A DNA stretch of 64,000 bases from an uncultured Alphaproteobacteria bacterium (GTDB taxonomy: Bacteria; Pseudomonadota; Alphaproteobacteria; GCA-2731375), in contig CATOSZ010000003.1 of NCBI GenBank assembly GCA_951812805.1, positions 1,442,557-1,506,556 on the forward strand, given 5' to 3'. The notes under the pieces were generated by a model, which searched no databases, was not told where the DNA came from, and saw nothing but the letters and a program-made list of their open reading frames with translations. The stretch's first letter is position 1. The number at the start of each line of letters is the position of its first letter. Position numbers and translations under genes: made by a program. Positions 1 through 64,000 of the stretch are shown in pieces.

Positions 1-121
1 TCAGCTTCGGCAATTCGTAGAAGAGATAGAGAAACGGGAACGAGGCCGCCGCCATCAAGGTCAGCGTGATCTGCTGCCGTTTACTAAAGCGCAGCACATA
101 GCGGAGAATCGACTTTTCCAT
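1..121 (-). CDS. ABC exporter permease/ATPase, N-terminal fragment
   Basis: Only the first 40 codons are in the window; the gene continues off the left edge. The peptide opens MEKSILRYVLRFSKRQQ, and a hydrophobic stretch ending FPFLYLFYELPKL follows. This resembles the N-terminus of a proteobacterial ABC half-transporter: a short amphipathic lead-in, then the first membrane helix of the transmembrane domain. No ATPase motif is visible because that part lies outside. It diverges from the glycosyltransferase operon that starts at 284 and shares its 162-bp intergenic region. A role in exporting the product of that operon is possible but only inferred. The family call rests on resemblance of a short segment. 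Confidence 0.55.
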   Translation of the reverse strand, partial: MEKSILRYVLRFSKRQQITLTLMAAASFPFLYLFYELPKL

Positions 122-213
122 GGCTACGACCGCGCCGCCCACACCTTGGACGCCCCCTCGAATACATCACGCACTCTAGCGGTTGACGTCGCCTACTGCA
201 AAGTAACTAAACG

Positions 214-236
214 ATCTCAGAAAGTGTTTCCGAGAT
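214..236. promoter_or_regulatory. Palindrome upstream of the glycosyltransferase operon
   Basis: The arms ATCTCAGAAA and TTTCCGAGAT flank a GTG centre, with one mismatched pair. The site is about 48 bp upstream of the operon start and lies between two divergent genes. It could be an operator for a dimeric regulator or a hairpin in the leader RNA. No convincing -35/-10 pair was identified; TTGACG at 183-188 lacks a well-spaced partner. Confidence 0.35.
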
Positions 237-283
237 AATGTGCGCTATGTCATAGTCCCGCCCAAGAAATGGGGAGCTGCCTT

Positions 284-1549
284 ATGGGAGACAAGCGGGC
301 GGGTTCGCGCGTCCTCATCTATAGCCACGACACCTTCGGGCTCGGCCATTTGCGCCGTTGTCGCACGATCGCGCATGCCCTGGTGGAGCGTTTTCGCAAC
401 GTCTCCGTGCTCATTCTGTCTGGGTCTCCCATCATCGGCAGTTTCGACTTCCGCTCGCGTGTCGATTTCGTCCGGGTGCCTGGCGTCATCAAACTCAGGA
501 ACGGCGAGTATACCTCCCTCAACCTGCATATTGATACGGAAGAGACGCTGCGGATGCGGGAGGAGATCATTCGCCACACCGCCGAAGTCTTCGCGCCCGA
601 CGTCTTCATCGTCGACAAGGAACCGCTGGGTCTGCGCGGCGAGGTCGGGCCCACCCTCGCCATGCTGCGCGAGCGGGGCACCCGGCTGGTCCTCGGGCTG
701 CGCGACGTGATGGACGAGCCGCGTTCGCTGGCACCCGAATGGCAGCGCAAGAACGTCATGCCGGCGCTGCGCGATCTCTACGACGAGATCTGGGTCTATG
801 GCCTGCCGCAGATCTGCGATCCCCTGGAGGGCATTCAGCTATCCAAGCGTGTGCGCCGCAAGATGGTCTACACCGGCTATCTGGAGCGTACGGTGCCGCA
901 TGCCGGCTCGAACTCGCCGCTGCCCGAAATCGTCAATCATCCCTACATCCTGGTGACGACCGGCGGCGGCGGCGACGGCGAGGGGCTGATCGAATGGGTG
1001 CTGCGCGCCTATGAAAGCGGCGAGCCGATGATGTATCCGGCCCTCCTCGTGCTCGGCCCCTTCATGCAGCCGGAGAAACGCTCGGAGTTCATGGCCCGCA
1101 TCGCCCGCCTCGACCAGGTCGACGCGATCACCTTCGACGCCCACATCGAGGCGCTGGAGGCCAACGCCGTCGGCGTCGTGGCGATGGGCGGCTACAATAC
1201 CTTCTGCGAGATCCTCAGCCTCGACAAGCGCGCGGTGATCGTGCCGCGTACCGCGCCGCGCATGGAGCAGATGATCCGCGCCGCGCGGGCCGAGGAACTC
1301 GGCCTCTCGCGCATGCTGGAGGACGACGGCACGTACGAGGCCGCGCCGATGGTGCGCGCGCTGCGCCAGCTGCCCTACCAGAACCGCCCCTCGGACGTCG
1401 TCGTGCCGGGCCTGTTGGAAGGCTTGGAGAACGTCGCCCGGCTGATCGGGCCCTGGCTGCCCGATGCGACGCCCGCCGACCAGACGGTCGAGGATCGCTT
1501 CGCCGCCGCGCATCAGGCGGGCCGCCGCCAGGTCGCCACCGGGGCCTGA
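284..1549 (+). CDS. COG4671-type glycosyltransferase
   Basis: A predicted cytoplasmic GT-B glycosyltransferase of about 421 residues. It begins with a beta strand and the signature VLIYSHDTFGLGHLRRC, typical of the COG4671/MurG-like predicted glycosyltransferases. A glycine-rich turn, VTTGGGGDGEG, lies near residue 230, and the donor-binding segment VVAMGGYNTFCEIL lies near residue 304. The ATG at 284 is preferred over the in-frame ATG at 269 because GGGAG sits 8 bases before it. It is the first gene of a cluster with three more glycosyltransferases, and its paralogue lies at 4545-5714. Donor and acceptor cannot be read from the sequence. Confidence 0.8.
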   Translation: MGDKRAGSRVLIYSHDTFGLGHLRRCRTIAHALVERFRNVSVLILSGSPIIGSFDFRSRVDFVRVPGVIKLRNGEYTSLNLHIDTEETLRMREEIIRHTAEVFAPDVFIVDKEPLGLRGEVGPTLAMLRERGTRLVLGLRDVMDEPRSLAPEWQRKNVMPALRDLYDEIWVYGLPQICDPLEGIQLSKRVRRKMVYTGYLERTVPHAGSNSPLPEIVNHPYILVTTGGGGDGEGLIEWVLRAYESGEPMMYPALLVLGPFMQPEKRSEFMARIARLDQVDAITFDAHIEALEANAVGVVAMGGYNTFCEILSLDKRAVIVPRTAPRMEQMIRAARAEELGLSRMLEDDGTYEAAPMVRALRQLPYQNRPSDVVVPGLLEGLENVARLIGPWLPDATPADQTVEDRFAAAHQAGRRQVATGA

Positions 1550-1556
1550 GACCGGC

Positions 1557-2819
1557 ATGCGCCGCGTCGCCTTCATCCTGAAGGGCTATCCGCGTCTCTC
1601 CGAAACCTTCATCGCCCAGGAGATCCGGGCGCTAGAAACGCGGGGTCTCGACATTCGCATCGTCTCCCTGCGCCATCCGACCGATCCCGCGCGCCATCCG
1701 GTGCACGAGGAGATCGAGGCCGAGGTCGACTATCTGCCGGAATATCTCTATCGCGAACCGGCGCGAGTGTTGCGGGCCTGGTGGGCGATGCGGCGAAATC
1801 CCCGCTATCCGGCGGTCCGCCGGCTCTGGCTGGCGGACCTCAGGCGCGATTTGACGCCGAACCGGATCCGCCGTTTCGGCCAGGCCCTGGTCCTCGCCCA
1901 TGAATTGCCGGCGGACATCGAGCATCTGCACGCCCATTTCCTGCACACCCCCGCCTCGGTCACCCGTTATGCCGCCCATCTGACGGCCAAGGGCTGGAGC
2001 TGTTCGGCCCATGCGAAGGACGTCTGGACGACGCCCGACTGGGAAGTCGGGGAAAAGCTCGCAGATTGCGACTGGTTGGTGACCTGCAGCCAGTCGGCGC
2101 ACGAACAGCTCGCGGCGCAGGCGCCCGACGGGAATGCGGACGACACGGTGGCCCTGATCTACCACGGCCTCGACCTCGCCCGTTTTCCCGCGCCGCCGGA
2201 AGCCGTCAGGACTGCGGATGGATCGGCGGCGGCGGATCCGGTCCGCCTGCTGTCGGTCGGCCGCTGCGTGGCAAAGAAGGGCTACGACGACCTGCTGGCC
2301 GCCCTCGCCGCCCTGCCGGGCGAGCTCGAGTGGCGGCTGGAGCATATCGGCGGCGGGCCCGATTCCAAGCGATTGCGCGCGCGGGCCGAGGCGCTCGGCC
2401 TCTCGGGGCGCATCGAATGGCAGGGCGCGCTGGCGCAGAAAGACGTGCTGGCCGCCTACCGGAGGGCCGATCTCTTCGTGCTGGCGAGCCGGGTGACCGG
2501 CTCGGGCGATCGCGACGGCCTGCCGAACGTGTTGATGGAAGCGCAGAGCCAGGCGCTCGCCTGCCTGGCGACCGACGTCGCCGGCATTCCGGAATTGATC
2601 CGCGACGGCGAAACCGGCCGCCTGGTGGCCGAGCGCGACGTCGCGGCGATGACCGACGCCCTGGCGGCATTGATCACGGACCCGGGCGAACGGCTCCGCC
2701 TGGCCCGCGCAGGACACGCGCGGCTGGTGGCCGAATTCTCGGCCGAGCCGTGGATCGACCGCCTCGCGGCCCGCTTTGCCATCGGTACGGCGGAGCCCGA
2801 GCGCCGCGCCCGCGCCTGA
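1557..2819 (+). CDS. Glycosyltransferase family 4
   Basis: A 420-residue retaining GT-B enzyme. The N-terminal acceptor domain starts RRVAFILKGYPRLSETFIAQEI, as in colanic-acid and exopolysaccharide GT4 proteins. The C-terminal donor domain carries LLSVGRCVAKKGYDDLL and the EX7E-type region around PNVLMEAQSQALACLATDVAGIPE, which binds the nucleotide-sugar phosphates. The start is set 7 bases after the previous stop, where the conserved N-terminus begins; a longer upstream reading frame overlaps the preceding gene and is not used. The protein probably adds one sugar to a membrane-linked or soluble acceptor in the same pathway as its neighbours. Confidence 0.85.
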   Translation: MRRVAFILKGYPRLSETFIAQEIRALETRGLDIRIVSLRHPTDPARHPVHEEIEAEVDYLPEYLYREPARVLRAWWAMRRNPRYPAVRRLWLADLRRDLTPNRIRRFGQALVLAHELPADIEHLHAHFLHTPASVTRYAAHLTAKGWSCSAHAKDVWTTPDWEVGEKLADCDWLVTCSQSAHEQLAAQAPDGNADDTVALIYHGLDLARFPAPPEAVRTADGSAAADPVRLLSVGRCVAKKGYDDLLAALAALPGELEWRLEHIGGGPDSKRLRARAEALGLSGRIEWQGALAQKDVLAAYRRADLFVLASRVTGSGDRDGLPNVLMEAQSQALACLATDVAGIPELIRDGETGRLVAERDVAAMTDALAALITDPGERLRLARAGHARLVAEFSAEPWIDRLAARFAIGTAEPERRARA

Positions 2820-2833
2820 CGAATCCCGACGCC

Positions 2834-3961
2834 GTGCGGATCGCCTTTCACGCGCCCCTGAAACCACCCGATCACCCGGTCCCCTCCGGCGATCGGCGCA
2901 TGGCGCGTCTGTTGCTGCGCGCGCTCGCCCGGGCCGGGCACGAGGTCGACGTGGCCAGCCGCCTCAGGGCCTACGACGGTCGGGGTGAGCCGAAGATCCA
3001 GGCGTCGATCCGCGACGTCGCCCGCGCCCGCGCCCGCGACTGGCTCGCCGGGATCCAGGCGGGCGAGCGAGCCCGGCCTGACCTCTGGTTCACCTATCAC
3101 GTCTATCACAAGGCGCCCGACTGGCTCGGCCCGGAGATTTCCGCGGCGCTCTCCATCCCCTATGTGATCGCCGAGCCGAGCCATGCGCCCAAGCGTGCCG
3201 GCGGGCCCTGGGACATCGGCTACCGCCAGGCCGAGACGGCGATCCGCGCCGCCGACCGGGTGCTTTGCCTGACCCGTCACGACATGGCCTGCGTGGCGCC
3301 CCTGGTCACCGCGCCCGGCCGCCTGCATCATCTGCCGCCCTTCCTCGACACGGGCGCGCCGCCGCGGCATCGCGATCCGGCACGCGCCGACCTCGCCGCG
3401 CGGCACGGCCTCGACCCGGCCCGGCCCTGGCTGCTGGCCGTGGCGATGATGCGGCCCGGCGACAAGCTCGCCTCCTACCACCGCCTGGCCGCCGCCTTGT
3501 CACGCCTCGCGTCGCCCGAATGGTGCCTGCTGGTGGTGGGCGACGGGCCCGCGGCCGGCGCGGTCCACGACGCTCTCGCCCCCCTCGGTGAGCGGGTGCG
3601 TTATCTGGGTGCCTTGCCGGCCGAAACGCTATCCGGGCTCTACGCCGCTTCGGACCTCTATGTCTGGCCCGGTGTCGGCGAGGCCTACGGCATGGCGCTG
3701 CTGGAAGCGCAGGCGGCGGGCCTGCCGGTGATCGCCGGCGACGAGCGCGGCATCCCCGACGTCGTCCGCCCCGGCGAGAGCGCGCTGCTGACGCCGCCCG
3801 GTGACGACGCGGCCTTCGCGGCGGCGATCGACACGCTGCTGGCCGATCCCGGTCGTCGGCGCGAGATGTCCGGGCGGGCGCAAAGCTGGGTGCGCGCCGA
3901 ACGCACCCTCGAAGCGACGGCCGCCCGGCTGGATGGCATGCTCGGGGACCTGGCCCGGTGA
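2834..3961 (+). CDS. Glycosyltransferase family 4, second copy
   Basis: A 375-residue GT-B protein. The N-terminus VRIAFHAPLKPPDHPVPSGD fits the acceptor-domain loop of GT4 enzymes. The C-terminal half contains LYAASDLYVWPGVGEAYGMA and LLEAQAAGLPVIAGDERGIPD, the usual EX7E donor site. The start is GTG at 2834, because homology-like sequence begins there and the long open frame upstream is only the shadow of the previous gene. It overlaps the next gene by four bases (GTGA), which implies translational coupling. The sugar specificity is unknown. Confidence 0.82.
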   Translation: MRIAFHAPLKPPDHPVPSGDRRMARLLLRALARAGHEVDVASRLRAYDGRGEPKIQASIRDVARARARDWLAGIQAGERARPDLWFTYHVYHKAPDWLGPEISAALSIPYVIAEPSHAPKRAGGPWDIGYRQAETAIRAADRVLCLTRHDMACVAPLVTAPGRLHHLPPFLDTGAPPRHRDPARADLAARHGLDPARPWLLAVAMMRPGDKLASYHRLAAALSRLASPEWCLLVVGDGPAAGAVHDALAPLGERVRYLGALPAETLSGLYAASDLYVWPGVGEAYGMALLEAQAAGLPVIAGDERGIPDVVRPGESALLTPPGDDAAFAAAIDTLLADPGRRREMSGRAQSWVRAERTLEATAARLDGMLGDLAR

Positions 3962-4548
3962 CGCGGATCGCCTTCCTGCGGCACGCCCGCACCGCCTGGA
4001 ACCTGGACGGCCGTCTGCAGGGCCGGGCGGACATTCCGCTGGCGCCCGAAGGCCGGGCCGACCTCTCGGGACGGCGGGCCCCGGCGGATCTGGACGGCGC
4101 GCCATGGCACGTCAGTCCGCTGCTCCGGGCCCGCGAGACGGCCACCCTGCTCGGCCATGGCGAGGCCCGCGTCACCCCGGCCCTGATCGAGATCGACCAC
4201 GGTGCGTTCGAAGGCCGCCGCCTGGCGGACATCCGGACGGAAAGAACCGCGGCGATGGCCGAGCTCGAAGCGTTGGGCCTCGACTACCGCGGGCCCGGCG
4301 GCGAAAGCCCACGCGAGGTTCGCGACCGCGTGGCCGGCTGGCTGCGAGAAGTCGCAGCGATAGGCGGTGATCATGTCGCCGTCTGCCACAAAACCGTGAT
4401 TCGTGTCGTGCTCTCGCTCGCCTATGATTGGGACATGCGGGGGAAGCCGCCGGTCCGGCTCGATTGGACCGGCCTCCACATCTTCGCCCTCGACGCCGCG
4501 GCGAGGCCTGCGCCTCTTCGCCTCGACCAACCGCTGGAGCGGACATGA
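3958..4548 (+). CDS. Histidine phosphatase family protein
   Basis: A 196-residue protein of the phosphoglycerate-mutase-like superfamily. The catalytic RHG-type motif is LRHARTAW near residue 7, with Ala in place of the usual Gly, as in some members. A second catalytic His is in VAVCHKTVIR near residue 143, and an acid residue in EIDHGAFEG near residue 80. The family removes phosphate from small molecules. Its place inside a glycosyltransferase operon suggests a sugar-phosphate or phosphorylated intermediate as substrate. It starts with GTG overlapping the previous stop and ends overlapping the next ATG. Confidence 0.85.
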   Translation: MTRIAFLRHARTAWNLDGRLQGRADIPLAPEGRADLSGRRAPADLDGAPWHVSPLLRARETATLLGHGEARVTPALIEIDHGAFEGRRLADIRTERTAAMAELEALGLDYRGPGGESPREVRDRVAGWLREVAAIGGDHVAVCHKTVIRVVLSLAYDWDMRGKPPVRLDWTGLHIFALDAAARPAPLRLDQPLERT

Positions 4549-5714
4549 AGCCGGCCCGCATCCTGTTCTATGTGCAACACTTGCTCGGCATCGGCCATCT
4601 GCGCCGGGGCCTGACGTTGGCGCGCGGCCTGGGGGCGGCGGGATACGACGTTCACCTGGTGTCCGGCGGCAACCCTATTCCAGGCGCCGAAGCCGAAGGC
4701 GTCACGCTGGTGCAACTGCCGCCAGTGATGGCGACGGACCTGAGTTTCAAGTCCCTCGTCGACGCGTCGGGCCGTCCCGTCGACGAGGCTTGGCGTGAAG
4801 ACCGGCGCGCCCGCCTGCTCGAAGTCCTGGAACAGGTCGCCCCCGACCTGCTGCTCTTCGAGCTCTTCCCCTTCGGGCGCTGGGGCATGCGGTTCGAACT
4901 GTTGCCGCTGCTGGAAGCCGCCGCCGCCCGGCGCCCGCGACCGCTCGTCGTCAGTTCCGTGCGCGACATCCTCGTCGCCAAGTCGAAGCCGGAGCGTCAC
5001 GAACAGATGATCGATCTCGCGCGGACGCATTTCGACCACGTTCTGGTCCATGGCGACGAGAACGTCGTTCCCCTCTACGAAACCCTGCCCCAGGCCCGGG
5101 CCATCGCCGAGCGTGTGCACCACACGGGCTATGTCGTCGACACGGCGGGCCGGCGCGGCGGGCCGGGCGCGGACGGATGGGGCGAGGTCCTGGTGTCGGC
5201 CGGCGGCGGTCGAGTCGGGCGCGCCCTGCTGGAACTGGCGATCGCCGCACGCCCCCTCACCCCCTATGCGGATCGGACCTGGCGGGTCCTGGTCGGCTTT
5301 CACGTCGACGAGGCGGACCTTCACGAGATCCAGGCCCTGGCCGGCGACGGCGTCGTCGTCGAACGGGCGCGCACCGATTTTCCGGACCTGTTGATGAACT
5401 GCGTCCTTTCGATCAGCCAGGGCGGCTACAACACGGTGATGGAGGCGCTGCGGGCCGGTTGCCGGGTCATCGTCTCGCCCTATGCCGGTGGCGAGGAGAG
5501 TGAGCAGACCCTGCGCGCCGAGCTGTTGGCGGCACGGGGCGCCCTGCACACGATCCCGGAAGCGGGATTGACGGCCGAGAAGCTGGCCGCCGCCGTCAGC
5601 CGGGCCGCCGAGGCGCCACCGCCGGGCAATGTCGGGATCGCCACCGACGGCGTGCTCGGCTCGACCCGCCTCATCACCGGGTGGCTGGCGCGGGAGCGCG
5701 AACGGAATGGCTGA
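4545..5714 (+). CDS. COG4671-type glycosyltransferase, second copy
   Basis: A 389-residue paralogue of the protein at 284-1549. It opens ILFYVQHLLGIGHLRRGLTL, with the same GHLRR signature, and has SAGGGRVGRALLELA near residue 223 and the donor loop CVLSISQGGYNTVMEAL near residue 285. It begins with ATG overlapping the preceding TGA. Two COG4671 members in one operon suggest two successive transfers with related donors. Function is inferred from family only. Confidence 0.8.
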   Translation: MKPARILFYVQHLLGIGHLRRGLTLARGLGAAGYDVHLVSGGNPIPGAEAEGVTLVQLPPVMATDLSFKSLVDASGRPVDEAWREDRRARLLEVLEQVAPDLLLFELFPFGRWGMRFELLPLLEAAAARRPRPLVVSSVRDILVAKSKPERHEQMIDLARTHFDHVLVHGDENVVPLYETLPQARAIAERVHHTGYVVDTAGRRGGPGADGWGEVLVSAGGGRVGRALLELAIAARPLTPYADRTWRVLVGFHVDEADLHEIQALAGDGVVVERARTDFPDLLMNCVLSISQGGYNTVMEALRAGCRVIVSPYAGGEESEQTLRAELLAARGALHTIPEAGLTAEKLAAAVSRAAEAPPPGNVGIATDGVLGSTRLITGWLARERERNG

Positions 5715-6474
5715 TTGGCCCGCATTGGACGCGGAACTGGCGGCCTGGCGGGCGGCCGGCGTGCAGCCGACCTTCTGGTGGCGCGACGACGACGTCGGCC
5801 GCCCGACGGCGGCGCTGGAGCGGCTGTTGGCCCTGCGCGATCGCCACGATCTGCCGCTCGCCCTCGCCGCGGTGCCGGCGGATAGCGGCCACGAACTCGC
5901 CGAAGCGCTTACCGGGCGAACCGGGATCTCGATGCTGCCGCACGGCCTCGGCCATATGAACCACGCGCCGGAGACGGAGAAAAAGTCCGAATTCGGCGCC
6001 CACCGTCCCCTCTTCGATCTGCTGGCGGACGTGGCGACGGGGTGGAACCGCCTGCGGCTGCTGTTCCCGGAAACGGCACTCGCCGTTTTCGTACCGCCCT
6101 GGAACCGGCTGGCGCCATCGCTGGTCCCGCGCCTTGCCGCCGCCGGATTGCATGGTCTTTCCCGTTTCGGACCGCGCAAGGCGAAGACGCCGTCGCCCGG
6201 TGTCGTCGAGTGCAACGCGCATCTCGACCTGGTCGACTGGCATGGCGGGCGCGTCTTCGCCGGCGAGACGGCCAGCCTCGACGCGCTCGTCCACCATCTC
6301 GCCGGGCGACGGACGGGGCTGGTCGACCGGGACGAGGCGACCGGCATCATGAGCCATCACCTGGCGCACGATCCGGCATGCTGGGCCTTTCTCGAGCGCC
6401 TGTTCGACAGATTGGCGGACGACCGGCCCGGCCACTGGTTATCGGCGCCGGAAATCTTTAACGTGCCGGCATGA
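5707..6474 (+). CDS. Polysaccharide-deacetylase-like protein
   Basis: 255 residues with the NodB-like pattern: TFWWRDDDVGRPTAALERL carries the metal-site Asp pair near residue 25, LPHGLGHMNH the later His near residue 80, and FVPPWNRLAP a third conserved loop. Homologues remove N-acetyl groups from sugars or act on related polysaccharide substrates. The gene overlaps both neighbours (ATGG inside the previous frame, ATGA at its end), so it is probably made with the glycosyltransferases. No signal peptide is seen, which favours action on a cytoplasmic precursor. Confidence 0.75.
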   Translation: MADWPALDAELAAWRAAGVQPTFWWRDDDVGRPTAALERLLALRDRHDLPLALAAVPADSGHELAEALTGRTGISMLPHGLGHMNHAPETEKKSEFGAHRPLFDLLADVATGWNRLRLLFPETALAVFVPPWNRLAPSLVPRLAAAGLHGLSRFGPRKAKTPSPGVVECNAHLDLVDWHGGRVFAGETASLDALVHHLAGRRTGLVDRDEATGIMSHHLAHDPACWAFLERLFDRLADDRPGHWLSAPEIFNVPA

Positions 6475-6959
6475 GTGTGCACCATTATCCCCCGCACAGC
6501 CTGTTGGCCGACTACGCCCGTGCCGGCGTCGGCATCGTCATCACGGCGGTGCCCTTGATCGCTTCCGGCTCCTTCGGCGTGGTCGCCATGATTATTCTGG
6601 CGGTGATGATGCTGTTCCTCGTTTACGGATTACGCACCCTGTTGCGCCAGTTTACCCAGATCGACGTCTCGGAGATCGGCATCCGCTCCATCGGCCCGGT
6701 CGCCCGCGCGATCACCTGGGACGAGGTGCGCAAGGTGTCGCTACGTTATTATTCCACCCGACGCGACCGGCAGAAAGGCTGGCTGCAACTGTCCGTGAAA
6801 GGTCCGAAGGGGTCGATCGCTCTCGATTCGCAACTCGACGACTTCCCGACCGTGCTGGAGACGATCTTCCGCGAGGTGTCCGAGCGCGGCATTTCGCCGG
6901 ATCAGACAACGCTGGAGAACTTGAAGCTGTACGAAGACAATCGGGGCAAAGCGGCATGA
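6471..6959 (+). CDS. Small membrane protein with PH-like C-terminus
   Basis: A 162-residue protein of unknown function. Residues about 15-60 form two hydrophobic helices (VGIVITAVPLIASGSFGVVA and MIILAVMMLFLVYGL). Residues about 65-140 form a soluble domain with alternating strands, resembling bacterial PH-like or YcxB-type domains (IDVSEIGIRSIGPVARAITWDEV). It overlaps the deacetylase-like gene upstream and the transporter ATPase downstream by four bases each, so it links the sugar operon to the peptide importer. It could belong functionally to either. Confidence 0.65.
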   Translation: MSVHHYPPHSLLADYARAGVGIVITAVPLIASGSFGVVAMIILAVMMLFLVYGLRTLLRQFTQIDVSEIGIRSIGPVARAITWDEVRKVSLRYYSTRRDRQKGWLQLSVKGPKGSIALDSQLDDFPTVLETIFREVSERGISPDQTTLENLKLYEDNRGKAA

Positions 6960-8833
6960 AGGACGTCCTCCGCATCGAGGATCTGGCGGTGGAGTTCCGG
7001 GTCGCGGAAGGCGTGATCCGGGCCGTCAACGGCGTCTCGTTCTCGGTGCCGCACGGCGGAACGGTGGCGCTGGTCGGGGAATCCGGTTCTGGCAAGACGG
7101 TCGTCAGCCAGTCGATCCTGCGCATTCTGCCCAAGGTCGCGCACATCTCACGCGGTCGCATCCTGTTCGACGATCCGAGCGAGGCGGGCGAGCCGGTCGA
7201 CGTCGCGCAGCTGCCGCCCGACGGCGCCCGGATGCGGACGATCCGGGGCGGCTCCATCTCGATCATCTTCCAGGAGCCGATGACCTCCCTCTCGCCGTTG
7301 CACACGGTCGGCAACCAGATCGGCGAGGCGCTGCTACTGCACCGCAATATGGACAGTGCCGGCGCGCGCGAAATGACCATCGACATGTTGCGGATGGTCA
7401 GCTTCCCGGAGCCGGAGACGGCGATCCACAAATATCCCTTCGAGCTGTCGGGCGGCCTGCGCCAGCGCGCCATGATCGCCATGGCGTTGATCTGCCGGCC
7501 GTCCCTGCTGATCGCGGACGAGCCGACAACGGCCCTCGACGTCACCATCCAGGCGCAGATCCTCAAGCTGATGGGCGATCTGCAGGCCGAGCTCGGCATG
7601 GCGGTGTTGATGATCACCCACGATCTGGGCGTCGTCGCCAATATCGCCGACGAAGTGGTGGTGATGTACCACGGCCAGATCATGGAGAAGGGCAGCCTGG
7701 AGGACATCTACCGCGATCCCCAGCATCCCTATCTCCAGGCCCTGTTGCGGGCCGTGCCGCGCTTCGGCATGAAGCCGGGCGAGCGCCTGGTACCACTGCG
7801 CGAAATCGACGCCCAGGCCGGCGCCCTGCTGAAACGCAAGGCACCCGCAGTAGCGCAAGCCAACGGTCCCCTGCTGACCGTGGACGGGGTCACCAAGACC
7901 TTCACGACACGCAAGCGCAGCCTGCTCGGGCGCAAAAAGGCGGGCGAGCATCTCGCCGTCGACGACGTCACCTTTCACATCGATCGGGGCGAATGCCTCG
8001 GCCTCGTCGGCGAGAGTGGCTGCGGCAAGACCACGACCTCGAAGATCATCATGCGGGCGATCGCGCCGGACCTCGGCGACATCGCCTTCAACGGCGCCGA
8101 GGGCCCCTCGGACGTGCTGGCGCTCGACGGCGCGCCCCTGTTCGACTATCGCCGCAAGGTGCAGTTCATCTTCCAGGATCCGTTCAGCTCGCTCAATCCG
8201 CGGATGACGGTGTTCGACATCATTGCCGAGCCGTTGCTGATCCACGAAATCGGCGACGCGCGGGAACGGGCGGAACGGGTGACGGAGTTGATGAGCCTGG
8301 TCGGCCTCGATCCACGGTTCCTGCGCCGCTATCCGCACAGCTTCTCGGGCGGACAGCGCCAGCGGATCGGCATCGCCCGCGCCCTGGCCCTGCAGCCGGA
8401 GCTGCTGATCTGCGACGAGCCGGTTTCCGCCCTCGACGTCAGCGTGCAAGCCCAGGTCCTCAATCTGCTGAAGGACCTGCAGTCGGAGCTGGGGCTGACC
8501 TACCTGTTCATTTCCCACAATCTGGCGGTGGTTGACTATATCGCCGACCGCATCGCCGTCATGTGCGCCGGCCGCGTCGTCGAGATCGCGCCCCGCGAGG
8601 TGCTGTTCCGGGACCCGGTCCACCCCTATACAAAGGCCCTGTTGGCAGCCGTACCCAAGGCCGACCCGGGCGCGCGCCTCGACCTGACGGCGCTGATGCA
8701 GGGCAAGGCCTCCGACCCCGGGGCCTGGCCTGCACCTTTCACCTTGGAACACGGCGTCCCGATCGATATGATCGATCTCGGCGACGGCCACTACGTCCGC
8801 GCCCAAGAAAAGCCGGGAGGCATCGGGTCCTAG
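6956..8833 (+). CDS. Peptide ABC importer, fused double ATPase
   Basis: 625 residues with two complete ABC ATPase domains, as in YejF/GsiA-type proteins. Domain 1 has Walker A GESGSGKTV near residue 44, signature LSGGLRQRAM and Walker B LLIADEPTT. Domain 2 has Walker A GESGCGKTT near residue 352, signature FSGGQRQRIG and Walker B LLICDEPVS. Oligopeptide-type C-terminal tails follow each. It energises uptake of peptides or similar solutes through the two permeases encoded at 10963-13172, with the binding protein at 8885-10816. All four parts are co-directional and closely packed. Confidence 0.92.
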   Translation: MKDVLRIEDLAVEFRVAEGVIRAVNGVSFSVPHGGTVALVGESGSGKTVVSQSILRILPKVAHISRGRILFDDPSEAGEPVDVAQLPPDGARMRTIRGGSISIIFQEPMTSLSPLHTVGNQIGEALLLHRNMDSAGAREMTIDMLRMVSFPEPETAIHKYPFELSGGLRQRAMIAMALICRPSLLIADEPTTALDVTIQAQILKLMGDLQAELGMAVLMITHDLGVVANIADEVVVMYHGQIMEKGSLEDIYRDPQHPYLQALLRAVPRFGMKPGERLVPLREIDAQAGALLKRKAPAVAQANGPLLTVDGVTKTFTTRKRSLLGRKKAGEHLAVDDVTFHIDRGECLGLVGESGCGKTTTSKIIMRAIAPDLGDIAFNGAEGPSDVLALDGAPLFDYRRKVQFIFQDPFSSLNPRMTVFDIIAEPLLIHEIGDARERAERVTELMSLVGLDPRFLRRYPHSFSGGQRQRIGIARALALQPELLICDEPVSALDVSVQAQVLNLLKDLQSELGLTYLFISHNLAVVDYIADRIAVMCAGRVVEIAPREVLFRDPVHPYTKALLAAVPKADPGARLDLTALMQGKASDPGAWPAPFTLEHGVPIDMIDLGDGHYVRAQEKPGGIGS

Positions 8834-8884
8834 GGCGGGCACAAGTTCGTCCTTCCCCTCAACGCCAAGGGACGCGAGAACATC

Positions 8885-10816
8885 ATGGGACGTTTTTGGG
8901 ACGCCGCGGTCACTGCGGCGAGCCTTGTGTGTGTCTTCGGAGCGGGTCTGGCCTGTTCCCTCGAGGCGAGCGCGGCGAAGGCCGCAACCTATCGCGAGAC
9001 GCCGTCGCTGGAGGCCGACGTCGAGGCGGGCAAGCTGGCGCCGGTCACGGAACGGTTGCCGGCGGTGCCACGTGTCGTCGCACTCGACGGCGAAGGCCTG
9101 TCGATCGGCAAGCACGGCGGCCAGCTGAAGACCCTGATCGGCCGGGCCAAGGACGTCCGCCTGCTGGTGGTCTATGGCTATGCCCGTCTCGTCGTCTACG
9201 ACGAAAACTTCGAGATCGTCCCCGACATCGCGGAGAAGGTGGAGATCGAGGAAGGCCGCCGCTTTACCTTCCACCTGCGCAAGGGACACAAATGGTCCGA
9301 CGGCATGCCCTTCAGCGCCGAGGACTTTCGCTACTTCTGGGAAGACGTGGCGAACAATCCGGACCTCTCGCCCGCGGGCCCGCCGAAGACGTTCCTCGTC
9401 GGCGGCAAGCCGCCGCAGTTCGAGGTGATCGACGCGCAAACGATCCGCTATACCTGGGACGCGCCCAATCCCTATTTCCTGCCCCGCATCGCCGGCGCCT
9501 CGCCGATGTTCATCCATCGGCCCTCGCACTACCTCAAGCGGTTCCACGAAAAATACGCCGATCTCGAAACCCTGAAGGCAGCCCTGAAAAAGGCGAAACG
9601 GCGAAACTGGGCGGCCCTGCACAACCGCCTCGACAACATGTACCGCTTCGACAATCCGGCCCTTCCGACCCTGCAGCCGTGGATCAACGAGACCAAACCG
9701 CCCTCGACCCGCTTCGTCGCCAGACGCAATCCCTATTTCCACCGCGTCGACGCGGAGGGGCGGCAACTCCCCTATCTCGATTCCGTCGTGATGAGCGTTT
9801 CGGACGGCAAGCTCATCCCCGCCAAGGCCGGCACCGGCGAGGTGGACATTCAGGCCCGCAGCCTGTTCTTCAACAACTACACCTTCCTCAAGGAAAACGA
9901 GGCGGCACACGGCTTCAAGATCAATTTGTGGCGTATCGCCAAAGGCTCGCAGATGGCGATCTATCCGAATCTCAATGTCAACGACGAGGTCTGGCGCAAG
10001 CTCTTCCGTGATGTCCGCTTCCGCCGCGCACTCTCCATCGCCATCGATCGCGAGGCGGTCAACGAAACGATGTTTTTCGGTCTCGCGGATGCAGCCGCCA
10101 ACACGGTGCTGCAAGGCAGCGCCCTGTTCAAGGAGGCGTACCGCGACGCCTGGACGGAATACGACCCCGATGCCGCGTCGGACCTGCTGGACGAGATCGG
10201 CCTGGAGGAGACCAACGACGACGATATCCGCCTGCTGCCCGACGGCCGGCCGATGGAAATCATCGTCGAGACGGCCGGCGAGGACACCGAACAATCCGAC
10301 ATCCTCCAGCTGGTCGAGGAAAACTTGCGCGAGATCGGCGTCAAACTGTTCATCAAGCCGCTGCAACGCACCAACCTGCGCAATCGGATCTTCGCCGGAT
10401 TGACGCAGATGAGCGTGTGGACCGGGCTGGAGAACGGCGTGCCGTCGGCCAACACACCGCCGAGCGAGCTGGCCCCCACCTCGCAGCAGCAGCTGCACTG
10501 GCCGAAATGGGGCCAGCACTACGACACCAGCGGCCAGGCGGGCGATCCGCCCGATCTGCCGGAAGCGAAGAAGCTGCTGGACCTCAACTCAGCCTGGCTC
10601 ACCGCCCCGGACAAGGCCGCGCGGGAGGCGATCTGGCATGAAATGCTGCAGATCCATGCCGATCAGGTCTTCAACATCGGCCTGATTTCCGGCGTCAAGC
10701 AGCCGGTCGTGGTGAAGGCGGGCGTGCGCAACGTGCCCGAAGAAGGCATCTACAACTGGGATCCGGGTGCGCAACTCGGCGTCTATCGCCCCGACACGTT
10801 CTGGCTCGATCGCTAG
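8885..10816 (+). CDS. Peptide ABC importer, substrate-binding protein
   Basis: A 643-residue periplasmic solute-binding protein of the SBP_bac_5 (peptide/nickel/opine) class. Residues 1-33 form a signal peptide (AAVTAASLVCVFGAGLACS, followed by an Ala-rich cleavage region). The fold signature FTFHLRKGHKWSDGMPFSAEDF is near residue 120, and FRRALSIAIDREAVNE is near residue 378. It is longer than OppA-type proteins and close in size to YejA-type ones. It lies between the fused ATPase and the first permease and probably sets substrate choice. The ligand cannot be deduced from the sequence. Confidence 0.9.
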   Translation: MGRFWDAAVTAASLVCVFGAGLACSLEASAAKAATYRETPSLEADVEAGKLAPVTERLPAVPRVVALDGEGLSIGKHGGQLKTLIGRAKDVRLLVVYGYARLVVYDENFEIVPDIAEKVEIEEGRRFTFHLRKGHKWSDGMPFSAEDFRYFWEDVANNPDLSPAGPPKTFLVGGKPPQFEVIDAQTIRYTWDAPNPYFLPRIAGASPMFIHRPSHYLKRFHEKYADLETLKAALKKAKRRNWAALHNRLDNMYRFDNPALPTLQPWINETKPPSTRFVARRNPYFHRVDAEGRQLPYLDSVVMSVSDGKLIPAKAGTGEVDIQARSLFFNNYTFLKENEAAHGFKINLWRIAKGSQMAIYPNLNVNDEVWRKLFRDVRFRRALSIAIDREAVNETMFFGLADAAANTVLQGSALFKEAYRDAWTEYDPDAASDLLDEIGLEETNDDDIRLLPDGRPMEIIVETAGEDTEQSDILQLVEENLREIGVKLFIKPLQRTNLRNRIFAGLTQMSVWTGLENGVPSANTPPSELAPTSQQQLHWPKWGQHYDTSGQAGDPPDLPEAKKLLDLNSAWLTAPDKAAREAIWHEMLQIHADQVFNIGLISGVKQPVVVKAGVRNVPEEGIYNWDPGAQLGVYRPDTFWLDR

Positions 10817-10962
10817 AGCATGTTTCACGGCGGTCGATGGCTGTTCGCCAATCCAGGTTTTGGAATGGCTTCCGGACAAACTTTTGAACTTTTCCAAGAC
10901 TTGGCGCGAGGGCGAGCGTCTGCGATAGTCGTCTAGGATTCCCAGGGGACGCGGAGCGTCGG

Positions 10963-11988
10963 ATGTTTGGTTACGTGGTGCAGCGGGTCTTGATCATGAT
11001 CCCGACGCTGCTGGTGGTCAGCATCGCCACCTTTGTGATCATTCAGGCGCCGCCCGGGGACTATCTCTCGAATGAGATCGCCGAGCTGCTCGAGCAGGGC
11101 GACAAAGCCGCTGCGGAGAAGCTCGAATTCCTGCGCAAGGAATTCGGCCTCGACAAGCCGATGCTGGAGCAGTACGCGGTCTGGCTCGGCGTCTGGCCGG
11201 GAACCAACGGTTATTCCGGCATCCTGCAAGGCGATCTCGGCTGGTCCTTCGAATTCCAGCAGCCCGTCCTCGACGTGGTCGGCGATCGATTGCTGCTCTC
11301 CTTCGTGCTGAACTTCGTCACCATCCTCTTCGTTTATGCCGTCAGCTTTCCGATCGGCGTCTATACCGCGGTCCGGCAATATTCCTTCGGCGATCACGCG
11401 ATGACCTTCGTCGGCTATATCGGGCTGGCGACGCCGAACTTCCTGCTGGCCCTGATCCTGCTGTTTCTCGCCAAGACCTGGTTCGGCGTCTCCATCGGCG
11501 GCCTGATGGACGACGAGTTCATCGGCCAGCCGATGTCCTGGGACAAGTTCGTCTCGGTCATGCAGCATCTGGTCGTGCCGGTGATCGTCATCGGCACGTC
11601 CGGCACCGCCGGCATGATCCGGCGCCTGCGCGCCAACCTGCTGGACGAGTTGCAGAAACAATATGTGGTGACGGCGCGGACCAAGGGCATGCGGCCGACC
11701 CGCCTGCTGATCAAGTATCCCCTGCGCATGGCCCTCAACCCCTTCGTCGCCGACATCGGCAATCTGCTGCCGCAGATGATCTCCGGCTCGGCCATCGTCG
11801 CCGTGGTGATGAGCCTGCCGACCTCCGGCCCGATGCTGGTGCATGCGCTGCAGAGCCAGGACCAGTATCTCGCCGGCTCGTTCCTGCTCTTCCTCTCCTT
11901 CCTCACGGTGATCGGGATGTTCGTTTCCGATCTGCTGCTGGCGGTCCTCGATCCCCGGATCCGGCTGGGCGCGGAGGCGGGCCGATGA
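10963..11988 (+). CDS. Peptide ABC importer, permease 1 (OppB/YejB type)
   Basis: A 341-residue inner-membrane permease. Its N-terminal helix, MFGYVVQRVLIMIPTLLVVS, is typical of OppB/YejB, and about six membrane segments follow. The EAA-type cytoplasmic loop that contacts the ATPase is near residues 220-250 (YVVTARTKGMRPTRLLIKY). A 146-bp gap separates it from the binding-protein gene; that gap holds no gene, and no convincing terminator was found. The reading frame overlaps the second permease by four bases. Confidence 0.92.
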   Translation: MFGYVVQRVLIMIPTLLVVSIATFVIIQAPPGDYLSNEIAELLEQGDKAAAEKLEFLRKEFGLDKPMLEQYAVWLGVWPGTNGYSGILQGDLGWSFEFQQPVLDVVGDRLLLSFVLNFVTILFVYAVSFPIGVYTAVRQYSFGDHAMTFVGYIGLATPNFLLALILLFLAKTWFGVSIGGLMDDEFIGQPMSWDKFVSVMQHLVVPVIVIGTSGTAGMIRRLRANLLDELQKQYVVTARTKGMRPTRLLIKYPLRMALNPFVADIGNLLPQMISGSAIVAVVMSLPTSGPMLVHALQSQDQYLAGSFLLFLSFLTVIGMFVSDLLLAVLDPRIRLGAEAGR

Positions 11989-13172
11989 CACTCGCGGACC
12001 GCCGTCCCGAACACTGGGTGAGCGACGAGCCCTTCGATCCGCATACGATCGAGCGGCTGACGCCGGAGCAGGAGAAGTTCTACCTGGCAGGCCAGTGGAA
12101 ACTGATGTGGTGGAAGCTGCGCCGCCATCCGCTCGCCGTAGCCAGTGGCATCTTCCTGCTGCTGCTCTACCTGACGATTCTGATTTCCGAGATCGTCGCG
12201 CCACATGGCCTCTCGAAACGGCACGCGCGCTTCATCTACGCACCGCCGCAGTCGATCCATTTCTTCCACGACGGCTCGTTCGTCGGGCCCTTCGTCTACG
12301 CCTACAAGCGCAGCAAGGACCGCAAGACGCTGAAGCGGATCTACACCGATGACCCGACCAAGGTCCAACCCATCGGCTTTTTCTGCCAGGGCGACAAGTA
12401 CAAGCTTTGGGGCCTGTTCAAGATGCGGCTGCATCTCTTCTGCGCCGAACGGACGACCAAGAAAGGCAAGGTGAAGTCGGCCCCGATCTTCCTCTTCGGC
12501 ACGGACCGGCTGGGCCGCGACATCTTCAGCCGCGTGATCTACGGCGCGCGTATATCGCTCACGGTGGGCCTCATCGGCATCACCATCAGCTTCGTCATCG
12601 GCCTCACGCTCGGCGGGCTCGCCGGCTACTACGGCGGCTGGGTCGACAATGTCGTGCAGCGCATGATCGAGATGCTCCGCTCCTTCCCGGAACTGCCGCT
12701 CTGGATGGCGCTTTCGGCGGCCCTGCCGGTGACTTGGAGCCCGGTCGGCGTCTTTGTCGGTATCACCGTGATTCTGGGGCTGTTGGACTGGCCGGGGCTC
12801 GCCCGCGCCGTCCGCTCGAAGCTGTTGGCCCTGCGGGAGGAGGATTACGCCGCCGCCGCGACCCTGATGGGCGCCAGCCCCAAACGGGTGATCGCCCGCC
12901 ACCTGCTGCCCAATTTCATGAGCCACATCATCGCCTCGCTCACCCTCTCGATCCCCTCGATGATCCTGGGGGAGACGGCGCTGAGCTTCCTCGGCCTCGG
13001 CCTCCGGCCGCCGATCACCAGCTGGGGCGTGCTGTTGAACGAGGCCCAGAACATCAACGCGGTCGCCATCTATCCCTGGCTGATCCTGCCGATGGTGCCG
13101 GTGATCCTGGTCGTCCTCGCCTTCAACTTCCTGGGCGACGGCTTGCGCGACGCGGCCGACCCCTACAAATAG
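11985..13172 (+). CDS. Peptide ABC importer, permease 2 (OppC/YejE type)
   Basis: A 395-residue permease. The first helix is at about residues 44-62 (LAVASGIFLLLLYLTILISE). A long periplasmic insertion with Lys-rich sequence then precedes the conserved FGTDRLGRDIFSRVIYGARIS near residue 170, and the remaining helices follow. The EAA loop is EDYAAAATLMGASPKRVIARH. The insertion is characteristic of YejE-type rather than OppC-type subunits. The gene overlaps permease 1 (ATGA) and ends three bases before the convergent adenylate cyclase gene. Confidence 0.92.
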   Translation: MTLADRRPEHWVSDEPFDPHTIERLTPEQEKFYLAGQWKLMWWKLRRHPLAVASGIFLLLLYLTILISEIVAPHGLSKRHARFIYAPPQSIHFFHDGSFVGPFVYAYKRSKDRKTLKRIYTDDPTKVQPIGFFCQGDKYKLWGLFKMRLHLFCAERTTKKGKVKSAPIFLFGTDRLGRDIFSRVIYGARISLTVGLIGITISFVIGLTLGGLAGYYGGWVDNVVQRMIEMLRSFPELPLWMALSAALPVTWSPVGVFVGITVILGLLDWPGLARAVRSKLLALREEDYAAAATLMGASPKRVIARHLLPNFMSHIIASLTLSIPSMILGETALSFLGLGLRPPITSWGVLLNEAQNINAVAIYPWLILPMVPVILVVLAFNFLGDGLRDAADPYK

Positions 13173-13175
13173 CCT

Positions 13176-14525
13176 TCAGGCCAGCACCACGAGATCGACC
13201 GGGCTTTCGACGCCTTCGACGGTGCGGGCGGGAAGGTGCTCCGGCGGCAGGGCGGGACGGAAGCCCTCCGCCTCGGCACGGGCGAGGGTTTCGGCCGTCG
13301 TCATTGCCCGCGCGCCCTCGACCTTGTTCTGTTTCTCGAGCTTGGCGGCGAGGTTGACCGGTTCGCCGATCACGGTGAATTCCAGGCGGCTGTCGTCGCC
13401 GACGGCGCCGAACACCACCGGGCCGACGGCGACGGCGAAGCCGATCTCCAGTGGCGTGAGGCCGCGGGCCCGGCGCGCCGCGCGCCAATCCTCCGCCTCC
13501 TGCAGCAAGGCTTCCAACGAATAGAGCGCATCCGCCGCCGTCGTTTCGCTGGCATCGGAGACGCCGAAGGTGGCGAGAATGCCGTCGCCCAGGAACTTGT
13601 CGATCGAGCCGCCGTGCGCCTGGATCACGCTCACCATGCGGCGCTGATATTCGGCCAGGATCGCCATCAGCTGGTCCGGATCGCTCGTCATCGCCAAACG
13701 CGTGAAACCCCGGATGTCGGTTACCAGCACCGCCGCCTCGCGCATCTCGCCCCGGCCGGGCAGGATCCGGTCCTCGGCATGGGTGATGTGGTTGGCGATC
13801 TCCGGCGCGAAAAAGCGTTCCAGATCCCGGTGCGCCGCTTCCTCGGAGACGGCGGCGACCAGCAACCGTCGCGCCCGCATCAGCGCCAAGGCCAGAATCG
13901 CGGTGGTCAGCAGGATGGCGATGATCTTGTCGAACTCCGCCCCGATCAGCACCTTCGCCGAGGTCATGTAGGCGACGTAATCGTTGGTGATCGACATACC
14001 CGGCGCTTCGGAGGTGAGAAGTGCATACTGCAACAACGCCAACCAGCCGAGCGCCGCGGTCCCGCCTGCCAGCAGCACATAGCCGGCCGAGAAGCGTAAG
14101 CCGCGAAGCGCCACGAAGATGAACACATAGAGCAGAGTCGGCGCCTTCAGGTAGAAAGCCGCCGGCTGGCCGTATTGCAGATGGAAACTCCAGATCAGTC
14201 CCATCAGCAGCGCCATGTCGAAAAAGACGGAGAGCGCCAGAAACCAGGGCGGGGCGAAGGCACGGCGCAGCAGCATCAGACGCAACAGTGAAAACCCGAT
14301 ATAGAGCACCAGGGCCACCGGTACGGGCGCAAAGGTCCGCTCGACCGCGAAAGTCTTGGGCGCCAGGATATAGAGCGCGGTCCACACACAGCCGATCAGC
14401 AGCTGCGCCGCGGCGATCAGCCGTTCGCTCTCGATCTCCCGCTCGGCGATCAGGCGGGCGACGCGCTCGGGCGGCGTCGATTCGACACCGGCGCCGAGCA
14501 ACAGGCGTTGCAGCCGCTCGAGCAT
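13176..14525 (-). CDS. Membrane-bound class III adenylate/guanylate cyclase
   Basis: 449 residues. About six hydrophobic helices span residues 40-230, and a class III cyclase domain follows. Metal-binding Asp residues are in AAVLVTDIRGFTRLA and DKFLGDGILATFG. The transition-state pattern is GEPVNLAAKLEKQNK, which keeps Asn but has Lys where Arg is usual. The start at 14525 follows a good ribosome site (GAGGGAG). The enzyme should make cAMP or cGMP from a membrane signal. It is convergent with the peptide importer and diverges from the P450 gene. It is clearly different from the cyclase-like protein at 60338-61489, which has no membrane helices. Confidence 0.88.
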   Translation of the reverse strand: MLERLQRLLLGAGVESTPPERVARLIAEREIESERLIAAAQLLIGCVWTALYILAPKTFAVERTFAPVPVALVLYIGFSLLRLMLLRRAFAPPWFLALSVFFDMALLMGLIWSFHLQYGQPAAFYLKAPTLLYVFIFVALRGLRFSAGYVLLAGGTAALGWLALLQYALLTSEAPGMSITNDYVAYMTSAKVLIGAEFDKIIAILLTTAILALALMRARRLLVAAVSEEAAHRDLERFFAPEIANHITHAEDRILPGRGEMREAAVLVTDIRGFTRLAMTSDPDQLMAILAEYQRRMVSVIQAHGGSIDKFLGDGILATFGVSDASETTAADALYSLEALLQEAEDWRAARRARGLTPLEIGFAVAVGPVVFGAVGDDSRLEFTVIGEPVNLAAKLEKQNKVEGARAMTTAETLARAEAEGFRPALPPEHLPARTVEGVESPVDLVVLA

Positions 14526-14729
14526 CCCATTCTCCCTCGTTGCGGTCGAATCTGGCCCTCGCCGCGGCGGGGGTGGAGTCACGTTTCGGGCGGCGCCATC
14601 ACTTTCGCGTGCCCCCTGCCGCCCTTGAAGGGGCAATACCCGCCATGGCGTCGCTGGCAGGGAGGATCGTGGCACGGGAGGGAAGCTCGGGCTACACTCG
14701 ATCCACAATGCATCACGAAAGGCGGTGCC

Positions 14730-15902
14730 ATGACCCGCCCGCCGGAACATAGTATCGATCTCGCCGCCTTCTGGGCGGACCCCTATCCCGTGCTGGCGAA
14801 ACTGAGGGCCGAAGCGCCGATCGCCCGCATCCCCGAACTCGGCGCCACGCTGCTGACCCGGCGCGACGACATCATGGCCTCGGAAAAGCGGATCGAGATC
14901 TTCAGCTCCGACCAGCCGGACGGCCTGATGACCCGCCTGATGGGACAGAACCTGATGCGAAAGGACGGCGCCGCACATCAGGTCGAGCGCAAGCTGATCA
15001 TGCCGTCCTTCTCGACGCGCACCGTGGCCGGCACCTGGCGTGCCCGCTTCGAGGCCCGGGCGCGGGACATTCTGGACGCGCTGGCGCCCGCCGGCCGGGC
15101 CGACCTGTTCGATGCCTACGCCCGCCGCCTGTCGGGCGAGGCGCTGCGTGACATCACCGGCCTCACCAACTTAGGCTGGCGCGAGATGGACGCGGTCAGC
15201 CAGGGCATGATCGACGGCATCGCCAACTACGCGGGCGACCCGGGGGTCGAGGCCCGCTGTCACGAGGCGACCGGCACCATCGATGCGGCGATCGACGACA
15301 TCCTGCCGGCGACCACGAAAAGCCCCAATCCGGGCATGCTGTCGGTGCTGGCGGCGGCCGGCATGGCGCCGCCTTCGATCCGCGCCAACATCAAGCTCGC
15401 GATTTCCGGCGGCCAGAACGAGCCGCGCGACGCCATCGCGGGCACGATCTGGGCCCTGCTGACCCACCCGGCGCAACTGGCGTCGGTCCGGGACGGCCGG
15501 GTTTCCTGACTGCAGGCCTTCGAGGAATATGCGCGCTGGATGTCGCCGATCGGCATGTCGCCGCGCCGCATCGCCCGCCCGCACCGGATCGGCGGCGTGG
15601 CGCTGGAGCCGGAAGAGCGGGTGTTCCTGATGTATGGCTCCGCCAACCGCGACGAGGCGCATTTCCCGGCCGCGGACCGCTTCGACATCACGCGCGACGC
15701 CTCCAAGAGCATCGCCTTCGGCGCCGGGCCGCATTTCTGCCCGGGCGCCGCGGCGAGCCGGACGCTGATCGCCGAGGTCGCGCTGCCGCTCGCCTTCGAA
15801 CGCCTGCCCGGGCTCGCCCTCGACGACGCCCGGCCGACCCGTTTCGGCGGCTGGGCCTTCCGCGGCCCGCTCGAACTGCATGCCATCTGGCGCGGCGGTT
15901 GA
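14730..15902 (+). pseudogene. Cytochrome P450 with an in-frame TGA
   Basis: Read through the TGA at 15507-15509, the frame encodes about 390 residues of a soluble bacterial P450. The I-helix segment ISGGQNEPRDAIAG lies before the stop. The K-helix ExxR (EYAR), the haem loop FGAGPHFCPGAAA with its Cys ligand, and the C-terminus all lie after it in the same frame. The flanking context, RDGRVS-stop-LQAFEEYARWMSPIG, fits a Trp codon (TGG) changed to TGA by one transition. Without readthrough the product lacks its haem ligand and cannot be a working P450. The start at 14730 has AAAGG before it. The next gene begins two bases after its stop. Confidence 0.85.
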
Positions 15903-15903
15903 G

Positions 15904-16449
15904 ATGGATCTGCCGCGCTCTATCGCCGGCGACCGCTTCACCCTCCGCCCGCACCGGATGGCCGATATCGACGACGTCCTGTCCTACGCCGACGACGCCG
16001 AATGGTCGCGCTTTCTCACCGCCCCCTCGCCCTATGGCCGGCAAGACGCCGTCGATTTCCTCGAACTGGTCCGTGCGCTGCCCTGGGCGGAGCATCCGAA
16101 CTGGGCCCTGATCGTCGAGGGCCGGGTGTCCGGCAACGTCAATCTGCGCATCGCGGACGAGGGCCGGAGCGCCGAGATCGGCTACGGCCTGGCCCGCCGG
16201 CATTGGGGCCGGGGCCTGGCGACGGCGGCGGCCGGCCTGGTCGTCGATACGGCCTTCGCCACCCTGCCGGATCTGGCGGCAATCCAGGCGCGCGCCGACG
16301 TGGCGAACCACGCCTCGCGCCGCGTCCTGGAAAAGCTGGGCATGCGGCTGGAGACGATACGCCACCGCGACTATCGGCTCGGGGACGAACTGCGCAACAA
16401 CGCGATCTACGGCCTCGCGCGCGAGGCCTGGACATGCCATACCGCCTGA
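15904..16449 (+). CDS. GNAT-family N-acetyltransferase (RimJ/RimL-like)
   Basis: A 181-residue acetyltransferase of the RimJ/RimL-like branch. It opens MDLPRSIAGDRFTLRPHRMAD. The acetyl-CoA pyrophosphate loop is in EIGYGLARRHWGRGLATAAA near residue 100, and the C-terminal strand NHASRRVLEKLGMRL completes the fold. It probably transfers acetyl to a protein N-terminus or a small amine; the substrate is unknown. The ATG sits one base after the P450 stop, so the two are likely co-transcribed, and a polar effect of the P450 lesion is possible. Confidence 0.85.
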   Translation: MDLPRSIAGDRFTLRPHRMADIDDVLSYADDAEWSRFLTAPSPYGRQDAVDFLELVRALPWAEHPNWALIVEGRVSGNVNLRIADEGRSAEIGYGLARRHWGRGLATAAAGLVVDTAFATLPDLAAIQARADVANHASRRVLEKLGMRLETIRHRDYRLGDELRNNAIYGLAREAWTCHTA

Positions 16450-16478
16450 AGACGCCGCAACCGGAGAGGACGGAGACC

Positions 16479-17165
16479 ATGCTCACCTTCTATTACAACG
16501 CCGCACCGAACCCGATGAAGGTCGCCCTCTTCCTGGAGGAGGCCGGCATCGACTACGAGGCCCACCCGCTGGATACCCGCAAGGGGGCACAGTTCACGCC
16601 TGAATTCCTGGCGATCAATCCCAACGCCAAGGCACCGGCCATAGTCGACGACGGCCAGGCGATCTTCGATTCCAACGCCATCCTGCTCTACCTGGCGGAG
16701 AAAACCGGCAAGTTCCTGCCCGAGGACGGCCTCGCCGCGCGGGGTGAGATGCTGTCCTGGCTGATGTTCGTCGCCTCCGGCATCGGGCCCTATTCGGGCC
16801 AGGCCGTGCATTTCAAGATGTATGCACCGGAGGAGATGGCCTACGCGGTCAACCGCTACGACTTCGAGGCGGAGCGGCACTACGGCATCCTGAACGACCG
16901 GCTCGCCGCGCGGCCCTGGATGCTGGGGGAGCGTTATACCCTGGTCGACATGGCGGTCTGGGGCTGGGCCCGGCTGATGCCCCGTGTGCTGGGCGAGGCG
17001 GGCGCCGCCAAACAGACCCACGTCAACCGCCTGGTGGCCGAGATCGACGCCCGCCCGGCGGCCAAGCGGGCCGTCGAACTCAGCCAGAGCCACGCCTTCA
17101 AGACCGAGACGGACGCGGACGCCCGGCGTCACATGTTCCCGCAGAACGAACGCATCGGGCTCTGA
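16479..17165 (+). CDS. Glutathione S-transferase family protein
   Basis: A 228-residue cytosolic GST. The thioredoxin-like N-terminal domain opens MLTFYYNAAPNPMKVALFLEEAG and carries the cis-Pro and glutathione-binding segment AKAPAIVDDGQAIFDSNAILLYL near residue 50. The helical C-terminal domain includes ERYTLVDMAVWGW, the conserved N-capping region. It resembles the YghU/YfcG-like or nu-type GSTs of proteobacteria. AGAGGACGGAG precedes the ATG. It is the last gene of the P450-GNAT-GST run, after which base composition drops sharply. Confidence 0.88.
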   Translation: MLTFYYNAAPNPMKVALFLEEAGIDYEAHPLDTRKGAQFTPEFLAINPNAKAPAIVDDGQAIFDSNAILLYLAEKTGKFLPEDGLAARGEMLSWLMFVASGIGPYSGQAVHFKMYAPEEMAYAVNRYDFEAERHYGILNDRLAARPWMLGERYTLVDMAVWGWARLMPRVLGEAGAAKQTHVNRLVAEIDARPAAKRAVELSQSHAFKTETDADARRHMFPQNERIGL

Positions 17166-17276
17166 GGGGCCGGCCCGGGCGCCGCACTCAGTCCTTCGGC
17201 GTAGAGCGGGTGATGCATCCTGCTTCCCACATAGAAAAGGCAAATAAATGACGTCCAAAGGGAAGAATTTCTTATT

Positions 17277-17555
17277 ATGAAAGAAGCATCAAAGAAAATA
17301 TTTGACTGGTATATAGAGTACTTTGTACCTTTGTATATAAAGATATTTGTAGGCTTTCTCATTCTATTTTTTATATTATTTGGCGTAGTCTTAATTATAA
17401 TTGGCGCACAGAATATTGCGTTTCACTTCCTTCATGAACCAACAACCTATCCTCAATGGCAGCTGGCAATATTCACAGCATTAATATTACTCGGGATATT
17501 TTCAATCTGGTGCGCAATACAAGGGTTTCGAAAAAACAATATTACGAAAGAGTAA
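17277..17555 (+). CDS. Small AT-rich membrane protein
   Basis: A 92-residue protein of unknown function with two predicted membrane helices (about residues 22-45, FVGFLILFFILFGVVLIIIG, and 64-84, LAIFTALILLGIFSIWCAIQG) and a short Lys/Asn-rich tail. AAAGGGAAG lies about 10 bases before the ATG. Codon use is strongly AT-rich against a GC-rich background, which indicates recent acquisition. I recognise no family. Its layout fits a small inner-membrane protein, and a holin or membrane-toxin role is possible but unsupported. Confidence 0.6.
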   Translation: MKEASKKIFDWYIEYFVPLYIKIFVGFLILFFILFGVVLIIIGAQNIAFHFLHEPTTYPQWQLAIFTALILLGIFSIWCAIQGFRKNNITKE

Positions 17556-18052
17556 TTTCTTCCACATAATTCTGAGAAGCGGTCGAAATGTCTCTCAGTC
17601 ATTATCATCTGCTCGCCGTTATCGCAAGGAACGAAGCGACTTGGCACCCAGAAATCTTCGACAGTCCTCTCAAATCTTTAACACCCGTCACACGTACTTG
17701 AATCGCTGCGATTCCGTAGCGATGGCAACAAGACGAGACAGAAGGTTGCTCCAAAGACTCACTGGTATAGTGCTAGCAACATCTGGCAACCACGGCCACC
17801 GCTGACGGTTCGCTGGGATACTGAACCAAATGAAGACGGCATCTGCCTTCGTAGGATATTGAGACTGGCTGGAGGACACGATTAGCAAAATCACGAACGG
17901 AGAGCCTGTTTCAAACATTCACCCGTACTATCCTAACATCAAGCTAAGTGGGCGTCGTTTGAAATTTTCCGTTGAGCTCTGCCGCGCAAGCAGCGACGCG
18001 CAAGCGGCGACGCGCAATACAAACAGTGTCCTGCTTCGATCTCCGATAGGGT
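17556..18052. other. Low-GC gap with a short tandem repeat, no clear gene
   Basis: About 500 bp between the small membrane protein and the SDR gene. No reading frame has good coding character. Near its right edge, 17983-18017 carries two copies and a partial third of a 14-bp unit, CGCGCAAGCRGCGA. With 17170-17555 it forms a low-GC patch that looks like a small insertion; no flanking direct repeat or integrase was found. Confidence 0.5.
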
Positions 18053-18823
18053 CTAATCCGTCGAGTATTCGCCGACGCCTGCCATCTCGTAGCCGCCGTC
18101 GACGAAGAGGATGTGGCCGTTGACGTAGCCGGCCGCCTCGCCGGCCAGGAACACGGCCGCGTCTGCCATTTCCGCCACCGTGCCGTAGCGCCCGGCGGGA
18201 ATATGACGGCGGTAGTTGGTTCGCGTGTTCTCCGTATGCGTCGCGCGGGTGAGCGCGGTGTCGACCGGGCCCGGCCCGATCGCGTTCACCGTGATGCCGG
18301 AGGGTGCGAGGTCGCGCGCCGCCTGGCGAGTGAGGCCGATGACCGCCGCCTTGGAGGTGCCGTAGGCCGTGCGCGCCTCGCCCGCGCGGGAGCCGGCGAT
18401 GGAGGCGACGTTGACAATGCGGCCATAGCCGCGTTTCGCCATCTCCTTCGCCGCGGCCTGGGCGCAATAGAAGCTCGCATGCAGGTTGATCCGCATTACC
18501 CGTTCGAACTCCTCGGCTTCGACCTCGAGGAAATGGCCGAAGCTGGCGGTGCCGGCGACGTTGGCCAGGATGTCGAGGCGGCCGTGACGGGCCACCGTGT
18601 CGGCCACCAGGGCGTCGACCGCCGCGCGCTCGGTGACGTCGAGGGCCGTCGCCTCGGCCACGCCGCCCGCGGCGCGGATCGCCGCCGCCGTCGCCTCGAC
18701 GGCGTCCGCGTTGATATCGGTGAGCGCAAGCCGGGCCCCCTCGGCCGCGAAAGCATGCGCGATGCCCTCGCCGATGCCACCCGCCGCCCCGGTCACGATC
18801 GCCACACGGTCCTGCAAACGCAT
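18053..18823 (-). CDS. SDR family oxidoreductase
   Basis: A 256-residue classical short-chain dehydrogenase. The NAD(P)-binding motif is VTGAAGGIGEGIA (TGxxxGxG) near residue 10, NVAG is near residue 88, and the catalytic Ser, Tyr and Lys sit in NVASIAGSRAGEARTAYGTSKAA. IGPGPVDTALT follows the active site. The acidic DINADAVE after strand 2 suggests NAD rather than NADP. GGGAGGAAAG precedes the ATG. It is the third gene after the selenoprotein and the HAD hydrolase and likely shares their transcript. Its substrate is unknown. Confidence 0.88.
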   Translation of the reverse strand: MRLQDRVAIVTGAAGGIGEGIAHAFAAEGARLALTDINADAVEATAAAIRAAGGVAEATALDVTERAAVDALVADTVARHGRLDILANVAGTASFGHFLEVEAEEFERVMRINLHASFYCAQAAAKEMAKRGYGRIVNVASIAGSRAGEARTAYGTSKAAVIGLTRQAARDLAPSGITVNAIGPGPVDTALTRATHTENTRTNYRRHIPAGRYGTVAEMADAAVFLAGEAAGYVNGHILFVDGGYEMAGVGEYSTD

Positions 18824-18877
18824 GATCTTTCCTCCCTGTTTTCCGGCGGCCAGGATAGGCGAGACGTTGCCCGGAGG

Positions 18878-19543
18878 CTATTCGAGGCCGAGCAGGGCCG
18901 GCAGCGGCGAAAGGTCAGTGAATTCCTCGTAGGGCCCGAAGGCCGGATCTCCGGTCTTGGCAAAGCGGTTGATCCAGACCCGGCGAATGCCCAGCGCATG
19001 GGCCGGCTCGATGTCGTGATAGAAGCCCTGGGCGACATGCAGGATCTCGTCCGTACGGCAGCCGCACCGCTCGAGCAGCAGGCGGAACATCCCGTGATCG
19101 GGCTTGTAGCAGCCGGCATGCGCCGCCAGGACCACCTGGTCGAACGGCACGCCGATCATCGCCAGATTGTCGGCGATGATCGCCTCCTGGCTGTTCGACA
19201 GCACGGCGGTGGAGAACCGCGTGCGGATGGCATTCAATGCCGGCGCGACGTCGGCGAAGGCCGGGGCTTGCCGTACCGCCGCCTCCACGCCGGCCGCATC
19301 CCCCGGCGCCGCTCGCGCGCCCACCGCGGCGAAAGCCCTGGCCACGGCCTCAACCAACACCTCGGACAGGGGCATGAAGCTCGTCGCCTGGATCTCGCGT
19401 TCCGCCGCCTCGAACGCGGCGACGAGGGGGTCGGCCTCGACATCGTGGGCCGCGGCCAGGTCGCGGATCGCCCGCGCCTTGGAACGCGTGTAGTCGACCA
19501 GGGTGTCGTAGCAATCGAAGGTGACGTAGCGGATCGCGGACAC
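18878..19543 (-). CDS. HAD hydrolase, haloacid-dehalogenase type II-like
   Basis: 221 residues. Motif I, VTFDCYDTLVDY, gives the nucleophile Asp near residue 9. Motif II, VLSNSQEAI, holds the phosphate-binding Ser, and motif III, CYKPDHGMF, the Lys near residue 150; a helical cap lies between I and II. The fit is to 2-haloacid dehalogenase-like or phosphatase members. It starts at GTG two bases after the selenoprotein stop, so the two are translationally linked. The substrate could be a phospho- or halo-acid; neither is proven here. Confidence 0.82.
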   Translation of the reverse strand: MSAIRYVTFDCYDTLVDYTRSKARAIRDLAAAHDVEADPLVAAFEAAEREIQATSFMPLSEVLVEAVARAFAAVGARAAPGDAAGVEAAVRQAPAFADVAPALNAIRTRFSTAVLSNSQEAIIADNLAMIGVPFDQVVLAAHAGCYKPDHGMFRLLLERCGCRTDEILHVAQGFYHDIEPAHALGIRRVWINRFAKTGDPAFGPYEEFTDLSPLPALLGLE

Positions 19544-19545
19544 GG

Positions 19546-20748
19546 TCAGAGCCGATGCTCCTGCGAGCGGGGCACCAGAAGACGGAGGCCGAGCTGCTTC
19601 AACCGCTCGTCCGCGTGACCGCTCAATACCGGGTGGAGGTCGAGCATGATGCGCCCGGCCTCGGTTTCACCCCAGAACCAGTCGGCGAGCTGACCCGCGC
19701 CGGCCGCACCCCCCGGCTGGGCGGCGATCGCCTCCAGATAGAAGGCCTTCAGATCCTCCAGCACCGTCTTCAACAGGGCGGCGGGGGCGACACCTTCCAA
19801 CGGGCTTTCCGGCACGCCGCCGTCGAGGAAGGCGGCCATGAAGGCGCCGGCATCCGCCATGGCGAGGCCGCCGGCGCCGACCGTGGTGCGCCCGCGCCGG
19901 GCCACCGCTTCGTCGTACCAGGGGTGCAGGCGGCGGATTTCGGCCGCCAGGCGACCGGCCGGCGTATCGGCGTCCGCCGTACCGGCGAGTTGGATCGGGC
20001 AGGCCCAGCCCTCGACCATGCCGCCGGCCGGCGCCTCGTCGGGGAAGTCGACCAGCACGGGCCCGGACGCCGCCTCCAGCAGGCGGAGGGTGTCGAGCAG
20101 CACGCGGCGCTGGAACGCGGCGTCGTCCGGCGCGCCGAGCGGGCGGCCCAACTCAAACGGAACCCAGAGCGCGCGCGGCGCGCGCATCGTCTCGGTGTGC
20201 AATCGGATCAGGCTCACCTGCGTGGTGGGGACGCCTTCGCTCTCGATCGTATGTGCAAGCCCGCCCACGGCGCGCGTGCAGAAGGGTCAGACCGGAACCA
20301 GCAGGGCGGCGTCGACGCGGTCCTGCTTCAACAGGCCGGCCAGGTGTTCCGCCATCGGCGCCATCGCGTCGGGCGAGGTCGCGCCCATGAAGGAATAGTG
20401 ATGGCGCGCGACGGAACCGATGGCGCCCTCGGCCGCCAACTCGTGCAGGCGGGCCAACGGAAACATGACGTTGTAGTCCTGCTGGAATCCGGTCCGGTCG
20501 AAGTTGGTTGAGATGTGGCTGATGATCAGGTCGGCCGGATCGACGTCGCCGGGAATGATCCGGTAGTCGTCCGCGCCGGCCTCGAAGGGCCGGTCGCCGC
20601 GCACCTGCAGCCCGGCCGTCGAGATCAACGCCACCCGACGTTCCGAGAGGGGCGGGCCCTCGACCCAGGGGTCGCTGTCGGGCGTCGCGCACTCGAGCGT
20701 GGCGATGTGATGGCGCAGGGTTTCGGGCAGATCCTCTAATCGGGCCAT
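19546..20748 (-). CDS. GrdB-like selenoprotein (Sec at residue 154)
   Basis: Read with the TGA at 20287-20289 as selenocysteine, the frame is one 400-residue protein of the glycine/sarcosine/betaine reductase selenoprotein B family (GrdB-like). Residues 88-125 carry ISHISTNFDRTGFQQDYNV and GSVARHHYSFMGAT. The redox site is LLVPV-Sec-PFC, with Cys at 157, where relatives have UxxC or CxxC. Conserved sequence continues without a shift after the TGA (PRALWVPFELGRPLG). The ATG at 20748 has a strong GGAGG six bases before it. A SECIS-like hairpin lies directly downstream of the TGA. It heads an operon with a HAD hydrolase and an SDR. GrdA, GrdC and the selenocysteine machinery are not in the window. 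A plain nonsense mutation is the alternative but less likely. Confidence 0.85.
20254..20280 (-). promoter_or_regulatory. SECIS-like hairpin for selenocysteine insertion
   Basis: Six bases after the UGA, the message can fold into a 27-nt hairpin with 12-nt arms and a GUG loop. Going inward, the pairs are UGCA/UGCA, a mismatch, GC/GC, a G-G mismatch and CGCC/GGCG. The loop begins about 18 nt after the UGA and starts with G. This matches the known bacterial SECIS rules for SelB binding in distance and loop position. The structure was found by eye; no folding energy was computed. Confidence 0.75.
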
Positions 20749-20888
20749 GGCTATCCTCCAGGTCGCGGCCACCGAACGGGTAGCACCGCGCATCGTCGGC
20801 CGCAAGCTCGCGGAGGGCGACGCGATCTGTCAGACTTGCCGGCATAGAGCTTGGAAATCCAGACGAAACATTGAGAAGGACAGGGATA

Positions 20889-21977
20889 ATGCTTCGTATC
20901 GGCAACATGACCTTTCACATGGGCCCGAGCGCCATCGGCGGCCCGGACGACTTGGAAGCGGCGATCCTCGAATTCATCGCCGCCGCCCGAAGCAGCCTCG
21001 ACGTCGCGGTGCAGGAGCTCGAATCCCGACCCATCGCCGAGGCCCTGATCGCCGCCCGCCAGCGCGGGGTTCGCGTACGTGTCGTGCTGGAGGGCGACTA
21101 TCTGATCGACGACAACCCGGCGCCCGATCCCTTCCAGGCCGTCGGCGCGCACGAGCCGAACCGGGTGCTGTTCAACGCCCTCCTGCGTACCGGCATCGAC
21201 GCGCGCACCGACTACAACGCCAAGATTTTCCACCAGAAGTTCATCGTCCGCGATATCGACGAGACCGGCGCCGGGCGCCGCGCGGTGCTGACCGGCTCGA
21301 CCAACTTCACGCCGACGGGCACCGCGGTCAATCTCAACCACGTCATCACCATTCGCGGTGCCGCCGTGGCGCGCGAGTACGACAAGGAATTCCGGGAGAT
21401 CTGGGACGGTACCTTCGGCACGTCGCGGCAGCGCCACGAGCCGAAGCCGCGCAATTCCCGGGTTTCCGGTGTGCGGGTGAAGGTCCTGTTCGCGCCGGAC
21501 CATGCGCCGGAAATGGAGATCATGAAGCAGATGCTGAAGGCACGCCAACGCATCGACTTCGCGATCTTCACCTTTTCCCAGTCCTCGGGCATCGACGATA
21601 CGATGATCGCGCTGCGTCGCGCCGGCATCACCGTGCAGGGCGTCTTCGATCCCGGCCAGGGCAACCAGAGCTGGGCGGCGACGCGGGGAATCGCGGCGAG
21701 CGGTGCCGACGTCTTCCTCGCCAGTGACCGGCAAGGCCTCGGCAAGCTGCATCACAAGCTGATGGTGATCGACCGCCAGGTCGTCATCGCCGGCAGCTTC
21801 AACTACACCGGCCCCGCCAACGCGCTGAACGACGAGAACATCATCATCATCGGCGACATCGACGAAGACTCGGCCACCGGCCGGCAGAACCAGGCGGACC
21901 TCGCGGGCTTTGCCGCCGACGAGATCGGGCGCATCATCCAGCGCCACGGACGCCGGGTCCCGCCGGCTGCCCCCTGA
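20889..21977 (+). CDS. Phospholipase D-like protein
   Basis: 362 residues with two PLD half-sites: FHQKFIVRD near residue 118 and LHHKLMVID near residue 288. Both have the HxKxxxxD pattern, followed by GSTNFTPTG and GSFNYTGPAN. Such proteins cut or transfer phosphodiester bonds in phospholipids or nucleic acid through a His intermediate. No membrane helix or clear signal peptide is seen. The ATG at 20889 follows GAAGGACAGGG. It diverges from the selenoprotein operon and precedes the LLM oxidoreductase by 20 bp. The substrate class, lipid or DNA, is open. Confidence 0.88.
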   Translation: MLRIGNMTFHMGPSAIGGPDDLEAAILEFIAAARSSLDVAVQELESRPIAEALIAARQRGVRVRVVLEGDYLIDDNPAPDPFQAVGAHEPNRVLFNALLRTGIDARTDYNAKIFHQKFIVRDIDETGAGRRAVLTGSTNFTPTGTAVNLNHVITIRGAAVAREYDKEFREIWDGTFGTSRQRHEPKPRNSRVSGVRVKVLFAPDHAPEMEIMKQMLKARQRIDFAIFTFSQSSGIDDTMIALRRAGITVQGVFDPGQGNQSWAATRGIAASGADVFLASDRQGLGKLHHKLMVIDRQVVIAGSFNYTGPANALNDENIIIIGDIDEDSATGRQNQADLAGFAADEIGRIIQRHGRRVPPAAP

Positions 21978-21997
21978 CACAAGGAGCTTCGACACCC

Positions 21998-22840
21998 ATG
22001 CTCATCGGTCTCGCCATTCCGCTGCCGGCCTATACCATCGATCCCGCCTTCATGGCCGCCAAGGCCGAGGCCATCGGTTACGATTCGATCTGGTATGCCG
22101 AACACCCCGCCGTGCCGGTCGAAAGCAACAGTCCCTTCCCCTCGACGGGCGGGGAGATCCCCTGGACCTATTCCCACTTCACCGATCCCTATATCGCGCT
22201 CGCCCGCGCCTCCGCGGTGACGACGACCCTGAAGCTCGGCACCGGCATCACCCTGGTCCCGCAACGCAACCCGTTGCTGCTGGCGAAGGAGGTCTCGACC
22301 CTGGATCTTTACAGTGGCGGGCGTTTCCTGTTCGGCATCGGCACCGGCTGGCTGCGCGAGGAGGTGGAGATCTTCGGCGGCGACTTCCCCCGGCGCTGGA
22401 CCCAGACGCGGGAAGCGCTCGACGTCATGAAGACGCTTTGGACCGAGGAGGAGGCGGGCTTCCATGGCCGCTATTACGATTTCCCGCCGGTCCGCAGCTA
22501 TCCCAAGCCGGTGCAGAAGCCGCATCCACCGATCCTCATCGGCGGTGCCGCGAAGAACGTGCTCGCCCGCGTCGTCGACCATGCGGACGGCTGGCTGCCG
22601 AACCGGATCACGCCGCAGGCCCTGACGGAGGCGCGGCGCGAACTCGACCGGCTGGCGGGCGAGGCCGGGCGCGATCCCGCCTCGATCACCATTTCCGTCT
22701 ACGGCCAGCCGCCGGAACGCGACATCGTCCAGCCGCTGTTCGAAGCCGGCGCCGACCGCGTCGTGCTGCGCGGCGCCCATGTCGGAACCGAGGCGGAAGC
22801 GGAACGCCAGCTCGAAAACATGATGGCGGCGGTCCAATGA
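21998..22840 (+). CDS. LLM-class flavin/F420-dependent oxidoreductase
   Basis: A 280-residue TIM-barrel flavoenzyme of the luciferase-like monooxygenase family, TIGR03619-type. The N-terminal strand is GLAIPLPAYTIDPAFMAAKAE, KLGTGITLVPQRNPLLLAKEV follows near residue 75, and RFLFGIGTGWLREEVEIFG near residue 108 matches the family signature. These proteins use reduced FMN or F420; F420 dependence is only inherited from the family name. ACAAGGAG precedes the ATG. It overlaps the next SDR gene by four bases, which suggests two oxidative steps on one compound. Confidence 0.85.
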   Translation: MLIGLAIPLPAYTIDPAFMAAKAEAIGYDSIWYAEHPAVPVESNSPFPSTGGEIPWTYSHFTDPYIALARASAVTTTLKLGTGITLVPQRNPLLLAKEVSTLDLYSGGRFLFGIGTGWLREEVEIFGGDFPRRWTQTREALDVMKTLWTEEEAGFHGRYYDFPPVRSYPKPVQKPHPPILIGGAAKNVLARVVDHADGWLPNRITPQALTEARRELDRLAGEAGRDPASITISVYGQPPERDIVQPLFEAGADRVVLRGAHVGTEAEAERQLENMMAAVQ

Positions 22841-23595
22841 GCGGGCGCCTCGCCGGCAAGGTCGCCGTCGTCACCGGGGCGGCCAACGGTATCGGCCGGG
22901 CCGTGGCGGAACGCTTCGCGGCCGAGGGCGCGCGCCTGGTCTTGGGCGATATCGAGGGCGACGCGCTCGTGACGCTCGCCGCCGGGCTGGAAGCCGAAAC
23001 GGCGACTTTCGTCGGCGACCTCACCGAGGAGGCCGGCGCCGAAGCACTGATGGCGGCGGCGGTGGCGCGCTTCGAGGGAATCGACGTGCTGGTCGCCAAC
23101 CTCGGCGGCTCGCGCCCCGGCAAGGTCTGGGACCTGCCGGTCGAAACCTGGGACGAGGTCATGCGGTTGAACCTGCGCAGCCTCTTCCTCTGCACCAAGC
23201 ATGCCGCGCGGGCGATGATGGCGGGCGGCGGCGGCGCCATCGTCTGCCTGTCTTCCGGCGCCCGCGAGGGCACGCCCTGGAGCGCCTTCTACGCCGGTGC
23301 CAGCGCCTATTCCGCGGCCAAGGCGGGCGTGCACGGCTTCCTGCGCGACGTGGCGATGGAACTGGCCGAACACGACATCCGCATCAACGCCGTCGGCCCC
23401 GGCCCGATCGACACCGAACGCGTCGGCCCGGGCCTGCGGAAACTGAACGAGACGGTGGCAAAGAGCCCGGATTTCATGACGCCGATGGGCCGCCTAGGCA
23501 CGCCCGAGGAAGTGGCCAACGCGATCCTGTTCCTCGCCTCGGACGAAGCCTCCTACGTCACCGGGCACACGCTGGCCGTGGCCGGCGGGCGGTGA
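22837..23595 (+). CDS. SDR family oxidoreductase
   Basis: A 252-residue classical SDR. The cofactor motif is VTGAANGIGRAVA near residue 15, the second-strand acidic residue in GDIEGDAL points to NAD, and the VANLGG turn follows. The catalytic set is CLSSGAREG, then SAYSAAKAGVHGF. The C-terminal EEVANAILFLASDEASYVTGH is typical of FabG-like members. The start codon overlaps the LLM oxidoreductase stop. It ends 21 bp before the convergent ChrR gene. The physiological substrate is not evident. Confidence 0.88.
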   Translation: MSGRLAGKVAVVTGAANGIGRAVAERFAAEGARLVLGDIEGDALVTLAAGLEAETATFVGDLTEEAGAEALMAAAVARFEGIDVLVANLGGSRPGKVWDLPVETWDEVMRLNLRSLFLCTKHAARAMMAGGGGAIVCLSSGAREGTPWSAFYAGASAYSAAKAGVHGFLRDVAMELAEHDIRINAVGPGPIDTERVGPGLRKLNETVAKSPDFMTPMGRLGTPEEVANAILFLASDEASYVTGHTLAVAGGR

Positions 23596-23616
23596 GGGGC
23601 GCAGCACTCGTCCGCG

Positions 23617-24270
23617 TCAAATCCCGATGAGCGGTTGGACCAGGCGCATGAGCGGGCTGGAGAAGGCGAGCGGCGCGTCCGTGACGGCGAGGCAGATGCA
23701 GTCCTCCCCCGGCGCCGCGTGCGGCTGGTGGCGAAGGGTCGGGTCCGCCTCCTGAAAGTCGCCCCGGCCGTAGTGGCCGGTGGAATCGCTATAGGCACCC
23801 GAAAAGACCAGGGTCAATTCCAGCCCGCCGTGGCTGTGGGCCGGGACGGGCTTGCCCGCCGGGATCCGCAGAAGGCGGGTGGTGACGCCGGGCGTTCCGG
23901 TCGGAATCAAAACCTGCCGGGCGCCGACACCGAGGCGGCGCCAGGGAATCTCGCCGACATCGCCACCGAGATAACGGCGGATCGGGGCGGGCAGGACGTA
24001 TTCACGATCCGAAGCGACCGGAAGCGCCGGCGGCTCCGCCGTCACCGAATCGAGCCGCGCGAGGACCGCGTCGAAACCCGCGTCGTCCACCGCGTGCGGC
24101 GGCGCGGTCTCCAGCAAGGCGCCACCGAGGCGTTCCATGTCGCCGAGGGCGCTCCGGCATTCCGCACAGAGGCTCGCGTGCGCCGCGACCGCCAGGCTCC
24201 AGGCCTCGTCCAGGGCCCCGGTAGCATAGTCGAGCAGCAGGGCCTCGCTCGCATGATGGGTAATCGTCAT
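23617..24270 (-). CDS. chrR: ChrR-type anti-sigma factor
   Basis: A 217-residue zinc-binding anti-sigma factor. The N-terminal anti-sigma domain carries the HxxxCxxC zinc site in HASLCAECRSA near residues 31-38, with an earlier His at 6. The C-terminal cupin domain has HSHGGLELTLVFSG and a later His in LRHQPHAAPGED. In Rhodobacter sphaeroides ChrR holds RpoE until singlet oxygen or organic hydroperoxide triggers its turnover. Here it overlaps the sigma gene by four bases, the standard sigma/anti-sigma arrangement. The pairing and both metal sites are visible in the sequence; the singlet-oxygen role is carried over from the family. Confidence 0.92.
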   Translation of the reverse strand: MTITHHASEALLLDYATGALDEAWSLAVAAHASLCAECRSALGDMERLGGALLETAPPHAVDDAGFDAVLARLDSVTAEPPALPVASDREYVLPAPIRRYLGGDVGEIPWRRLGVGARQVLIPTGTPGVTTRLLRIPAGKPVPAHSHGGLELTLVFSGAYSDSTGHYGRGDFQEADPTLRHQPHAAPGEDCICLAVTDAPLAFSSPLMRLVQPLIGI

Positions 24271-24836
24271 TCACCCCCTCCCAATTCCGCGCGCATCCGC
24301 CTGAAGGCGAGCCGGATGCGCGACTTGACCGTGCCGAGCGGCAGGTCGAGGTCGGTCGCGATTTCCGTATGGGGTTTTTCCTCGAGAAAGGCCTGTTCGA
24401 GGACCAGGCGCTGTTCTGCCGGCAGCCGGGACAGCGCCTGGTGCAGTCGTCCCGCCTCTTCCGCCCGCGAGACGATCTCACTCGGCGGCGGTTCGCCTTC
24501 CGGCGTCATCGACGGGTCGGTCATATCGGGCTCCGGCCGCAGGGTCTTGCGCAACAGATCGACGCGCACGTTCCGCGCGATGGTGAAGACCCAGGTCGAC
24601 ACCGCGGCCTTGGCGGGATCGAACAGGGCCGCCTTACGCCAGAGATTGACCATCGTCTCCTGGACGATCTCTTCCGCCAGGCCCGGATCGGTGCCCTGGC
24701 GGAGTGCGACGGCCTTCACACGAGGTCCGAAATAGCGATAGAGCGTCTCGAACGCCGCTCGGTCGCCCGTCTCGGCGATCGCCTTGACCAGGCTCGCATG
24801 GAATTCGAGTGGCGTTTTCGCCGTGCCCTCGCTCAC
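24267..24836 (-). CDS. rpoE: ECF sigma factor RpoE (ECF11 type)
   Basis: About 189 residues from the GTG at 24836. Region 2 covers FETLYRYFGPRVKAVALRQG through EEIVQETMVNLWRKA and region 4 covers LSRLPAEQRLVLEQAFLEEKPHTEIA through GTVKSRIRLAFRRMR. The GTG start is chosen because GGAGG lies five bases before it. The ATG at 24935 falls only a few bases after the -10 of the sigma-type promoter at 24941-24969, so it would be at or before the transcript start. The gene is followed directly by chrR and faces its own divergent promoter pair, which implies autoregulation. Confidence 0.88.
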   Translation of the reverse strand: MSEGTAKTPLEFHASLVKAIAETGDRAAFETLYRYFGPRVKAVALRQGTDPGLAEEIVQETMVNLWRKAALFDPAKAAVSTWVFTIARNVRVDLLRKTLRPEPDMTDPSMTPEGEPPPSEIVSRAEEAGRLHQALSRLPAEQRLVLEQAFLEEKPHTEIATDLDLPLGTVKSRIRLAFRRMRAELGGGE

Positions 24837-24940
24837 GCCCGCCTCCGTCCTGCGCGATCCCGTACGCCGCGCCACGACCCGGGAGAACGGGGCCCGAACG
24901 TGGTCTTCGGCGGAGAGGGCGAGAGCGACATTCATGCCTC

Positions 24941-24969
24941 TGTTACGCGGCCGCCGCCGACACGGATCA
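24941..24969 (-). promoter_or_regulatory. RpoE-type promoter of rpoE-chrR
   Basis: On the minus strand, TGATCC (24969-24964), an 18-bp spacer and TAACA (24945-24941). This agrees with the known ECF11 RpoE consensus TGATCC-N18-TAAGA. It directs transcription of the sigma factor's own gene and forms a back-to-back pair with the site at 25002-25030. Confidence 0.8.
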
Positions 24970-25001
24970 TCGGCGCGGCGAAAAAATACGGCGGCGCGCG
25001 G

Positions 25002-25030
25002 TGATCCAGGCCGCATATCGCCGCGTAAGA
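25002..25030 (+). promoter_or_regulatory. RpoE-type promoter of the lipid operon
   Basis: TGATCC (25002-25007), exactly 18 bp, then TAAGA (25026-25030), a full match to the ECF11 consensus. The transcript would start about 50 bp before the GTG of the flavin amine oxidase gene and cover the five overlapping or closely spaced genes up to 30393. Confidence 0.85.
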
Positions 25031-25087
25031 CGTTGAAAATCGCCACCGCTGGCCGCATGCCGCCGGGCGATCCGACAGGAGCAATCG

Positions 25088-26434
25088 GTGTACCACATCC
25101 CCGCCACGACAGAACGCCTCGATGTCGCCATCGTCGGCACCGGCATCGCCGGCCTTTCCGCCGCCTGGCTGCTCGACCGCCAGCACGACGTCACGGTCTA
25201 CGAGAAGAGCCCGCGCCTCGGCGGACACGCCAACACGGTCGAGGTGGCGACGGCCGCGGGGCCGGTGCCGATCGACACCGGCTTCATCGTCTACAACGAG
25301 CGGAACTACCCCAACCTCACGGCGCTGTTCGAACATCTGGACGTGGCGACGGCGGAAAGCGACATGTCGTTCGGCGCGTCCCTGGATGCGGGCGGCTTCG
25401 AATATGCCGGCAGCGACCTGAATTCGCTGCTGGGTCAGCGGTCGAACCTGGTAAAGCCCCGGTTCTGGCGCATGGTCGCGGAACTGGCGCGGTTTTGGCG
25501 CGAGGCACCGGGCGTCCTCGACGATCCCCGGGCCGAGGAGATGACGCTCGCCGACTATCTCCGCCACGCCGGCCACGGCGAGGATTTCGCCCGCGACCAC
25601 CTGCTGCCGATGGGCGCCGCAATCTGGTCGACCACGGCCGAGGAGATCAAGGCCTACCCCGCCGCCGCCTTCATCCGCTTCTTCGAGAGCCATGGCCTGC
25701 TGAGTCTTTCCGACCGGCCGAGCTGGCGTACGGTACGCGGCGGCAGCCGCGAGTATGTGCGCCGCCTCGCCGCCCCGTTCCGGGACCGGGTGCGCCATGG
25801 CGGGGTGCGGGCGATCCGGCGCGGGCCGGCGGGCATACACATCGTCGACATCGATGGGCGGGAGAGCGTGCACGACCGCGTGGTCGTTGCCTGCCACGCC
25901 GACGAGGCGCTCGCCCTCCTCGCCGACGCCGACGAGACGGAACGCGACCTGCTGGGAGGCTGGCGTTACACGGCGAACCGGGCGGTGCTGCACGAGGACC
26001 CGCGTCTGATGCCGCGGCGGCGGCGGGTCTGGTCGAGCTGGAATTTCATCGATGCCGGCCAGGGCGAGCGGGGGGAGGCCTTGACCGTGACCTACTGGAT
26101 GAACCGGTTGCAGCCGATCGGGCGGGAGCGGCAGTATTTCGTGACCCTCAATCCGCCCGTCGGGCGGGAGCCGCGTAATTCTCTCGCCGCCTTCGACTAT
26201 ACGCATCCCTATTTCGACGTCGCCGCCCTGAAGGCGCAGCGTCGCCTGTGGTCGCTGCAGGGCCGCCGTCATACCTGGTTCTGCGGCAGCTATTTCGGCC
26301 ATGGCTTCCACGAGGACGCCTTGCAATCGGGCCTCGCCGTGGCGGAGGAGCTGGGCGGCGTCACCCGCCCCTGGACGGTGCCCGGCGCCAACGATCGGCT
26401 GTGGCGCGACGGCGCGCGGGCGGCGAGCGCATGA
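25088..26434 (+). CDS. FAD-dependent amine-oxidase-like protein
   Basis: A 448-residue flavoprotein. The FAD site VAIVGTGIAGLSAAWLLDRQ (GxGxxG) starts near residue 13, and the second-strand acidic residue follows in VTVYEKSPRLGGHANTVEV. The C-terminal FCGSYFGHGFHEDALQSG completes the FAD domain. Members of this COG2907-like group sit next to DUF1365 and CFA-synthase genes in many proteobacteria. In R. sphaeroides, as I recall, such genes belong to the RpoE regulon and have been tied to modified, furan-containing fatty acids. The GTG start has AGGAG about nine bases upstream. Confidence 0.87.
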   Translation: MYHIPATTERLDVAIVGTGIAGLSAAWLLDRQHDVTVYEKSPRLGGHANTVEVATAAGPVPIDTGFIVYNERNYPNLTALFEHLDVATAESDMSFGASLDAGGFEYAGSDLNSLLGQRSNLVKPRFWRMVAELARFWREAPGVLDDPRAEEMTLADYLRHAGHGEDFARDHLLPMGAAIWSTTAEEIKAYPAAAFIRFFESHGLLSLSDRPSWRTVRGGSREYVRRLAAPFRDRVRHGGVRAIRRGPAGIHIVDIDGRESVHDRVVVACHADEALALLADADETERDLLGGWRYTANRAVLHEDPRLMPRRRRVWSSWNFIDAGQGERGEALTVTYWMNRLQPIGRERQYFVTLNPPVGREPRNSLAAFDYTHPYFDVAALKAQRRLWSLQGRRHTWFCGSYFGHGFHEDALQSGLAVAEELGGVTRPWTVPGANDRLWRDGARAASA

Positions 26435-27216
26435 TCCGGCACTCGGCGATCTATCGGGGTCGTGTGGTGCACGATCGCCGGCGGCCGAAACGGCACCGGC
26501 TCGCCTACCGGGTGTTTTCGCTGCTGCTCGATCTCGACGAGCTGCCGGCGCTAGACCGGGGACTTCGCCTGTTCGGCCACAACCGGTGGGGCCTCGTCAG
26601 CTTCCACGACCGCGACCACGGCGACCTGACGGGGGCACCGCTTCGCCCCTGGGTCGAGGCGCGGCTGGCGGAGGCCGGCGTCGATGGTGCGGACGGGGCG
26701 ATCCGACTGCTCTGCTATCCGCGGATCTTCGGCTACGCCTTCAACCCCTTGAGCGTCTACTTCTGCCACCGCGCGGACGGCGACCTGGCGGCCATCCTCT
26801 ACGAGGTCCGCAACACCTTCGACGAGCGCCACACCTACGTCATTCCCCATACCAACGGCGGCGGGGAGATCGTCCGGCAGCAGGCGAGGAAGTCCCTCTA
26901 TGTCTCGCCCTTCGTCGCCATGGGGGCGACCTATCACTTTCGCATCCGGCCACCGGCGGGCGATGTCCGCATCGCCATCCGCGAGGAGGACGAGGACGGC
27001 CTACTGCTCGCCGCCGCCTTTCGCGGCACGAGGCAACCGCTCGGCGATTCGAATCTCGCCGGGCTTCTGTTCCGCTACCCCGCCATGACGCTGAAGGTGA
27101 CCGGGGCAATCCACTGGGAGGCCCTGCGCCTGTGGCTGAAGGGGGTGCCACGGCACGCCCACCGGCCGGCCCCGGCCCGGGTCGCCAGCAGTGTTTGGCA
27201 CGACGAGACGCCTTGA
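26431..27216 (+). CDS. DUF1365 domain protein
   Basis: 261 residues. It opens RHSAIYRGRVVHDRRRPKRH and contains the family hallmark LLCYPRIFGYAFNPLSVYFCH near residue 95. DUF1365 proteins have no fully settled biochemical role but almost always accompany the amine-oxidase-like flavoprotein and a CFA-synthase-like methyltransferase, as here, which points to fatty-acyl-chain modification. The start codon overlaps the previous stop (ATGA), and the next gene begins 17 bases after the end. No membrane helices are obvious. Confidence 0.88.
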   Translation: MIRHSAIYRGRVVHDRRRPKRHRLAYRVFSLLLDLDELPALDRGLRLFGHNRWGLVSFHDRDHGDLTGAPLRPWVEARLAEAGVDGADGAIRLLCYPRIFGYAFNPLSVYFCHRADGDLAAILYEVRNTFDERHTYVIPHTNGGGEIVRQQARKSLYVSPFVAMGATYHFRIRPPAGDVRIAIREEDEDGLLLAAAFRGTRQPLGDSNLAGLLFRYPAMTLKVTGAIHWEALRLWLKGVPRHAHRPAPARVASSVWHDETP

Positions 27217-27233
27217 AGGGAACGACGAGCACG

Positions 27234-28463
27234 ATGAACGAACTGGTTTCAGGCCGTCGACGTCTTTTCGGCACCACCACCCCGCTCTCGCCACCCGGCC
27301 TCGGCTGGGCTCTCCTCGACCGCCTGTTCGCGCCGCTCGAGCGGGGCCGTCTGACGATCGTCGCGCCGGACGGCCGCACACGCAGCTTCGGCGACGCGGC
27401 GGAAGGCACCGGCGCGACGGTTCGCCTGCACAGCTGGCGCCCGCTGCTCCGCCTGGCATTGCACGGCGACACGGCGCTGGCGGAAAGTTACATGGCGGGC
27501 GAGTGGGACAGCCCCGACCTCGCCGCCGTCCTCGCCCTCGGCATGTGCAACCTCGACGCGCTCGCGACGACCCTCGCGGCCCGCCCGGCGCTCGTCTGGG
27601 CCCATCGCCTCGGCCACCGCCTGCAGGCCAACACGCGGGCCGGCAGCCGCCGCAACATCCGGGCCCATTACGATCTCGGCAACGCGTTCTACGCCCGCTG
27701 GCTCGACGAGAGCATGACCTATTCCGCCGCCCTCTTCGCGCGCCGGGACGAGGCCTTGGACGAAGCCCAGCGGCGCAAATACCTCCGCCTCGCCCGGTCC
27801 CTGAAGCTGGCGCCCGGCGACGAGGTGCTGGAGATCGGCTGCGGGTGGGGCGGGTTCGCCGAAATCGCCGCGGGCGTGTTCGGCTGTCGCGTCGTCGCCT
27901 TGACGCTGAGCCGGGAACAGGCGGACTTTGCGCGTCGGCGTCTGGCCCGCGCCGGCCTGGCGGACCGGGTCGAGGTTCGATTACAGGACTACCGCGACGT
28001 CGAGGGCCGTTTCGACAAGATCGCCTCCATCGAGATGTTCGAAGCCGTCGGCGAGGAGAACTGGCGGCTTTATTTCGACACGATCCGCCGCCGCCTCGCC
28101 CCGGGGGGATGCGCCGCCTTGCAGGCCATCACCATCGCCGACGCCGCCTATCCGCACTACCGGCGAAATCCAGACTTCATCCAGCGTCACATATTTCCCG
28201 GCGGCATGCTGGCCAGCGAACGGCTCTTCACCGAGGCGGCGCGCGGTGCCGGCCTCGAACTGCGCGAAACCTTCCACTTCGGGGCGGACTATGCGGAGAC
28301 CTTGCGACGCTGGCATGCCGCCTTCAACGCGAGCTGGCCGGAGATCGAAAGCCTCGGCTTCGACGACCGTTTCCGCCGGATGTGGAACTACTATCTGCGC
28401 TATTGCGAGGTGGGCTTCGACGCAGGCCATATCGACGTCGCCCACTATCTGCTCGCCCCATGA
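27234..28463 (+). CDS. Cyclopropane-fatty-acid-synthase-like methyltransferase
   Basis: A 409-residue SAM-dependent methyltransferase of the CFA synthase family. The N-terminal lipid-binding domain includes ALAESYMAGEWDSPDL near residue 82. The catalytic domain carries YDLGNAFYARWLDESMTYS, the SAM loop VLEIGCGWGGFAEIA near residue 198 and IASIEMFEAVGEENW. It should act on unsaturated phospholipid acyl chains at the membrane, giving a cyclopropane or a methyl branch. Its context in an RpoE-controlled operon favours an oxidative-stress lipid modification over ordinary stationary-phase CFA formation; that is inference. Confidence 0.88.
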   Translation: MNELVSGRRRLFGTTTPLSPPGLGWALLDRLFAPLERGRLTIVAPDGRTRSFGDAAEGTGATVRLHSWRPLLRLALHGDTALAESYMAGEWDSPDLAAVLALGMCNLDALATTLAARPALVWAHRLGHRLQANTRAGSRRNIRAHYDLGNAFYARWLDESMTYSAALFARRDEALDEAQRRKYLRLARSLKLAPGDEVLEIGCGWGGFAEIAAGVFGCRVVALTLSREQADFARRRLARAGLADRVEVRLQDYRDVEGRFDKIASIEMFEAVGEENWRLYFDTIRRRLAPGGCAALQAITIADAAYPHYRRNPDFIQRHIFPGGMLASERLFTEAARGAGLELRETFHFGADYAETLRRWHAAFNASWPEIESLGFDDRFRRMWNYYLRYCEVGFDAGHIDVAHYLLAP

Positions 28464-29794
28464 GGGCAGCGCCCGGCGGCGCCGGCCTGCCCGTATCGCT
28501 GATCGTCGCCTATGCGGCCCCGGGGCTGGTGCTCGCGCTGCCCATCATCCCCGTCATCGTCCACCTGCCGACCCTCTACGGGGTCGAACTCGGCCTCGGC
28601 CTGGCGGCGACGGGCGCGGCGCTCGCCATCGCGCGGCTGGTGGACGCACTCAGCGATCCGCTGATCGGCAGCCTCGCAGACCGTATCCGTTGGCGGATCG
28701 GGCGGCGCAAACCCTGGATCGCGCTCGGTGCCCTCGTCGCCGGCATTGGCCTGGTTCGCCTGCTCGACCCACCGGCGCATGCCGGTACGGGTTACCTCGT
28801 GCTCTGGTCGATCGTGCTCTATCTCGGCTGGACGCTGGTCGCCGTGCCCCATGCCGCCTGGGGGGCGGAGCTCAGCCGTGACTATGGTGAGCGCGTTCGG
28901 ATCACCGCCTGGCGTGAAGGTTTCGGCCTGCTCGGGATTCTCGCCGCCGGCCTCGCGGGCGCGCTCGGCGCGGGCACGGCGGGTCTCGCCTGGCTGACGA
29001 TCGCGCTCGGCCTGCTGGTCTTGCCTGTCCTGCTATGGCGGGTCCCCGACCCCTTGCCACCGCCCGCCGCCGCCCGGCGACGACAACCCGCGAGATCGCG
29101 TTCGCTCGTCTCGAACCGACCGTTTCTCCGCCTGCTCGCCGCCTGGTTCCTGAACGGTCTCGCGAACGGCATTCCGGCCGCCTTGTTCCTGCTCTACCTG
29201 GAGCATGGCCTCGGCGTCGGCGAGGCCGACCGCGCGCTGTTCATCCTCGGCTACTTCGCCAGCGCCGTCCTCGCCGTCCCCCTCTGGCCAGCGCTCGCGC
29301 GGCGCTGGGGCAAGCATCGGGTGTGGTGTGCGGCGATGCTGTCGGCCGCAGCCGCCTTCGCCCTCGTGCCGCTGATTCCACCGGGCGGCCTCCCCGCCTT
29401 CGCCGCAGTCACCCTGATCACCGGCATGGCGCTCGGCGCGGACCTGGTGCTGCCACCGGCGATCCAGGCCGACGTCGTCGACTACGACGCGTTGCGGCAT
29501 GGGGCGGCGCGGGCCGGCCTGCTGTTCGCGCTTTGGGGTCTCGCCACAAAGCTGGCCCTGGCGGCGGCGGTGGCGGCGGCCTTGCCGCTCGTGGCTTTTC
29601 TCGGCTTCGATCCGAACGAGCCCGACACCGGCGGTCGAGGGGCCCTGGTCGTGATCTATGCCGCCCTGCCGGTCGTAATAAAGATCATGGCGGTGACGCT
29701 GATCTGGGGATTTCCCCTTTCCGCCGGACGGCAGGCAGCCATCGCCCGCCGCCTGTCCCGCCGAAACGGGCAAGAAAGAGGATCCTACCCATGA
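28460..29794 (+). CDS. MFS transporter, GPH symporter-like
   Basis: A 444-residue membrane protein with about 12 hydrophobic helices. The segment ALSDPLIGSLADRIRWRIGRRKPW near residue 70 is the signature of the glycoside-pentoside-hexuronide:cation symporter (MelB-like) branch. Homologues next to CFA-like genes in RpoE-type operons are not known sugar carriers and may move a lipid or related compound. It overlaps the methyltransferase gene and the next lipoprotein gene by four bases each. Substrate unknown. Confidence 0.85.
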   Translation: MRAAPGGAGLPVSLIVAYAAPGLVLALPIIPVIVHLPTLYGVELGLGLAATGAALAIARLVDALSDPLIGSLADRIRWRIGRRKPWIALGALVAGIGLVRLLDPPAHAGTGYLVLWSIVLYLGWTLVAVPHAAWGAELSRDYGERVRITAWREGFGLLGILAAGLAGALGAGTAGLAWLTIALGLLVLPVLLWRVPDPLPPPAAARRRQPARSRSLVSNRPFLRLLAAWFLNGLANGIPAALFLLYLEHGLGVGEADRALFILGYFASAVLAVPLWPALARRWGKHRVWCAAMLSAAAAFALVPLIPPGGLPAFAAVTLITGMALGADLVLPPAIQADVVDYDALRHGAARAGLLFALWGLATKLALAAAVAAALPLVAFLGFDPNEPDTGGRGALVVIYAALPVVIKIMAVTLIWGFPLSAGRQAAIARRLSRRNGQERGSYP

Positions 29795-30393
29795 CCACGC
29801 GCATCGCCGCCGCCCTGTTTTCGCTTGTCCTAACCGCCGGATGCCAGACGATGAAACCCGCCGATTTCAAGATGCATGAACCGAAGCTGGTGCTGGAAGA
29901 CTTCTTCGCCGGCGAGACGCAGGCCTGGGGGTTGTTCGAGGATCGCTTCGGCACCGTCCGCCGCCAGTTCACCGTCGACATCACCGGGACCTGGGACGGC
30001 AGGACATTGACCCTCGACGAACGCTTCCGCTACGACGACGGGGAGCGGGACCGGCGGGAGTGGGCCATCACGAAGGTCGCCGAGGGACGCTACGAGGGGC
30101 GGGCCGACGACGTCATCGGAACGGCCATGGGCGAGATCGCCGGTAACGCGCTCAACTGGCGCTATGAGATGGACCTGGAGATCGCCGGCGCGGCGGTGCG
30201 CGTGCGCTTCGACGACTGGATGTTCCTGCAATCCCGCGACGTCCTGCTAAACCGCGCTCGGGTTTCCAAGTTCGGGCTGGAGATCGGCAGCGTCACCCTC
30301 GTCTTCGTCCGCGCCGGCGCCGAGGCCGCGGCATCGAGACGGATCAATACACCGCGATACGCCGGCGCAGCCCTCGCAGCAGCCAACCGATGA
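29791..30393 (+). CDS. DUF3833 lipoprotein
   Basis: A 200-residue predicted lipoprotein. The signal sequence ends in the lipobox LTAGC, with the modified Cys at residue 18. The mature part is a DUF3833 domain with alternating strands (FFAGETQAWGLFEDRFGTVRR, FTVDITGTWDGRTLTLDERF). The family has a lipocalin-like look and regularly follows the MFS/CFA genes, so an envelope role in handling the modified lipid is plausible. Its last 50 bases overlap, tail to tail, the convergent SnoaL-like gene at 30344-30766. Confidence 0.85.
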   Translation: MTTRIAAALFSLVLTAGCQTMKPADFKMHEPKLVLEDFFAGETQAWGLFEDRFGTVRRQFTVDITGTWDGRTLTLDERFRYDDGERDRREWAITKVAEGRYEGRADDVIGTAMGEIAGNALNWRYEMDLEIAGAAVRVRFDDWMFLQSRDVLLNRARVSKFGLEIGSVTLVFVRAGAEAAASRRINTPRYAGAALAAANR

Positions 30394-30766
30394 CCGGCAG
30401 CCGTTCGTAGAACTCCCGCGCCGCGTCCCAGTGGTCGACATGCTCCAAGACCCGGCCGTCGGCACCGAAGCGGACGACGCTCGTGCCATCGAAGCTCCAG
30501 GCGCGGGCCCCGAGCAGGGCATCGAAACGCCAGGACAGCAGGCAGGTTTCACCGCTCGCCGCCGCATGCAACACACGGAACCGGACATCGCGGAGACTGT
30601 CGAACATGTGCCGGAACACGCCCGCCATCGCATCCGCGCCCCGCGTGTCGTTGAAGGGATCGCGGAAACGGACGTCGGCGGCGACATAGTCCGTCAAGCG
30701 ATCCAGGCGCTCGGTCGTCAGATCCTCGAGATAGCGGCAATAGGCCTGATGGTGGGGCTCGATCAT
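30344..30766 (-). CDS. SnoaL/NTF2-like protein
   Basis: 140 residues in an NTF2-like cone fold: the helical start YCRYLEDLTTERLDRLTDYV, the strand VRFRDPFNDTRGAD near residue 33, and the C-terminal VLEHVDHWDAAREFYERLPV. Such proteins are small hydrolases, isomerases or binding proteins, and no catalytic pair is certain here. The start overlaps the stop of the SDR upstream by four bases (ATGA). It is the last of three minus-strand genes behind the RpoE-type promoter at 32237-32265. Its end overlaps the opposing DUF3833 gene. Confidence 0.85.
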   Translation of the reverse strand: MIEPHHQAYCRYLEDLTTERLDRLTDYVAADVRFRDPFNDTRGADAMAGVFRHMFDSLRDVRFRVLHAAASGETCLLSWRFDALLGARAWSFDGTSVVRFGADGRVLEHVDHWDAAREFYERLPVIGWLLRGLRRRIAVY

Positions 30767-31512
30767 TTCACCAACCGTCGTGTCGCCGCGAGATAGAGCC
30801 GGTCGGGCAGAAGGCGGAGTATCTTCATGAGCAAGGCGAACCCCCGGGGAAAACTGATCTCGAAGCGCGAGCTGGAAAGGCCGTCGACGATGTAGCGCGC
30901 CGCCCTATCCGCCGAGATCAGGCACGGCATGGGAAAGTCGTTCCGTTCGGTGAGCGGCGTGTCGACGAAGCCCGGATTGATCAACTGGAGGCGGACCCCC
31001 TGTTGGCGCAGTTCCGGCTGCAGCGCTTCGGCCATGTTGATGAGGGCCGCCTTGCTCGCGCCGTAGGCCGCCGCCGTCGGCAGACCGCGATAGCCGGCGA
31101 GGGAGGAAACGATTCCCACATGGCCCCAACGGCGGGCGGTCATCGCCGGCAGCACGGCTTCGAGGCCGTACACGACGCCCATGACGTTGATCTCGAGGAG
31201 ATAGCGGAAGGCGGTGGCCGACACGATCGCATCGGACTCCGGCGCATGCGTCCCCGCATTGAAGACCGCCAGGTCCAGCGGGCCGAGATCGGCCTCGATG
31301 GCGTCGAGCGTCGCCGCCGTGCGATCGCGGTCCGTCACGTCGAGCACGAAAGGGCGAATGGCGCCGGGCGGCCCCTCGTCGGCCAGCGCCTCGAGGTCGG
31401 CGGCCGTCCGCGCGCTGACGGCGACGCGCCAGCCGTCCCGGGCGAGATGCAGGGCGAGCGCCCGCCCGATCCCCTTGCCGGCGCCGGTGATCCAGGCGTT
31501 TCCGGGCGTCAT
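30763..31512 (-). CDS. SDR family oxidoreductase
   Basis: A 249-residue SDR. ITGAGKGIGRALALH is the cofactor motif near residue 8, FNAG is near residue 84, and GIVSSLAGYRGLPTAAAYGASKAAL holds the catalytic Ser, Tyr and Lys. SARTAADLEAL after strand 2 suggests NADP. The C-terminus is basic with a hydrophobic segment (FALLMKILRLLPDRLYLAATRRL), as in SDRs that act on lipids at membranes. The ATG at 31512 overlaps the stop of the DUF6134 gene. The gene sits in the RpoE-linked block, consistent with a lipid substrate. Confidence 0.87.
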   Translation of the reverse strand: MTPGNAWITGAGKGIGRALALHLARDGWRVAVSARTAADLEALADEGPPGAIRPFVLDVTDRDRTAATLDAIEADLGPLDLAVFNAGTHAPESDAIVSATAFRYLLEINVMGVVYGLEAVLPAMTARRWGHVGIVSSLAGYRGLPTAAAYGASKAALINMAEALQPELRQQGVRLQLINPGFVDTPLTERNDFPMPCLISADRAARYIVDGLSSSRFEISFPRGFALLMKILRLLPDRLYLAATRRLVK

Positions 31513-32216
31513 TTCACATCCCCGGCCGGCGGCCCCTGGCAGATTTTGCAACGGTACTCGATCATGGATCCGTCGCGACCCTCGAAGCGCATGGCGACCC
31601 AGCGGCCGGCCGCGTCGTACCAAACGTCGACCTCCAGGTCACCCGTATAGCGATGTCGTCGCGCGGACACCGGCCCACGTTCGGTCTCTATGGAGGTCTC
31701 CTCCAGCGGCGTGATCGACACGTTGTTCACCGTTCCGGTCAGCGTGTTGAGAACCCGGCCCTGGCCGAGGACGGCGGCATTCCAATGGTTGGTCGGATAG
31801 AGCGGCGCGGCAACCCGTTCCCGCGCGCCCGACGTCTCGATCACCATGGCCTCCCCGTCACGCGCGGCCGCCAGCCGGCTTTCACTGCCGTCGTCGTCGA
31901 CTTCGGCGAGCAGGCGCAGCAACCGTCCGTCACGCCAGTGGGCCCGACTGCGGTAGCTGTAGCGGTAGGCGGTGACGAACAGGACACGGATCGCCAGTTC
32001 GAAGCGGCTGTCGACGACGAGATCGTCGCCCGCCGGCGCAAAGCGCGTCCGGTGGAAGCCGACCTCCGTTCCCTCCCGATGCACGGAGAACAGAATCTCG
32101 CGCCCATAGAGCTTCAGGGGATCGGCACCCGCCGCGTCCGCGCCGACGGACGAGAGCAAAGCTCCCAGCAGGGCGGCCACCGGGGCCCTTGCCACACGCC
32201 TCGACACGGCATTCAC
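31509..32216 (-). CDS. DUF6134 exported protein
   Basis: About 235 residues from the GTG at 32216. A signal peptide is visible (RVARAPVAALLGALLSSVGADAAG), followed by a DUF6134 domain rich in strands: YGREILFSVHREGTEVGFHR, then YPTNHWNAAVLGQ and a C-terminal DGSMIEYRCKICQG. The function of the family is unknown. GAGG lies about ten bases before the GTG. The start falls about 20 bp downstream of a minus-strand RpoE-type promoter, making this the first gene of a three-gene operon that continues into the SDR and SnoaL-like genes. Confidence 0.82.
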   Translation of the reverse strand: MNAVSRRVARAPVAALLGALLSSVGADAAGADPLKLYGREILFSVHREGTEVGFHRTRFAPAGDDLVVDSRFELAIRVLFVTAYRYSYRSRAHWRDGRLLRLLAEVDDDGSESRLAAARDGEAMVIETSGARERVAAPLYPTNHWNAAVLGQGRVLNTLTGTVNNVSITPLEETSIETERGPVSARRHRYTGDLEVDVWYDAAGRWVAMRFEGRDGSMIEYRCKICQGPPAGDVK

Positions 32217-32236
32217 CTTTCTGCAGCCTCTCCATG

Positions 32237-32265
32237 CCTTACGTCGGCAACGGCGAAACGGATCA
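32237..32265 (-). promoter_or_regulatory. RpoE-type promoter of the DUF6134-SDR-SnoaL operon
   Basis: On the minus strand, TGATCC (32265-32260), an 18-bp spacer and TAAGG (32241-32237). The -10 differs from TAAGA at the last base. The predicted start of transcription is about 15 bases before the GTG of the DUF6134 gene. Confidence 0.75.
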
Positions 32266-32291
32266 ACGCACCGGCCATTTTTTCTGGCCGA

Positions 32292-32320
32292 TGATCCGAA
32301 ACGGCACCGCACACGTAACA
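32292..32320 (+). promoter_or_regulatory. RpoE-type promoter of the small lipoprotein gene
   Basis: TGATCC (32292-32297), an 18-bp spacer, then TAACA (32316-32320), the same -10 as the rpoE promoter. It is back to back with the minus-strand site at 32237-32265, repeating the divergent layout seen at 24941-25030. Confidence 0.78.
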
Positions 32321-32351
32321 AGCCGGAATCTAAACGAACGGGAGATCCGAC

Positions 32352-32564
32352 GTGATCGAGCGCCTGCCACATCTACTCGCCATCGCCGCCTTGTTCCTGA
32401 TCGTCACGGGATGCAATCAAACGGCCGTGCGCTCGGACCTCGCCGTCGCCCCGACGATCTCGCCGCGAGCCCAGGGTCCGGCGTCGCACGTCGATCCCGA
32501 ATGTGAAGAATGGGGTATCGAAGACCACTACGGCGGCCCGGGCACCTGCGATCAGGGCAAGTAG
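32352..32564 (+). CDS. Small lipoprotein of unknown function
   Basis: A 70-residue predicted lipoprotein. The hydrophobic signal LLAIAALFLIVTGC gives a lipobox with Cys at residue 21. The mature part is polar, with two further Cys residues (ECEEW and GTCDQG) that could form a disulfide. It starts at GTG with GGGAG upstream and has its own RpoE-type promoter 32 bp before the start. No family is recognised; it is probably an envelope component of the RpoE response. Confidence 0.7.
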   Translation: MIERLPHLLAIAALFLIVTGCNQTAVRSDLAVAPTISPRAQGPASHVDPECEEWGIEDHYGGPGTCDQGK

Positions 32565-32679
32565 CGCGGCTCGTGCGCGCCGCCGCCACCGCCCCGCGAC
32601 AACCGGTCACAGGTCTTTCGTCATCAATTTCGGTATCTTCGTACGATAATAGATATTACGAGCAATCGGGAGCCGGACC

Positions 32680-33174
32680 ATGGATGAAACCCGCCAGATC
32701 GACCGCGCGCTGCATGACGAGCACATGCATGTCGCCGGGCTGTTGCGGCGTCTGAGCGACCTCCTCGGCCGTGGCGATGGCGCCCTGGTCGCACCGGACG
32801 AGACGGCGCTGCGGCTCTTCGCCGAGTTGCGGCCGGTACTCGACGGCGCGCTCGAACGTCATTTTCGCTTCGAGGAAGACATCCTGTTCCCGCGCCTCGA
32901 CGCGGACGGCGCCGACGATCTCACCGGCCTGCTGCGGGAGGAGCACGACGTCCTGCTGCCCCAGGCCGCGCGCCTGCGCGACGTGCTCGCCGCGGCGATG
33001 GCCGGCGGCCTCGACCCACAACAGGTGGTCTCGGGACGCCGCCTCGGGCTCGAGTTCGCGTCGCTGCAGATCGACCATATCGAGCGGGAGGAAATGGCCC
33101 TGCCGCCGGCCCTGGAGTCGGCGATCGAGGACGACGAGGACCGCAGAATCGCGATGGACTACATGGCCGGCTGA
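32680..33174 (+). CDS. Hemerythrin-domain protein
   Basis: 164 residues forming a four-helix hemerythrin fold. Candidate di-iron ligands are His in ALHDEHMH, His and Glu in ERHFRFEEDILF, His in LREEHDVLL and His/Glu in IDHIEREEMALP, in the order expected for the family. Bacterial members bind O2, NO or store iron and often serve in nitrosative stress. GGGAGCCGG precedes the ATG. It is followed by a double GNAT protein after 28 bp. No RpoE-type site was found in the 115-bp upstream gap. Confidence 0.87.
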   Translation: MDETRQIDRALHDEHMHVAGLLRRLSDLLGRGDGALVAPDETALRLFAELRPVLDGALERHFRFEEDILFPRLDADGADDLTGLLREEHDVLLPQAARLRDVLAAAMAGGLDPQQVVSGRRLGLEFASLQIDHIEREEMALPPALESAIEDDEDRRIAMDYMAG

Positions 33175-33202
33175 CGCGGCGGGGACGAGGAGGAGGGGAG
33201 CC

Positions 33203-34165
33203 ATGACCGACACAAACGGCAAGATCCGCAAGCTCGCACCGGACGATCTGGACGCGGTCGTCGACATCGACGCACGCCTCGGCGGCGACTCACGGCACGG
33301 CTACTTCGAGAAGCGTCTGGCCGCGGCGCTGCGCGCACCGGACCGGCATATGCAGTTCGCCACCGACGATCCGCAGGGACTGGCATCCTATGTCCTGGCC
33401 CGGGTGCTGGCGGACGAATACGGAAGGGTGCGCAAGACCGTCCTGCTCGAGACCATCGGAGTCGACCCGGGATGCCGCGGCCAGGGTCTTGGCGCACAAC
33501 TCCTGGACGGCTTGGAAGCCGTCGCCCGGGACGATGGCATCGGCGAAATCGAAACCGCCGTGGACTGGCGCACCTGGGTGCTCACGCGATTCTTCGCCGG
33601 CCAGGGCTTCACCAAGGCCCCGCGCCACATCCTCTCCTTCGACCTGTCCGAAGGCAGCCGGCCCTTCGTGCGGGAGACGGACCTCGGGGACGAGGAGGAG
33701 GACGAGACCTCCGATCCCGTGCCAGGCCGAATCGACATCGCCTCCCTCGCGTGTGGGGACCTGGAGGACCTGGTTCGCATCGACGGCAAACTGACCCGGC
33801 GGGACCGGCGGGACTATATGGCCGGCAAGCTGGACGAGGCCCTGCTCGACAGCGGTATTCGCGTCTCGCTGCTGGCGCGCAGCGACGGTCTCGCCGCCGG
33901 CTTCCTGATGGCCCGAATCGACTTCGGCGATACCGGACGCACCCGACCGACCGCCGTCGTCGACACCCTCGGCGTCCATCCCGACTTCGCGCGCCGCGGC
34001 ATCGCCAGCGCCCTGTTGGCGCAACTGGCGATCAACCTCGAGGCGTTGCGCATCGAGCGTATCGAAACGACGCTGCGGGCAGCGGACCTGGGCCTGATCT
34101 CGTTCTTCACGCGGGCCGGATTCCGGCCGGCGGAACGTATTGCGCTGACCAAACGCCTGGCCTGA
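33203..34165 (+). CDS. Tandem double GNAT acetyltransferase
   Basis: 320 residues with two GNAT domains in a row. Domain 1 (about 6-155) has the acetyl-CoA loop GVDPGCRGQGLGAQLL. Domain 2 (about 175-318) has GVHPDFARRGIASALL. Both keep the R/QxxGxG/A-type loop, so both could bind acetyl-CoA. An acidic linker, DLGDEEEDETSD, joins them. Each domain opens with a similar segment (DLDAVVDIDARL and DLEDLVRIDGKL), which indicates an internal duplication. GAGGAGGGGAG precedes the ATG. Substrate unknown. Confidence 0.85.
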   Translation: MTDTNGKIRKLAPDDLDAVVDIDARLGGDSRHGYFEKRLAAALRAPDRHMQFATDDPQGLASYVLARVLADEYGRVRKTVLLETIGVDPGCRGQGLGAQLLDGLEAVARDDGIGEIETAVDWRTWVLTRFFAGQGFTKAPRHILSFDLSEGSRPFVRETDLGDEEEDETSDPVPGRIDIASLACGDLEDLVRIDGKLTRRDRRDYMAGKLDEALLDSGIRVSLLARSDGLAAGFLMARIDFGDTGRTRPTAVVDTLGVHPDFARRGIASALLAQLAINLEALRIERIETTLRAADLGLISFFTRAGFRPAERIALTKRLA

Positions 34166-34188
34166 CGCCTGGGCGACGTCGCGCGATT

Positions 34189-34992
34189 TCAGACGAGGTC
34201 GGCGACCGCCCGGGCGATCATGGCGACGGCGGCAGCGATCAGCAGGACCTGTAGTGCCGCGTAAAAGCGGGCGGGCGAGGTGGCGCGAAACAGCTTGGTG
34301 CCGCACCAGATCCCGAAGAACACCGCCGGCAACAACAACAGGGCGTCCACCAGCAGGGCGAGGTCGATCAACCCGGCGACCGTCACCGCGACCAGGCGGC
34401 CGAGCACGAAGATGCCGGAAACGGCGATGTTCGTACCGCGCAGGGATTCCGGCGTGGCGCAGACCCGGCGCAGGTAGACGACGAGGAAATAGATCGTGCC
34501 CCCGCCGCTGATCGAGCCGATCGTGGCACTCACCACTGCCAGGACCAGGTTCACCGCCCGGCCCCGCATGTCGACGACATGGGACAGGCGCTCCAGCAGT
34601 TTGATCCGGTCGGCCAGCAGGATGAAAACCACGAGGGCGCCCATCACCAGGGCGAGGCTGTTGGCGTCGAGCCAGATGAAGATGAGCGTGCCGACGACGA
34701 TCCCCACCATGATGCCGAAGGAAAGCGGGCGGGCGACCTGCCAGTCGGCGGTGCGGATGCCCTGGGGGATGAGCGCCACCTGGGAGGCGATCGCCGTCAG
34801 GGTCACCAACAGGATGGCGTGGTGCGGCGAGAGCACCCAGGTGGTCATCAACACGATCGGCATGTTGGAGCCGAAGCCGAAGGCGCCGCGGATGAAGAAG
34901 CCGAGGAAATAGGCGAAGACGACGAAGGCGAGGGCGCCGGGCCCGATACCCTGGAACAGCGTGACGTCGAGGCCGGCGAGACTGACGTTCAC
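34189..34992 (-). CDS. TauE/SafE-family sulfite/organic anion exporter
   Basis: A 267-residue membrane protein with about eight helices and the family's opening segment FFIRGAFGFGSNMPIVLMTTW near residue 31. The second repeat carries IGSISGGGTIYFLVVYLRR near residue 165. TauE/SafE members move sulfite, sulfoacetate and other small anions. It begins six bases after the stop of the D-tartrate dehydratase gene, so a role in organic-acid transport is suggested by position only. Confidence 0.85.
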   Translation of the reverse strand: MNVSLAGLDVTLFQGIGPGALAFVVFAYFLGFFIRGAFGFGSNMPIVLMTTWVLSPHHAILLVTLTAIASQVALIPQGIRTADWQVARPLSFGIMVGIVVGTLIFIWLDANSLALVMGALVVFILLADRIKLLERLSHVVDMRGRAVNLVLAVVSATIGSISGGGTIYFLVVYLRRVCATPESLRGTNIAVSGIFVLGRLVAVTVAGLIDLALLVDALLLLPAVFFGIWCGTKLFRATSPARFYAALQVLLIAAAVAMIARAVADLV

Positions 34993-34998
34993 CGACCC

Positions 34999-36168
34999 TC
35001 AGCCCTCGGCCAACGGGCGGAGCACGGCGAAGAGATCGGATTTGCCCTCGACGCCGATGCCGGGGAGATCGCTCATCGTCACGCGCCCGTCCTCGACCCG
35101 CTGGCCGTCGACGAAGCCGCCGAAGGGCTTGAAGACGCCGGGATAGGCCTCCGAGGAGGCGAGCCGCAGTCCGGCGGCGATGGCGAGGGAGAACAGGTGC
35201 CCGCCGTGCGGCACGTGGCGCGCGCCGCTCCAGCCGAGGGGGGCCAGCGCGTCGTAGATCCGCAGGTATTCCGTCAGGCCGTAGGCAAGCGTCGGATCAA
35301 ACTGCAGATAGTCCACCGCCGGGCGCAGGCCGCCATGGCGCGCCAGGTTGATGGCGTCGCGGTGATGGAACAGGTTCTCGCCGGTGGCGATCGGCTGCCG
35401 GTAGACGCTGGCGAGTGCCGCGTGCGCCGCGTAGTCTAGGGGATCCAACGGCTCCTCGAACCAGGCGAGGTCATAGGGCGCCATCATCTCCGCCTGCGCG
35501 ATGGCATCGGCGAGGTCGAACCGTCCGTTGGCGTCGACCGCCAGGTTCGCCCCCTCGCCCGCCACCGCCAGCACCGCCTCGATCCGCCGGCGATCCTCGT
35601 CCAGGGGGGCGCCGCCCACCTTGATCTTCACCTGGGTATAGCCCTGGTCGAGATAGCCGCGCATTTCATCGACCAGGCCCGCGACGCCCTTTTCCGCATC
35701 GTAGTAACCACCGGCGGCATAGACGAAGACGCTACGCTCGGCCGGGCCGTCGCCAAGACGGTCGGCGATGGTTTCGCTGAGCGGGCGCTCCTCCGCCTTG
35801 GCGAGCGCGTCCCAGATCGCCATGTCGAGGGCGCCGACGGCGAAGGCCCGCTCACCGTGGCCGCCCGGTTTCTCGTTCGCCGTCGCCACCCGCCAGACCC
35901 GGGCCGGGTCCAGCAGGCCGCTCGCCGGGTCGAGCAGATCGTCACTCGCCGCTTCCAACACGCGGGGGATGATCCGCTCGCGCAGGATGCCGCCGACGCC
36001 GTAGCGTCCGTTCGAATTGAAGCCGTAGCCGATCACCGGCTTGCCCTCGATGACCCGGTCGGTGACGACGGCGAGCGCACTCACCGTCATCTTGGAGAAG
36101 TCGATCGCCGCATTGGCCATCGCCGAGCCGAGCGGTACCGTGGTCTCCCGAATGTCGACGATCCGCAT
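34999..36168 (-). CDS. tarD: D(-)-tartrate dehydratase-like enolase-superfamily enzyme
   Basis: 389 residues, closely resembling TarD of Bradyrhizobium along its full length: VGYGFNSNGR-type sequence near residue 50, NEKPGGHGERAFAVG, FVYAAGGYYDAEKG and LPGIGVEGKSDL at the C-terminus. Catalytic features are the Lys pair in QVKIKVGG, the metal-ligand Asp in LAVDANGRF, the Glu residues in WFEEPLDP and ATGEN, and the general-base His in HVPHGGH. The enzyme would dehydrate D-tartrate to oxaloacetate. It precedes a TauE-type exporter in a two-gene operon and diverges from a hybrid histidine kinase. Confidence 0.85.
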   Translation of the reverse strand: MRIVDIRETTVPLGSAMANAAIDFSKMTVSALAVVTDRVIEGKPVIGYGFNSNGRYGVGGILRERIIPRVLEAASDDLLDPASGLLDPARVWRVATANEKPGGHGERAFAVGALDMAIWDALAKAEERPLSETIADRLGDGPAERSVFVYAAGGYYDAEKGVAGLVDEMRGYLDQGYTQVKIKVGGAPLDEDRRRIEAVLAVAGEGANLAVDANGRFDLADAIAQAEMMAPYDLAWFEEPLDPLDYAAHAALASVYRQPIATGENLFHHRDAINLARHGGLRPAVDYLQFDPTLAYGLTEYLRIYDALAPLGWSGARHVPHGGHLFSLAIAAGLRLASSEAYPGVFKPFGGFVDGQRVEDGRVTMSDLPGIGVEGKSDLFAVLRPLAEG

Positions 36169-36326
36169 GCCTTTTTCCCTTCCACTTACCCCGGCCACCG
36201 CACCTTGATAGGTCGATTTCCGCACCGATGCCATGACCTTGTCGCCACCGAGCGCCCATGCGAATGTCGCGCGGTTCCGCGCGGTCCCGCGCGAGGAGGG
36301 GGGCACAGCGGAACGAGGAGAGGCCG

Positions 36327-38885
36327 ATGCCGCTTCGCATGCGGACGTTCCTGTTTCTGGTGCTGGCACTCGTCGCGGTCATTCCGGCGGCCATCTTCGG
36401 CCTTTGGCCGCATACGGGCGTGTTGGAGAAGGAGATCCACGAGGTTTCCCAGCGCAACCTCCTGATCGCCCGAAACATGAGCCTCTCGCTCTCCTACTAC
36501 GAACGCAACCTGCGGGCCCTCTTCCGCTTTTTCGCCAAGACCGCGATTTCCGACACCGTGGCCTTCGAAGAGGCGGACGCGCTCGAGATCTTTCATTTCC
36601 GCCATATCTGCGTCGCGCGCCTCGACGATCCGCGCGTCGTGCACAATGCGCTGTCGAGCAAGACGGCCTGCCCCGCGGAAATCCCGGGGCCCCGGTTCGA
36701 AATCTTCAAACGCCATGCGAAACCGGGCCGCGTGAGCTACACGCCCGTCCTCGCCGGGCCCGATGGCCGGCCCACCCTGTTTCTCGTCATGGCGCTCGGC
36801 GAACATCTCGCCGTCGGCGCGGTCGAGACCGACTTTCTGGTCGAGCTGTCGCGCGCCGTTGTCTTCGGCAAGCGCGGTCATTCCGCGATCGTCGATCACA
36901 CGGGCCACGTCATCGCCCACCCGAAGGCCGACTGGATCGCCGAGAGGCGCGACCTCTCCGCCGTAGCACCGGTCCGGCTGATGATGGAAGGGGGGACCGG
37001 CACCACCCAGTTCTTTTCGCCGGCGGCCGAAATGGACATGATCGCCGGCTATACGGTGGTGCCGAACGCGGGCTGGGGCATCATGGTGCCGGTGCCGATG
37101 CACGAGTTGGACGACAAGGTCTTCAATACCAAGCTCCTGGCATTGGGCGTGTTGCTCCTGGGCCTGGCGGTGGCCTCGGTTCTGGCCTGGTGGCTCGCCG
37201 GCATCACCAGCCGACCGCTCGCCGCCGTCGCGCGGGCGGCGCGCGCCCTCTCGGAGGGGGACCGGGGCGTTCGCGTTGAGGCGCCCGGGCCACCCCGCCT
37301 CGGCGAGCCGACGGAACTAGCCCACGCCTTCAACGCCATGGCCGACTCGGTCGAGGCGGCGATCATCGCCGAGCGCGAAGCCCACGCCGATTCCGACGCC
37401 ATCCTGGGCGCTTCCCCCGCCGCGATCTTCCTGCTCGATGCCGAGTGCCGTTTCCGCCTCGTCAACCGGCGCTTCGAAGACTGGTTCCACCATTCCGCCG
37501 CCGCGGCGCAGGGCCGTCATCCCCACGATGTTTTTCCCGCCGACCTGGCCGACCGGCTGGAATCGACGGCCGAGGCCTTGGCTCGTACGGGCGAGGCCCG
37601 CGAGCTCGAACTGACCACGCAACTCGCCGACGGCGACGCACGCGACTTCCGCGCCCATATGTTCCCGATCCTCGATGCCGCGGGCGCGATCAGTGGTGTC
37701 GGCGCCATCCTGGTCGACGAGACCCGCAACAAGCTGGTCGAAGAGACGCTGCGCCGCGCCCAGAAGATGGAGGCGGTCGGCCAGCTCACCGGCGGCGTCG
37801 CGCACGACTTCAACAACCTGCTGGCCATCACCAAGGGGCATGGTGAGCTGTTGCGCGCCGAGCATGACGAGGCCGACCCCCACGTCGCCGCCATCCTGCG
37901 CGCCGCCGAGCGGGGCCGCGAGCTGACCCAGCGCCTGCTGGCCTTTTCCCGCCGCCAGCCCCTGCAGCCGCGCGCCGTCGACGTCGCCGCCCTGCTGGGG
38001 GAAATGCACGGACTGATCAGCACCAGCCTCGGCGAGACGGTCGAAATCGCCTACCATCTCGCCGGCGACTGCTGGCCGGCCAAGGTCGATCCGGGTCAAC
38101 TGGAAAACGCCCTCCTCAACCTGGCCCTGAACGCCCGGGATGCGATGGCGGGCGGCGGGCGGTTCGCGATCGAAACCCGCAACTTCACCCTCGACGAGGC
38201 CGACGCGGACGCCGAGACCCTGCCGGGCGACTATGTGATGCTGGTGGTTACCGACAGCGGCGAGGGCATGTCGCCCGAGGTGCTGGAGCGGGCGATCGAG
38301 CCCTTCTTCACCACCAAGAACGTCGGCGACGGCAGCGGCCTCGGCCTCTCCACCGTCTATGGCTTCGCCCGCCAATCGGGCGGCCACGTCACGCTCGAGA
38401 GCACGCCGGGCGAGGGCACCACGGTGCGTCTCTTCCTGCCCCGGGCGACGGACCGTGCCGGCGCTGTCCCGGACCGCACCGCCGGCCCCGCCCCCGCGGG
38501 TGAAGGGGAACGCATCCTGGTGATCGAGGACAACCCCGACGTCCTCGCGCTCGTCGCCACCATGCTGGAAAGCCTGGGCTACGAAGTGGAACTTCAGCCC
38601 GACGCCCGCGCCGCGCGGGCCTGGCTCGGCGCCGGCGGGGAGGTCGACCTCATTCTCTCCGACGTCGTGCTGCCGGGCGGGATGAGCGGCCTGGACCTCG
38701 CCGCGGCGGAGCGTCGGCGCGATCCCTTCCTGCGGTTCGTCTTCATGTCCGGCTACCCGGCGGGCAAGGCGGTCGACGAGGCAATCCAGGAAAGCGGCAT
38801 CCCACTCCTGCGCAAGCCCTTCGAAAAGGCCGAGCTGGCCCGCACGCTCCGCCGGGTGCTGACCGGCGAGGGGGCCGGACAATAG
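36327..38885 (+). CDS. Hybrid sensor histidine kinase
   Basis: 852 residues. An N-terminal helix ([20 protein letters not shown]) and a second near 275-295 enclose a periplasmic Cache-like sensor. A HAMP segment ([18 protein letters not shown]), a PAS domain near 370-480, and a histidine kinase core follow, with the phospho-His in [12 protein letters not shown] near residue 493 and the ATP lid [13 protein letters not shown]. The C-terminal receiver has its phospho-Asp in [11 protein letters not shown] near residue 777. The ATG at 36327 follows ACGAGGAGAG. It diverges from tarD; whether it controls it is unknown. No separate response regulator is nearby. Confidence 0.9.
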
Positions 38886-38976
38886 TCTGCCCGTCAGTCT
38901 CCCCGTCGACCCTTGCGCCGGTTCCCGCCACTGGGCAAGGTGCCGGCCCGATTGTGGCGAGAGACGGAGCCTGGCG

Positions 38977-39162
38977 ATGGCCGAGATGTTCGAGACCGTG
39001 CGCGGCCAGGTGGCGGCGTGGGAATGCGACATGGTGGAGCACTTCACCGTCGCCTACTACTATGAAAAGTTCTCCGACGCGGCGCTGGGAAGCTCCGAGG
39101 CGTTCGGCCTCGGCAAAAGCTACATGGAGGAGACGGGCCGCGGCTGTGCCAGCGTCGATACC
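38977..39162 (+). pseudogene. Thioesterase-like gene, 5' part, cut by IS21-family element
   Basis: The first 62 codons of a double-hotdog thioesterase-like protein (EMFETVRGQVAAWECDMVEHF, then GRGCASVDT). The frame runs into the insertion element at 39163 and ends there after 18 foreign codons. The missing 3' part resumes at 42137 after the target duplication, where DTYTRYFSELRGGD continues the conserved sequence. The intact gene would encode about 300 residues. The N-terminal fragment alone is not expected to fold. Confidence 0.85.
39155..39162. repeat. Target site duplication, left copy
   Basis: TCGATACC immediately before the left end of the IS21-family element, identical to 42137-42144. 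Removing the element and one copy restores a continuous thioesterase reading frame. Confidence 0.9.
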
Positions 39163-39188
39163 TGTGAATCGGCATGCAAAACTGACCC
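39163..39188. repeat. IS21-family left terminal inverted repeat
   Basis: The 26-bp end starts TGTGAATCGGCAT and finishes CTGACCC. It matches the right end at most positions, with the differences grouped in the middle. Confidence 0.85.
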
Positions 39189-39278
39189 ACTTTGGTGGGT
39201 TATGAGCGGTAAGAATTGACCCACCTGGAACGCTAGCATCCGCACGGAACAGTGCGGAGGAAAGAGCAGGTGGTATTG

Positions 39279-40778
39279 ATGGAAAGCGTATTGAAGATCC
39301 GACGTTGGATATTACGGGAGGGTCGGAGTATCCGATCTGTATCTCGTCAGACTGGTTTGTCGCGGAACACGATTAAGAAGTATCTGAAGGACGGCGATCC
39401 ACCGAGCTATCAGCGGCGCGTTTCACCCGTCCGGCGTAAGCTTAGCGATGGCTTCGCCAGCCGGCTTCGGGCGCTCTTTGAGCAGGACCTGGGGCGCCCG
39501 CGCCGTGAGCGCCGGACGGCCAAGAAGCTTTATGAGCAGCTTGTGTCGGAAGGCTATAGCGGATCCTACTCGACGGTTCAGAGGTTTGTCCGCGACCTGA
39601 AGCGTTCTGGCGCCGGATCGGGGGATGCGTTCATTCCGTTGCACTTTACGGCAGGTGACGCGCTCCAGTTTGACTGGAGCACGGAATACGCTGTCCTGGG
39701 CGGTGTCGAGCAGAAGGTAAAGGTTGCCCACTTCCGCCTATGTCATAGCCGCAAGCCCTTTGTTGTTGCCTATCCCAGCGAATCTCAGGAGATGGTGCTG
39801 GACGCCTTTGCACGGGCGATGTCTTTCTATGGCGGCGTACCGCGCCGGGTGATCATCGACAACCCCAAGACGATGGTAACCTATGTTTCGCGCTCTAAGG
39901 ACCGTGTGTTCCATCCGCGCTTTCTGGCGTTGATGAACCACTATGTGATGGAACCGGTTGCTTGCACACCCGCGGCGGGGTGGGAGAAGGGTCAGATTGA
40001 GAACCAGGTTGGGTTCCTGCGGGGACAGCTGTTTGCGCCCAAGCCCGCCTTTGACGATCTGGATGCGCTGAACGGCTGGTTGCGTCTGCGCTGCGAGGAA
40101 TTGGCGAATCGCGCCCACCCCGAACAATCGGATCGCAAGATCTCGGACGTGTTCGCAGACGAGTGCGCCGAACTGCGTCCCCTGGGCCGGGCTTTTGACG
40201 GCTATGTTGAGAAGGCCGCTCGTGTCCGCTCTACCTGTCTGGTCCAATATGCCACCAATCGCTATAGCGTCCCCTCCCGGTTCGCCGGGGAGCTTGTCTC
40301 TCTGCGCGCCTATGCGGACCGGATCGTGGTTGTGTCAGGGCAGAATGTGATTGCCGAGCACAAGCGCCGCTTTACCCGCAACGCCAGCTATTTCGAGCCC
40401 TGGCATTACCTGCCCCTACTCGACCGCAAGCCCGGCGCGCTGAGAGATGGCGCGCCCTTTGTGGGTTGGCAATTGCCTGAGGCGATGCACCGGGTCAGGG
40501 CGCATTACATGGCCGGCAAAGGCGGGGACCGGGAGTTTGTCGATCTGCTCCTGCTGGCCCAGGATCACGGGATCGAGGTGGTCGAGATAGCCTGTGAACT
40601 GGCCGTGGAGCAGAACACGCTGCGCCTTCCGGCCATCATCAATCTGATCAACCAACTGGTGGAGCCGGTCATCGCGCCATGGGGCGAGAGCCACGCCTAT
40701 CCGCAACTGACCTTGCGGCCCGAAGCGGACTGCAAGCGCTATGAGACGCTGTGCGTTGCCGGGGAGGCCGTCGCATGA
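39279..40778 (+). CDS. istA: IS21-family transposase IstA
   Basis: A 499-residue transposase. The N-terminal helix-turn-helix is [21 protein letters not shown]. The DDE catalytic core runs from [12 protein letters not shown] (first Asp, near residue 137) through [12 protein letters not shown] (second Asp) to [15 protein letters not shown] (Glu). A C-terminal Mu-transposase-like domain includes [12 protein letters not shown]. The ATG at 39279 is preferred over the upstream GTG at 39252 because the domain begins there; the choice is uncertain. The end overlaps istB by four bases. All catalytic residues are present, so it may be active. Confidence 0.92.
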
Positions 40779-41506
40779 AAGCTTTGATAGACCAACTGAT
40801 CGCCCTGAGGCTGTATGGAATGGCGGCTTGCGCCGAAGCTTTGCTGGCCGCGCGCAAGCCGCCAAGTCTGACCACTGCGATAAAGCAACTGATCGACGCC
40901 GAGACTGTAGAGCGCCGGGTGCGCTCTATCCAGCACCAAATGCGGGCCTCGAAGTTCCCCCACCATAAGGACTTCGCCACTTTCGATTACGGCCTAGCCG
41001 CCGTCACCCAAGCGCAAATCGACCCCTTCTGCTCAGGGCAGTTCACCCAGGAGGCCCACAACCTCATTCTGGTGGGCGGAACCGGTACGGGCAAAACCCA
41101 CATCGCCATTGCTCTGGGGACGCTGTTGATCAATCAGGGAAAGAAGGTCCGTTTCTTCAACGCCGTCGATCTGATCAATGCGCTGATCAAGGAACAGGCC
41201 GAAGGCAACGCCGGCAAGATCATCCGGCAACTGACGGCCATGGATTGCGTCATCATCGACGAACTGGGCTATATCCCATTCCCCAAATCCGGCGGTGCGC
41301 TCTTGTTCCACCTGATCAGCAAACTCTATGAGAAGACCAGCGTCATCATCACCACCAATCTGGAGTTCGGGGAATGGGTCTCCGTCTTCGGAGATGCAAA
41401 AATGACAACCGCGTTGCTGGATCGTGTAACGCATCACTGCGCAATCATCGAAACAGGCAACATGTCTTACCGCTTCGCACAAAGCAAACAGCGACGACAA
41501 AAGTAG
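40775..41506 (+). CDS. istB: IS21-family helper ATPase IstB
   Basis: A 243-residue AAA+ ATPase related to DnaC. Walker A is [13 protein letters not shown] near residue 100, Walker B is [12 protein letters not shown], and sensor 1 is [12 protein letters not shown]. It chooses and prepares target DNA for IstA. The start overlaps the istA stop (ATGA), the normal arrangement. It is full length and shows no lesion. Confidence 0.93.
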
Positions 41507-41519
41507 CCGCCCTGTAAGC

Positions 41520-41568
41520 AAAGCCCCAGGCTGATCCGCTATATGGAGCCAATCAGCCTGGGGGCTTT
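41520..41568. terminator. Strong hairpin after istB
   Basis: The arms AAAGCCCCAGGCTGAT and ATCAGCCTGGGGGCTTT pair almost fully, with one extra G, around a 16-nt loop. It begins 13 bp after the istB stop. The outer A and T runs allow it to end transcription in both directions. Confidence 0.65.
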
Positions 41569-41663
41569 CATCGCAAAGGCGGGCAAATCAAAACGGGTCC
41601 TGTACAGATTGTTCTGCAAAAGGGGTTTCGTAGCTGGGGCACAAGTCCGGGCCGATGGGGTGG

Positions 41664-41792
41664 ATGAGCTGCCTCCGGCTGGTCCGGGCTCTCGCGATCG
41701 AAATCCATGAGGACTGGCTGGATGCCAACCGCTAGCTCAACATGATCCATCTCAAGGAGAGCAAAAGCGAACGCATCCAGAAAGCCGCCTGA
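41664..41792 (+). pseudogene. IS256-type transposase C-terminal remnant
   Basis: A 43-codon frame reading LVRALAIEIHEDWLDANR, one in-frame TAG, then LNMIHLKESKSERIQKAA and a stop. The pattern ALAxEIxExWxxxxxYLNM is the C-terminal tail of IS256-family transposases; the TAG sits where Tyr is expected. Nothing upstream extends the homology. It is dead cargo carried inside the IS21-family element. Confidence 0.6.
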
Positions 41793-41800
41793 CGGCGGCT

Positions 41801-41850
41801 CGGCATGCCTGGCGCTCCGAGCAATCGAAATCTCCGCGCCAGGCATGCCG
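41801..41850. repeat. Perfect 15-bp inverted repeat in IS cargo
   Basis: CGGCATGCCTGGCGC (41801-41815) and its exact complement (41836-41850) are separated by 20 bases. It lies directly after the IS256-type remnant and may be a hairpin terminator or the end of an older element. Confidence 0.7.
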
Positions 41851-41961
41851 GTGGCCCTCATCGGCAGCCATGACAAACTTGCAGAACAGTCTGGACACTA
41901 CTTCAAAAGCTCATTGCCACTTCAAGAACCCCACCTGATCCCCACGTTCCGCCGCCGGCCC

Positions 41962-42068
41962 GGTTGTCCCGGTGGGCCCACAGGCCCCTCCCACGCGGCT
42001 TCGCTCCGCGTAACGCAAAGCGCTACACGAAGCCGCGCGGGGCCCTCCCGTGGACTACCGGGACAACC
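41962..42068. repeat. 107-bp imperfect palindrome near the IS right end
   Basis: The outer arms GGTTGTCCCGGT and ACCGGGACAACC are exact. Inner parts pair with some mismatches, including CGCGGCTTCG with CGAAGCCGCG. It could fold into one long cruciform. It is not part of known IS21 ends and encodes nothing visible. Confidence 0.7.
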
Positions 42069-42110
42069 TCCGTCGAAGCAAGGGGGGGGTCAATTTTGCA
42101 CGCCGATAGG

Positions 42111-42136
42111 GGGTCAGAATTAAATGCTGATTGACA
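42111..42136. repeat. IS21-family right terminal inverted repeat
   Basis: The 26-bp end starts GGGTCAG and finishes with the complement of TGTCAATCAGCAT. It carries an ATG at 42124 in frame with the interrupted thioesterase. Confidence 0.85.
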
Positions 42137-42849
42137 TCGATACCTACACGCGCTATTTTTCCGAGCTTCGCGGCGGCGACATCTGGCATATCGACAGCGG
42201 CCTGATCGCCATCGAGGGCAAGCGCATCACGGTCGGCCACAAGATGTACAACTCGGCCACCGGCGAGGTGGCCGCGACCCTCGAACAGACGATGATCCAT
42301 TTCGATCTGGCGCGGCGAAAGTCCACGCCCTTCGCCGCGGCCGACATCGAACGGCTGAACGCGCAAAGAATCGCCTGGGACGGTGAGCCGCGCGAGCTCC
42401 GCCCCCGGCCCGTCGAGGACGCGGAAATGCCGCTCACCGCGCGCGATACCACCAAACCCTGGGAGATCGACGTCATCGGCCATGTCGGGTTTCAGTTCTA
42501 TGTCCACCGATTTTCCGCCGCAATGGGACACTTCCTGAACGACATCGGCCTGACGCCCACGGTGATGCGGGACGGCCGCTTCGGCTTTTCGACATTCGAG
42601 TTCCAGATGCGTTTCTTCGCCGAGCTTTCCGCCGGCGACCTCGTCGAGGTGCGCACGGGCCTCGCCCATCTCGGCGGCTCCTCGATCCGGGCCGTGCATC
42701 GGCTCTATAACCGGCGCACCGGCGCACTGTCGGCGGAACTCAGCCAGTTCGGCGTGCTGCTGAACCTCGACCACCGCCGCCCCGAGCGTATTCCCGAGGA
42801 GGTCCGGGCACGGGCCGCAACCCGCCTCGTGCCCCTGGCCGAGGCCTGA
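42124..42849 (+). pseudogene. Thioesterase-like gene, 3' part with IS-supplied start
   Basis: 241 codons: the first four lie in the IS end, and the rest, from DTYTRYFSELRGGDIWH, continue the interrupted thioesterase-like gene. The second hotdog domain is complete (WEIDVIGHVGFQFYVHRFSAAMGHFLND and FEFQMRFFAELSAGDLVEV). The ATG and the preceding G-rich run are provided by the element, so a shortened protein could be made. It would lack the N-terminal helix and strand of hotdog 1, so activity is doubtful. Downstream genes include an enoyl-CoA hydratase, consistent with acyl-CoA metabolism. Confidence 0.8.
42137..42144. repeat. Target site duplication, right copy
   Basis: TCGATACC immediately after the right end of the element, identical to 39155-39162. 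Confidence 0.9.
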
Positions 42850-42866
42850 ATGAGGGAGAAACAGCC

Positions 42867-43646
42867 ATGAGCGGTGAGATCATCCGGCGCGACGAAGGCG
42901 CCATCGCCATCGTCGAGATCAGCGCGCCCGAGCGGCTGAACGCCCTGAACCTCGACATGTGGCGCGCGCTGACCCGAACCTTCCGCGCGCTTTCGGCCGA
43001 GGAGGCGGTTCGCTGCATCGTTCTGCGCGGCGCCGGCGACAAGGCCTTCGCCGCCGGCGCCGACATCGCCGAGTTCGAGAACGAACGCTTCGACCTGGAA
43101 AGCGCCCGGACCTACGGCCACACGCTGGCCGACGCGTTGAAGGCGGTCGACGACTGCCGCCACCCCGTCGTCGCCATGATCCAAGGCCCCTGCGTCGGCG
43201 GCGGGCTGGAGCTGGTCACCGTCACCGACATGCGGATCGCCGCGGCCTCCAGCCGCTTCGGCGTGCCGGTCAACCGGCTCGGCCTCGTCGTCGCCTATGA
43301 CGAGATGCGCGGCATCGTCGATCTCGTCGGCAAGGCGGTGGCCCTGGAGATCGTGCTGGAGGGCCGCGTCTTCGGCGCCGAGGAGGCGCTGGCGAAGGGC
43401 CTGGTCAACCGCCTGGTCGCCGACGACGCAATCGAGGAAGAAGCCATGGCGACGGCGCGCCGCATCGCCGCCGGCGCGCCGCTCGTCGCGCGCTGGCACA
43501 AGCAGTTCGCCAAGCGCCTGCTGGCACCCCGTCCCCTCGACGCGGCGGAACGGGACGAGAGCTTCCAGTGCTTCGCCACCGAGGATTTCCAGATCGGCTA
43601 CCGATCGTTCCTGGCCAAGACCAAGCCCGAGTTCACCGGCCGTTGA
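42867..43646 (+). CDS. Enoyl-CoA hydratase/isomerase family protein
   Basis: A 259-residue crotonase-fold enzyme. The oxyanion-hole loops are AFAAGADIAEF near residue 65 and QGPCVGGGLELVTVTDMRIA near residue 108. The position of the usual second catalytic Glu is occupied by sequence RLGLVVAYDEM, so the exact reaction (hydration, isomerisation, decarboxylation) is not fixed. ATGAGGGAGAAACAGCC precedes the ATG. It follows the disrupted thioesterase by 17 bp and overlaps the EamA transporter. Confidence 0.87.
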   Translation: MSGEIIRRDEGAIAIVEISAPERLNALNLDMWRALTRTFRALSAEEAVRCIVLRGAGDKAFAAGADIAEFENERFDLESARTYGHTLADALKAVDDCRHPVVAMIQGPCVGGGLELVTVTDMRIAAASSRFGVPVNRLGLVVAYDEMRGIVDLVGKAVALEIVLEGRVFGAEEALAKGLVNRLVADDAIEEEAMATARRIAAGAPLVARWHKQFAKRLLAPRPLDAAERDESFQCFATEDFQIGYRSFLAKTKPEFTGR

Positions 43647-44533
43647 GCGCGCCGCTGGCCCGCCCGCGCGACTATCTGCTGCTGGCCGCGCTCGGCGGCT
43701 GCTGGGGCAGCAACTTCCTCGCCATCAAGCTGGGGCTGGTCGATTTCGGACCCGCCACCCTCACCCTCGGCCGGCTCGCCATCGGCGCGGCGATCCTGCT
43801 GATCGTCATGAAGGCGAAGAAGCTCACCTGGCCGCGCGACGGCCGGCGCTGGGCCGGCGTCGCGCTGGTTGCCCTGCTCGGCAATGCCGTGCCCTATACC
43901 CTCATCGCCTGGGGCGAGGTGCATATCACCAGCCAGCTGGCGGCGATCCTGATCGCGGCGACGCCCTTGATGACGCTGCCGCTCGCCCATCTGGTCACCC
44001 GTGACGAAAAATTGAACGCCCGGCGCACGCTCGGCGTCGCGCTCGGCTTCGCCGGCGTGCTGGTCCTGGTTGGCCTCGACGCGTTGGGCGGCCTCGGCGC
44101 CGACCTCTGGGCGCAGCTCGCCCTGCTGGCCGCGGCGCTCAGCTATGCGGTCTGCACCCTGGTCGCCCGCCGCCTGCCGGAGACGCCGCCGGTGACCAGC
44201 GCCTTGCTGACCACGGCGATCGCCACCCTCTACCTCTTCCCCCTCGCCGCGGCCGGCGAAATGGACGCGGGCGCGACGGCGCCCGGCTGGGTCGCCAGCT
44301 TGGCGGTGATCTGGCTCGGCGCCGTCTCCACCGCCGGCGCCATGCTGCTCTATTTCACGCTGATTCGCGCCGTCGGCGCCACCTTCGTTAGCCTCGCCAA
44401 CTATATGGTCCCCCTCATCGCCCTCGGCCTCGGCGGTGTGCTGCTGGGGGAGGAGCCGAGCTGGAACGGCCTCGCGGCGCTGGCGCTGATCCTGCTGGGC
44501 GTCTTCCTGACCGGCGGCCGGTCACGCGCGTAA
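43643..44533 (+). CDS. EamA/DMT-family transporter
   Basis: A 296-residue inner-membrane protein with about ten helices and two EamA repeats. The first opens LLAALGGCWGSNFLAIKLGL near residue 14. The second includes AALSYAVCTLVARRL near residue 160. The start is taken as TTG at 43643, overlapping the hydratase stop as TTGA; no ATG fits better without losing the first helix. The family exports amino acids and other metabolites, but substrate cannot be assigned. Confidence 0.85.
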   Translation: MSAPLARPRDYLLLAALGGCWGSNFLAIKLGLVDFGPATLTLGRLAIGAAILLIVMKAKKLTWPRDGRRWAGVALVALLGNAVPYTLIAWGEVHITSQLAAILIAATPLMTLPLAHLVTRDEKLNARRTLGVALGFAGVLVLVGLDALGGLGADLWAQLALLAAALSYAVCTLVARRLPETPPVTSALLTTAIATLYLFPLAAAGEMDAGATAPGWVASLAVIWLGAVSTAGAMLLYFTLIRAVGATFVSLANYMVPLIALGLGGVLLGEEPSWNGLAALALILLGVFLTGGRSRA

Positions 44534-44587
44534 GGCTTGTATCCCGCCGCCCTCGGCCCCACTATCCAGACACCGAGGAGAGCCGCG

Positions 44588-45979
44588 ATGCTGAGACGAT
44601 ATGCCCTTGTCGCCTGCCTTCTACTGTTGGCGTTGCCAGCCGGCGCGGGGGAAATAGACTTCGGGCGCTATCACGCCCTGGTCGTCGGCAACAACGACTA
44701 TCAGGTGCTGCCCAAGCTGGAAACGGCGATCGCGGACGCCGAAGCGGTGGCCGAGGTCCTGAAGAAGACCTACGGCTTCGAGGTCCGCCTGCTGCGCAAC
44801 GCGAGCCGGGCCGACATCCTGAAAGCCCTGAACAAGTACCGCGCCGAGTTGACGGAGGAGGACAATCTCCTGGTCTATTACGCCGGCCACGGCTGGCTCG
44901 ACCGGGAGAGCAACACCGGATTCTGGCAGCCGGTCGATGCGGAGGCGGAGGACGACCTCAACTGGATCGCCAACGACGACCTCACGCGCCGGCTCAACGC
45001 GATGAACGCGCGCCATGTGATGATCGTCGCCGACAGCTGCTATTCCGGGACCCTGGTGCGGACCGCCAACACCGAGCTTCCGACCGGAACCGAGCGCCAG
45101 GCCTGGCTGGAGCGGGTCGCCACCAAACGCTCGCGCACCGCCATCGTCTCCGGCGGGCTGGAGCCGGTGGCCGATGCCGGCCGCGACGGCCATTCCGTCT
45201 TCGCCGCCGCCTTCCTCGACGCGCTCAACGACAACAAGGCGCCGTTGGAGGGCACCGCGCTCTTCAAGCAGATCAGCCGGCCCGTTGTCGTCAACGCCGA
45301 CCAGACCCCGCAATACGCCGATATCCGCAAGGCCGGGCATGAGGGTGGCGAGTTCATCTTCGTGCCCGTCGTCCTCTCGACCACGCCGGAGCCCAAGACC
45401 CGGGGTGCCGCCGCGGCGACCACGCCGGAGCCCAAGGCCGCGACGGAAGCCGTCGACAAGGAGATCGAGCTGACCTTCTGGAAGGCGATCGAGAAGAGCA
45501 GCAACGCGGCCGATTTCCAGGCCTATCTCGACCAGTTCCCGAAGGGGAGCTTCGTACCGCTCGCCCGCGCCCGCCTCGCCGCCCTGCCGAGCGGTACGAC
45601 CGGCCGCCAAGACGTCGAAGGCCGCTGGCAGAGCGAGGTGCTGCCCAATCCCTTCGACAAGAACGAGCATTACCGGCTGCACTTCGAGTTCGAAGTGATC
45701 GCCGGCAAGCTGGTCGGCCAGGTGACGCGGCGCTCGACCGAGGACAGCAAGCGGCGCTATCCGCCGACGACGCGGCCGATCACCGAAGGAAGGGCCGGTG
45801 AAGAGGGGCTCGTTTTCAGCGAGAATTTCGAGGTTCTCTTCGGCTCGAAGACCGAAAAGCACACGCGGAACTACACCGGCGAGGCCGATGGCGAGGGCTA
45901 CCGCTTCCTCCTCCAGGACAGTCTCGGCAATCCGCCGGTCCGCTTCTCGATCGAACGGACGCCGGAGCCCAAGCAGTAA
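44588..45979 (+). CDS. Exported caspase-family (C14) protease
   Basis: 463 residues. The signal peptide is MLRRYALVACLLLLALPAGAG. The caspase-like p20 domain (about 24-250) carries catalytic His101 in LLVYYAGHGWLD and Cys151 in MIVADSCYSGTL. A linker with repeated TTPEPK units (about 277-300) leads to a helical repeat-like stretch (FWKAIEKSSNAADFQAYLDQFPKGSF) and a C-terminal beta-rich domain. Such metacaspase relatives cut after basic residues in some bacteria; the target here is unknown. CCGAGGAGAG precedes the ATG. It stands alone and is convergent with the permease gene at 45983. Confidence 0.87.
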   Translation: MLRRYALVACLLLLALPAGAGEIDFGRYHALVVGNNDYQVLPKLETAIADAEAVAEVLKKTYGFEVRLLRNASRADILKALNKYRAELTEEDNLLVYYAGHGWLDRESNTGFWQPVDAEAEDDLNWIANDDLTRRLNAMNARHVMIVADSCYSGTLVRTANTELPTGTERQAWLERVATKRSRTAIVSGGLEPVADAGRDGHSVFAAAFLDALNDNKAPLEGTALFKQISRPVVVNADQTPQYADIRKAGHEGGEFIFVPVVLSTTPEPKTRGAAAATTPEPKAATEAVDKEIELTFWKAIEKSSNAADFQAYLDQFPKGSFVPLARARLAALPSGTTGRQDVEGRWQSEVLPNPFDKNEHYRLHFEFEVIAGKLVGQVTRRSTEDSKRRYPPTTRPITEGRAGEEGLVFSENFEVLFGSKTEKHTRNYTGEADGEGYRFLLQDSLGNPPVRFSIERTPEPKQ

Positions 45980-45982
45980 CCT

Positions 45983-47032
45983 TCAGGCGTGGTCGTGGGC
46001 GGGGGCGGGCGTGGCGGGCGCGGGCAGGATCCGGCGCCGGATCGGGCGGTAGGCGAGCAGCAGCACCAGCGCCGAGGCGAGGCCGAGCCACAAGTGATAG
46101 CCGCTTTCCGCCTGGCCGGTGGGCGCGGCCGGCAGCGGCCAGGCCGCCACGCTCCAGATCGCGTCGAGGGCCAGCCCCGCCGCCAAGCTGGTCGCCACGA
46201 CACCCGCCAGATAGATCGCCATGGTCGCCCCGCCCAACTCGCGCCGCACCAGCGCCAGGCCGGCGAGGTTGGTCGCCGGGCCCGCCAGCAGGAACACGAG
46301 CGCCGTGCCCGGCGAAACCCCCGCGTGCAGCAGGGCGAGCGCCAAGGGCGTCGAAGCGCTGGCGCAGACGTACATCGGCACCGAAACGGCGAGCACCACC
46401 AGCATGGCGAGCGGGCCTTGCGCCCAGGCCGCCAGCACGTCGGGCGGTGCCACGGTGACGACGACGGCCGCGGCCAGCACACCGCCCGCGAGCCAGAGGG
46501 CGATATCGTCCCAGAGGTCCGCAAAGGCATAGCGCAACCCCGCGACCAGGCCGGTCCGTTCTTCCGCCGTCTCGCCGCCGCAGCAACCCGCCGCCGGCGG
46601 CGGCGCGGGGGGCGTTGCCGCCTCGTCGCGGACCGCGACGGCGACCGCCAGGCCGGTGGCGATGGCCGAAGCGACGGCGACGACGGGGCGGACCACGGCG
46701 AACACCGGGCCCAGCAGGACATAGGACAGCAACACCGAATCGACGCCGGTTTCCGGCGTCGAAATCAGAAAGGACGTCGTCGCCCCCTTCGAAGCACCGG
46801 CCCGGCGCAGCCCGAATGCCGCCGGCAGCACCCCGCAGGAGCACAACGGCAACGGCGCGCCCAGCAGGGCAGCACCGCCGACCGCGGTCAGCCCCCGGCC
46901 CTTCAGGCGCGCGGCGAGCCCGGCCATCGGCAGCCAGGCCTTGATCAGGCCGGCGACCAGCAGGCCCAGGACCACCCAGGGCGCGGCCTCGAGGACGAGA
47001 GCCAGCAGATTGCCGACGAAGTCCATCACCAT
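45983..47032 (-). CDS. SO_0444-type permease (COG0701)
   Basis: A 349-residue membrane protein with about nine helices. The first half carries LGAPLPLCSCGVLPAAFGLRR near residue 58, with the CSCG motif, and STPETGVDSVLLSY. A cytoplasmic loop holds AAGCCGGET, a likely metal-binding Cys pair. The second repeat follows from FADLWDDIALWLAGG. This combination matches the SO_0444 family, described as Cu/Zn efflux transporters. It diverges from the Tat-signal thioredoxin-like gene across a 143-bp gap. Confidence 0.8.
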   Translation of the reverse strand: MVMDFVGNLLALVLEAAPWVVLGLLVAGLIKAWLPMAGLAARLKGRGLTAVGGAALLGAPLPLCSCGVLPAAFGLRRAGASKGATTSFLISTPETGVDSVLLSYVLLGPVFAVVRPVVAVASAIATGLAVAVAVRDEAATPPAPPPAAGCCGGETAEERTGLVAGLRYAFADLWDDIALWLAGGVLAAAVVVTVAPPDVLAAWAQGPLAMLVVLAVSVPMYVCASASTPLALALLHAGVSPGTALVFLLAGPATNLAGLALVRRELGGATMAIYLAGVVATSLAAGLALDAIWSVAAWPLPAAPTGQAESGYHLWLGLASALVLLLAYRPIRRRILPAPATPAPAHDHA

Positions 47033-47175
47033 GACCAGAGACTACCTCGCTTCGCCGGCGGCGTGAATCCCCGTCGGACGCGCCGAGAACACCAATTTTT
47101 GAAGCATCGTGACACGACAGCGCGTCCCATCACCTTTGAAAATGCCCCGATCGGATTTTATAGGTGGATAGGATC

Positions 47176-47691
47176 ATGAAACGAAACAAGCGGAAATCTC
47201 GCCCGGTGCGGCAGGCGACGACGACGGTGGCGGCCGCGCCGGAGACCAAAACGGACCCGACGGTCTCGCGCCGACGGTTTCTGAAAACGGCACGAAACGG
47301 CGCCATCGCCGCGCTGGTCGCCAGCGCGGGCGGGGGTTATTTCATCGCCGAGGTGCGGGCTAAAATCCGCGAACACGACCTGGATCGGATCGGCAACGGC
47401 GTCCCGGCCATCGTGTAGATCCACGATCCGCAATGCCCACGCTGCATCGCCCTGCAACGCGAGGCGCGCGACGCCGTCTGCGGCTTCGACGATGACGAGT
47501 TGCAGTTCCTCGTCGCCAACATCCGGAACGACTCGGGCCGGGACCTGGCGTCCCGGCACGGCGTCGCCCACGTCACCTTGCTGCTGTTCGACGGCGAGGG
47601 GAAACGGCGCAGCATCCTGACCGGTCCGCAACAGAGCGAGGGCCTGACCCACGCCTTCCGCCGCCACGTCGATCGCTACCCCGGCAGCTGA
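47176..47691 (+). pseudogene. Tat-exported thioredoxin-like protein with in-frame TAG
   Basis: Read through the TAG at 47416-47418, the frame encodes about 171 residues. The N-terminus has a twin-arginine signal (SRRRFLK, then the hydrophobic GAIAALVASAGGGYF). After the stop, in the same frame, comes a thioredoxin-like segment IHDPQCPRCIALQREARDA with a CPRC redox site. The context PAIV-stop-IHDPQCP fits Gln (CAG) changed to TAG. The 5' part alone would yield only a signal and linker of 80 residues. It diverges from a metal-efflux-type permease and could have been an envelope thiol-redox protein. Confidence 0.75.
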
Positions 47692-47703
47692 TCGGACTTC
47701 GGT

Positions 47704-48906
47704 TCAGGCGGGCGCCGGGGCGTGGCGGCGCTCGTCGATCGGCCAGTGCAGCAGGGCCGCGACCAGGCCCAGCGCCACGGCGAACCACCACACGGTGTCG
47801 TAGGAACCGGTGACGTCGTAGGCCCAACCGCCGACCCACACTCCGGCGGCGCTGCCGAGCTGGTGCGAGAAGAAGACGAAGCCGACCAGCGTCGCCATGT
47901 AGCGCGGGCCGAAGATGTCGCCGACCAGCGCCGTCGTCAGCGGCACGGTCGAGAGCCAGAGAAAACCGAAGGCGACGGCGAAGATCCACAGGCCGGCCTC
48001 CGAGAACGGCAGCAGCACCATCGCCGTGATCGCCACCGAGCGCAGCAGGTAGAGCAGCGAGAGGATGTTCTTCTTGCGGAACTTCGCCCCCGCCGCGCCG
48101 GCGAGGAAGGCACCCAGGATATTGACCAGGCCCATGATCGAGAGCGCCCAGGCGCCATGCGCGCTGGACAGGCCGCGATCGGCGACATAGGCCGGAAAAT
48201 GCACGGCGATGAAGGCCACATGGAAGCCGCAGACGAAATAGCCGCAGGTCAGCAGCCAGTAGCCGCGATGCGCCATCGCCTCGCGGATCGCCTCGGAAAG
48301 CGACTGCTGCCGCCCGCCCGCCGGCACGCCCGCGGGGGGTGCGCGCAGCGCCCGGGCCGCCGGCAGCATGAGGAGGGCGATGACCGCCAGGGCCAAAAAG
48401 GCGTTCTGCCAGCCGATCGCGTCCAGCAACGCCTGGCCGAGCGGCACCATGGCGAACTGGCCGAAACTGCCGGCCGCCGCCCCGATGCCGATGATGATGC
48501 TGCGCCGCTCGGCGGAGACCGCCTTGGCCAGCGCCGAAAGCACGATGCCGTAGCCCGTGCCGCCGAGGCCGAGCCCGACGAGCAAGCCGGCCGAGACGTG
48601 GAACTGCCAGGCCGCCTCCGTCCCCGCCATCAGGTAGAGGCCCGCCGCATAGCACACCGCCCCCGCCGCCACGGTGCGCGCCGTGCCGAACTTGTCGGCG
48701 ATCATGCCGGCGAGCGGTTGGGCGACGCCCCAGACCAGCTGCTGCAACGCGATGGCGAGCGCGAAGACCTCGCGGCCCCAGCCGAGATCGCCGCTCACCG
48801 GCGTCAGGAAGACGCCGAAACCGGCCCGCGTGCCGATCGAGATCAGCGAGATCAAACAGGCCATGGCGAGAAGAAAGAGCGGCCAGCGCTCACGGACGAC
48901 GGTCAT
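47704..48906 (-). CDS. MFS transporter
   Basis: A 400-residue membrane protein with about 12 helices. The opening RWPLFLLAMACLISLISIGTRAGFGVFLTP and QPLAGMIADKFGTARTV near residue 65 are typical of the oxalate/formate or monocarboxylate-like MFS group. Motif A is in the 2-3 loop. RKKNILSLLYLLRS separates the halves. It ends 12 bp after the convergent thioredoxin-like gene. A strong hairpin lies between it and the formamidase gene upstream on the same strand. Confidence 0.87.
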   Translation of the reverse strand: MTVVRERWPLFLLAMACLISLISIGTRAGFGVFLTPVSGDLGWGREVFALAIALQQLVWGVAQPLAGMIADKFGTARTVAAGAVCYAAGLYLMAGTEAAWQFHVSAGLLVGLGLGGTGYGIVLSALAKAVSAERRSIIIGIGAAAGSFGQFAMVPLGQALLDAIGWQNAFLALAVIALLMLPAARALRAPPAGVPAGGRQQSLSEAIREAMAHRGYWLLTCGYFVCGFHVAFIAVHFPAYVADRGLSSAHGAWALSIMGLVNILGAFLAGAAGAKFRKKNILSLLYLLRSVAITAMVLLPFSEAGLWIFAVAFGFLWLSTVPLTTALVGDIFGPRYMATLVGFVFFSHQLGSAAGVWVGGWAYDVTGSYDTVWWFAVALGLVAALLHWPIDERRHAPAPA

Positions 48907-48957
48907 CGGAGAACTCCGGTGAAAATTCCAAGCGGTTGCTGATGTCGTTCCGACCGT

Positions 48958-49021
48958 CCCGCTTCCCCGACCCGACCACCCTCGACGGGTATCCTCGGGG
49001 TGGTTGGGTCGGGGGAGCGGG
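48958..49021. terminator. Long hairpin between formamidase and MFS genes
   Basis: Two 24-base arms (48958-48981 and 48998-49021) pair with only two mismatches around a 16-nt loop; the core is CCCGACCCGACCACC. It follows the formamidase stop by about 33 bases on the minus strand, with no strong U-run, so it may be a terminator or an mRNA-stabilising structure. Confidence 0.6.
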
Positions 49022-49054
49022 GCGGCCGGGCGCTATCACCTGTGATAGCCGAAA

Positions 49055-49999
49055 CTAAACGAAGACGACCTTCGGGAAATACAGACCGACCACCCAGTTC
49101 GGCTGGTCGACGATCTCGGAGATCCGGAGGTCGGCGGCGGTGCTGCATAGCATGTAGGCCTCCGCCGCCGAAAGACCATGGGCAGCACCCAGCAGATCGA
49201 TCATGCCCGAAAGCGCGTCCCGCGCCGCCTGGAACAGGTCGGGCCCGACGCCCGTGGTGACGTGATAGCCGGCCGCGTCCAGATGCCGGGTGACCGGCCC
49301 CGGCGTCTCGAATCGGGGAAAGGCCGGCGCCGCGCCGGCCTCGATCTCGAATTTCAGGGCGACGCCCATCGGGCTCTCGATCGCCGTGCCGCAGACTTCG
49401 CCGTCGCCTTGCGCCGCATGGGTATCGCCGAGGGAAAACAGCGCCCCCTCGACCTCGACCGGCAGCCAAAGCACGGTGCCGGCGGCGAGGTCGCGCACGT
49501 CCATGTTGCCGCCGACCCGGCGCGGCGGCACGATCGAGTGCAGGCCCGGCTCGGCGGGCGCCACACCGACAGTACCGCAGAACGGCTTCAACGGCACCCG
49601 CCCGCCGGGCCCATAGGCCGCCGGCGCCATCGACGTCGTGTCATAGCGCCAAAGATGCAGCGCCGGATCCGGGAACTGGTCCGCCAGCAGCCCGAACCCG
49701 GGGATCAACGCCGTCCAGCCCCAGCCCGACGGCGCGAACTCCAGGATCGTCACCTTCAAGGCATCACCCGGCTTCGCGCCCTCGACGCGGATCGGCCCGG
49801 TCACCGGATTGACCAGCCCGAAGTCCATCGCCGCCACGTCGGCAACGCTGGAATCAGGCGAGAGCTGCCCGCCGGACGCATCGACCGTCTCGAAAAACAT
49901 CTCCTCTCCGGGCGCCACGGTGGCGACCGGCGGATGGGCGTTGTCCCAGCCGTGATGATGCTGGTGGGCGTGGATGGTGTGGCGTTGGGGCGTGGTCAC
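49055..49999 (-). CDS. Acetamidase/formamidase family protein
   Basis: 314 residues of the FmdA_AmdA family. Characteristic segments are MDFGLVNPVTGPIRVEGAKPGDALKVTI near residue 50, the metal-site region GNMDVRDLAAGTVLWLPV and GALFSLGDTHAAQGDGEVCGTAIE near residue 190. It should hydrolyse formamide, acetamide or a related short amide to ammonia and acid. It starts at GTG overlapping the stop of the acyl-CoA ligase gene (GTGA), so the three genes from 52510 down to 49055 probably form one operon. Confidence 0.88.
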   Translation of the reverse strand: MTTPQRHTIHAHQHHHGWDNAHPPVATVAPGEEMFFETVDASGGQLSPDSSVADVAAMDFGLVNPVTGPIRVEGAKPGDALKVTILEFAPSGWGWTALIPGFGLLADQFPDPALHLWRYDTTSMAPAAYGPGGRVPLKPFCGTVGVAPAEPGLHSIVPPRRVGGNMDVRDLAAGTVLWLPVEVEGALFSLGDTHAAQGDGEVCGTAIESPMGVALKFEIEAGAAPAFPRFETPGPVTRHLDAAGYHVTTGVGPDLFQAARDALSGMIDLLGAAHGLSAAEAYMLCSTAADLRISEIVDQPNWVVGLYFPKVVFV

Positions 50000-51675
50000 G
50001 ACGCCGCCTCCCGCTTCGCTGCCTCTTCCGCCACCAGTTCTTTTTTGGAGAGCTTGCCGATCATGGTTTTCGGCAGCTCGTCGCGGAACTCGATCTCCTT
50101 CGGCAGTTCGTGCCGGCCGAGTTTGTCCTGCAGGAAGGCCAGCAGGGCGTCGGCGTCCAGGCCCGTGCCCTCGCGCCGTTTGACAAAGGCCTTGACCCGT
50201 TCGCCGGCGTAATCGTCGGGGATGCCGATCACCGTCACCTCCGCGACCTCGTCGTGGCCGTGGATCGCGTCCTCGACATGGCGGGGGTAGACGTTGAAAC
50301 CGCCGACCAGGATCAGGTCCTTGATCCGGTCGATGATGTGGATGTAGCCGTCCTCGTCGAGATAGCCGACGTCGCCGGTGCGCAGCCGGCCGCCGGTGAG
50401 CGCCTCCGCCGTCGCCTCCGGCCGGTTCCAATAGCCGAGCATGACCTGCGGGCCCTCGACGCGGATCTCACCGGCCTCGCCCGGCGGCATCTCGCGCTCC
50501 GGATCCTCGGGATCGGTGATGGTGATGCGGGTGCCCGGCACCGGCTGGCCGATCGAGCCGGCCTTGTTCTCGCCCTTGACCGGGATGCAGCTGCAGACCG
50601 GTGCGGCCTCCGTCAGGCCGTAACCCTCGAAGACCACGGCGCCGGTCAGCGCCTCGAAGCGGTGCTTGGTCTCGACCGGCAACGGCGCGCCGCCGGACAT
50701 GCAGGCGCGAATCGAGGAGAGATCGGTGCTGGCCGCGTCCTTGTGGTCGGCGATGGCGCGGAACATGGTCGGCACGCCCGGCATCAGCGTCGGCTTCTTC
50801 TTCGGGATGTCGCGCATCACGTCGTCCAGGACGAAGCGGGGATGCATGACGATCTCCGCCCCGATGTGCAGCGAGACGTTCATCACCACGGTCATGGCGA
50901 AGACGTGGAAGAAGGGCAGTACACCCATCATCCGTTCCTCGCCGAGGCGCTTGTCCGGCAGCCAGAGCGCGGTCTGCTGGACGTTGCGGGTGAGGTTGGC
51001 GTGGCTCAGCATCGCCCCCTTGGAGACGCCGGTGGTACCGCCCGTGTATTGCAGCACCGCGACGTCGTCGGGCGAAATCTCGACCGGCGCCGGCCGCCCC
51101 TCGTTGCGCAGCAGGTCGGCGTAGCGGGTCACCGCCGGGCCCCAGGCGACCGCGGCGATCTCCTTGCGCTTGAAGATCGGGAACAGCTTGTTCTTGGGGA
51201 ACGGCAGCACGTCGGGCAGCGCGCCGACGATCAACCGCTCGAGCCGGCTGGAGGCCAGCAGGCTCGCCATCTTGGGATAGAGCGCCTCGAGGTCCAGCGT
51301 CACCATGACGTCGGTCTCGCTGTCCTCGATCTGGTGACGCAGCTCCGCCTCGGCATAGAGCGGGCTGTAGTTCACCACCCGCGCGCCGGCGGCCAGGGCG
51401 GCCTGGTAGCAGACGATGAACTGCGGGCAGTTCGGCAGGAACAGGCCGACGGTCTTGCCCGGCCCGACGCCCAAATCCTGCAAGCCGCGGGTCGCCCGCT
51501 CCACCATCGAGGCGAGATCGCCGTAAAGCCAGCGCCGGCCGAGAAAGTCCATCGCCGGGCGATCGCCATAGCGCTGGCAGGCCTCGGCCAGCATCGCCGG
51601 CATGGTCATCGGCACGAGCTCCGCCGCCCAGTCGACACCGGGGGCGTAGTTGGCGAGCCAGGGATCCGTGGTCAT
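49996..51675 (-). CDS. Long-chain fatty-acid-CoA ligase
   Basis: A 559-residue ANL-superfamily adenylating enzyme. The P-loop is LQYTGGTTGVSKGAMLSH near residue 215, the A5 motif FEGYGLTEAAP is near residue 352, and A8 TGDVGYLDEDGYIHIIDRIKDLI and the C-terminal Lys in KTMIGKLSKKEL are also present. It activates a fatty or related acid to its CoA ester. The ATG at 51675 follows GAGGGAGG. It lies between an enoyl-CoA hydratase and the formamidase and has the typical size for FadD. Confidence 0.88.
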   Translation of the reverse strand: MTTDPWLANYAPGVDWAAELVPMTMPAMLAEACQRYGDRPAMDFLGRRWLYGDLASMVERATRGLQDLGVGPGKTVGLFLPNCPQFIVCYQAALAAGARVVNYSPLYAEAELRHQIEDSETDVMVTLDLEALYPKMASLLASSRLERLIVGALPDVLPFPKNKLFPIFKRKEIAAVAWGPAVTRYADLLRNEGRPAPVEISPDDVAVLQYTGGTTGVSKGAMLSHANLTRNVQQTALWLPDKRLGEERMMGVLPFFHVFAMTVVMNVSLHIGAEIVMHPRFVLDDVMRDIPKKKPTLMPGVPTMFRAIADHKDAASTDLSSIRACMSGGAPLPVETKHRFEALTGAVVFEGYGLTEAAPVCSCIPVKGENKAGSIGQPVPGTRITITDPEDPEREMPPGEAGEIRVEGPQVMLGYWNRPEATAEALTGGRLRTGDVGYLDEDGYIHIIDRIKDLILVGGFNVYPRHVEDAIHGHDEVAEVTVIGIPDDYAGERVKAFVKRREGTGLDADALLAFLQDKLGRHELPKEIEFRDELPKTMIGKLSKKELVAEEAAKREAAS

Positions 51676-51733
51676 GGGTATCGTTCCTCCCTCGGGCGGC
51701 ATGATTGGCCGATTCCCGGCCTGCCGTCACCCC

Positions 51734-52510
51734 TTACCGGCCCTCGAAGACCGGGTCGCGTTTCTCGACGAAGGCGCGCATGGCCTCCTTGGAATCCTCG
51801 CTCTTCGACAATTCGCCGGTCATCGACTGTTCGAAGCGATAACCGTCGCGCAGGGTCATTTCCTCGATCTGGTTGAGGGCGTGCTTGGCGAGCTTGGTGG
51901 CGAGCGGGCTTTTCGCGGCGATCTCGCCGGCGATCGCCAGCGCGCGGTCCATCAGATCCTCCGGCGCCGTACTCTCCTCGACCACACCCAGGCGGTAGAG
52001 TTCCGGCCCGAAGACGCGCATGCCGGTCAGCATCATGCGGCGCAGGCGGGAATGGGAGAACAGCCGCTGGCAATGTCGCCCGCCGCCCAAAAGGCCGACG
52101 CCGATTTCCGGCAGGCCGATACAGGCGGTCTCGCTGGCGACGAGGATGTCGCAGGAGGCGACGAAGGCGAGGCCGCCACCCAACGCCGGGCCGTTGATCG
52201 CGGCGACCACCGGCTTCTGGCATTCCATGATCGAATGATAGGCCTCGCGCGCCCGGCGGCTGTTCTGCCAATGATCGCCGTCCTCGCGCGTCGTCCCGAC
52301 CCGCTCCTTGATGTCGGCGCCGGCGCAGAAGCATTTGCCCTCGCCGGTCAGCACGATCGATCGCACGTCGTCCCGGTCGCTCAGATGGTCGAAGGTCCAG
52401 GCGACTTCGGTGAGCAGCTGTTGGCTGTGCGCGTTGACCGGCGGATTGGCCAGATGGACGATGGCGACGAAATCCTCGCGCACGTCGATCTTCACGAGTT
52501 CGGGCGTCAT
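51734..52510 (-). CDS. Enoyl-CoA hydratase/isomerase family protein
   Basis: 258 residues of crotonase fold. KCFCAGADIKERVG near residue 62 and NGPALGGGLAFVASCDILVA near residue 105 form the oxyanion hole. The second Glu region is LPEIGVGLLGGGRH. GAGGAGG precedes the ATG at 52510. It is the first gene of the minus-strand operon that continues with the acyl-CoA ligase and the formamidase. It diverges from the aminotransferase at 52625. The reaction is probably hydration or isomerisation of an acyl-CoA made by the ligase. Confidence 0.88.
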   Translation of the reverse strand: MTPELVKIDVREDFVAIVHLANPPVNAHSQQLLTEVAWTFDHLSDRDDVRSIVLTGEGKCFCAGADIKERVGTTREDGDHWQNSRRAREAYHSIMECQKPVVAAINGPALGGGLAFVASCDILVASETACIGLPEIGVGLLGGGRHCQRLFSHSRLRRMMLTGMRVFGPELYRLGVVEESTAPEDLMDRALAIAGEIAAKSPLATKLAKHALNQIEEMTLRDGYRFEQSMTGELSKSEDSKEAMRAFVEKRDPVFEGR

Positions 52511-52624
52511 GGCGATCCTCCTCACGGTCCTTGCCTCCACACGCGCCATTGGTAGCACGTTCCCCGTTCCCTCATCGATCCGGGGCGCCTAAGCTTGGCC
52601 CCGCCCATCGAAGGAGCCATGCCC

Positions 52625-53956
52625 ATGTCCGCCGTCTTCCACCGCTCGTCCGCCACCGCGCCGCCCACCGCCGTCTCCGGCAGCGGCTGTTACATCACCG
52701 ACGCGGAGGGACGGACCTATCTCGACGCCTCGGGCGGGGCCGCGGTCTCCTGCCTCGGCCATGACGACCCGGACGTGCGCCGGGCCATCCACGAACAGCT
52801 CGACCAGCTGGCCTATGCCCACACCGGCTTTTTCACCTCCGAGCCGACGGAGCGGCTGGCGCAATTCCTCGTCGACCGGGCGCCCGACGGCATCGAGAAG
52901 GTCTATTTCGTCTCCGGCGGTTCGGAAGCGGTGGAAGCGGCCCTGAAGCTCGCCCGCCAGTTCCACCTGGAGCAAGGCCGGCCGGAGCGGCGCCACGTCA
53001 TCGCCCGCTGGCAGAGCTATCACGGCAACACGCTCGCCGCGCTCTCGACCGGGGGCAACCGCTGGCGCCGGGCGCCGTTCGAGCCGTTGCTGATGCCGGC
53101 GCATCACATCTCACCCTGCTTCCCCTATCGCTTCAAGGAGGACGGCGAGAGTGAGGAGGCCTATGGCCGGCGCACCGCCGATGAGCTGGAGGCCAAGATC
53201 CAGGAACTCGGTGAAGACAGCGTCATCGCCTTCATCGCCGAGCCGGTGGTCGGCGCCACCTCCGGCGCCGTCGCCCCCGTCGCCGGCTATTTCGAGCGGA
53301 TCCGCGAGATCTGCGATCGCTACGACGTGCTGCTGATCCTGGACGAGGTGATGTGCGGGATGGGGCGGACCGGCTCCCTCTTCGCCTGCGAACAGGAAAG
53401 CTTGCGCCCGGACATCGTCTGCATCGCCAAGGGCCTCGGCGCCGGCTACCAGCCGATCGGCGCCATGCTGTGCTCCGGGCGGATCCACGACGCCATCACC
53501 GGCGGCAGCGGCTTCTTTCAGCACGGCCATACCTATATGGGCCACACGCTCGCCTCGGCCGGTTCCCTCGCCGTGCAGGAGAAGGTCGAGCGCGACGACC
53601 TGCTGGCCAATGTCCGGGCGATGGGCGAGGCGCTGGATGCCGGCCTGGTCGAGCGCTTCGGCAATCACCCGCACGTCGGCGACATCCGCGGCCGCGGCCT
53701 GTTCCGCGCGATCGAGCTGGTGGCCGACCGGGCGAGCAAGGCGCCCTTCGATCCGAACCTGAAGCTGCACGCCCGGGTCAAGAAGGCCGGCATGGCCCGC
53801 GGCCTGATGAGCTATCCGATGGGCGGCACCATCGACGGCGAGCGCGGCGACCACGTACTGCTGGCGCCGCCCTTCATCGTCACCCCCGGCCAGGTCGCGG
53901 AGATCGTCGACAGGCTGGGCGAGGCGGTCGACGCGGCGCTGGCTGAAACTCGTTAG
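52625..53956 (+). CDS. Class III PLP-dependent aminotransferase
   Basis: A 443-residue fold type I aminotransferase of the omega-amino-acid/aspartate aminotransferase family. FVSGGSEAVEAALKLARQFH near residue 98 binds the cofactor phosphate, LILDEVMCGMGRTG holds the Asp that pairs with the pyridine nitrogen, and CIAKGLGAGYQPIGAML carries the Schiff-base Lys near residue 273. The ATG at 52625 sits nine bases after AAGGAG; ATG 52619 is an alternative. Such enzymes move amino groups from diamines, beta-alanine or taurine-like donors. The donor is not evident. Confidence 0.88.
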   Translation: MSAVFHRSSATAPPTAVSGSGCYITDAEGRTYLDASGGAAVSCLGHDDPDVRRAIHEQLDQLAYAHTGFFTSEPTERLAQFLVDRAPDGIEKVYFVSGGSEAVEAALKLARQFHLEQGRPERRHVIARWQSYHGNTLAALSTGGNRWRRAPFEPLLMPAHHISPCFPYRFKEDGESEEAYGRRTADELEAKIQELGEDSVIAFIAEPVVGATSGAVAPVAGYFERIREICDRYDVLLILDEVMCGMGRTGSLFACEQESLRPDIVCIAKGLGAGYQPIGAMLCSGRIHDAITGGSGFFQHGHTYMGHTLASAGSLAVQEKVERDDLLANVRAMGEALDAGLVERFGNHPHVGDIRGRGLFRAIELVADRASKAPFDPNLKLHARVKKAGMARGLMSYPMGGTIDGERGDHVLLAPPFIVTPGQVAEIVDRLGEAVDAALAETR

Positions 53957-54012
53957 AAACAATCTTCTCGTTGCGCGGTCCGGTATCGCTCACTAAGCTC
54001 GATTTTCCGTAA

Positions 54013-54030
54013 ACCCGTCGTTTGACGGGT
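54013..54030. terminator. Short hairpin after the aminotransferase gene
   Basis: ACCCGTC and GACGGGT pair perfectly around GTTT, 57 bases after the stop. Only weak T enrichment lies beside it. It is a plausible terminator. Confidence 0.4.
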
Positions 54031-54149
54031 CGGGGTGGTGAACGGACGCTGCCCGGGGGCGGCGGCGGATCTATGGTTGCGCCGCATTGCTAAGGGGTCG
54101 GTCGAATTTGGCCACGGCCACGACCGCCGGAGCGAAAGGATCGAGGGAC

Positions 54150-55121
54150 ATGCATAAATTTACGTTGACGACACTCGCCGTGGCCGCCGCCACGACACTC
54201 GGCGCGCTCGGCGGCGCACAGGCGGCGGACCAGTTCATTACTATCGGCACCGGCGGCGTCACCGGCGTCTACTATCCGACGGGGGGTGCGATCTGCCGCC
54301 TGGTCAACAAGGGGCGCAAGAAACACGGTGTGCGCTGCTCGGTCGAGTCGACCGGCGGCTCGGTCTACAACATCAACACCATCCGCGCCGGCGAGCTGGA
54401 CATGGGCGTCGCCCAGTCGGACTGGCAGTACCACGCCTATAACGGCTCCTCGAAGTTCAAGGACCAGGGCCCGTTCAAGGACCTGCGGGCCGTGTTCTCC
54501 GTTCATGCCGAGCCGGTGACGATCATCGCGCGCAAGGATTCCGGTATCACCAATGTTGATCATCTGGTCGGCAAGCGGGTCAACATCGGCAATCCGGGGT
54601 CCGGCACGGAGGCCACCTGGAACGTCATGTGGAACGCCATGGGCAAGAAGAACAGCGATCTCGGCCTCGCCGCGCAGATGAAGTCGGCGGAAACGCCGGG
54701 CGCACTTTGCGACAACAAGATCGACGCGTTGTTCTGGCTGGTCGGCCACCCCAACGGCCTTTCGAAGGAGGCGACGACGACCTGCGATGCCGTGATGGTC
54801 GAAACCTCGAACGCGGCGATCGAAAAGCTGGTGGCCGACAACTCCTTCTATCGCCTGGCGGTAATCCCGGGCGGCATGTATGCCGGCAACCCGAAGGACG
54901 TGAAGACCTTCGGCGTCGGCGCGACCTTCGTCTCCTCGACCCGTACGCCGGCGGAGACGGTCTATCAGGTGGTCAAGGCGGTATTCGACAACTTCGACAG
55001 CTTCCGCAAGCTGCACCCGGCCTTCAAGCACCTGAAGGAGAGCGAGATGATCAAGGACGCGCTCTCCGCGCCGCTGCACGACGGCGCGCTTCGCTACTAC
55101 AAGGAACGGGGCTGGATGTAA
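54150..55121 (+). CDS. TAXI-type TRAP substrate-binding protein
   Basis: A 323-residue periplasmic protein. The signal peptide is at about 1-25 (LTTLAVAAATTLGALGGAQA), followed by the TAXI signature FITIGTGGVTGVYYPTGGAICRLVN. Later conserved parts are GELDMGVAQSDWQYHAYNG and VNIGNPGSGTEATWNVMW. TAXI proteins feed a fused TRAP permease, which is encoded 84 bp downstream. Ligands of the class include glutamate and other organic anions; the ligand here is not known. GAGGGAC precedes the ATG. Confidence 0.92.
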   Translation: MHKFTLTTLAVAAATTLGALGGAQAADQFITIGTGGVTGVYYPTGGAICRLVNKGRKKHGVRCSVESTGGSVYNINTIRAGELDMGVAQSDWQYHAYNGSSKFKDQGPFKDLRAVFSVHAEPVTIIARKDSGITNVDHLVGKRVNIGNPGSGTEATWNVMWNAMGKKNSDLGLAAQMKSAETPGALCDNKIDALFWLVGHPNGLSKEATTTCDAVMVETSNAAIEKLVADNSFYRLAVIPGGMYAGNPKDVKTFGVGATFVSSTRTPAETVYQVVKAVFDNFDSFRKLHPAFKHLKESEMIKDALSAPLHDGALRYYKERGWM

Positions 55122-55205
55122 TCCGGCACCACGCCTGACTGCCGGCGGCGGGCCGATGCGCCCGCCGCCGCGCGCCCTGGACACCCTTCGACGGGGGCGG
55201 TGGGA

Positions 55206-57794
55206 ATGAGCGACGCGCGCGACGCGGACGGCCCGGCCGGCCGGGACGAACTGGCCGAAATGATCGCCGAGGCAGATACCGGCGCGCGGCAACCGACCGG
55301 TATTTCGCTGAAGATCCTCTGGGCGGTACCGCTGCTCTGGGCGCTCTTCCAGCTCTGGTATGCCTCCCCGCTGCCCTTCATCATGAAGATCGGCCTGTTC
55401 AATTCGACCGAGGCCCGCTCGATCCATCTGGCCTTCGCGATCTTCCTGGCCTTCCTCGCCTTCCCGGCGCTGAAGCGCTCGCCACGCCGCTATATTCCGA
55501 TGCAGGACTGGATCCTGGCGATCGTCGGGGCGTTTTGCGCGGGCTATTTTTTCCTGTTCTTCAGGCAGCTCGCGGACCGGCCGGGCCTGCCGACGACCTA
55601 CGACCTGGTCGTCTCCGTCATCGGCCTGGTGCTGATCCTGGAGGCGACGCGCCGCGCGCTGGGCCCGCCGCTGATGGTCGTCGCCATCGTCTTCGTCATC
55701 TACACCTTCGCCGGCCCCTTGATGCCGGAGGTGATCGAACACAAGGGCGCCAGCCTGGCCAAGGGCATGTCGCACTACTACCTGACGACCGAGGGCGTGT
55801 TCGGCATCGCGCTCGGCGTCTCGACCTCGATGGTCTTCCTCTTCGTGCTGTTCGGCTCGCTGCTCGAGAAGGCCGGAGCGGGCAACTATTTCATCCGCGT
55901 CGCCTTCGCCCTGATGGGCCACATGCGGGGCGGGCCGGCCAAGGCGGCCGTCGTCTCCTCCGGCATGACGGGGCTGGTCTCGGGCTCGGCCATCGCCAAC
56001 GTGGTGACCACGGGGACCTTCACCATTCCGCTGATGCGCCGGGTCGGCTTTTCGGCCGAGAAGGCCGGCGCGGTCGAAGTCGCCTCCTCGACCAACGGCC
56101 AGCTGACGCCACCGATCATGGGCGCCGTCGCCTTCCTGATGGTCGAATACATCGGCATCTCCTATACCGAGGTCATCAAGCACGCGGCACTGCCGGCACT
56201 GATCAGCTACATCGCGCTGGTCTACATCGTCCACCTGGAGGCGGTGAAGGCCGGCATGAAGGGCCTGCCGCGGCCCAACCCGCCGAAGCTGGTGATGACG
56301 TTGATGGGCTTCCTCGGCAGCTTCGTCGGCCTCGCCATCCTGTCGGCCATCACCTATTACGGCCTCGGCTGGATGAAGACCGCCTTCGGCGACGCGACGC
56401 CGTGGGTCGCCTCGGTCCTGCTGGTGGTGGTCTATGTGGGCCTGGTCGCCTATGCCACCCGCTTTCCCGAACTGGACACCAGCCTGGAGATCCGCGAGCT
56501 GCCGGCGGCGGCGCCGACCATCAAGGCCGGGCTCTATTACCTGCTGCCGGTGGTCGTGCTGGTCTGGTGCCTGACGGTCGAGCGTCTCTCACCCGGCCTC
56601 GCCGCCTTCTGGGCGACGGTCTTCATGCTTTTCGTGCTGGTCACGCAAAAGGCGCTGAAGGCGGCGCTGCGGGCCACGGGCGAGGCAACCGGTGCGCTGC
56701 TGGTCGAGGGCTGGCGCGACATGACCGACGGGCTGATCAACGGCGCGCGCAACATGATCGGCATCGGCGTCGCCACGGCGGCGGCCGGCATCATCGTCGG
56801 CACGGTGACGCTTACCGGCATCGGCTTCGTGATGAGCGAGTTCGTCGAGTTCGTCTCCGGCGGCTACATCCTGCCGATGCTGCTGTTCACCGCCATCCTC
56901 AGCCTGATCCTCGGCATGGGCCTGCCGACGACGGCGAACTACATCGTCGTCTCCAGCCTGCTCGCCCCGGTGATCGTCACCGTCGGCGCGGAGAACGGCC
57001 TGATCGTGCCGCTGGTCGCGGTGCATATGTTCGTCTTCTATTTCGGCATCCTGGCCGACGACACGCCGCCGGTCGCCATGGCCGCTTTCGCCGCCGCCGC
57101 GATTTCCGGCGGCGACCCGATCCGCACCGGCATCCAGGGCTTCGCCTACGACATCCGCACGGCGATCCTGCCCTTCCTCTTCATCTTCAACACCGAGCTG
57201 CTGCTGATCGGCGTCGACACCTGGTACCACCTGTTGGTGACGATTCTGACGGCGGTGGCGGCGATGCTGCTGTTCGCGGCGGGCACGCAAGGCTATTTCC
57301 TCGCCAGGAGCCGGCTGTGGGAGAGCCTGGCGCTGATCCTGGTCGCCTTCACCCTGTTCCGGCCCGGCTTCTGGATGGACCAGATCTACCCGCCGCTCGC
57401 CAGCGTGCCGGCGAGCGGGATCCACGACGTCGCCGGCAAGATGCCGGCGGACGCACAGATTCGCATCCGCGTCGTCGGCGAGGACATCGACGGCAATCCG
57501 GTCGACAAGGTCGTCATGCTGCCGCTCGGCAAACCGGCCGGGGGCCAGGCGCGCTTGAAGGCGGCCGGCCTCGAGCTGCGCGTCGAGGAAGGCAAGACCA
57601 TCGTCGACAACGTCGAGTTCGGCTCGGTGGCGGAACGGCAGAAGATCGACTTCGACTACGAGATCGCCAGCGTCGAGGTCGAGTCCGACCGGCCGCCCAA
57701 ACAGCTGTTCTACCTCCCGGCGCTGCTGCTGCTCGGCCTCATCGTCCTGTTGCAGCGCCGCCGACGCCCCCCCGAAGAAGCGAGCGCGATATGA
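55206..57794 (+). CDS. Fused TRAP transporter permease (DctQM type)
   Basis: An 862-residue membrane protein that joins the small (Q) and large (M) TRAP subunits. About four to six helices in the first 200 residues form the Q part, then the M domain with GPAKAAVVSSGMTGLVSGSA and ILGMGLPTTANYIVVSSLLAP. A soluble C-terminal extension of about 150 residues (IRVVGEDIDGNPVDKVVMLP, ending in one more helix) is the DUF3394-type tail. It works with the TAXI binding protein upstream using the sodium or proton gradient. It overlaps the next gene by four bases. Confidence 0.92.
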   Translation: MSDARDADGPAGRDELAEMIAEADTGARQPTGISLKILWAVPLLWALFQLWYASPLPFIMKIGLFNSTEARSIHLAFAIFLAFLAFPALKRSPRRYIPMQDWILAIVGAFCAGYFFLFFRQLADRPGLPTTYDLVVSVIGLVLILEATRRALGPPLMVVAIVFVIYTFAGPLMPEVIEHKGASLAKGMSHYYLTTEGVFGIALGVSTSMVFLFVLFGSLLEKAGAGNYFIRVAFALMGHMRGGPAKAAVVSSGMTGLVSGSAIANVVTTGTFTIPLMRRVGFSAEKAGAVEVASSTNGQLTPPIMGAVAFLMVEYIGISYTEVIKHAALPALISYIALVYIVHLEAVKAGMKGLPRPNPPKLVMTLMGFLGSFVGLAILSAITYYGLGWMKTAFGDATPWVASVLLVVVYVGLVAYATRFPELDTSLEIRELPAAAPTIKAGLYYLLPVVVLVWCLTVERLSPGLAAFWATVFMLFVLVTQKALKAALRATGEATGALLVEGWRDMTDGLINGARNMIGIGVATAAAGIIVGTVTLTGIGFVMSEFVEFVSGGYILPMLLFTAILSLILGMGLPTTANYIVVSSLLAPVIVTVGAENGLIVPLVAVHMFVFYFGILADDTPPVAMAAFAAAAISGGDPIRTGIQGFAYDIRTAILPFLFIFNTELLLIGVDTWYHLLVTILTAVAAMLLFAAGTQGYFLARSRLWESLALILVAFTLFRPGFWMDQIYPPLASVPASGIHDVAGKMPADAQIRIRVVGEDIDGNPVDKVVMLPLGKPAGGQARLKAAGLELRVEEGKTIVDNVEFGSVAERQKIDFDYEIASVEVESDRPPKQLFYLPALLLLGLIVLLQRRRRPPEEASAI

Positions 57795-58153
57795 GCACCG
57801 ATACCCTGGCGAACGCCATCACCACCCACGGTGACGACGCCTACCTGCTGACCGTCGGCGAGGCCGGGCCGCATACCAGCTTCGTCACGGTCCGCCATAC
57901 GGGAGACCGGATTTCCTGCCACGCGGGCAACAGCGCGCGGACCAACGTCGCCCGCGTGGCGGACGTCTCCCTCTTCTGGCCGCCACGCGAGGCGGGCGAT
58001 TATGGGATCGTCGTCAACGGCCGTGCCGAGGCCGGCACGGACAGTCTGACCGAGATCCGCATCACCAAGGCGGTGCTGCATCGCGCGGGCCCGAAGCTCG
58101 CCGACCGCGAGGGCCCGTGCCCCTCGGACTGCCGGCCGCTGACATACGGCTAA
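57791..58153 (+). CDS. Small split-barrel-like flavin-binding-type protein
   Basis: 120 residues. The pattern AYLLTVGEAGPHTSFVTVRHTGDRISCHAG followed by NVARVADVSLFWPPREAGDYGIVVNGRAE resembles the short pyridoxamine-phosphate-oxidase-like split barrels, although no cofactor motif is certain. The C-terminus has two Cys residues in GPCPSDCRP. The ATG overlaps the TRAP permease stop, so it is part of that operon. The role is unknown; the family call is moderate. Confidence 0.65.
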   Translation: MSTDTLANAITTHGDDAYLLTVGEAGPHTSFVTVRHTGDRISCHAGNSARTNVARVADVSLFWPPREAGDYGIVVNGRAEAGTDSLTEIRITKAVLHRAGPKLADREGPCPSDCRPLTYG

Positions 58154-58195
58154 AGCGCGCTATCATCGCCTGATAGAAGCGAGGATAGGGACGAG

Positions 58196-59047
58196 ATGCG
58201 CATCGAACGACTGGACGGCCCCTTCGGCGTCGAGGTGACGGATCTCGACCTGGCTGCGAGCCCCGACGCGGCAACGCTGGCGGCGGTCAACCGGGCCTTC
58301 GTCGAAAACCATGTGATCTGTTTCCGTGATCAGCACTTCGCCGATCCCGGCGACTTCGCCGCCGCCGCCGGCCTGCTGGGCGAGCCGATGACCAGCGTCA
58401 CCGCGACCTATCGCCTGCCCGGCCATCCGGTGATCGACGAGCTGAGCAACACCGCCGTCGACAAGCGCACGGGCGATACCACGCCGCTGCGCCGGGGCGG
58501 CTCGTGGCATACCGACCACTCCAACCTCGAATGCCCGCCCAAGGCGACGGTGCTCTATGCGATCACCCTGCCGAGCCGGGGCGGCAACACCGAGTTCACC
58601 AGCCTGCCCCAGGCCTACGACACACTGCCCGAGGCCTTGCGCGGCCAAATCCAGGGCAAGCGCGCCTTTCACGCCTATCTCTCGCGCCGGGCGCCGCGCA
58701 AGCTGCTGACCCGCACCAAGGCGGAGGAGGAGGGCTCGTCCGGCTGCTGGCAGCCGCTGGTCCGCCGCCATCCCGAAACGGGGCGCGACGGCCTCTATTT
58801 CAACGCCATGCGCTGCGACGCGGTGGAGGGGCTGGACCAGGCCGCGGGCGACGCCTTGCTGGACGCGCTCTATGAACACGCCGACCGGCCGGAATTCCGC
58901 TACAGCCACGAATGGCGCCGGGGCGATGTGTTGATGTGGGACAACCGGGCCGTCCTGCACCAGGCGACCTTCGACTTCGATCCCGCCGAACGACGTTATC
59001 TGCATCGAATTCTGCTGCGCGGGGACATGCCGGTTTCAGCACCCTGA
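58196..59047 (+). CDS. TauD/TfdA-family dioxygenase
   Basis: A 283-residue Fe(II)/2-oxoglutarate-dependent oxygenase. The iron facial triad is His and Asp in GSWHTDHSN near residue 104 and the distal His in DNRAVLHQATFDF near residue 254; the 2-oxoglutarate Arg is in RRYLHRILLRGD near residue 268. TauD-like enzymes hydroxylate small acids such as taurine, often opening the way to sulfite or aldehyde release. Its position after the TAXI-TRAP importer suggests it acts on the imported compound. It is the last high-GC gene before the low-GC island. Confidence 0.9.
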   Translation: MRIERLDGPFGVEVTDLDLAASPDAATLAAVNRAFVENHVICFRDQHFADPGDFAAAAGLLGEPMTSVTATYRLPGHPVIDELSNTAVDKRTGDTTPLRRGGSWHTDHSNLECPPKATVLYAITLPSRGGNTEFTSLPQAYDTLPEALRGQIQGKRAFHAYLSRRAPRKLLTRTKAEEEGSSGCWQPLVRRHPETGRDGLYFNAMRCDAVEGLDQAAGDALLDALYEHADRPEFRYSHEWRRGDVLMWDNRAVLHQATFDFDPAERRYLHRILLRGDMPVSAP

Positions 59048-59105
59048 AACGTCGCCGAGTCATAGAAAAGGAACTTCAAGCCGGGACGACGGCGACGGCG
59101 AACGG

Positions 59106-59738
59106 TTAGGTCTCGTCCGACATGATCGCCGTGTACCAGTCATAGTCGCCGAGAGCCTCGATGTCTTTGTTGGAGAGTCTGCCGGGCTTATGTGAAAAGA
59201 CATATTCATTACCGCCCAGACGTTGCCGCTTGCCTGAGTCCCGGGCGAACTGAATTCGGTCGTTGTCCGGAACATCGCAAAGGTTGATCAACGCTTCATC
59301 CAGGTTGAGGATGACATCAGGCATCTTCTTGCCGAGTTCGCCGCAGGCCAGGTCAAGTCCACTCTTGGGGTAGAACTTCAGAGCCCTCATCAGGAAGTTC
59401 GATGGAATCCGGTTCGCCGGGTGAGGCAGTGGCGATTCACTCGGCAAGGTCGGTCTTGGAAACCTGCTCTCTGGTATCGATACCCAGACGAAGCGGGCGG
59501 CGACGGGGTAGAACCGACTGGGGTGCAGCGTCGCCAAAAGTCCCGACATGACCCGTGCTTGCCGTGCGCTCGGCGGTAGCGCTTCGATCAATAACATCCG
59601 GCTTCGAAAGCTGTTGTCGTTCGGCGACCTGTGGAGACCCTGAAGCATGTAACCGCCGTCTATGGGAACAACCAGGCCATGGTTCACCCAGTTCAAATCC
59701 TGCTCGCTCGTGACCCCGACCCCTTCTCGCAAAACCAA
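59106..59738 (-). CDS. Unknown island protein, C-terminal half (probable frameshift)
   Basis: 210 residues in a frame shifted from the preceding gene, which it overlaps by 46 bases. The only possible start there is TTG at 59738, with no good ribosome site. One extra T in the run TTTT near 59731-59734 would join the two frames as KFNYWFLREGVGVTSEQDLN, a natural-looking continuation. The sequence goes on with LVVPIDGGYMLQGLHRSPND and ends in a polar C-terminus. No known domain is recognised. It is best read as the second half of one roughly 410-residue effector-like protein, broken by a one-base deletion. Confidence 0.55.
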   Translation of the reverse strand: MVLREGVGVTSEQDLNWVNHGLVVPIDGGYMLQGLHRSPNDNSFRSRMLLIEALPPSARQARVMSGLLATLHPSRFYPVAARFVWVSIPESRFPRPTLPSESPLPHPANRIPSNFLMRALKFYPKSGLDLACGELGKKMPDVILNLDEALINLCDVPDNDRIQFARDSGKRQRLGGNEYVFSHKPGRLSNKDIEALGDYDWYTAIMSDET

Positions 59739-60334
59739 TAATTGAATTTGACATGACCATTCTCTGAATAGATTTTCACCACCTCTCGGGAAATTCTTCC
59801 GGTATCTTCGATCGCCCGCCGAAAAATGACCTTACATCCCAATAGATTCTTCTCAATTTCGGATTTCCGGAAGGCCCAGAGTTCATCAGATGTAGAATGG
59901 GGTAGAAAGATTCTAGTATTGACTTCTCTTGATCGAGTCCTGAACTGGGAAATATTCTCAAGAAACTGCGCGATCGTGACATCATCCCGAAACCAGTCTG
60001 GATCGATACGAACAGCCGTATCATAGCCAAAAAATTTATGCATCTCATTGTCAAAGAATGCCGCAAGATGACTCCGGCTTCGCGCCTGTGGCTGTCTTAC
60101 ATTCCCATAATACCAATTCAGGAAGGATTGTTTGTGGCTCTTGTCCTCCCTAAATGATTCGAGCAGATAAAGATCGAAACGCGCCGCATAGATGGCAGGC
60201 CAGCGTTCCTCATTCAAGCGTTCACGCCAACCCGAGAGATCCGAAACCAGTTGAATTAATGCTTGGACCTTGTGGCGAATCGGATATGAAAACGGTTCCG
60301 CCTGGTCTTCATCGCCCACCAGCCATCCTCCCAT
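59693..60334 (-). CDS. Unknown island protein, N-terminal half
   Basis: 213 residues beginning MGGWLVGDEDQAEPFSYPIRHK, only three bases after the cyclase stop, so the two are translationally coupled. The first 90 residues look helical; the rest alternates strands and helices (REVNTRIFLPHSTSDELWAFRK, KVIFRRAIEDTGRISREVVKIY) in a Rossmann-like rhythm. No membrane helix, TIR, nuclease HKD or cyclic-nucleotide-binding motif is visible. By position it would be the effector or partner of the cyclase-like protein. Its last 17 residues are probably out of frame because of the shift described for 59106-59738. Confidence 0.6.
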   Translation of the reverse strand: MGGWLVGDEDQAEPFSYPIRHKVQALIQLVSDLSGWRERLNEERWPAIYAARFDLYLLESFREDKSHKQSFLNWYYGNVRQPQARSRSHLAAFFDNEMHKFFGYDTAVRIDPDWFRDDVTIAQFLENISQFRTRSREVNTRIFLPHSTSDELWAFRKSEIEKNLLGCKVIFRRAIEDTGRISREVVKIYSENGHVKFNYWFCEKGSGSRASRI

Positions 60335-60337
60335 GAT

Positions 60338-61489
60338 TTAGAACAGATTGCGATATACGCGAGAGGGATCACCGTAGAATTTACCAGGCTCTTTATCATC
60401 CATCAAATGTCGCATTACCTGAAGAAAATAGTGGCGACAGTCATTATGGGAAGCTTCATCAATCGCCCCGAGGGCTATCGCCATTTCAGCAATCTGCAAC
60501 CTTTTCTGAATCTTTCTCCCCCTACCACGCAAACCGGTTTGGTTTGCAGCATCTCCCTCCACCGGCAGCAACAATTTGGGATAGGCCCCCCCTGACAACA
60601 GTCCTTTCAGAGGCTCACCCTCTTGGAGTATCATACGCATCATGTCAGGTGCCAACGCCAGCCGATAATCGAGCAGATGCAATGCCACGGACAGGGATGT
60701 CGCGATGTATCCAGGCTTCGAATACTTTGCGACCCTAAATCCCTCGTCGATGTTGCGTCCGAGGAACTCTACGGTTCCCGATTTCTCTTGGAGTCCCATA
60801 TAGGGGAATAGGTCACCGCCGCCATCTCGGCTCTTCGAAGTGCCGATCGGCTCTGCGCGTTCGATCGTGGAGGTCTTTTCGACCTGGGGTTCATCGAAGT
60901 GTCTGCTGACAATGTTTCTGTAAATCGGGCCTGCGGTCGACTGACTGGCGCCCAGATGATGGGGACGTGCGGTCGCCAACCAGATCGTAGCTTTCAAGAG
61001 ACCGAAATCCGGAGACAGATTCCTATCAGTATTGGGTCCCAGCCTGTTTCGAATTGCGTCGGAATTCTTCGACAGATAAATCTTCAGGGCACGAATTCCC
61101 ACAAAAACTTCGCCGGGATAGACAATTGGGCGAACAAATACGACTTCATCGCCAATCGTTCGCCATACTTGGGGAAGCAATGCCAACAAGACACGACGCT
61201 CCTCGGTACCCGTCGCCGATGTCCGGTCACTCCAAGAACGAAGTTCCCGTGCAAGTCCTTGTTGCATTCTCGATTGACGGCCGGTACTGCCGCTCGGCGC
61301 CTGCCTGAGACAGTCCCGAGCAACATTTTTTGCGGCATCATTCCATGCTTGCTTCATTTTGCTTTCGGCACTGAGATATAATACATCCCTGAAAAGGGCT
61401 GGCCAATCCAGCCCCTCGATACGTTTTATTTCCGTCGATGACGCTATATCAATAGAAATGAAAAGGTACGTTTGGAATTGGCTATCCAT
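60338..61489 (-). CDS. Class III-like nucleotide cyclase of a putative defence operon
   Basis: A 383-residue soluble protein with the sequence marks of a class III nucleotide cyclase. YLFISIDIASSTEIKR holds the first metal Asp (14), WRTIGDEVVF the second (Asp114), and EFLGRNIDEGFRVAKYSKPG stands where canonical enzymes have the (V/N)xxxxR pattern. Here Asp248 replaces the usual Asn and Arg252 is kept. Long insertions follow the first strand (about 40-105) and precede the third motif. Pycsar anti-phage systems pair cyclases of this superfamily with an effector gene, as seen here. GGAGGGG lies about 11 bases before the ATG. Product (cCMP, cUMP, cAMP) is unknown. Confidence 0.65.
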   Translation of the reverse strand: MDSQFQTYLFISIDIASSTEIKRIEGLDWPALFRDVLYLSAESKMKQAWNDAAKNVARDCLRQAPSGSTGRQSRMQQGLARELRSWSDRTSATGTEERRVLLALLPQVWRTIGDEVVFVRPIVYPGEVFVGIRALKIYLSKNSDAIRNRLGPNTDRNLSPDFGLLKATIWLATARPHHLGASQSTAGPIYRNIVSRHFDEPQVEKTSTIERAEPIGTSKSRDGGGDLFPYMGLQEKSGTVEFLGRNIDEGFRVAKYSKPGYIATSLSVALHLLDYRLALAPDMMRMILQEGEPLKGLLSGGAYPKLLLPVEGDAANQTGLRGRGRKIQKRLQIAEMAIALGAIDEASHNDCRHYFLQVMRHLMDDKEPGKFYGDPSRVYRNLF

Positions 61490-61607
61490 ATTTCACATCG
61501 CCCCTCCGACGCATGTCCAAGGCCTTGAAGTCTATTGCATCATGTCATGTATCGGGAAAGGGGTCGTATTTACAAATTATGATGACACCAGATCCCGGGT
61601 GCCATCA

Positions 61608-62306
61608 TCAGGCCCTGCTGTCCACCAAGGCGGCAGAGGTATTGACGTCGTTTTCTTTAATATAAGTCCAACGCTCCGCCAATTCCTCCCTAGTCCCTCC
61701 AAGATCGGTAGCCAACTGGCCAGGATGCATCCCGAATTCAGTTATATATTCTCGAAGGATGAATTCAGGGAAGCGAAATGCCTCAGAAAATAAGTTCGCC
61801 TGTGCGTTCACCGTAGAGTTGAATTTTGTAGAGACATACCACATTGGCGACGCGTAATTGGACAACTCCTTCGCTTTATGATCAATATGCAAAACAGCAA
61901 TGCCTATCAACTCCGCAATAACCTTCGAGCGGTCGTGCTCGTTCTTCTCAGCATCGAAAAAAAACTTGAACACCTTCTGTTTCTTGTTGAAAGAGAACTT
62001 GATTGCGCGAAACTGAGGGTCCCGCACTTTGAGAAACTGCCGTTGTTCATCATCGCCCGGGACGACGAAAACGTGATCGTGGTGCTCCGGCTGTCCGGCA
62101 CGAATTTCGATCAGGTCTTCCAGTCGCTCGAATACCTGTCCGTTTCTAAATTTATGTGCGAACGCTTCCGCTTTGCTCACAATCGTAGCGGTTGTCCAGC
62201 AACGTCCTTGAAGTCCATGTGTGCATGTCAGGCCGAAGCGGTCGACCGCTTCCGCCCCGGCTTCTCGTTCCACCTGGACGATATCACTCGAACAGCTATC
62301 CATCAT
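61608..62306 (-). CDS. Degenerate ImmA/IrrE-like protein
   Basis: About 232 residues from the ATG at 62306. The start is uncertain: GTG at 62180 lies where the homology begins, and TTG at 62369 is also open. From VSKAEAFAHKFRNG on, the layout matches ImmA/IrrE proteins: a helical start, a strand pair (HVFVVPGDDEQRQF), then RSKVIAELIGIAVLHID where active relatives have HELGHxxLH, and the terminal NAQANLFSEAFRFPEF and LATDLGGTREELAERW. Both HExxH histidines are replaced (Ala and Gly), so it is probably not a peptidase. It precedes the cyclase by 118 bp on the same strand, in low-GC DNA. Confidence 0.55.
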   Translation of the reverse strand: MMDSCSSDIVQVEREAGAEAVDRFGLTCTHGLQGRCWTTATIVSKAEAFAHKFRNGQVFERLEDLIEIRAGQPEHHDHVFVVPGDDEQRQFLKVRDPQFRAIKFSFNKKQKVFKFFFDAEKNEHDRSKVIAELIGIAVLHIDHKAKELSNYASPMWYVSTKFNSTVNAQANLFSEAFRFPEFILREYITEFGMHPGQLATDLGGTREELAERWTYIKENDVNTSAALVDSRA

Positions 62307-62860
62307 ACCGAAAACACCCTGAAACCCGACGCTATCGACAATGCCGCCTAGCTGTCCGAAGCCTTCCAAGAATGGCAGTTAATCCGAAATACAGCTCGGC
62401 ATCAACATAAAACAAGATGATTTTCCAATACAAGAGTCAAAAATCAGACACATGTAATTGACTGAAACTACTATTATATTCGAGTTTGCATGTGTATTCA
62501 GCCAAAAAACAGCCGCTTGTGGACAAAAAATCGGCGAATCGGCCATACAACCACTGGCGCAGGCCGTAGACTTTCGCTCGAATCGCCGGCATCCCGAGGC
62601 TGTCGCCGATCGCTGCACCCGCGAGGCGACATGCGCGGTCCGGAGCCGACCGACGAACCGATACGCACGTTATCACAGAACTTATTGACCGATTCTTGCG
62701 CCAAAGGCCCGTAATTCGTTATTGTCGAAAACTGTTGCAAGTTTGTTGCACCGATGAGAACGAACTCGGGAGAACCGATACGACAGAGGCGAGGGTACCG
62801 GAAAGCGGCGCGATCCTCGGGAAGAGACACGGACAGGGAGATGAACGGAAGGTGGCACTC
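62307..62860. other. Intergenic region at the right edge of the island
   Basis: About 550 bp that changes from low GC on the left to average GC on the right. No supported gene was found. A minus-strand frame around 62437-62676 reads DRACRLAGAAIGDSLGMPAIRAKVYGL and might be a gene remnant, but it is unrecognised. The region must hold the promoters of the amidohydrolase and, on the other strand, of the island; none was clear by eye. No tRNA or direct-repeat attachment site was seen. Confidence 0.5.
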
Positions 62861-64000
62861 ATGAAACAGGTTCTTCTCGAAGGCGGGCACGTGATCGATC
62901 CGGCGAACGGGATCGATGGCGTGGCCGACGTCGCCGTGGCGGGCGGGCGGATCGCCGCCGTCGGCGCCGGCCTTGCGGCGGACGGTGGCCGAATCGATTG
63001 TTCCGGCAAGCTGGTGCTGCCCGGCATGATCGACACCCATGCCCATGTCTACCAGCACGTCAGCGGCCGCTTCGGCCTGGAAGCGGACATGGTCGGCGTG
63101 CGCTCCGGCGTCACGACGCTGGTCGACCAGGGCGGGCCCAGCTGCATGACCTTCCCGGGGTTTCGCCACTTCATCTCCACGCCGGCCGAAAGCCGGGTGC
63201 TGGCCTTCATCTCCGCCTATGTCGTCGGCGGGCTGGAAGGTCACTACTACCCGGACCTCTATGGCCCGACGGGCGTGGACGTCCAACAGACCGTACGCGT
63301 CGCCGAGGCCAACCGCGACCTGGTCAAGGGCATCAAGGCGCATGCGGAGATCGGTGGGTTCGAGCGCTGGGGCGTCGAGGTAATCCGCCTCTCGAAGGAG
63401 ATCTCCCGCGCGCTGAAACTTCCCGTCTATCTGCATTTCGGCCAGCTCTGGCCCAATCCCCAGGTCGCGAACGAGACCTGGAACGTCGACGATATCCTGC
63501 CCGCGGTGCTCGAGCTGTTGGATCCGGGCGACGTGCTGGCACACCCCTTCACCCGCCACCCGGGCGGCTTCACCGACATCGAGGGCAACCTGCACCCCCT
63601 GGTGAAGGAAGCGCTCGCCCGCGGCATCAAGGCGGATATCGGCCACGGCTCGCACTTCAGCCTCGACATGGCGAAACGGGTGCTGGACGCGGGCGTGCTG
63701 CCGGACACGCTCGGCGCCGACATGCACGGCTACAACACCACGGTGCCGGCACCGCCGGGCGCGCCCGACACCCATCCGGACGAGGAGCATATGTTCGCCG
63801 GCCAGGAGCGCTTCAGCCTGGCCTTCGCCATGACCGAACTGCTGGCCCTCGGCGTGCCGCTCGCCGATATCGTGCCGATGGTCACCACGCATTGCGCCGA
63901 CATGCTGGACATGGCGGGCGAGCTCGGCACGCTGACGCCCGGCGCCGTCGCCGACGTTTCGGTGCTGAACGACGACCGGGGCCGCTTCGTGCTGCGCGAC
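62861..64000 (+). CDS. Amidohydrolase/deacetylase-family metallohydrolase, partial
   Basis: The first 380 codons of a TIM-barrel metallohydrolase; the gene runs past the window end. The metal site starts with IDTHAHVYQHVSG (HxH near residue 58). A candidate carbamylated Lys is in LVKGIKAHAEIGG, further His ligands are in VYLHFGQLWP and VLAHPFTRH, and a catalytic Asp in LGADMHGYNTT. The pattern matches the dihydroorotase-like amidohydrolase/deacetylase group (PRK09237). The ATG follows GGAAGG. Substrates in this group include N-acyl or ring amides; none is assigned here. Confidence 0.88.
   Translation, partial: MKQVLLEGGHVIDPANGIDGVADVAVAGGRIAAVGAGLAADGGRIDCSGKLVLPGMIDTHAHVYQHVSGRFGLEADMVGVRSGVTTLVDQGGPSCMTFPGFRHFISTPAESRVLAFISAYVVGGLEGHYYPDLYGPTGVDVQQTVRVAEANRDLVKGIKAHAEIGGFERWGVEVIRLSKEISRALKLPVYLHFGQLWPNPQVANETWNVDDILPAVLELLDPGDVLAHPFTRHPGGFTDIEGNLHPLVKEALARGIKADIGHGSHFSLDMAKRVLDAGVLPDTLGADMHGYNTTVPAPPGAPDTHPDEEHMFAGQERFSLAFAMTELLALGVPLADIVPMVTTHCADMLDMAGELGTLTPGAVADVSVLNDDRGRFVLRD

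What the first reader, a model, noticed from the sequence alone, without database searches (positions are those of the whole stretch)
19546..20748. GrdB-like selenoprotein hidden by an in-frame UGA
Two frames normally called as separate genes form one protein if TGA at 20287-20289 is selenocysteine. The Sec lies at LLVPV-U-PFC, exactly the redox position of the family. Conserved sequence runs on both sides in the same frame. A 27-nt hairpin with 12-nt arms begins six bases after the UGA. The gene shares an operon with a HAD hydrolase and an SDR rather than with glycine-reductase genes, so its role is probably not classical amino-acid reduction.
Basis: partly seen in the sequence, partly recalled or inferred. 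Interest (0 to 1): 0.75.

Follow-up and report, generated by a model that had tools for sequence, protein, structure and literature searches.

The report
Two-domain PrdB-like bacterial selenoprotein gene
A gene that looks broken by a stop codon in fact encodes a selenium-containing protein, one of a widespread but unnamed branch of the proline-reductase selenoprotein family that lacks the usual partner enzyme, so its chemistry is still unknown.

Summary
Confirmed. On the minus strand (20748 to 19546) lies a 400-residue ORF interrupted only by TGA at 20287-20289. All 121 homologous stretches examined, from Proteobacteria, Desulfobacterota, Chloroflexota, Nitrospinota and others, have TGA at exactly this codon; no long form has Cys. 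The genome has selA-selB, selD and tRNA-Sec. The post-UGA hairpin covaries, and its codons are frozen against the genes' own usage (ACG 93% vs 31%, CGC 96% vs 38%). The Sec aligns with Sec151 of PrdB encoded beside prdA. Corrections: it is nearer PrdB (D-proline reductase Sec subunit) than GrdB; the HAD/SDR neighbours are local, not conserved; and the protein has an extra ~165-residue helical C-terminal domain with a third conserved Cys, found only in this branch. Long forms make one clade apart from PrdB (100/100). The pyruvoyl partner (PF09338) is absent from this genome and from 31 of 35 carriers, so classical amino-acid reduction is unlikely. 'PrdB' UxxC selenoproteins have been counted in surveys since 2005, so this is a new variant of a known kind. 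Substrate unknown; a selenolate/Se-S reductase is the likeliest mechanism.

The parts
19546..20748 (-). Selenoprotein gene, 400 aa plus stop (TGA 19546-19548): PrdB-like alpha/beta domain (residues ~33-235) plus helical C-terminal domain (~236-400)
   Evidence: translation; TIGR04483 33-226; AlphaFold2 pLDDT 91.4; 121 homologous stretches
20287..20289 (-). UGA codon for selenocysteine 154
   Evidence: TGA in 121/121 homologues; aligns with Sec151 of PrdB next to prdA
20278..20280 (-). Cys157, second residue of the UxxC motif
   Evidence: Cys in 102/102 long forms
20254..20280 (-). bacterial SECIS hairpin, 12-nt arms, GUG apical loop
   Evidence: fold; covariation and codon freezing
19999..20001 (-). 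Cys250, third conserved cysteine, at the start of the C-terminal extension (CP motif)
   Evidence: Cys in 100/102 long forms
20755..20759 (-). Shine-Dalgarno-like GGAGG, 6 nt before the ATG
   Evidence: sequence; nothing similar before the GTG at 20268 that would restart translation after the UGA
18878..19543 (-). HAD-superfamily hydrolase, nearest to haloacid dehalogenase type II but below its cut-off; starts 2 nt after the selenoprotein stop codon
   Evidence: PF00702, TIGR01428 118.7 vs cut-off 125.4; not found beside homologues
18053..18823 (-). short-chain dehydrogenase/reductase, 54 nt after the HAD gene
   Evidence: PF13561/PF00106

Best explanation
The gene encodes a genuine 400-residue selenoprotein. 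Ribosomes read UGA 20289-20287 as Sec154 with SelB, tRNA-Sec and the hairpin just downstream (inferred from conserved sequence; not measured). The N-terminal domain is a PrdB/GrdB-type selenoprotein subunit; the C-terminal helical domain defines a separate, so far always Sec-containing branch ('long PrdB-like'). Likely mechanism (inference from PrdB chemistry): the selenolate of Sec154 attacks an electrophilic small substrate, Cys157 resolves the adduct to a Se-S bond, and Cys250 or an external dithiol re-reduces it. Because no pyruvoyl partner was found in this genome, the substrate is not activated as in proline or glycine reductase; the added domain may bind or activate it instead. Likelihood by step: selenoprotein 0.98; distinct PrdB-like subfamily 0.95; independence from a pyruvoyl subunit 0.85; selenolate/Se-S reductase chemistry 0.6; use in catabolism of a small organic acid or amine 0.35.
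For: Sec machinery: selB (447 bits) and selA (572 bits) adjacent on C17, selD (286 bits) next to tRNA-Sec on C1. 121/121 TGA. Hairpin pairs kept through double changes between long (CGC-GCC-GUG-GGC) and short (CAG-ACC-GUG-GGU/AGU) genes; 92.9% paired vs 86.2% shuffled (maximum 88.5%) and 18-56% when slid. Codons frozen. PrdB-like genes and selA co-occur in 15 of 17 carriers among 61 relatives; one exception has selB, the other is a 77%-complete MAG. Ndh-SelD fusion gene beside the long form in 11 loci. Sec aligns with Sec of PrdB beside prdA. Long forms one group, 100/100, branch 2.29. PF09338 absent in 31/35 carriers including this genome, search proven by hits in the other 4. PrdB mechanism: Sec attack, selenoether, Se-S resolved by Cys (PMC3091704).
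Against: No expression, mass or selenium-labelling data. The hairpin alone is not unusually stable. Function is inferred: no solved structure resembles the fold (no hit at E<=0.001), the extra domain matches no Pfam or NCBIfam model, and neighbours differ between lineages. No coordinates were at hand to test whether Cys250 can reach Sec154.
Confidence: 0.85

Rival explanations
1. It is an ordinary D-proline reductase PrdB or glycine/betaine reductase GrdB subunit working with a pyruvoyl-bearing proprotein.
For: PF07355 over its cut-off and TIGR04483 at 105 bits; Sec at the homologous site.
Against: Far below equivalog cut-offs (300 and above); no PF09338 protein in the genome or in 31/35 carriers; separate clade and extra domain.
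Confidence: 0.05
2. It is a general thiol peroxidase or disulfide reductase (antioxidant) rather than an enzyme of carbon metabolism: Sec154 takes up a peroxide or disulfide, Cys157/Cys250 resolve it, thioredoxin or glutathione reduces it.
For: UxxC plus a third conserved Cys; conserved Sec preference; a cited paper title reports peroxidase activity of GrdB (reference list of PMC3091704); no fixed metabolic operon.
Against: In Rhodospirillaceae relatives the gene follows a CoA-transferase III gene and can precede a 2-hydroxyacid dehydrogenase gene, more like metabolism; several paralogues per genome suggest several substrates.
Confidence: 0.25
3. UGA is a real stop: a pseudogene, or two separate genes.
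For: Standard gene callers would split it; a P450 gene in the same window has an in-frame TGA that looks like a nonsense change.
Against: Same TGA in 121/121 homologues across phyla; strong conservation right across it; no Shine-Dalgarno before a restart.
Confidence: 0.01
4. UGA is read as Trp or Cys by an altered code or a suppressor.
For: None beyond the open frame.
Against: TGA is an ordinary stop elsewhere in the window, including at the end of this gene; tRNA-Sec, selA, selB and selD are present; known PrdB has Sec at the same site.
Confidence: 0.01

Closest known systems
D-proline reductase subunit PrdB (TIGR04483)
   Same: Homologous over residues 33-226; Sec at the same position (Sec154 vs Sec151/152), UxxC motif, hairpin after the UGA
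   Different: 105 bits vs cut-off 300; U-P-F-C rather than U-G-T-C; extra C-terminal domain; no PrdA partner; separate clade
Glycine/betaine/sarcosine reductase selenoprotein B (GrdB/GrdF/GrdH, PF07355, TIGR01918)
   Same: Shares the C-terminal part of PF07355 up to the Sec
   Different: Sec at 154 of 400 instead of ~350 of 436; no second CxxC; no GrdE partner; below TIGR01918 cut-off
'Proline reductase PrdB' selenoproteins of marine metagenomes (Sargasso Sea, GOS; PMC1088965, PMC2398784)
   Same: UxxC, PF07355-related, common in marine bacteria; probably includes this branch (inference)
   Different: Counted there as proline reductase; neither the passages read from those surveys nor the 2026 inventory (PMC13188914) lists a two-domain subfamily
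Short PrdB-like paralogues in the same genomes (UPVCHQTV and UPLDHQTV)
   Same: Same fold region, same Sec site, same type of hairpin
   Different: No C-terminal domain; some lack the second Cys; Cys versions exist (L131, L138)

Membership tests
Bacterial selenoprotein | in-frame UGA conserved with homologous protein on both sides | tested here: met
   121/121 TGA; identities 59%/68%
Bacterial selenoprotein | SelA, SelB, SelD and tRNA-Sec in the genome | tested here: met
Bacterial selenoprotein | bSECIS: loop 3-9 nt, G in first two loop positions, 16-37 nt from UGA | tested here: met
Bacterial selenoprotein | selenium incorporated in the protein | not testable with these tools
   needs mass spectrometry or 75Se
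D-proline reductase PrdB | TIGR04483 above equivalog cut-off 300 | tested here: not met
   105 bits
D-proline reductase PrdB | pyruvoyl proprotein PrdA (PF09338) in the genome | tested here: not met
   no match in own genome; query proven by 4 other genomes
D-proline reductase PrdB | Sec at the homologous position with UxxC | tested here: met
D-proline reductase PrdB | groups with PrdB in a tree | tested here: not met
   long forms one group apart from PrdB and short forms, 100/100
GrdB (glycine/betaine/sarcosine reductase selenoprotein B) | PF07355 gathering score 22 | tested here: met
   29.9 bits, residues 77-151 only
GrdB (glycine/betaine/sarcosine reductase selenoprotein B) | TIGR01918 subfamily cut-off 65.45 | tested here: not met
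   47.9 bits
GrdB (glycine/betaine/sarcosine reductase selenoprotein B) | UxxCxxC motif | tested here: not met
   UPFCTRAVG

The most novel reading that the evidence does not exclude
The long PrdB-like proteins are a new, Sec-dependent class of single-chain reductive enzymes in which the added helical domain (with Cys250) replaces the pyruvoyl partner, letting marine and soil bacteria cleave a carbon-heteroatom bond of a substrate not known for Stickland enzymes.
Probability: 0.25. Interest if true: 0.75.

Novelty: new variant of a known kind. Interest (0 to 1): 0.45.

Why it matters
A whole branch of selenoproteins across many phyla has no name and no family model, and is probably mis-called as two fragments or labelled 'proline reductase'. 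Its occurrence without the pyruvoyl subunit suggests that the PrdB/GrdB selenoprotein fold can act outside Stickland chemistry, and it is found in a cultured species (Reyranella aquatilis KCTC 52223, L118), so the question can be put to the bench.

Tried and rejected
Pfam and NCBIfam on 14 members: no model for the C-terminal domain. Foldseek against PDB: nothing at E<=0.001, so no fold-based function. Sequence search of PDB: only two designed proteins over 28 residues, rejected as chance. Rfam at gathering threshold: no match in the window. Literature searches for 'PrdB-like' or the 'selenoprotein B family' in alphaproteobacteria found nothing specific. HAD as a dehalogenase clue: below the type II cut-off (118.7 vs 125.4) and not conserved beside homologues; not pursued.

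Full report
OBSERVATION. The gene lies on the minus strand of the window. Reading 20748 to 19549 with TGA as Sec gives 400 residues with one internal TGA (20289-20287) in the context LLVPV-U-PFC and a TGA stop at 19548-19546. The start ATG has GGAGG six bases upstream, whereas the GTG at 20268, the first start that would give the downstream half on its own, has no such site. By folding energy alone it is not remarkable in this GC-rich DNA (z -0.95 to -1.5).

IS THE UGA SELENOCYSTEINE? The genome (7.4 Mb, 98.5% complete) holds selB and selA side by side on contig C17, and a tRNA-Sec immediately upstream of an oxidoreductase/SelD fusion gene on C1. The genome has seven PrdB-like matches from six loci; every match that spans the site has one TGA. 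Among 61 relatives, 17 carry PrdB-like genes and 18 carry selA, with 15 in common; of the two exceptions one has selB and the other is a 77%-complete MAG. A scan of 84,980 species genomes, with patterns placed upstream of the Sec and so not biased towards it, gave 80 named long homologues. Over all loci held, 121 of 121 homologous stretches have TGA at this codon, 109 of them long matches (a few loci are held twice, so distinct genes are fewer). No long form with Cys was seen; two short relatives with Cys were (L131; L138 of Roseomonas), both with the GUG loop lost.

The hairpin is under selection beyond the protein. In 100 distinct long genes the Thr codon is ACG in 93% inside the hairpin against 31% elsewhere in the same genes, and the Arg codon CGC in 96% against 38% (p about 1e-33 or less), even in genes with 42% GC at third positions. 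Long genes (CGC GCC GTG GGC) and short paralogues (CAG ACC GTG GGT/AGT) keep the stem by changes on both sides; 92.9% of pair cells are standard pairs against 86.2% in shuffles (maximum 88.5% of 1000) and 18-56% when the partner is slid by 1-3 bases. Related rows inflate such counts, so this is support, not a probability. The hairpin meets the published bSECIS rules (PMC13188914).

WHAT FAMILY? Residues 33-226 match PrdB (TIGR04483, 105 bits, cut-off 300) better than any GrdB model; PF07355 passes its cut-off over residues 77-151 only. Aligned with PrdB of Terrisporobacter petrolearius, encoded next to prdA, and of Peptoclostridium acidaminophilum, the Sec codons coincide. In a 114-protein tree (N-terminal 240 residues) all 103 long forms fall on one side of a 100/100-supported branch of length 2.29, apart from PrdB and the short paralogues (long branches make the finer order among the outgroups unsure). 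The C-terminal extension of about 165 residues matches no Pfam or NCBIfam model, is predicted all-helical with high confidence (pLDDT 91.4) and, in 61 relatives, occurs only as part of these proteins or fragments of them. Invariant or nearly so in 102 long forms are Sec154, Cys157 (102/102) and Cys250 (100/102).

HOW IT MAY WORK. In D-proline reductase the substrate is held on a pyruvoyl group of PrdA; the selenolate of PrdB is proposed to attack the alpha carbon, and a Cys of PrdB to cleave the selenoether to a Se-S bond that PrdC reduces (PMC3091704). Here PF09338, the family of the pyruvoyl proproteins GrdE/PrdA, has no match in the genome, in 14 relatives or in 16 of 20 further carriers; the search works, since 4 carriers (with 11 genes) do match. 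So the partner is not needed for this branch. The likeliest reading is that Sec154 attacks an electrophilic substrate or disulfide, Cys157 resolves it, and Cys250 or an outside thiol reduces the Se-S bond. This is inference; the substrate is not known. A general antioxidant role is the main rival.

NEIGHBOURHOOD. In the window the gene is followed after 2 nt by a HAD hydrolase and after a further 54 nt by an SDR. No other locus has that HAD gene nearby; SDRs occur near a few homologues, but SDRs are common. In many relatives a CoA-transferase III gene lies just upstream (16 loci, many closely related) and in L022 a D-2-hydroxyacid dehydrogenase follows; in 11 loci the neighbour is the SelD fusion gene. 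Context therefore ties the family to selenium but not to one pathway.

KNOWN OR NEW. UxxC 'proline reductase PrdB' selenoproteins were the third most frequent known family in the Sargasso Sea survey and common in GOS (PMC1088965; PMC2398784), and 'proline reductase' was listed for Anaeromyxobacter and Geobacter (PMC1794560); a Geobacter long form is among the hits here (L082), so the branch has probably been counted before. The 2006 census gave Alphaproteobacteria only one selenoprotein family. The 2026 inventory of 119 families/subfamilies lists only GrdB and D-proline reductase of this kind. Naming it a proline reductase is not supported here. It is a new variant of a known kind.

LIMITS. 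Only 80 of 370 candidate loci were kept, so a rare Cys long form is not excluded. No wet data.

Noticed in passing
window 14745-15902 (+), TGA at 15507-15509: A cytochrome P450 gene is interrupted by one in-frame TGA; the best solved homologue (6g71_A) has Trp there, so this looks like a nonsense change or sequence error, not selenocysteine.
   Followed up: yes
L045 10741-12995 (G000:C8 ~328-332 kb): A third long PrdB-like copy of the same genome is split by an element with istA/istB-like genes (IS21 type by resemblance; 508 and 251 aa ORFs).
   Followed up: partly
L093, L109, L116, L075: Two long PrdB-like selenoprotein genes stand in tandem, of different subgroups in at least L093/L109.
   Followed up: partly
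L030, L041, L043: Short PrdB-like Sec proteins with UPLD instead of UPxC, so no resolving Cys in the motif; relatives carry up to 10 PrdB-like matches per genome.
   Followed up: partly
L050 5478-8005 (G000:C1): tRNA-Sec lies directly upstream of a pyridine-nucleotide oxidoreductase/SelD fusion gene; the same fusion type stands next to long PrdB-like genes in 11 other loci.
   Followed up: partly
L029 (G048:C4:226389-227573): One long homologue has an extra in-frame TAG at a conserved Trp (277), probably a nonsense change or error.
   Followed up: no
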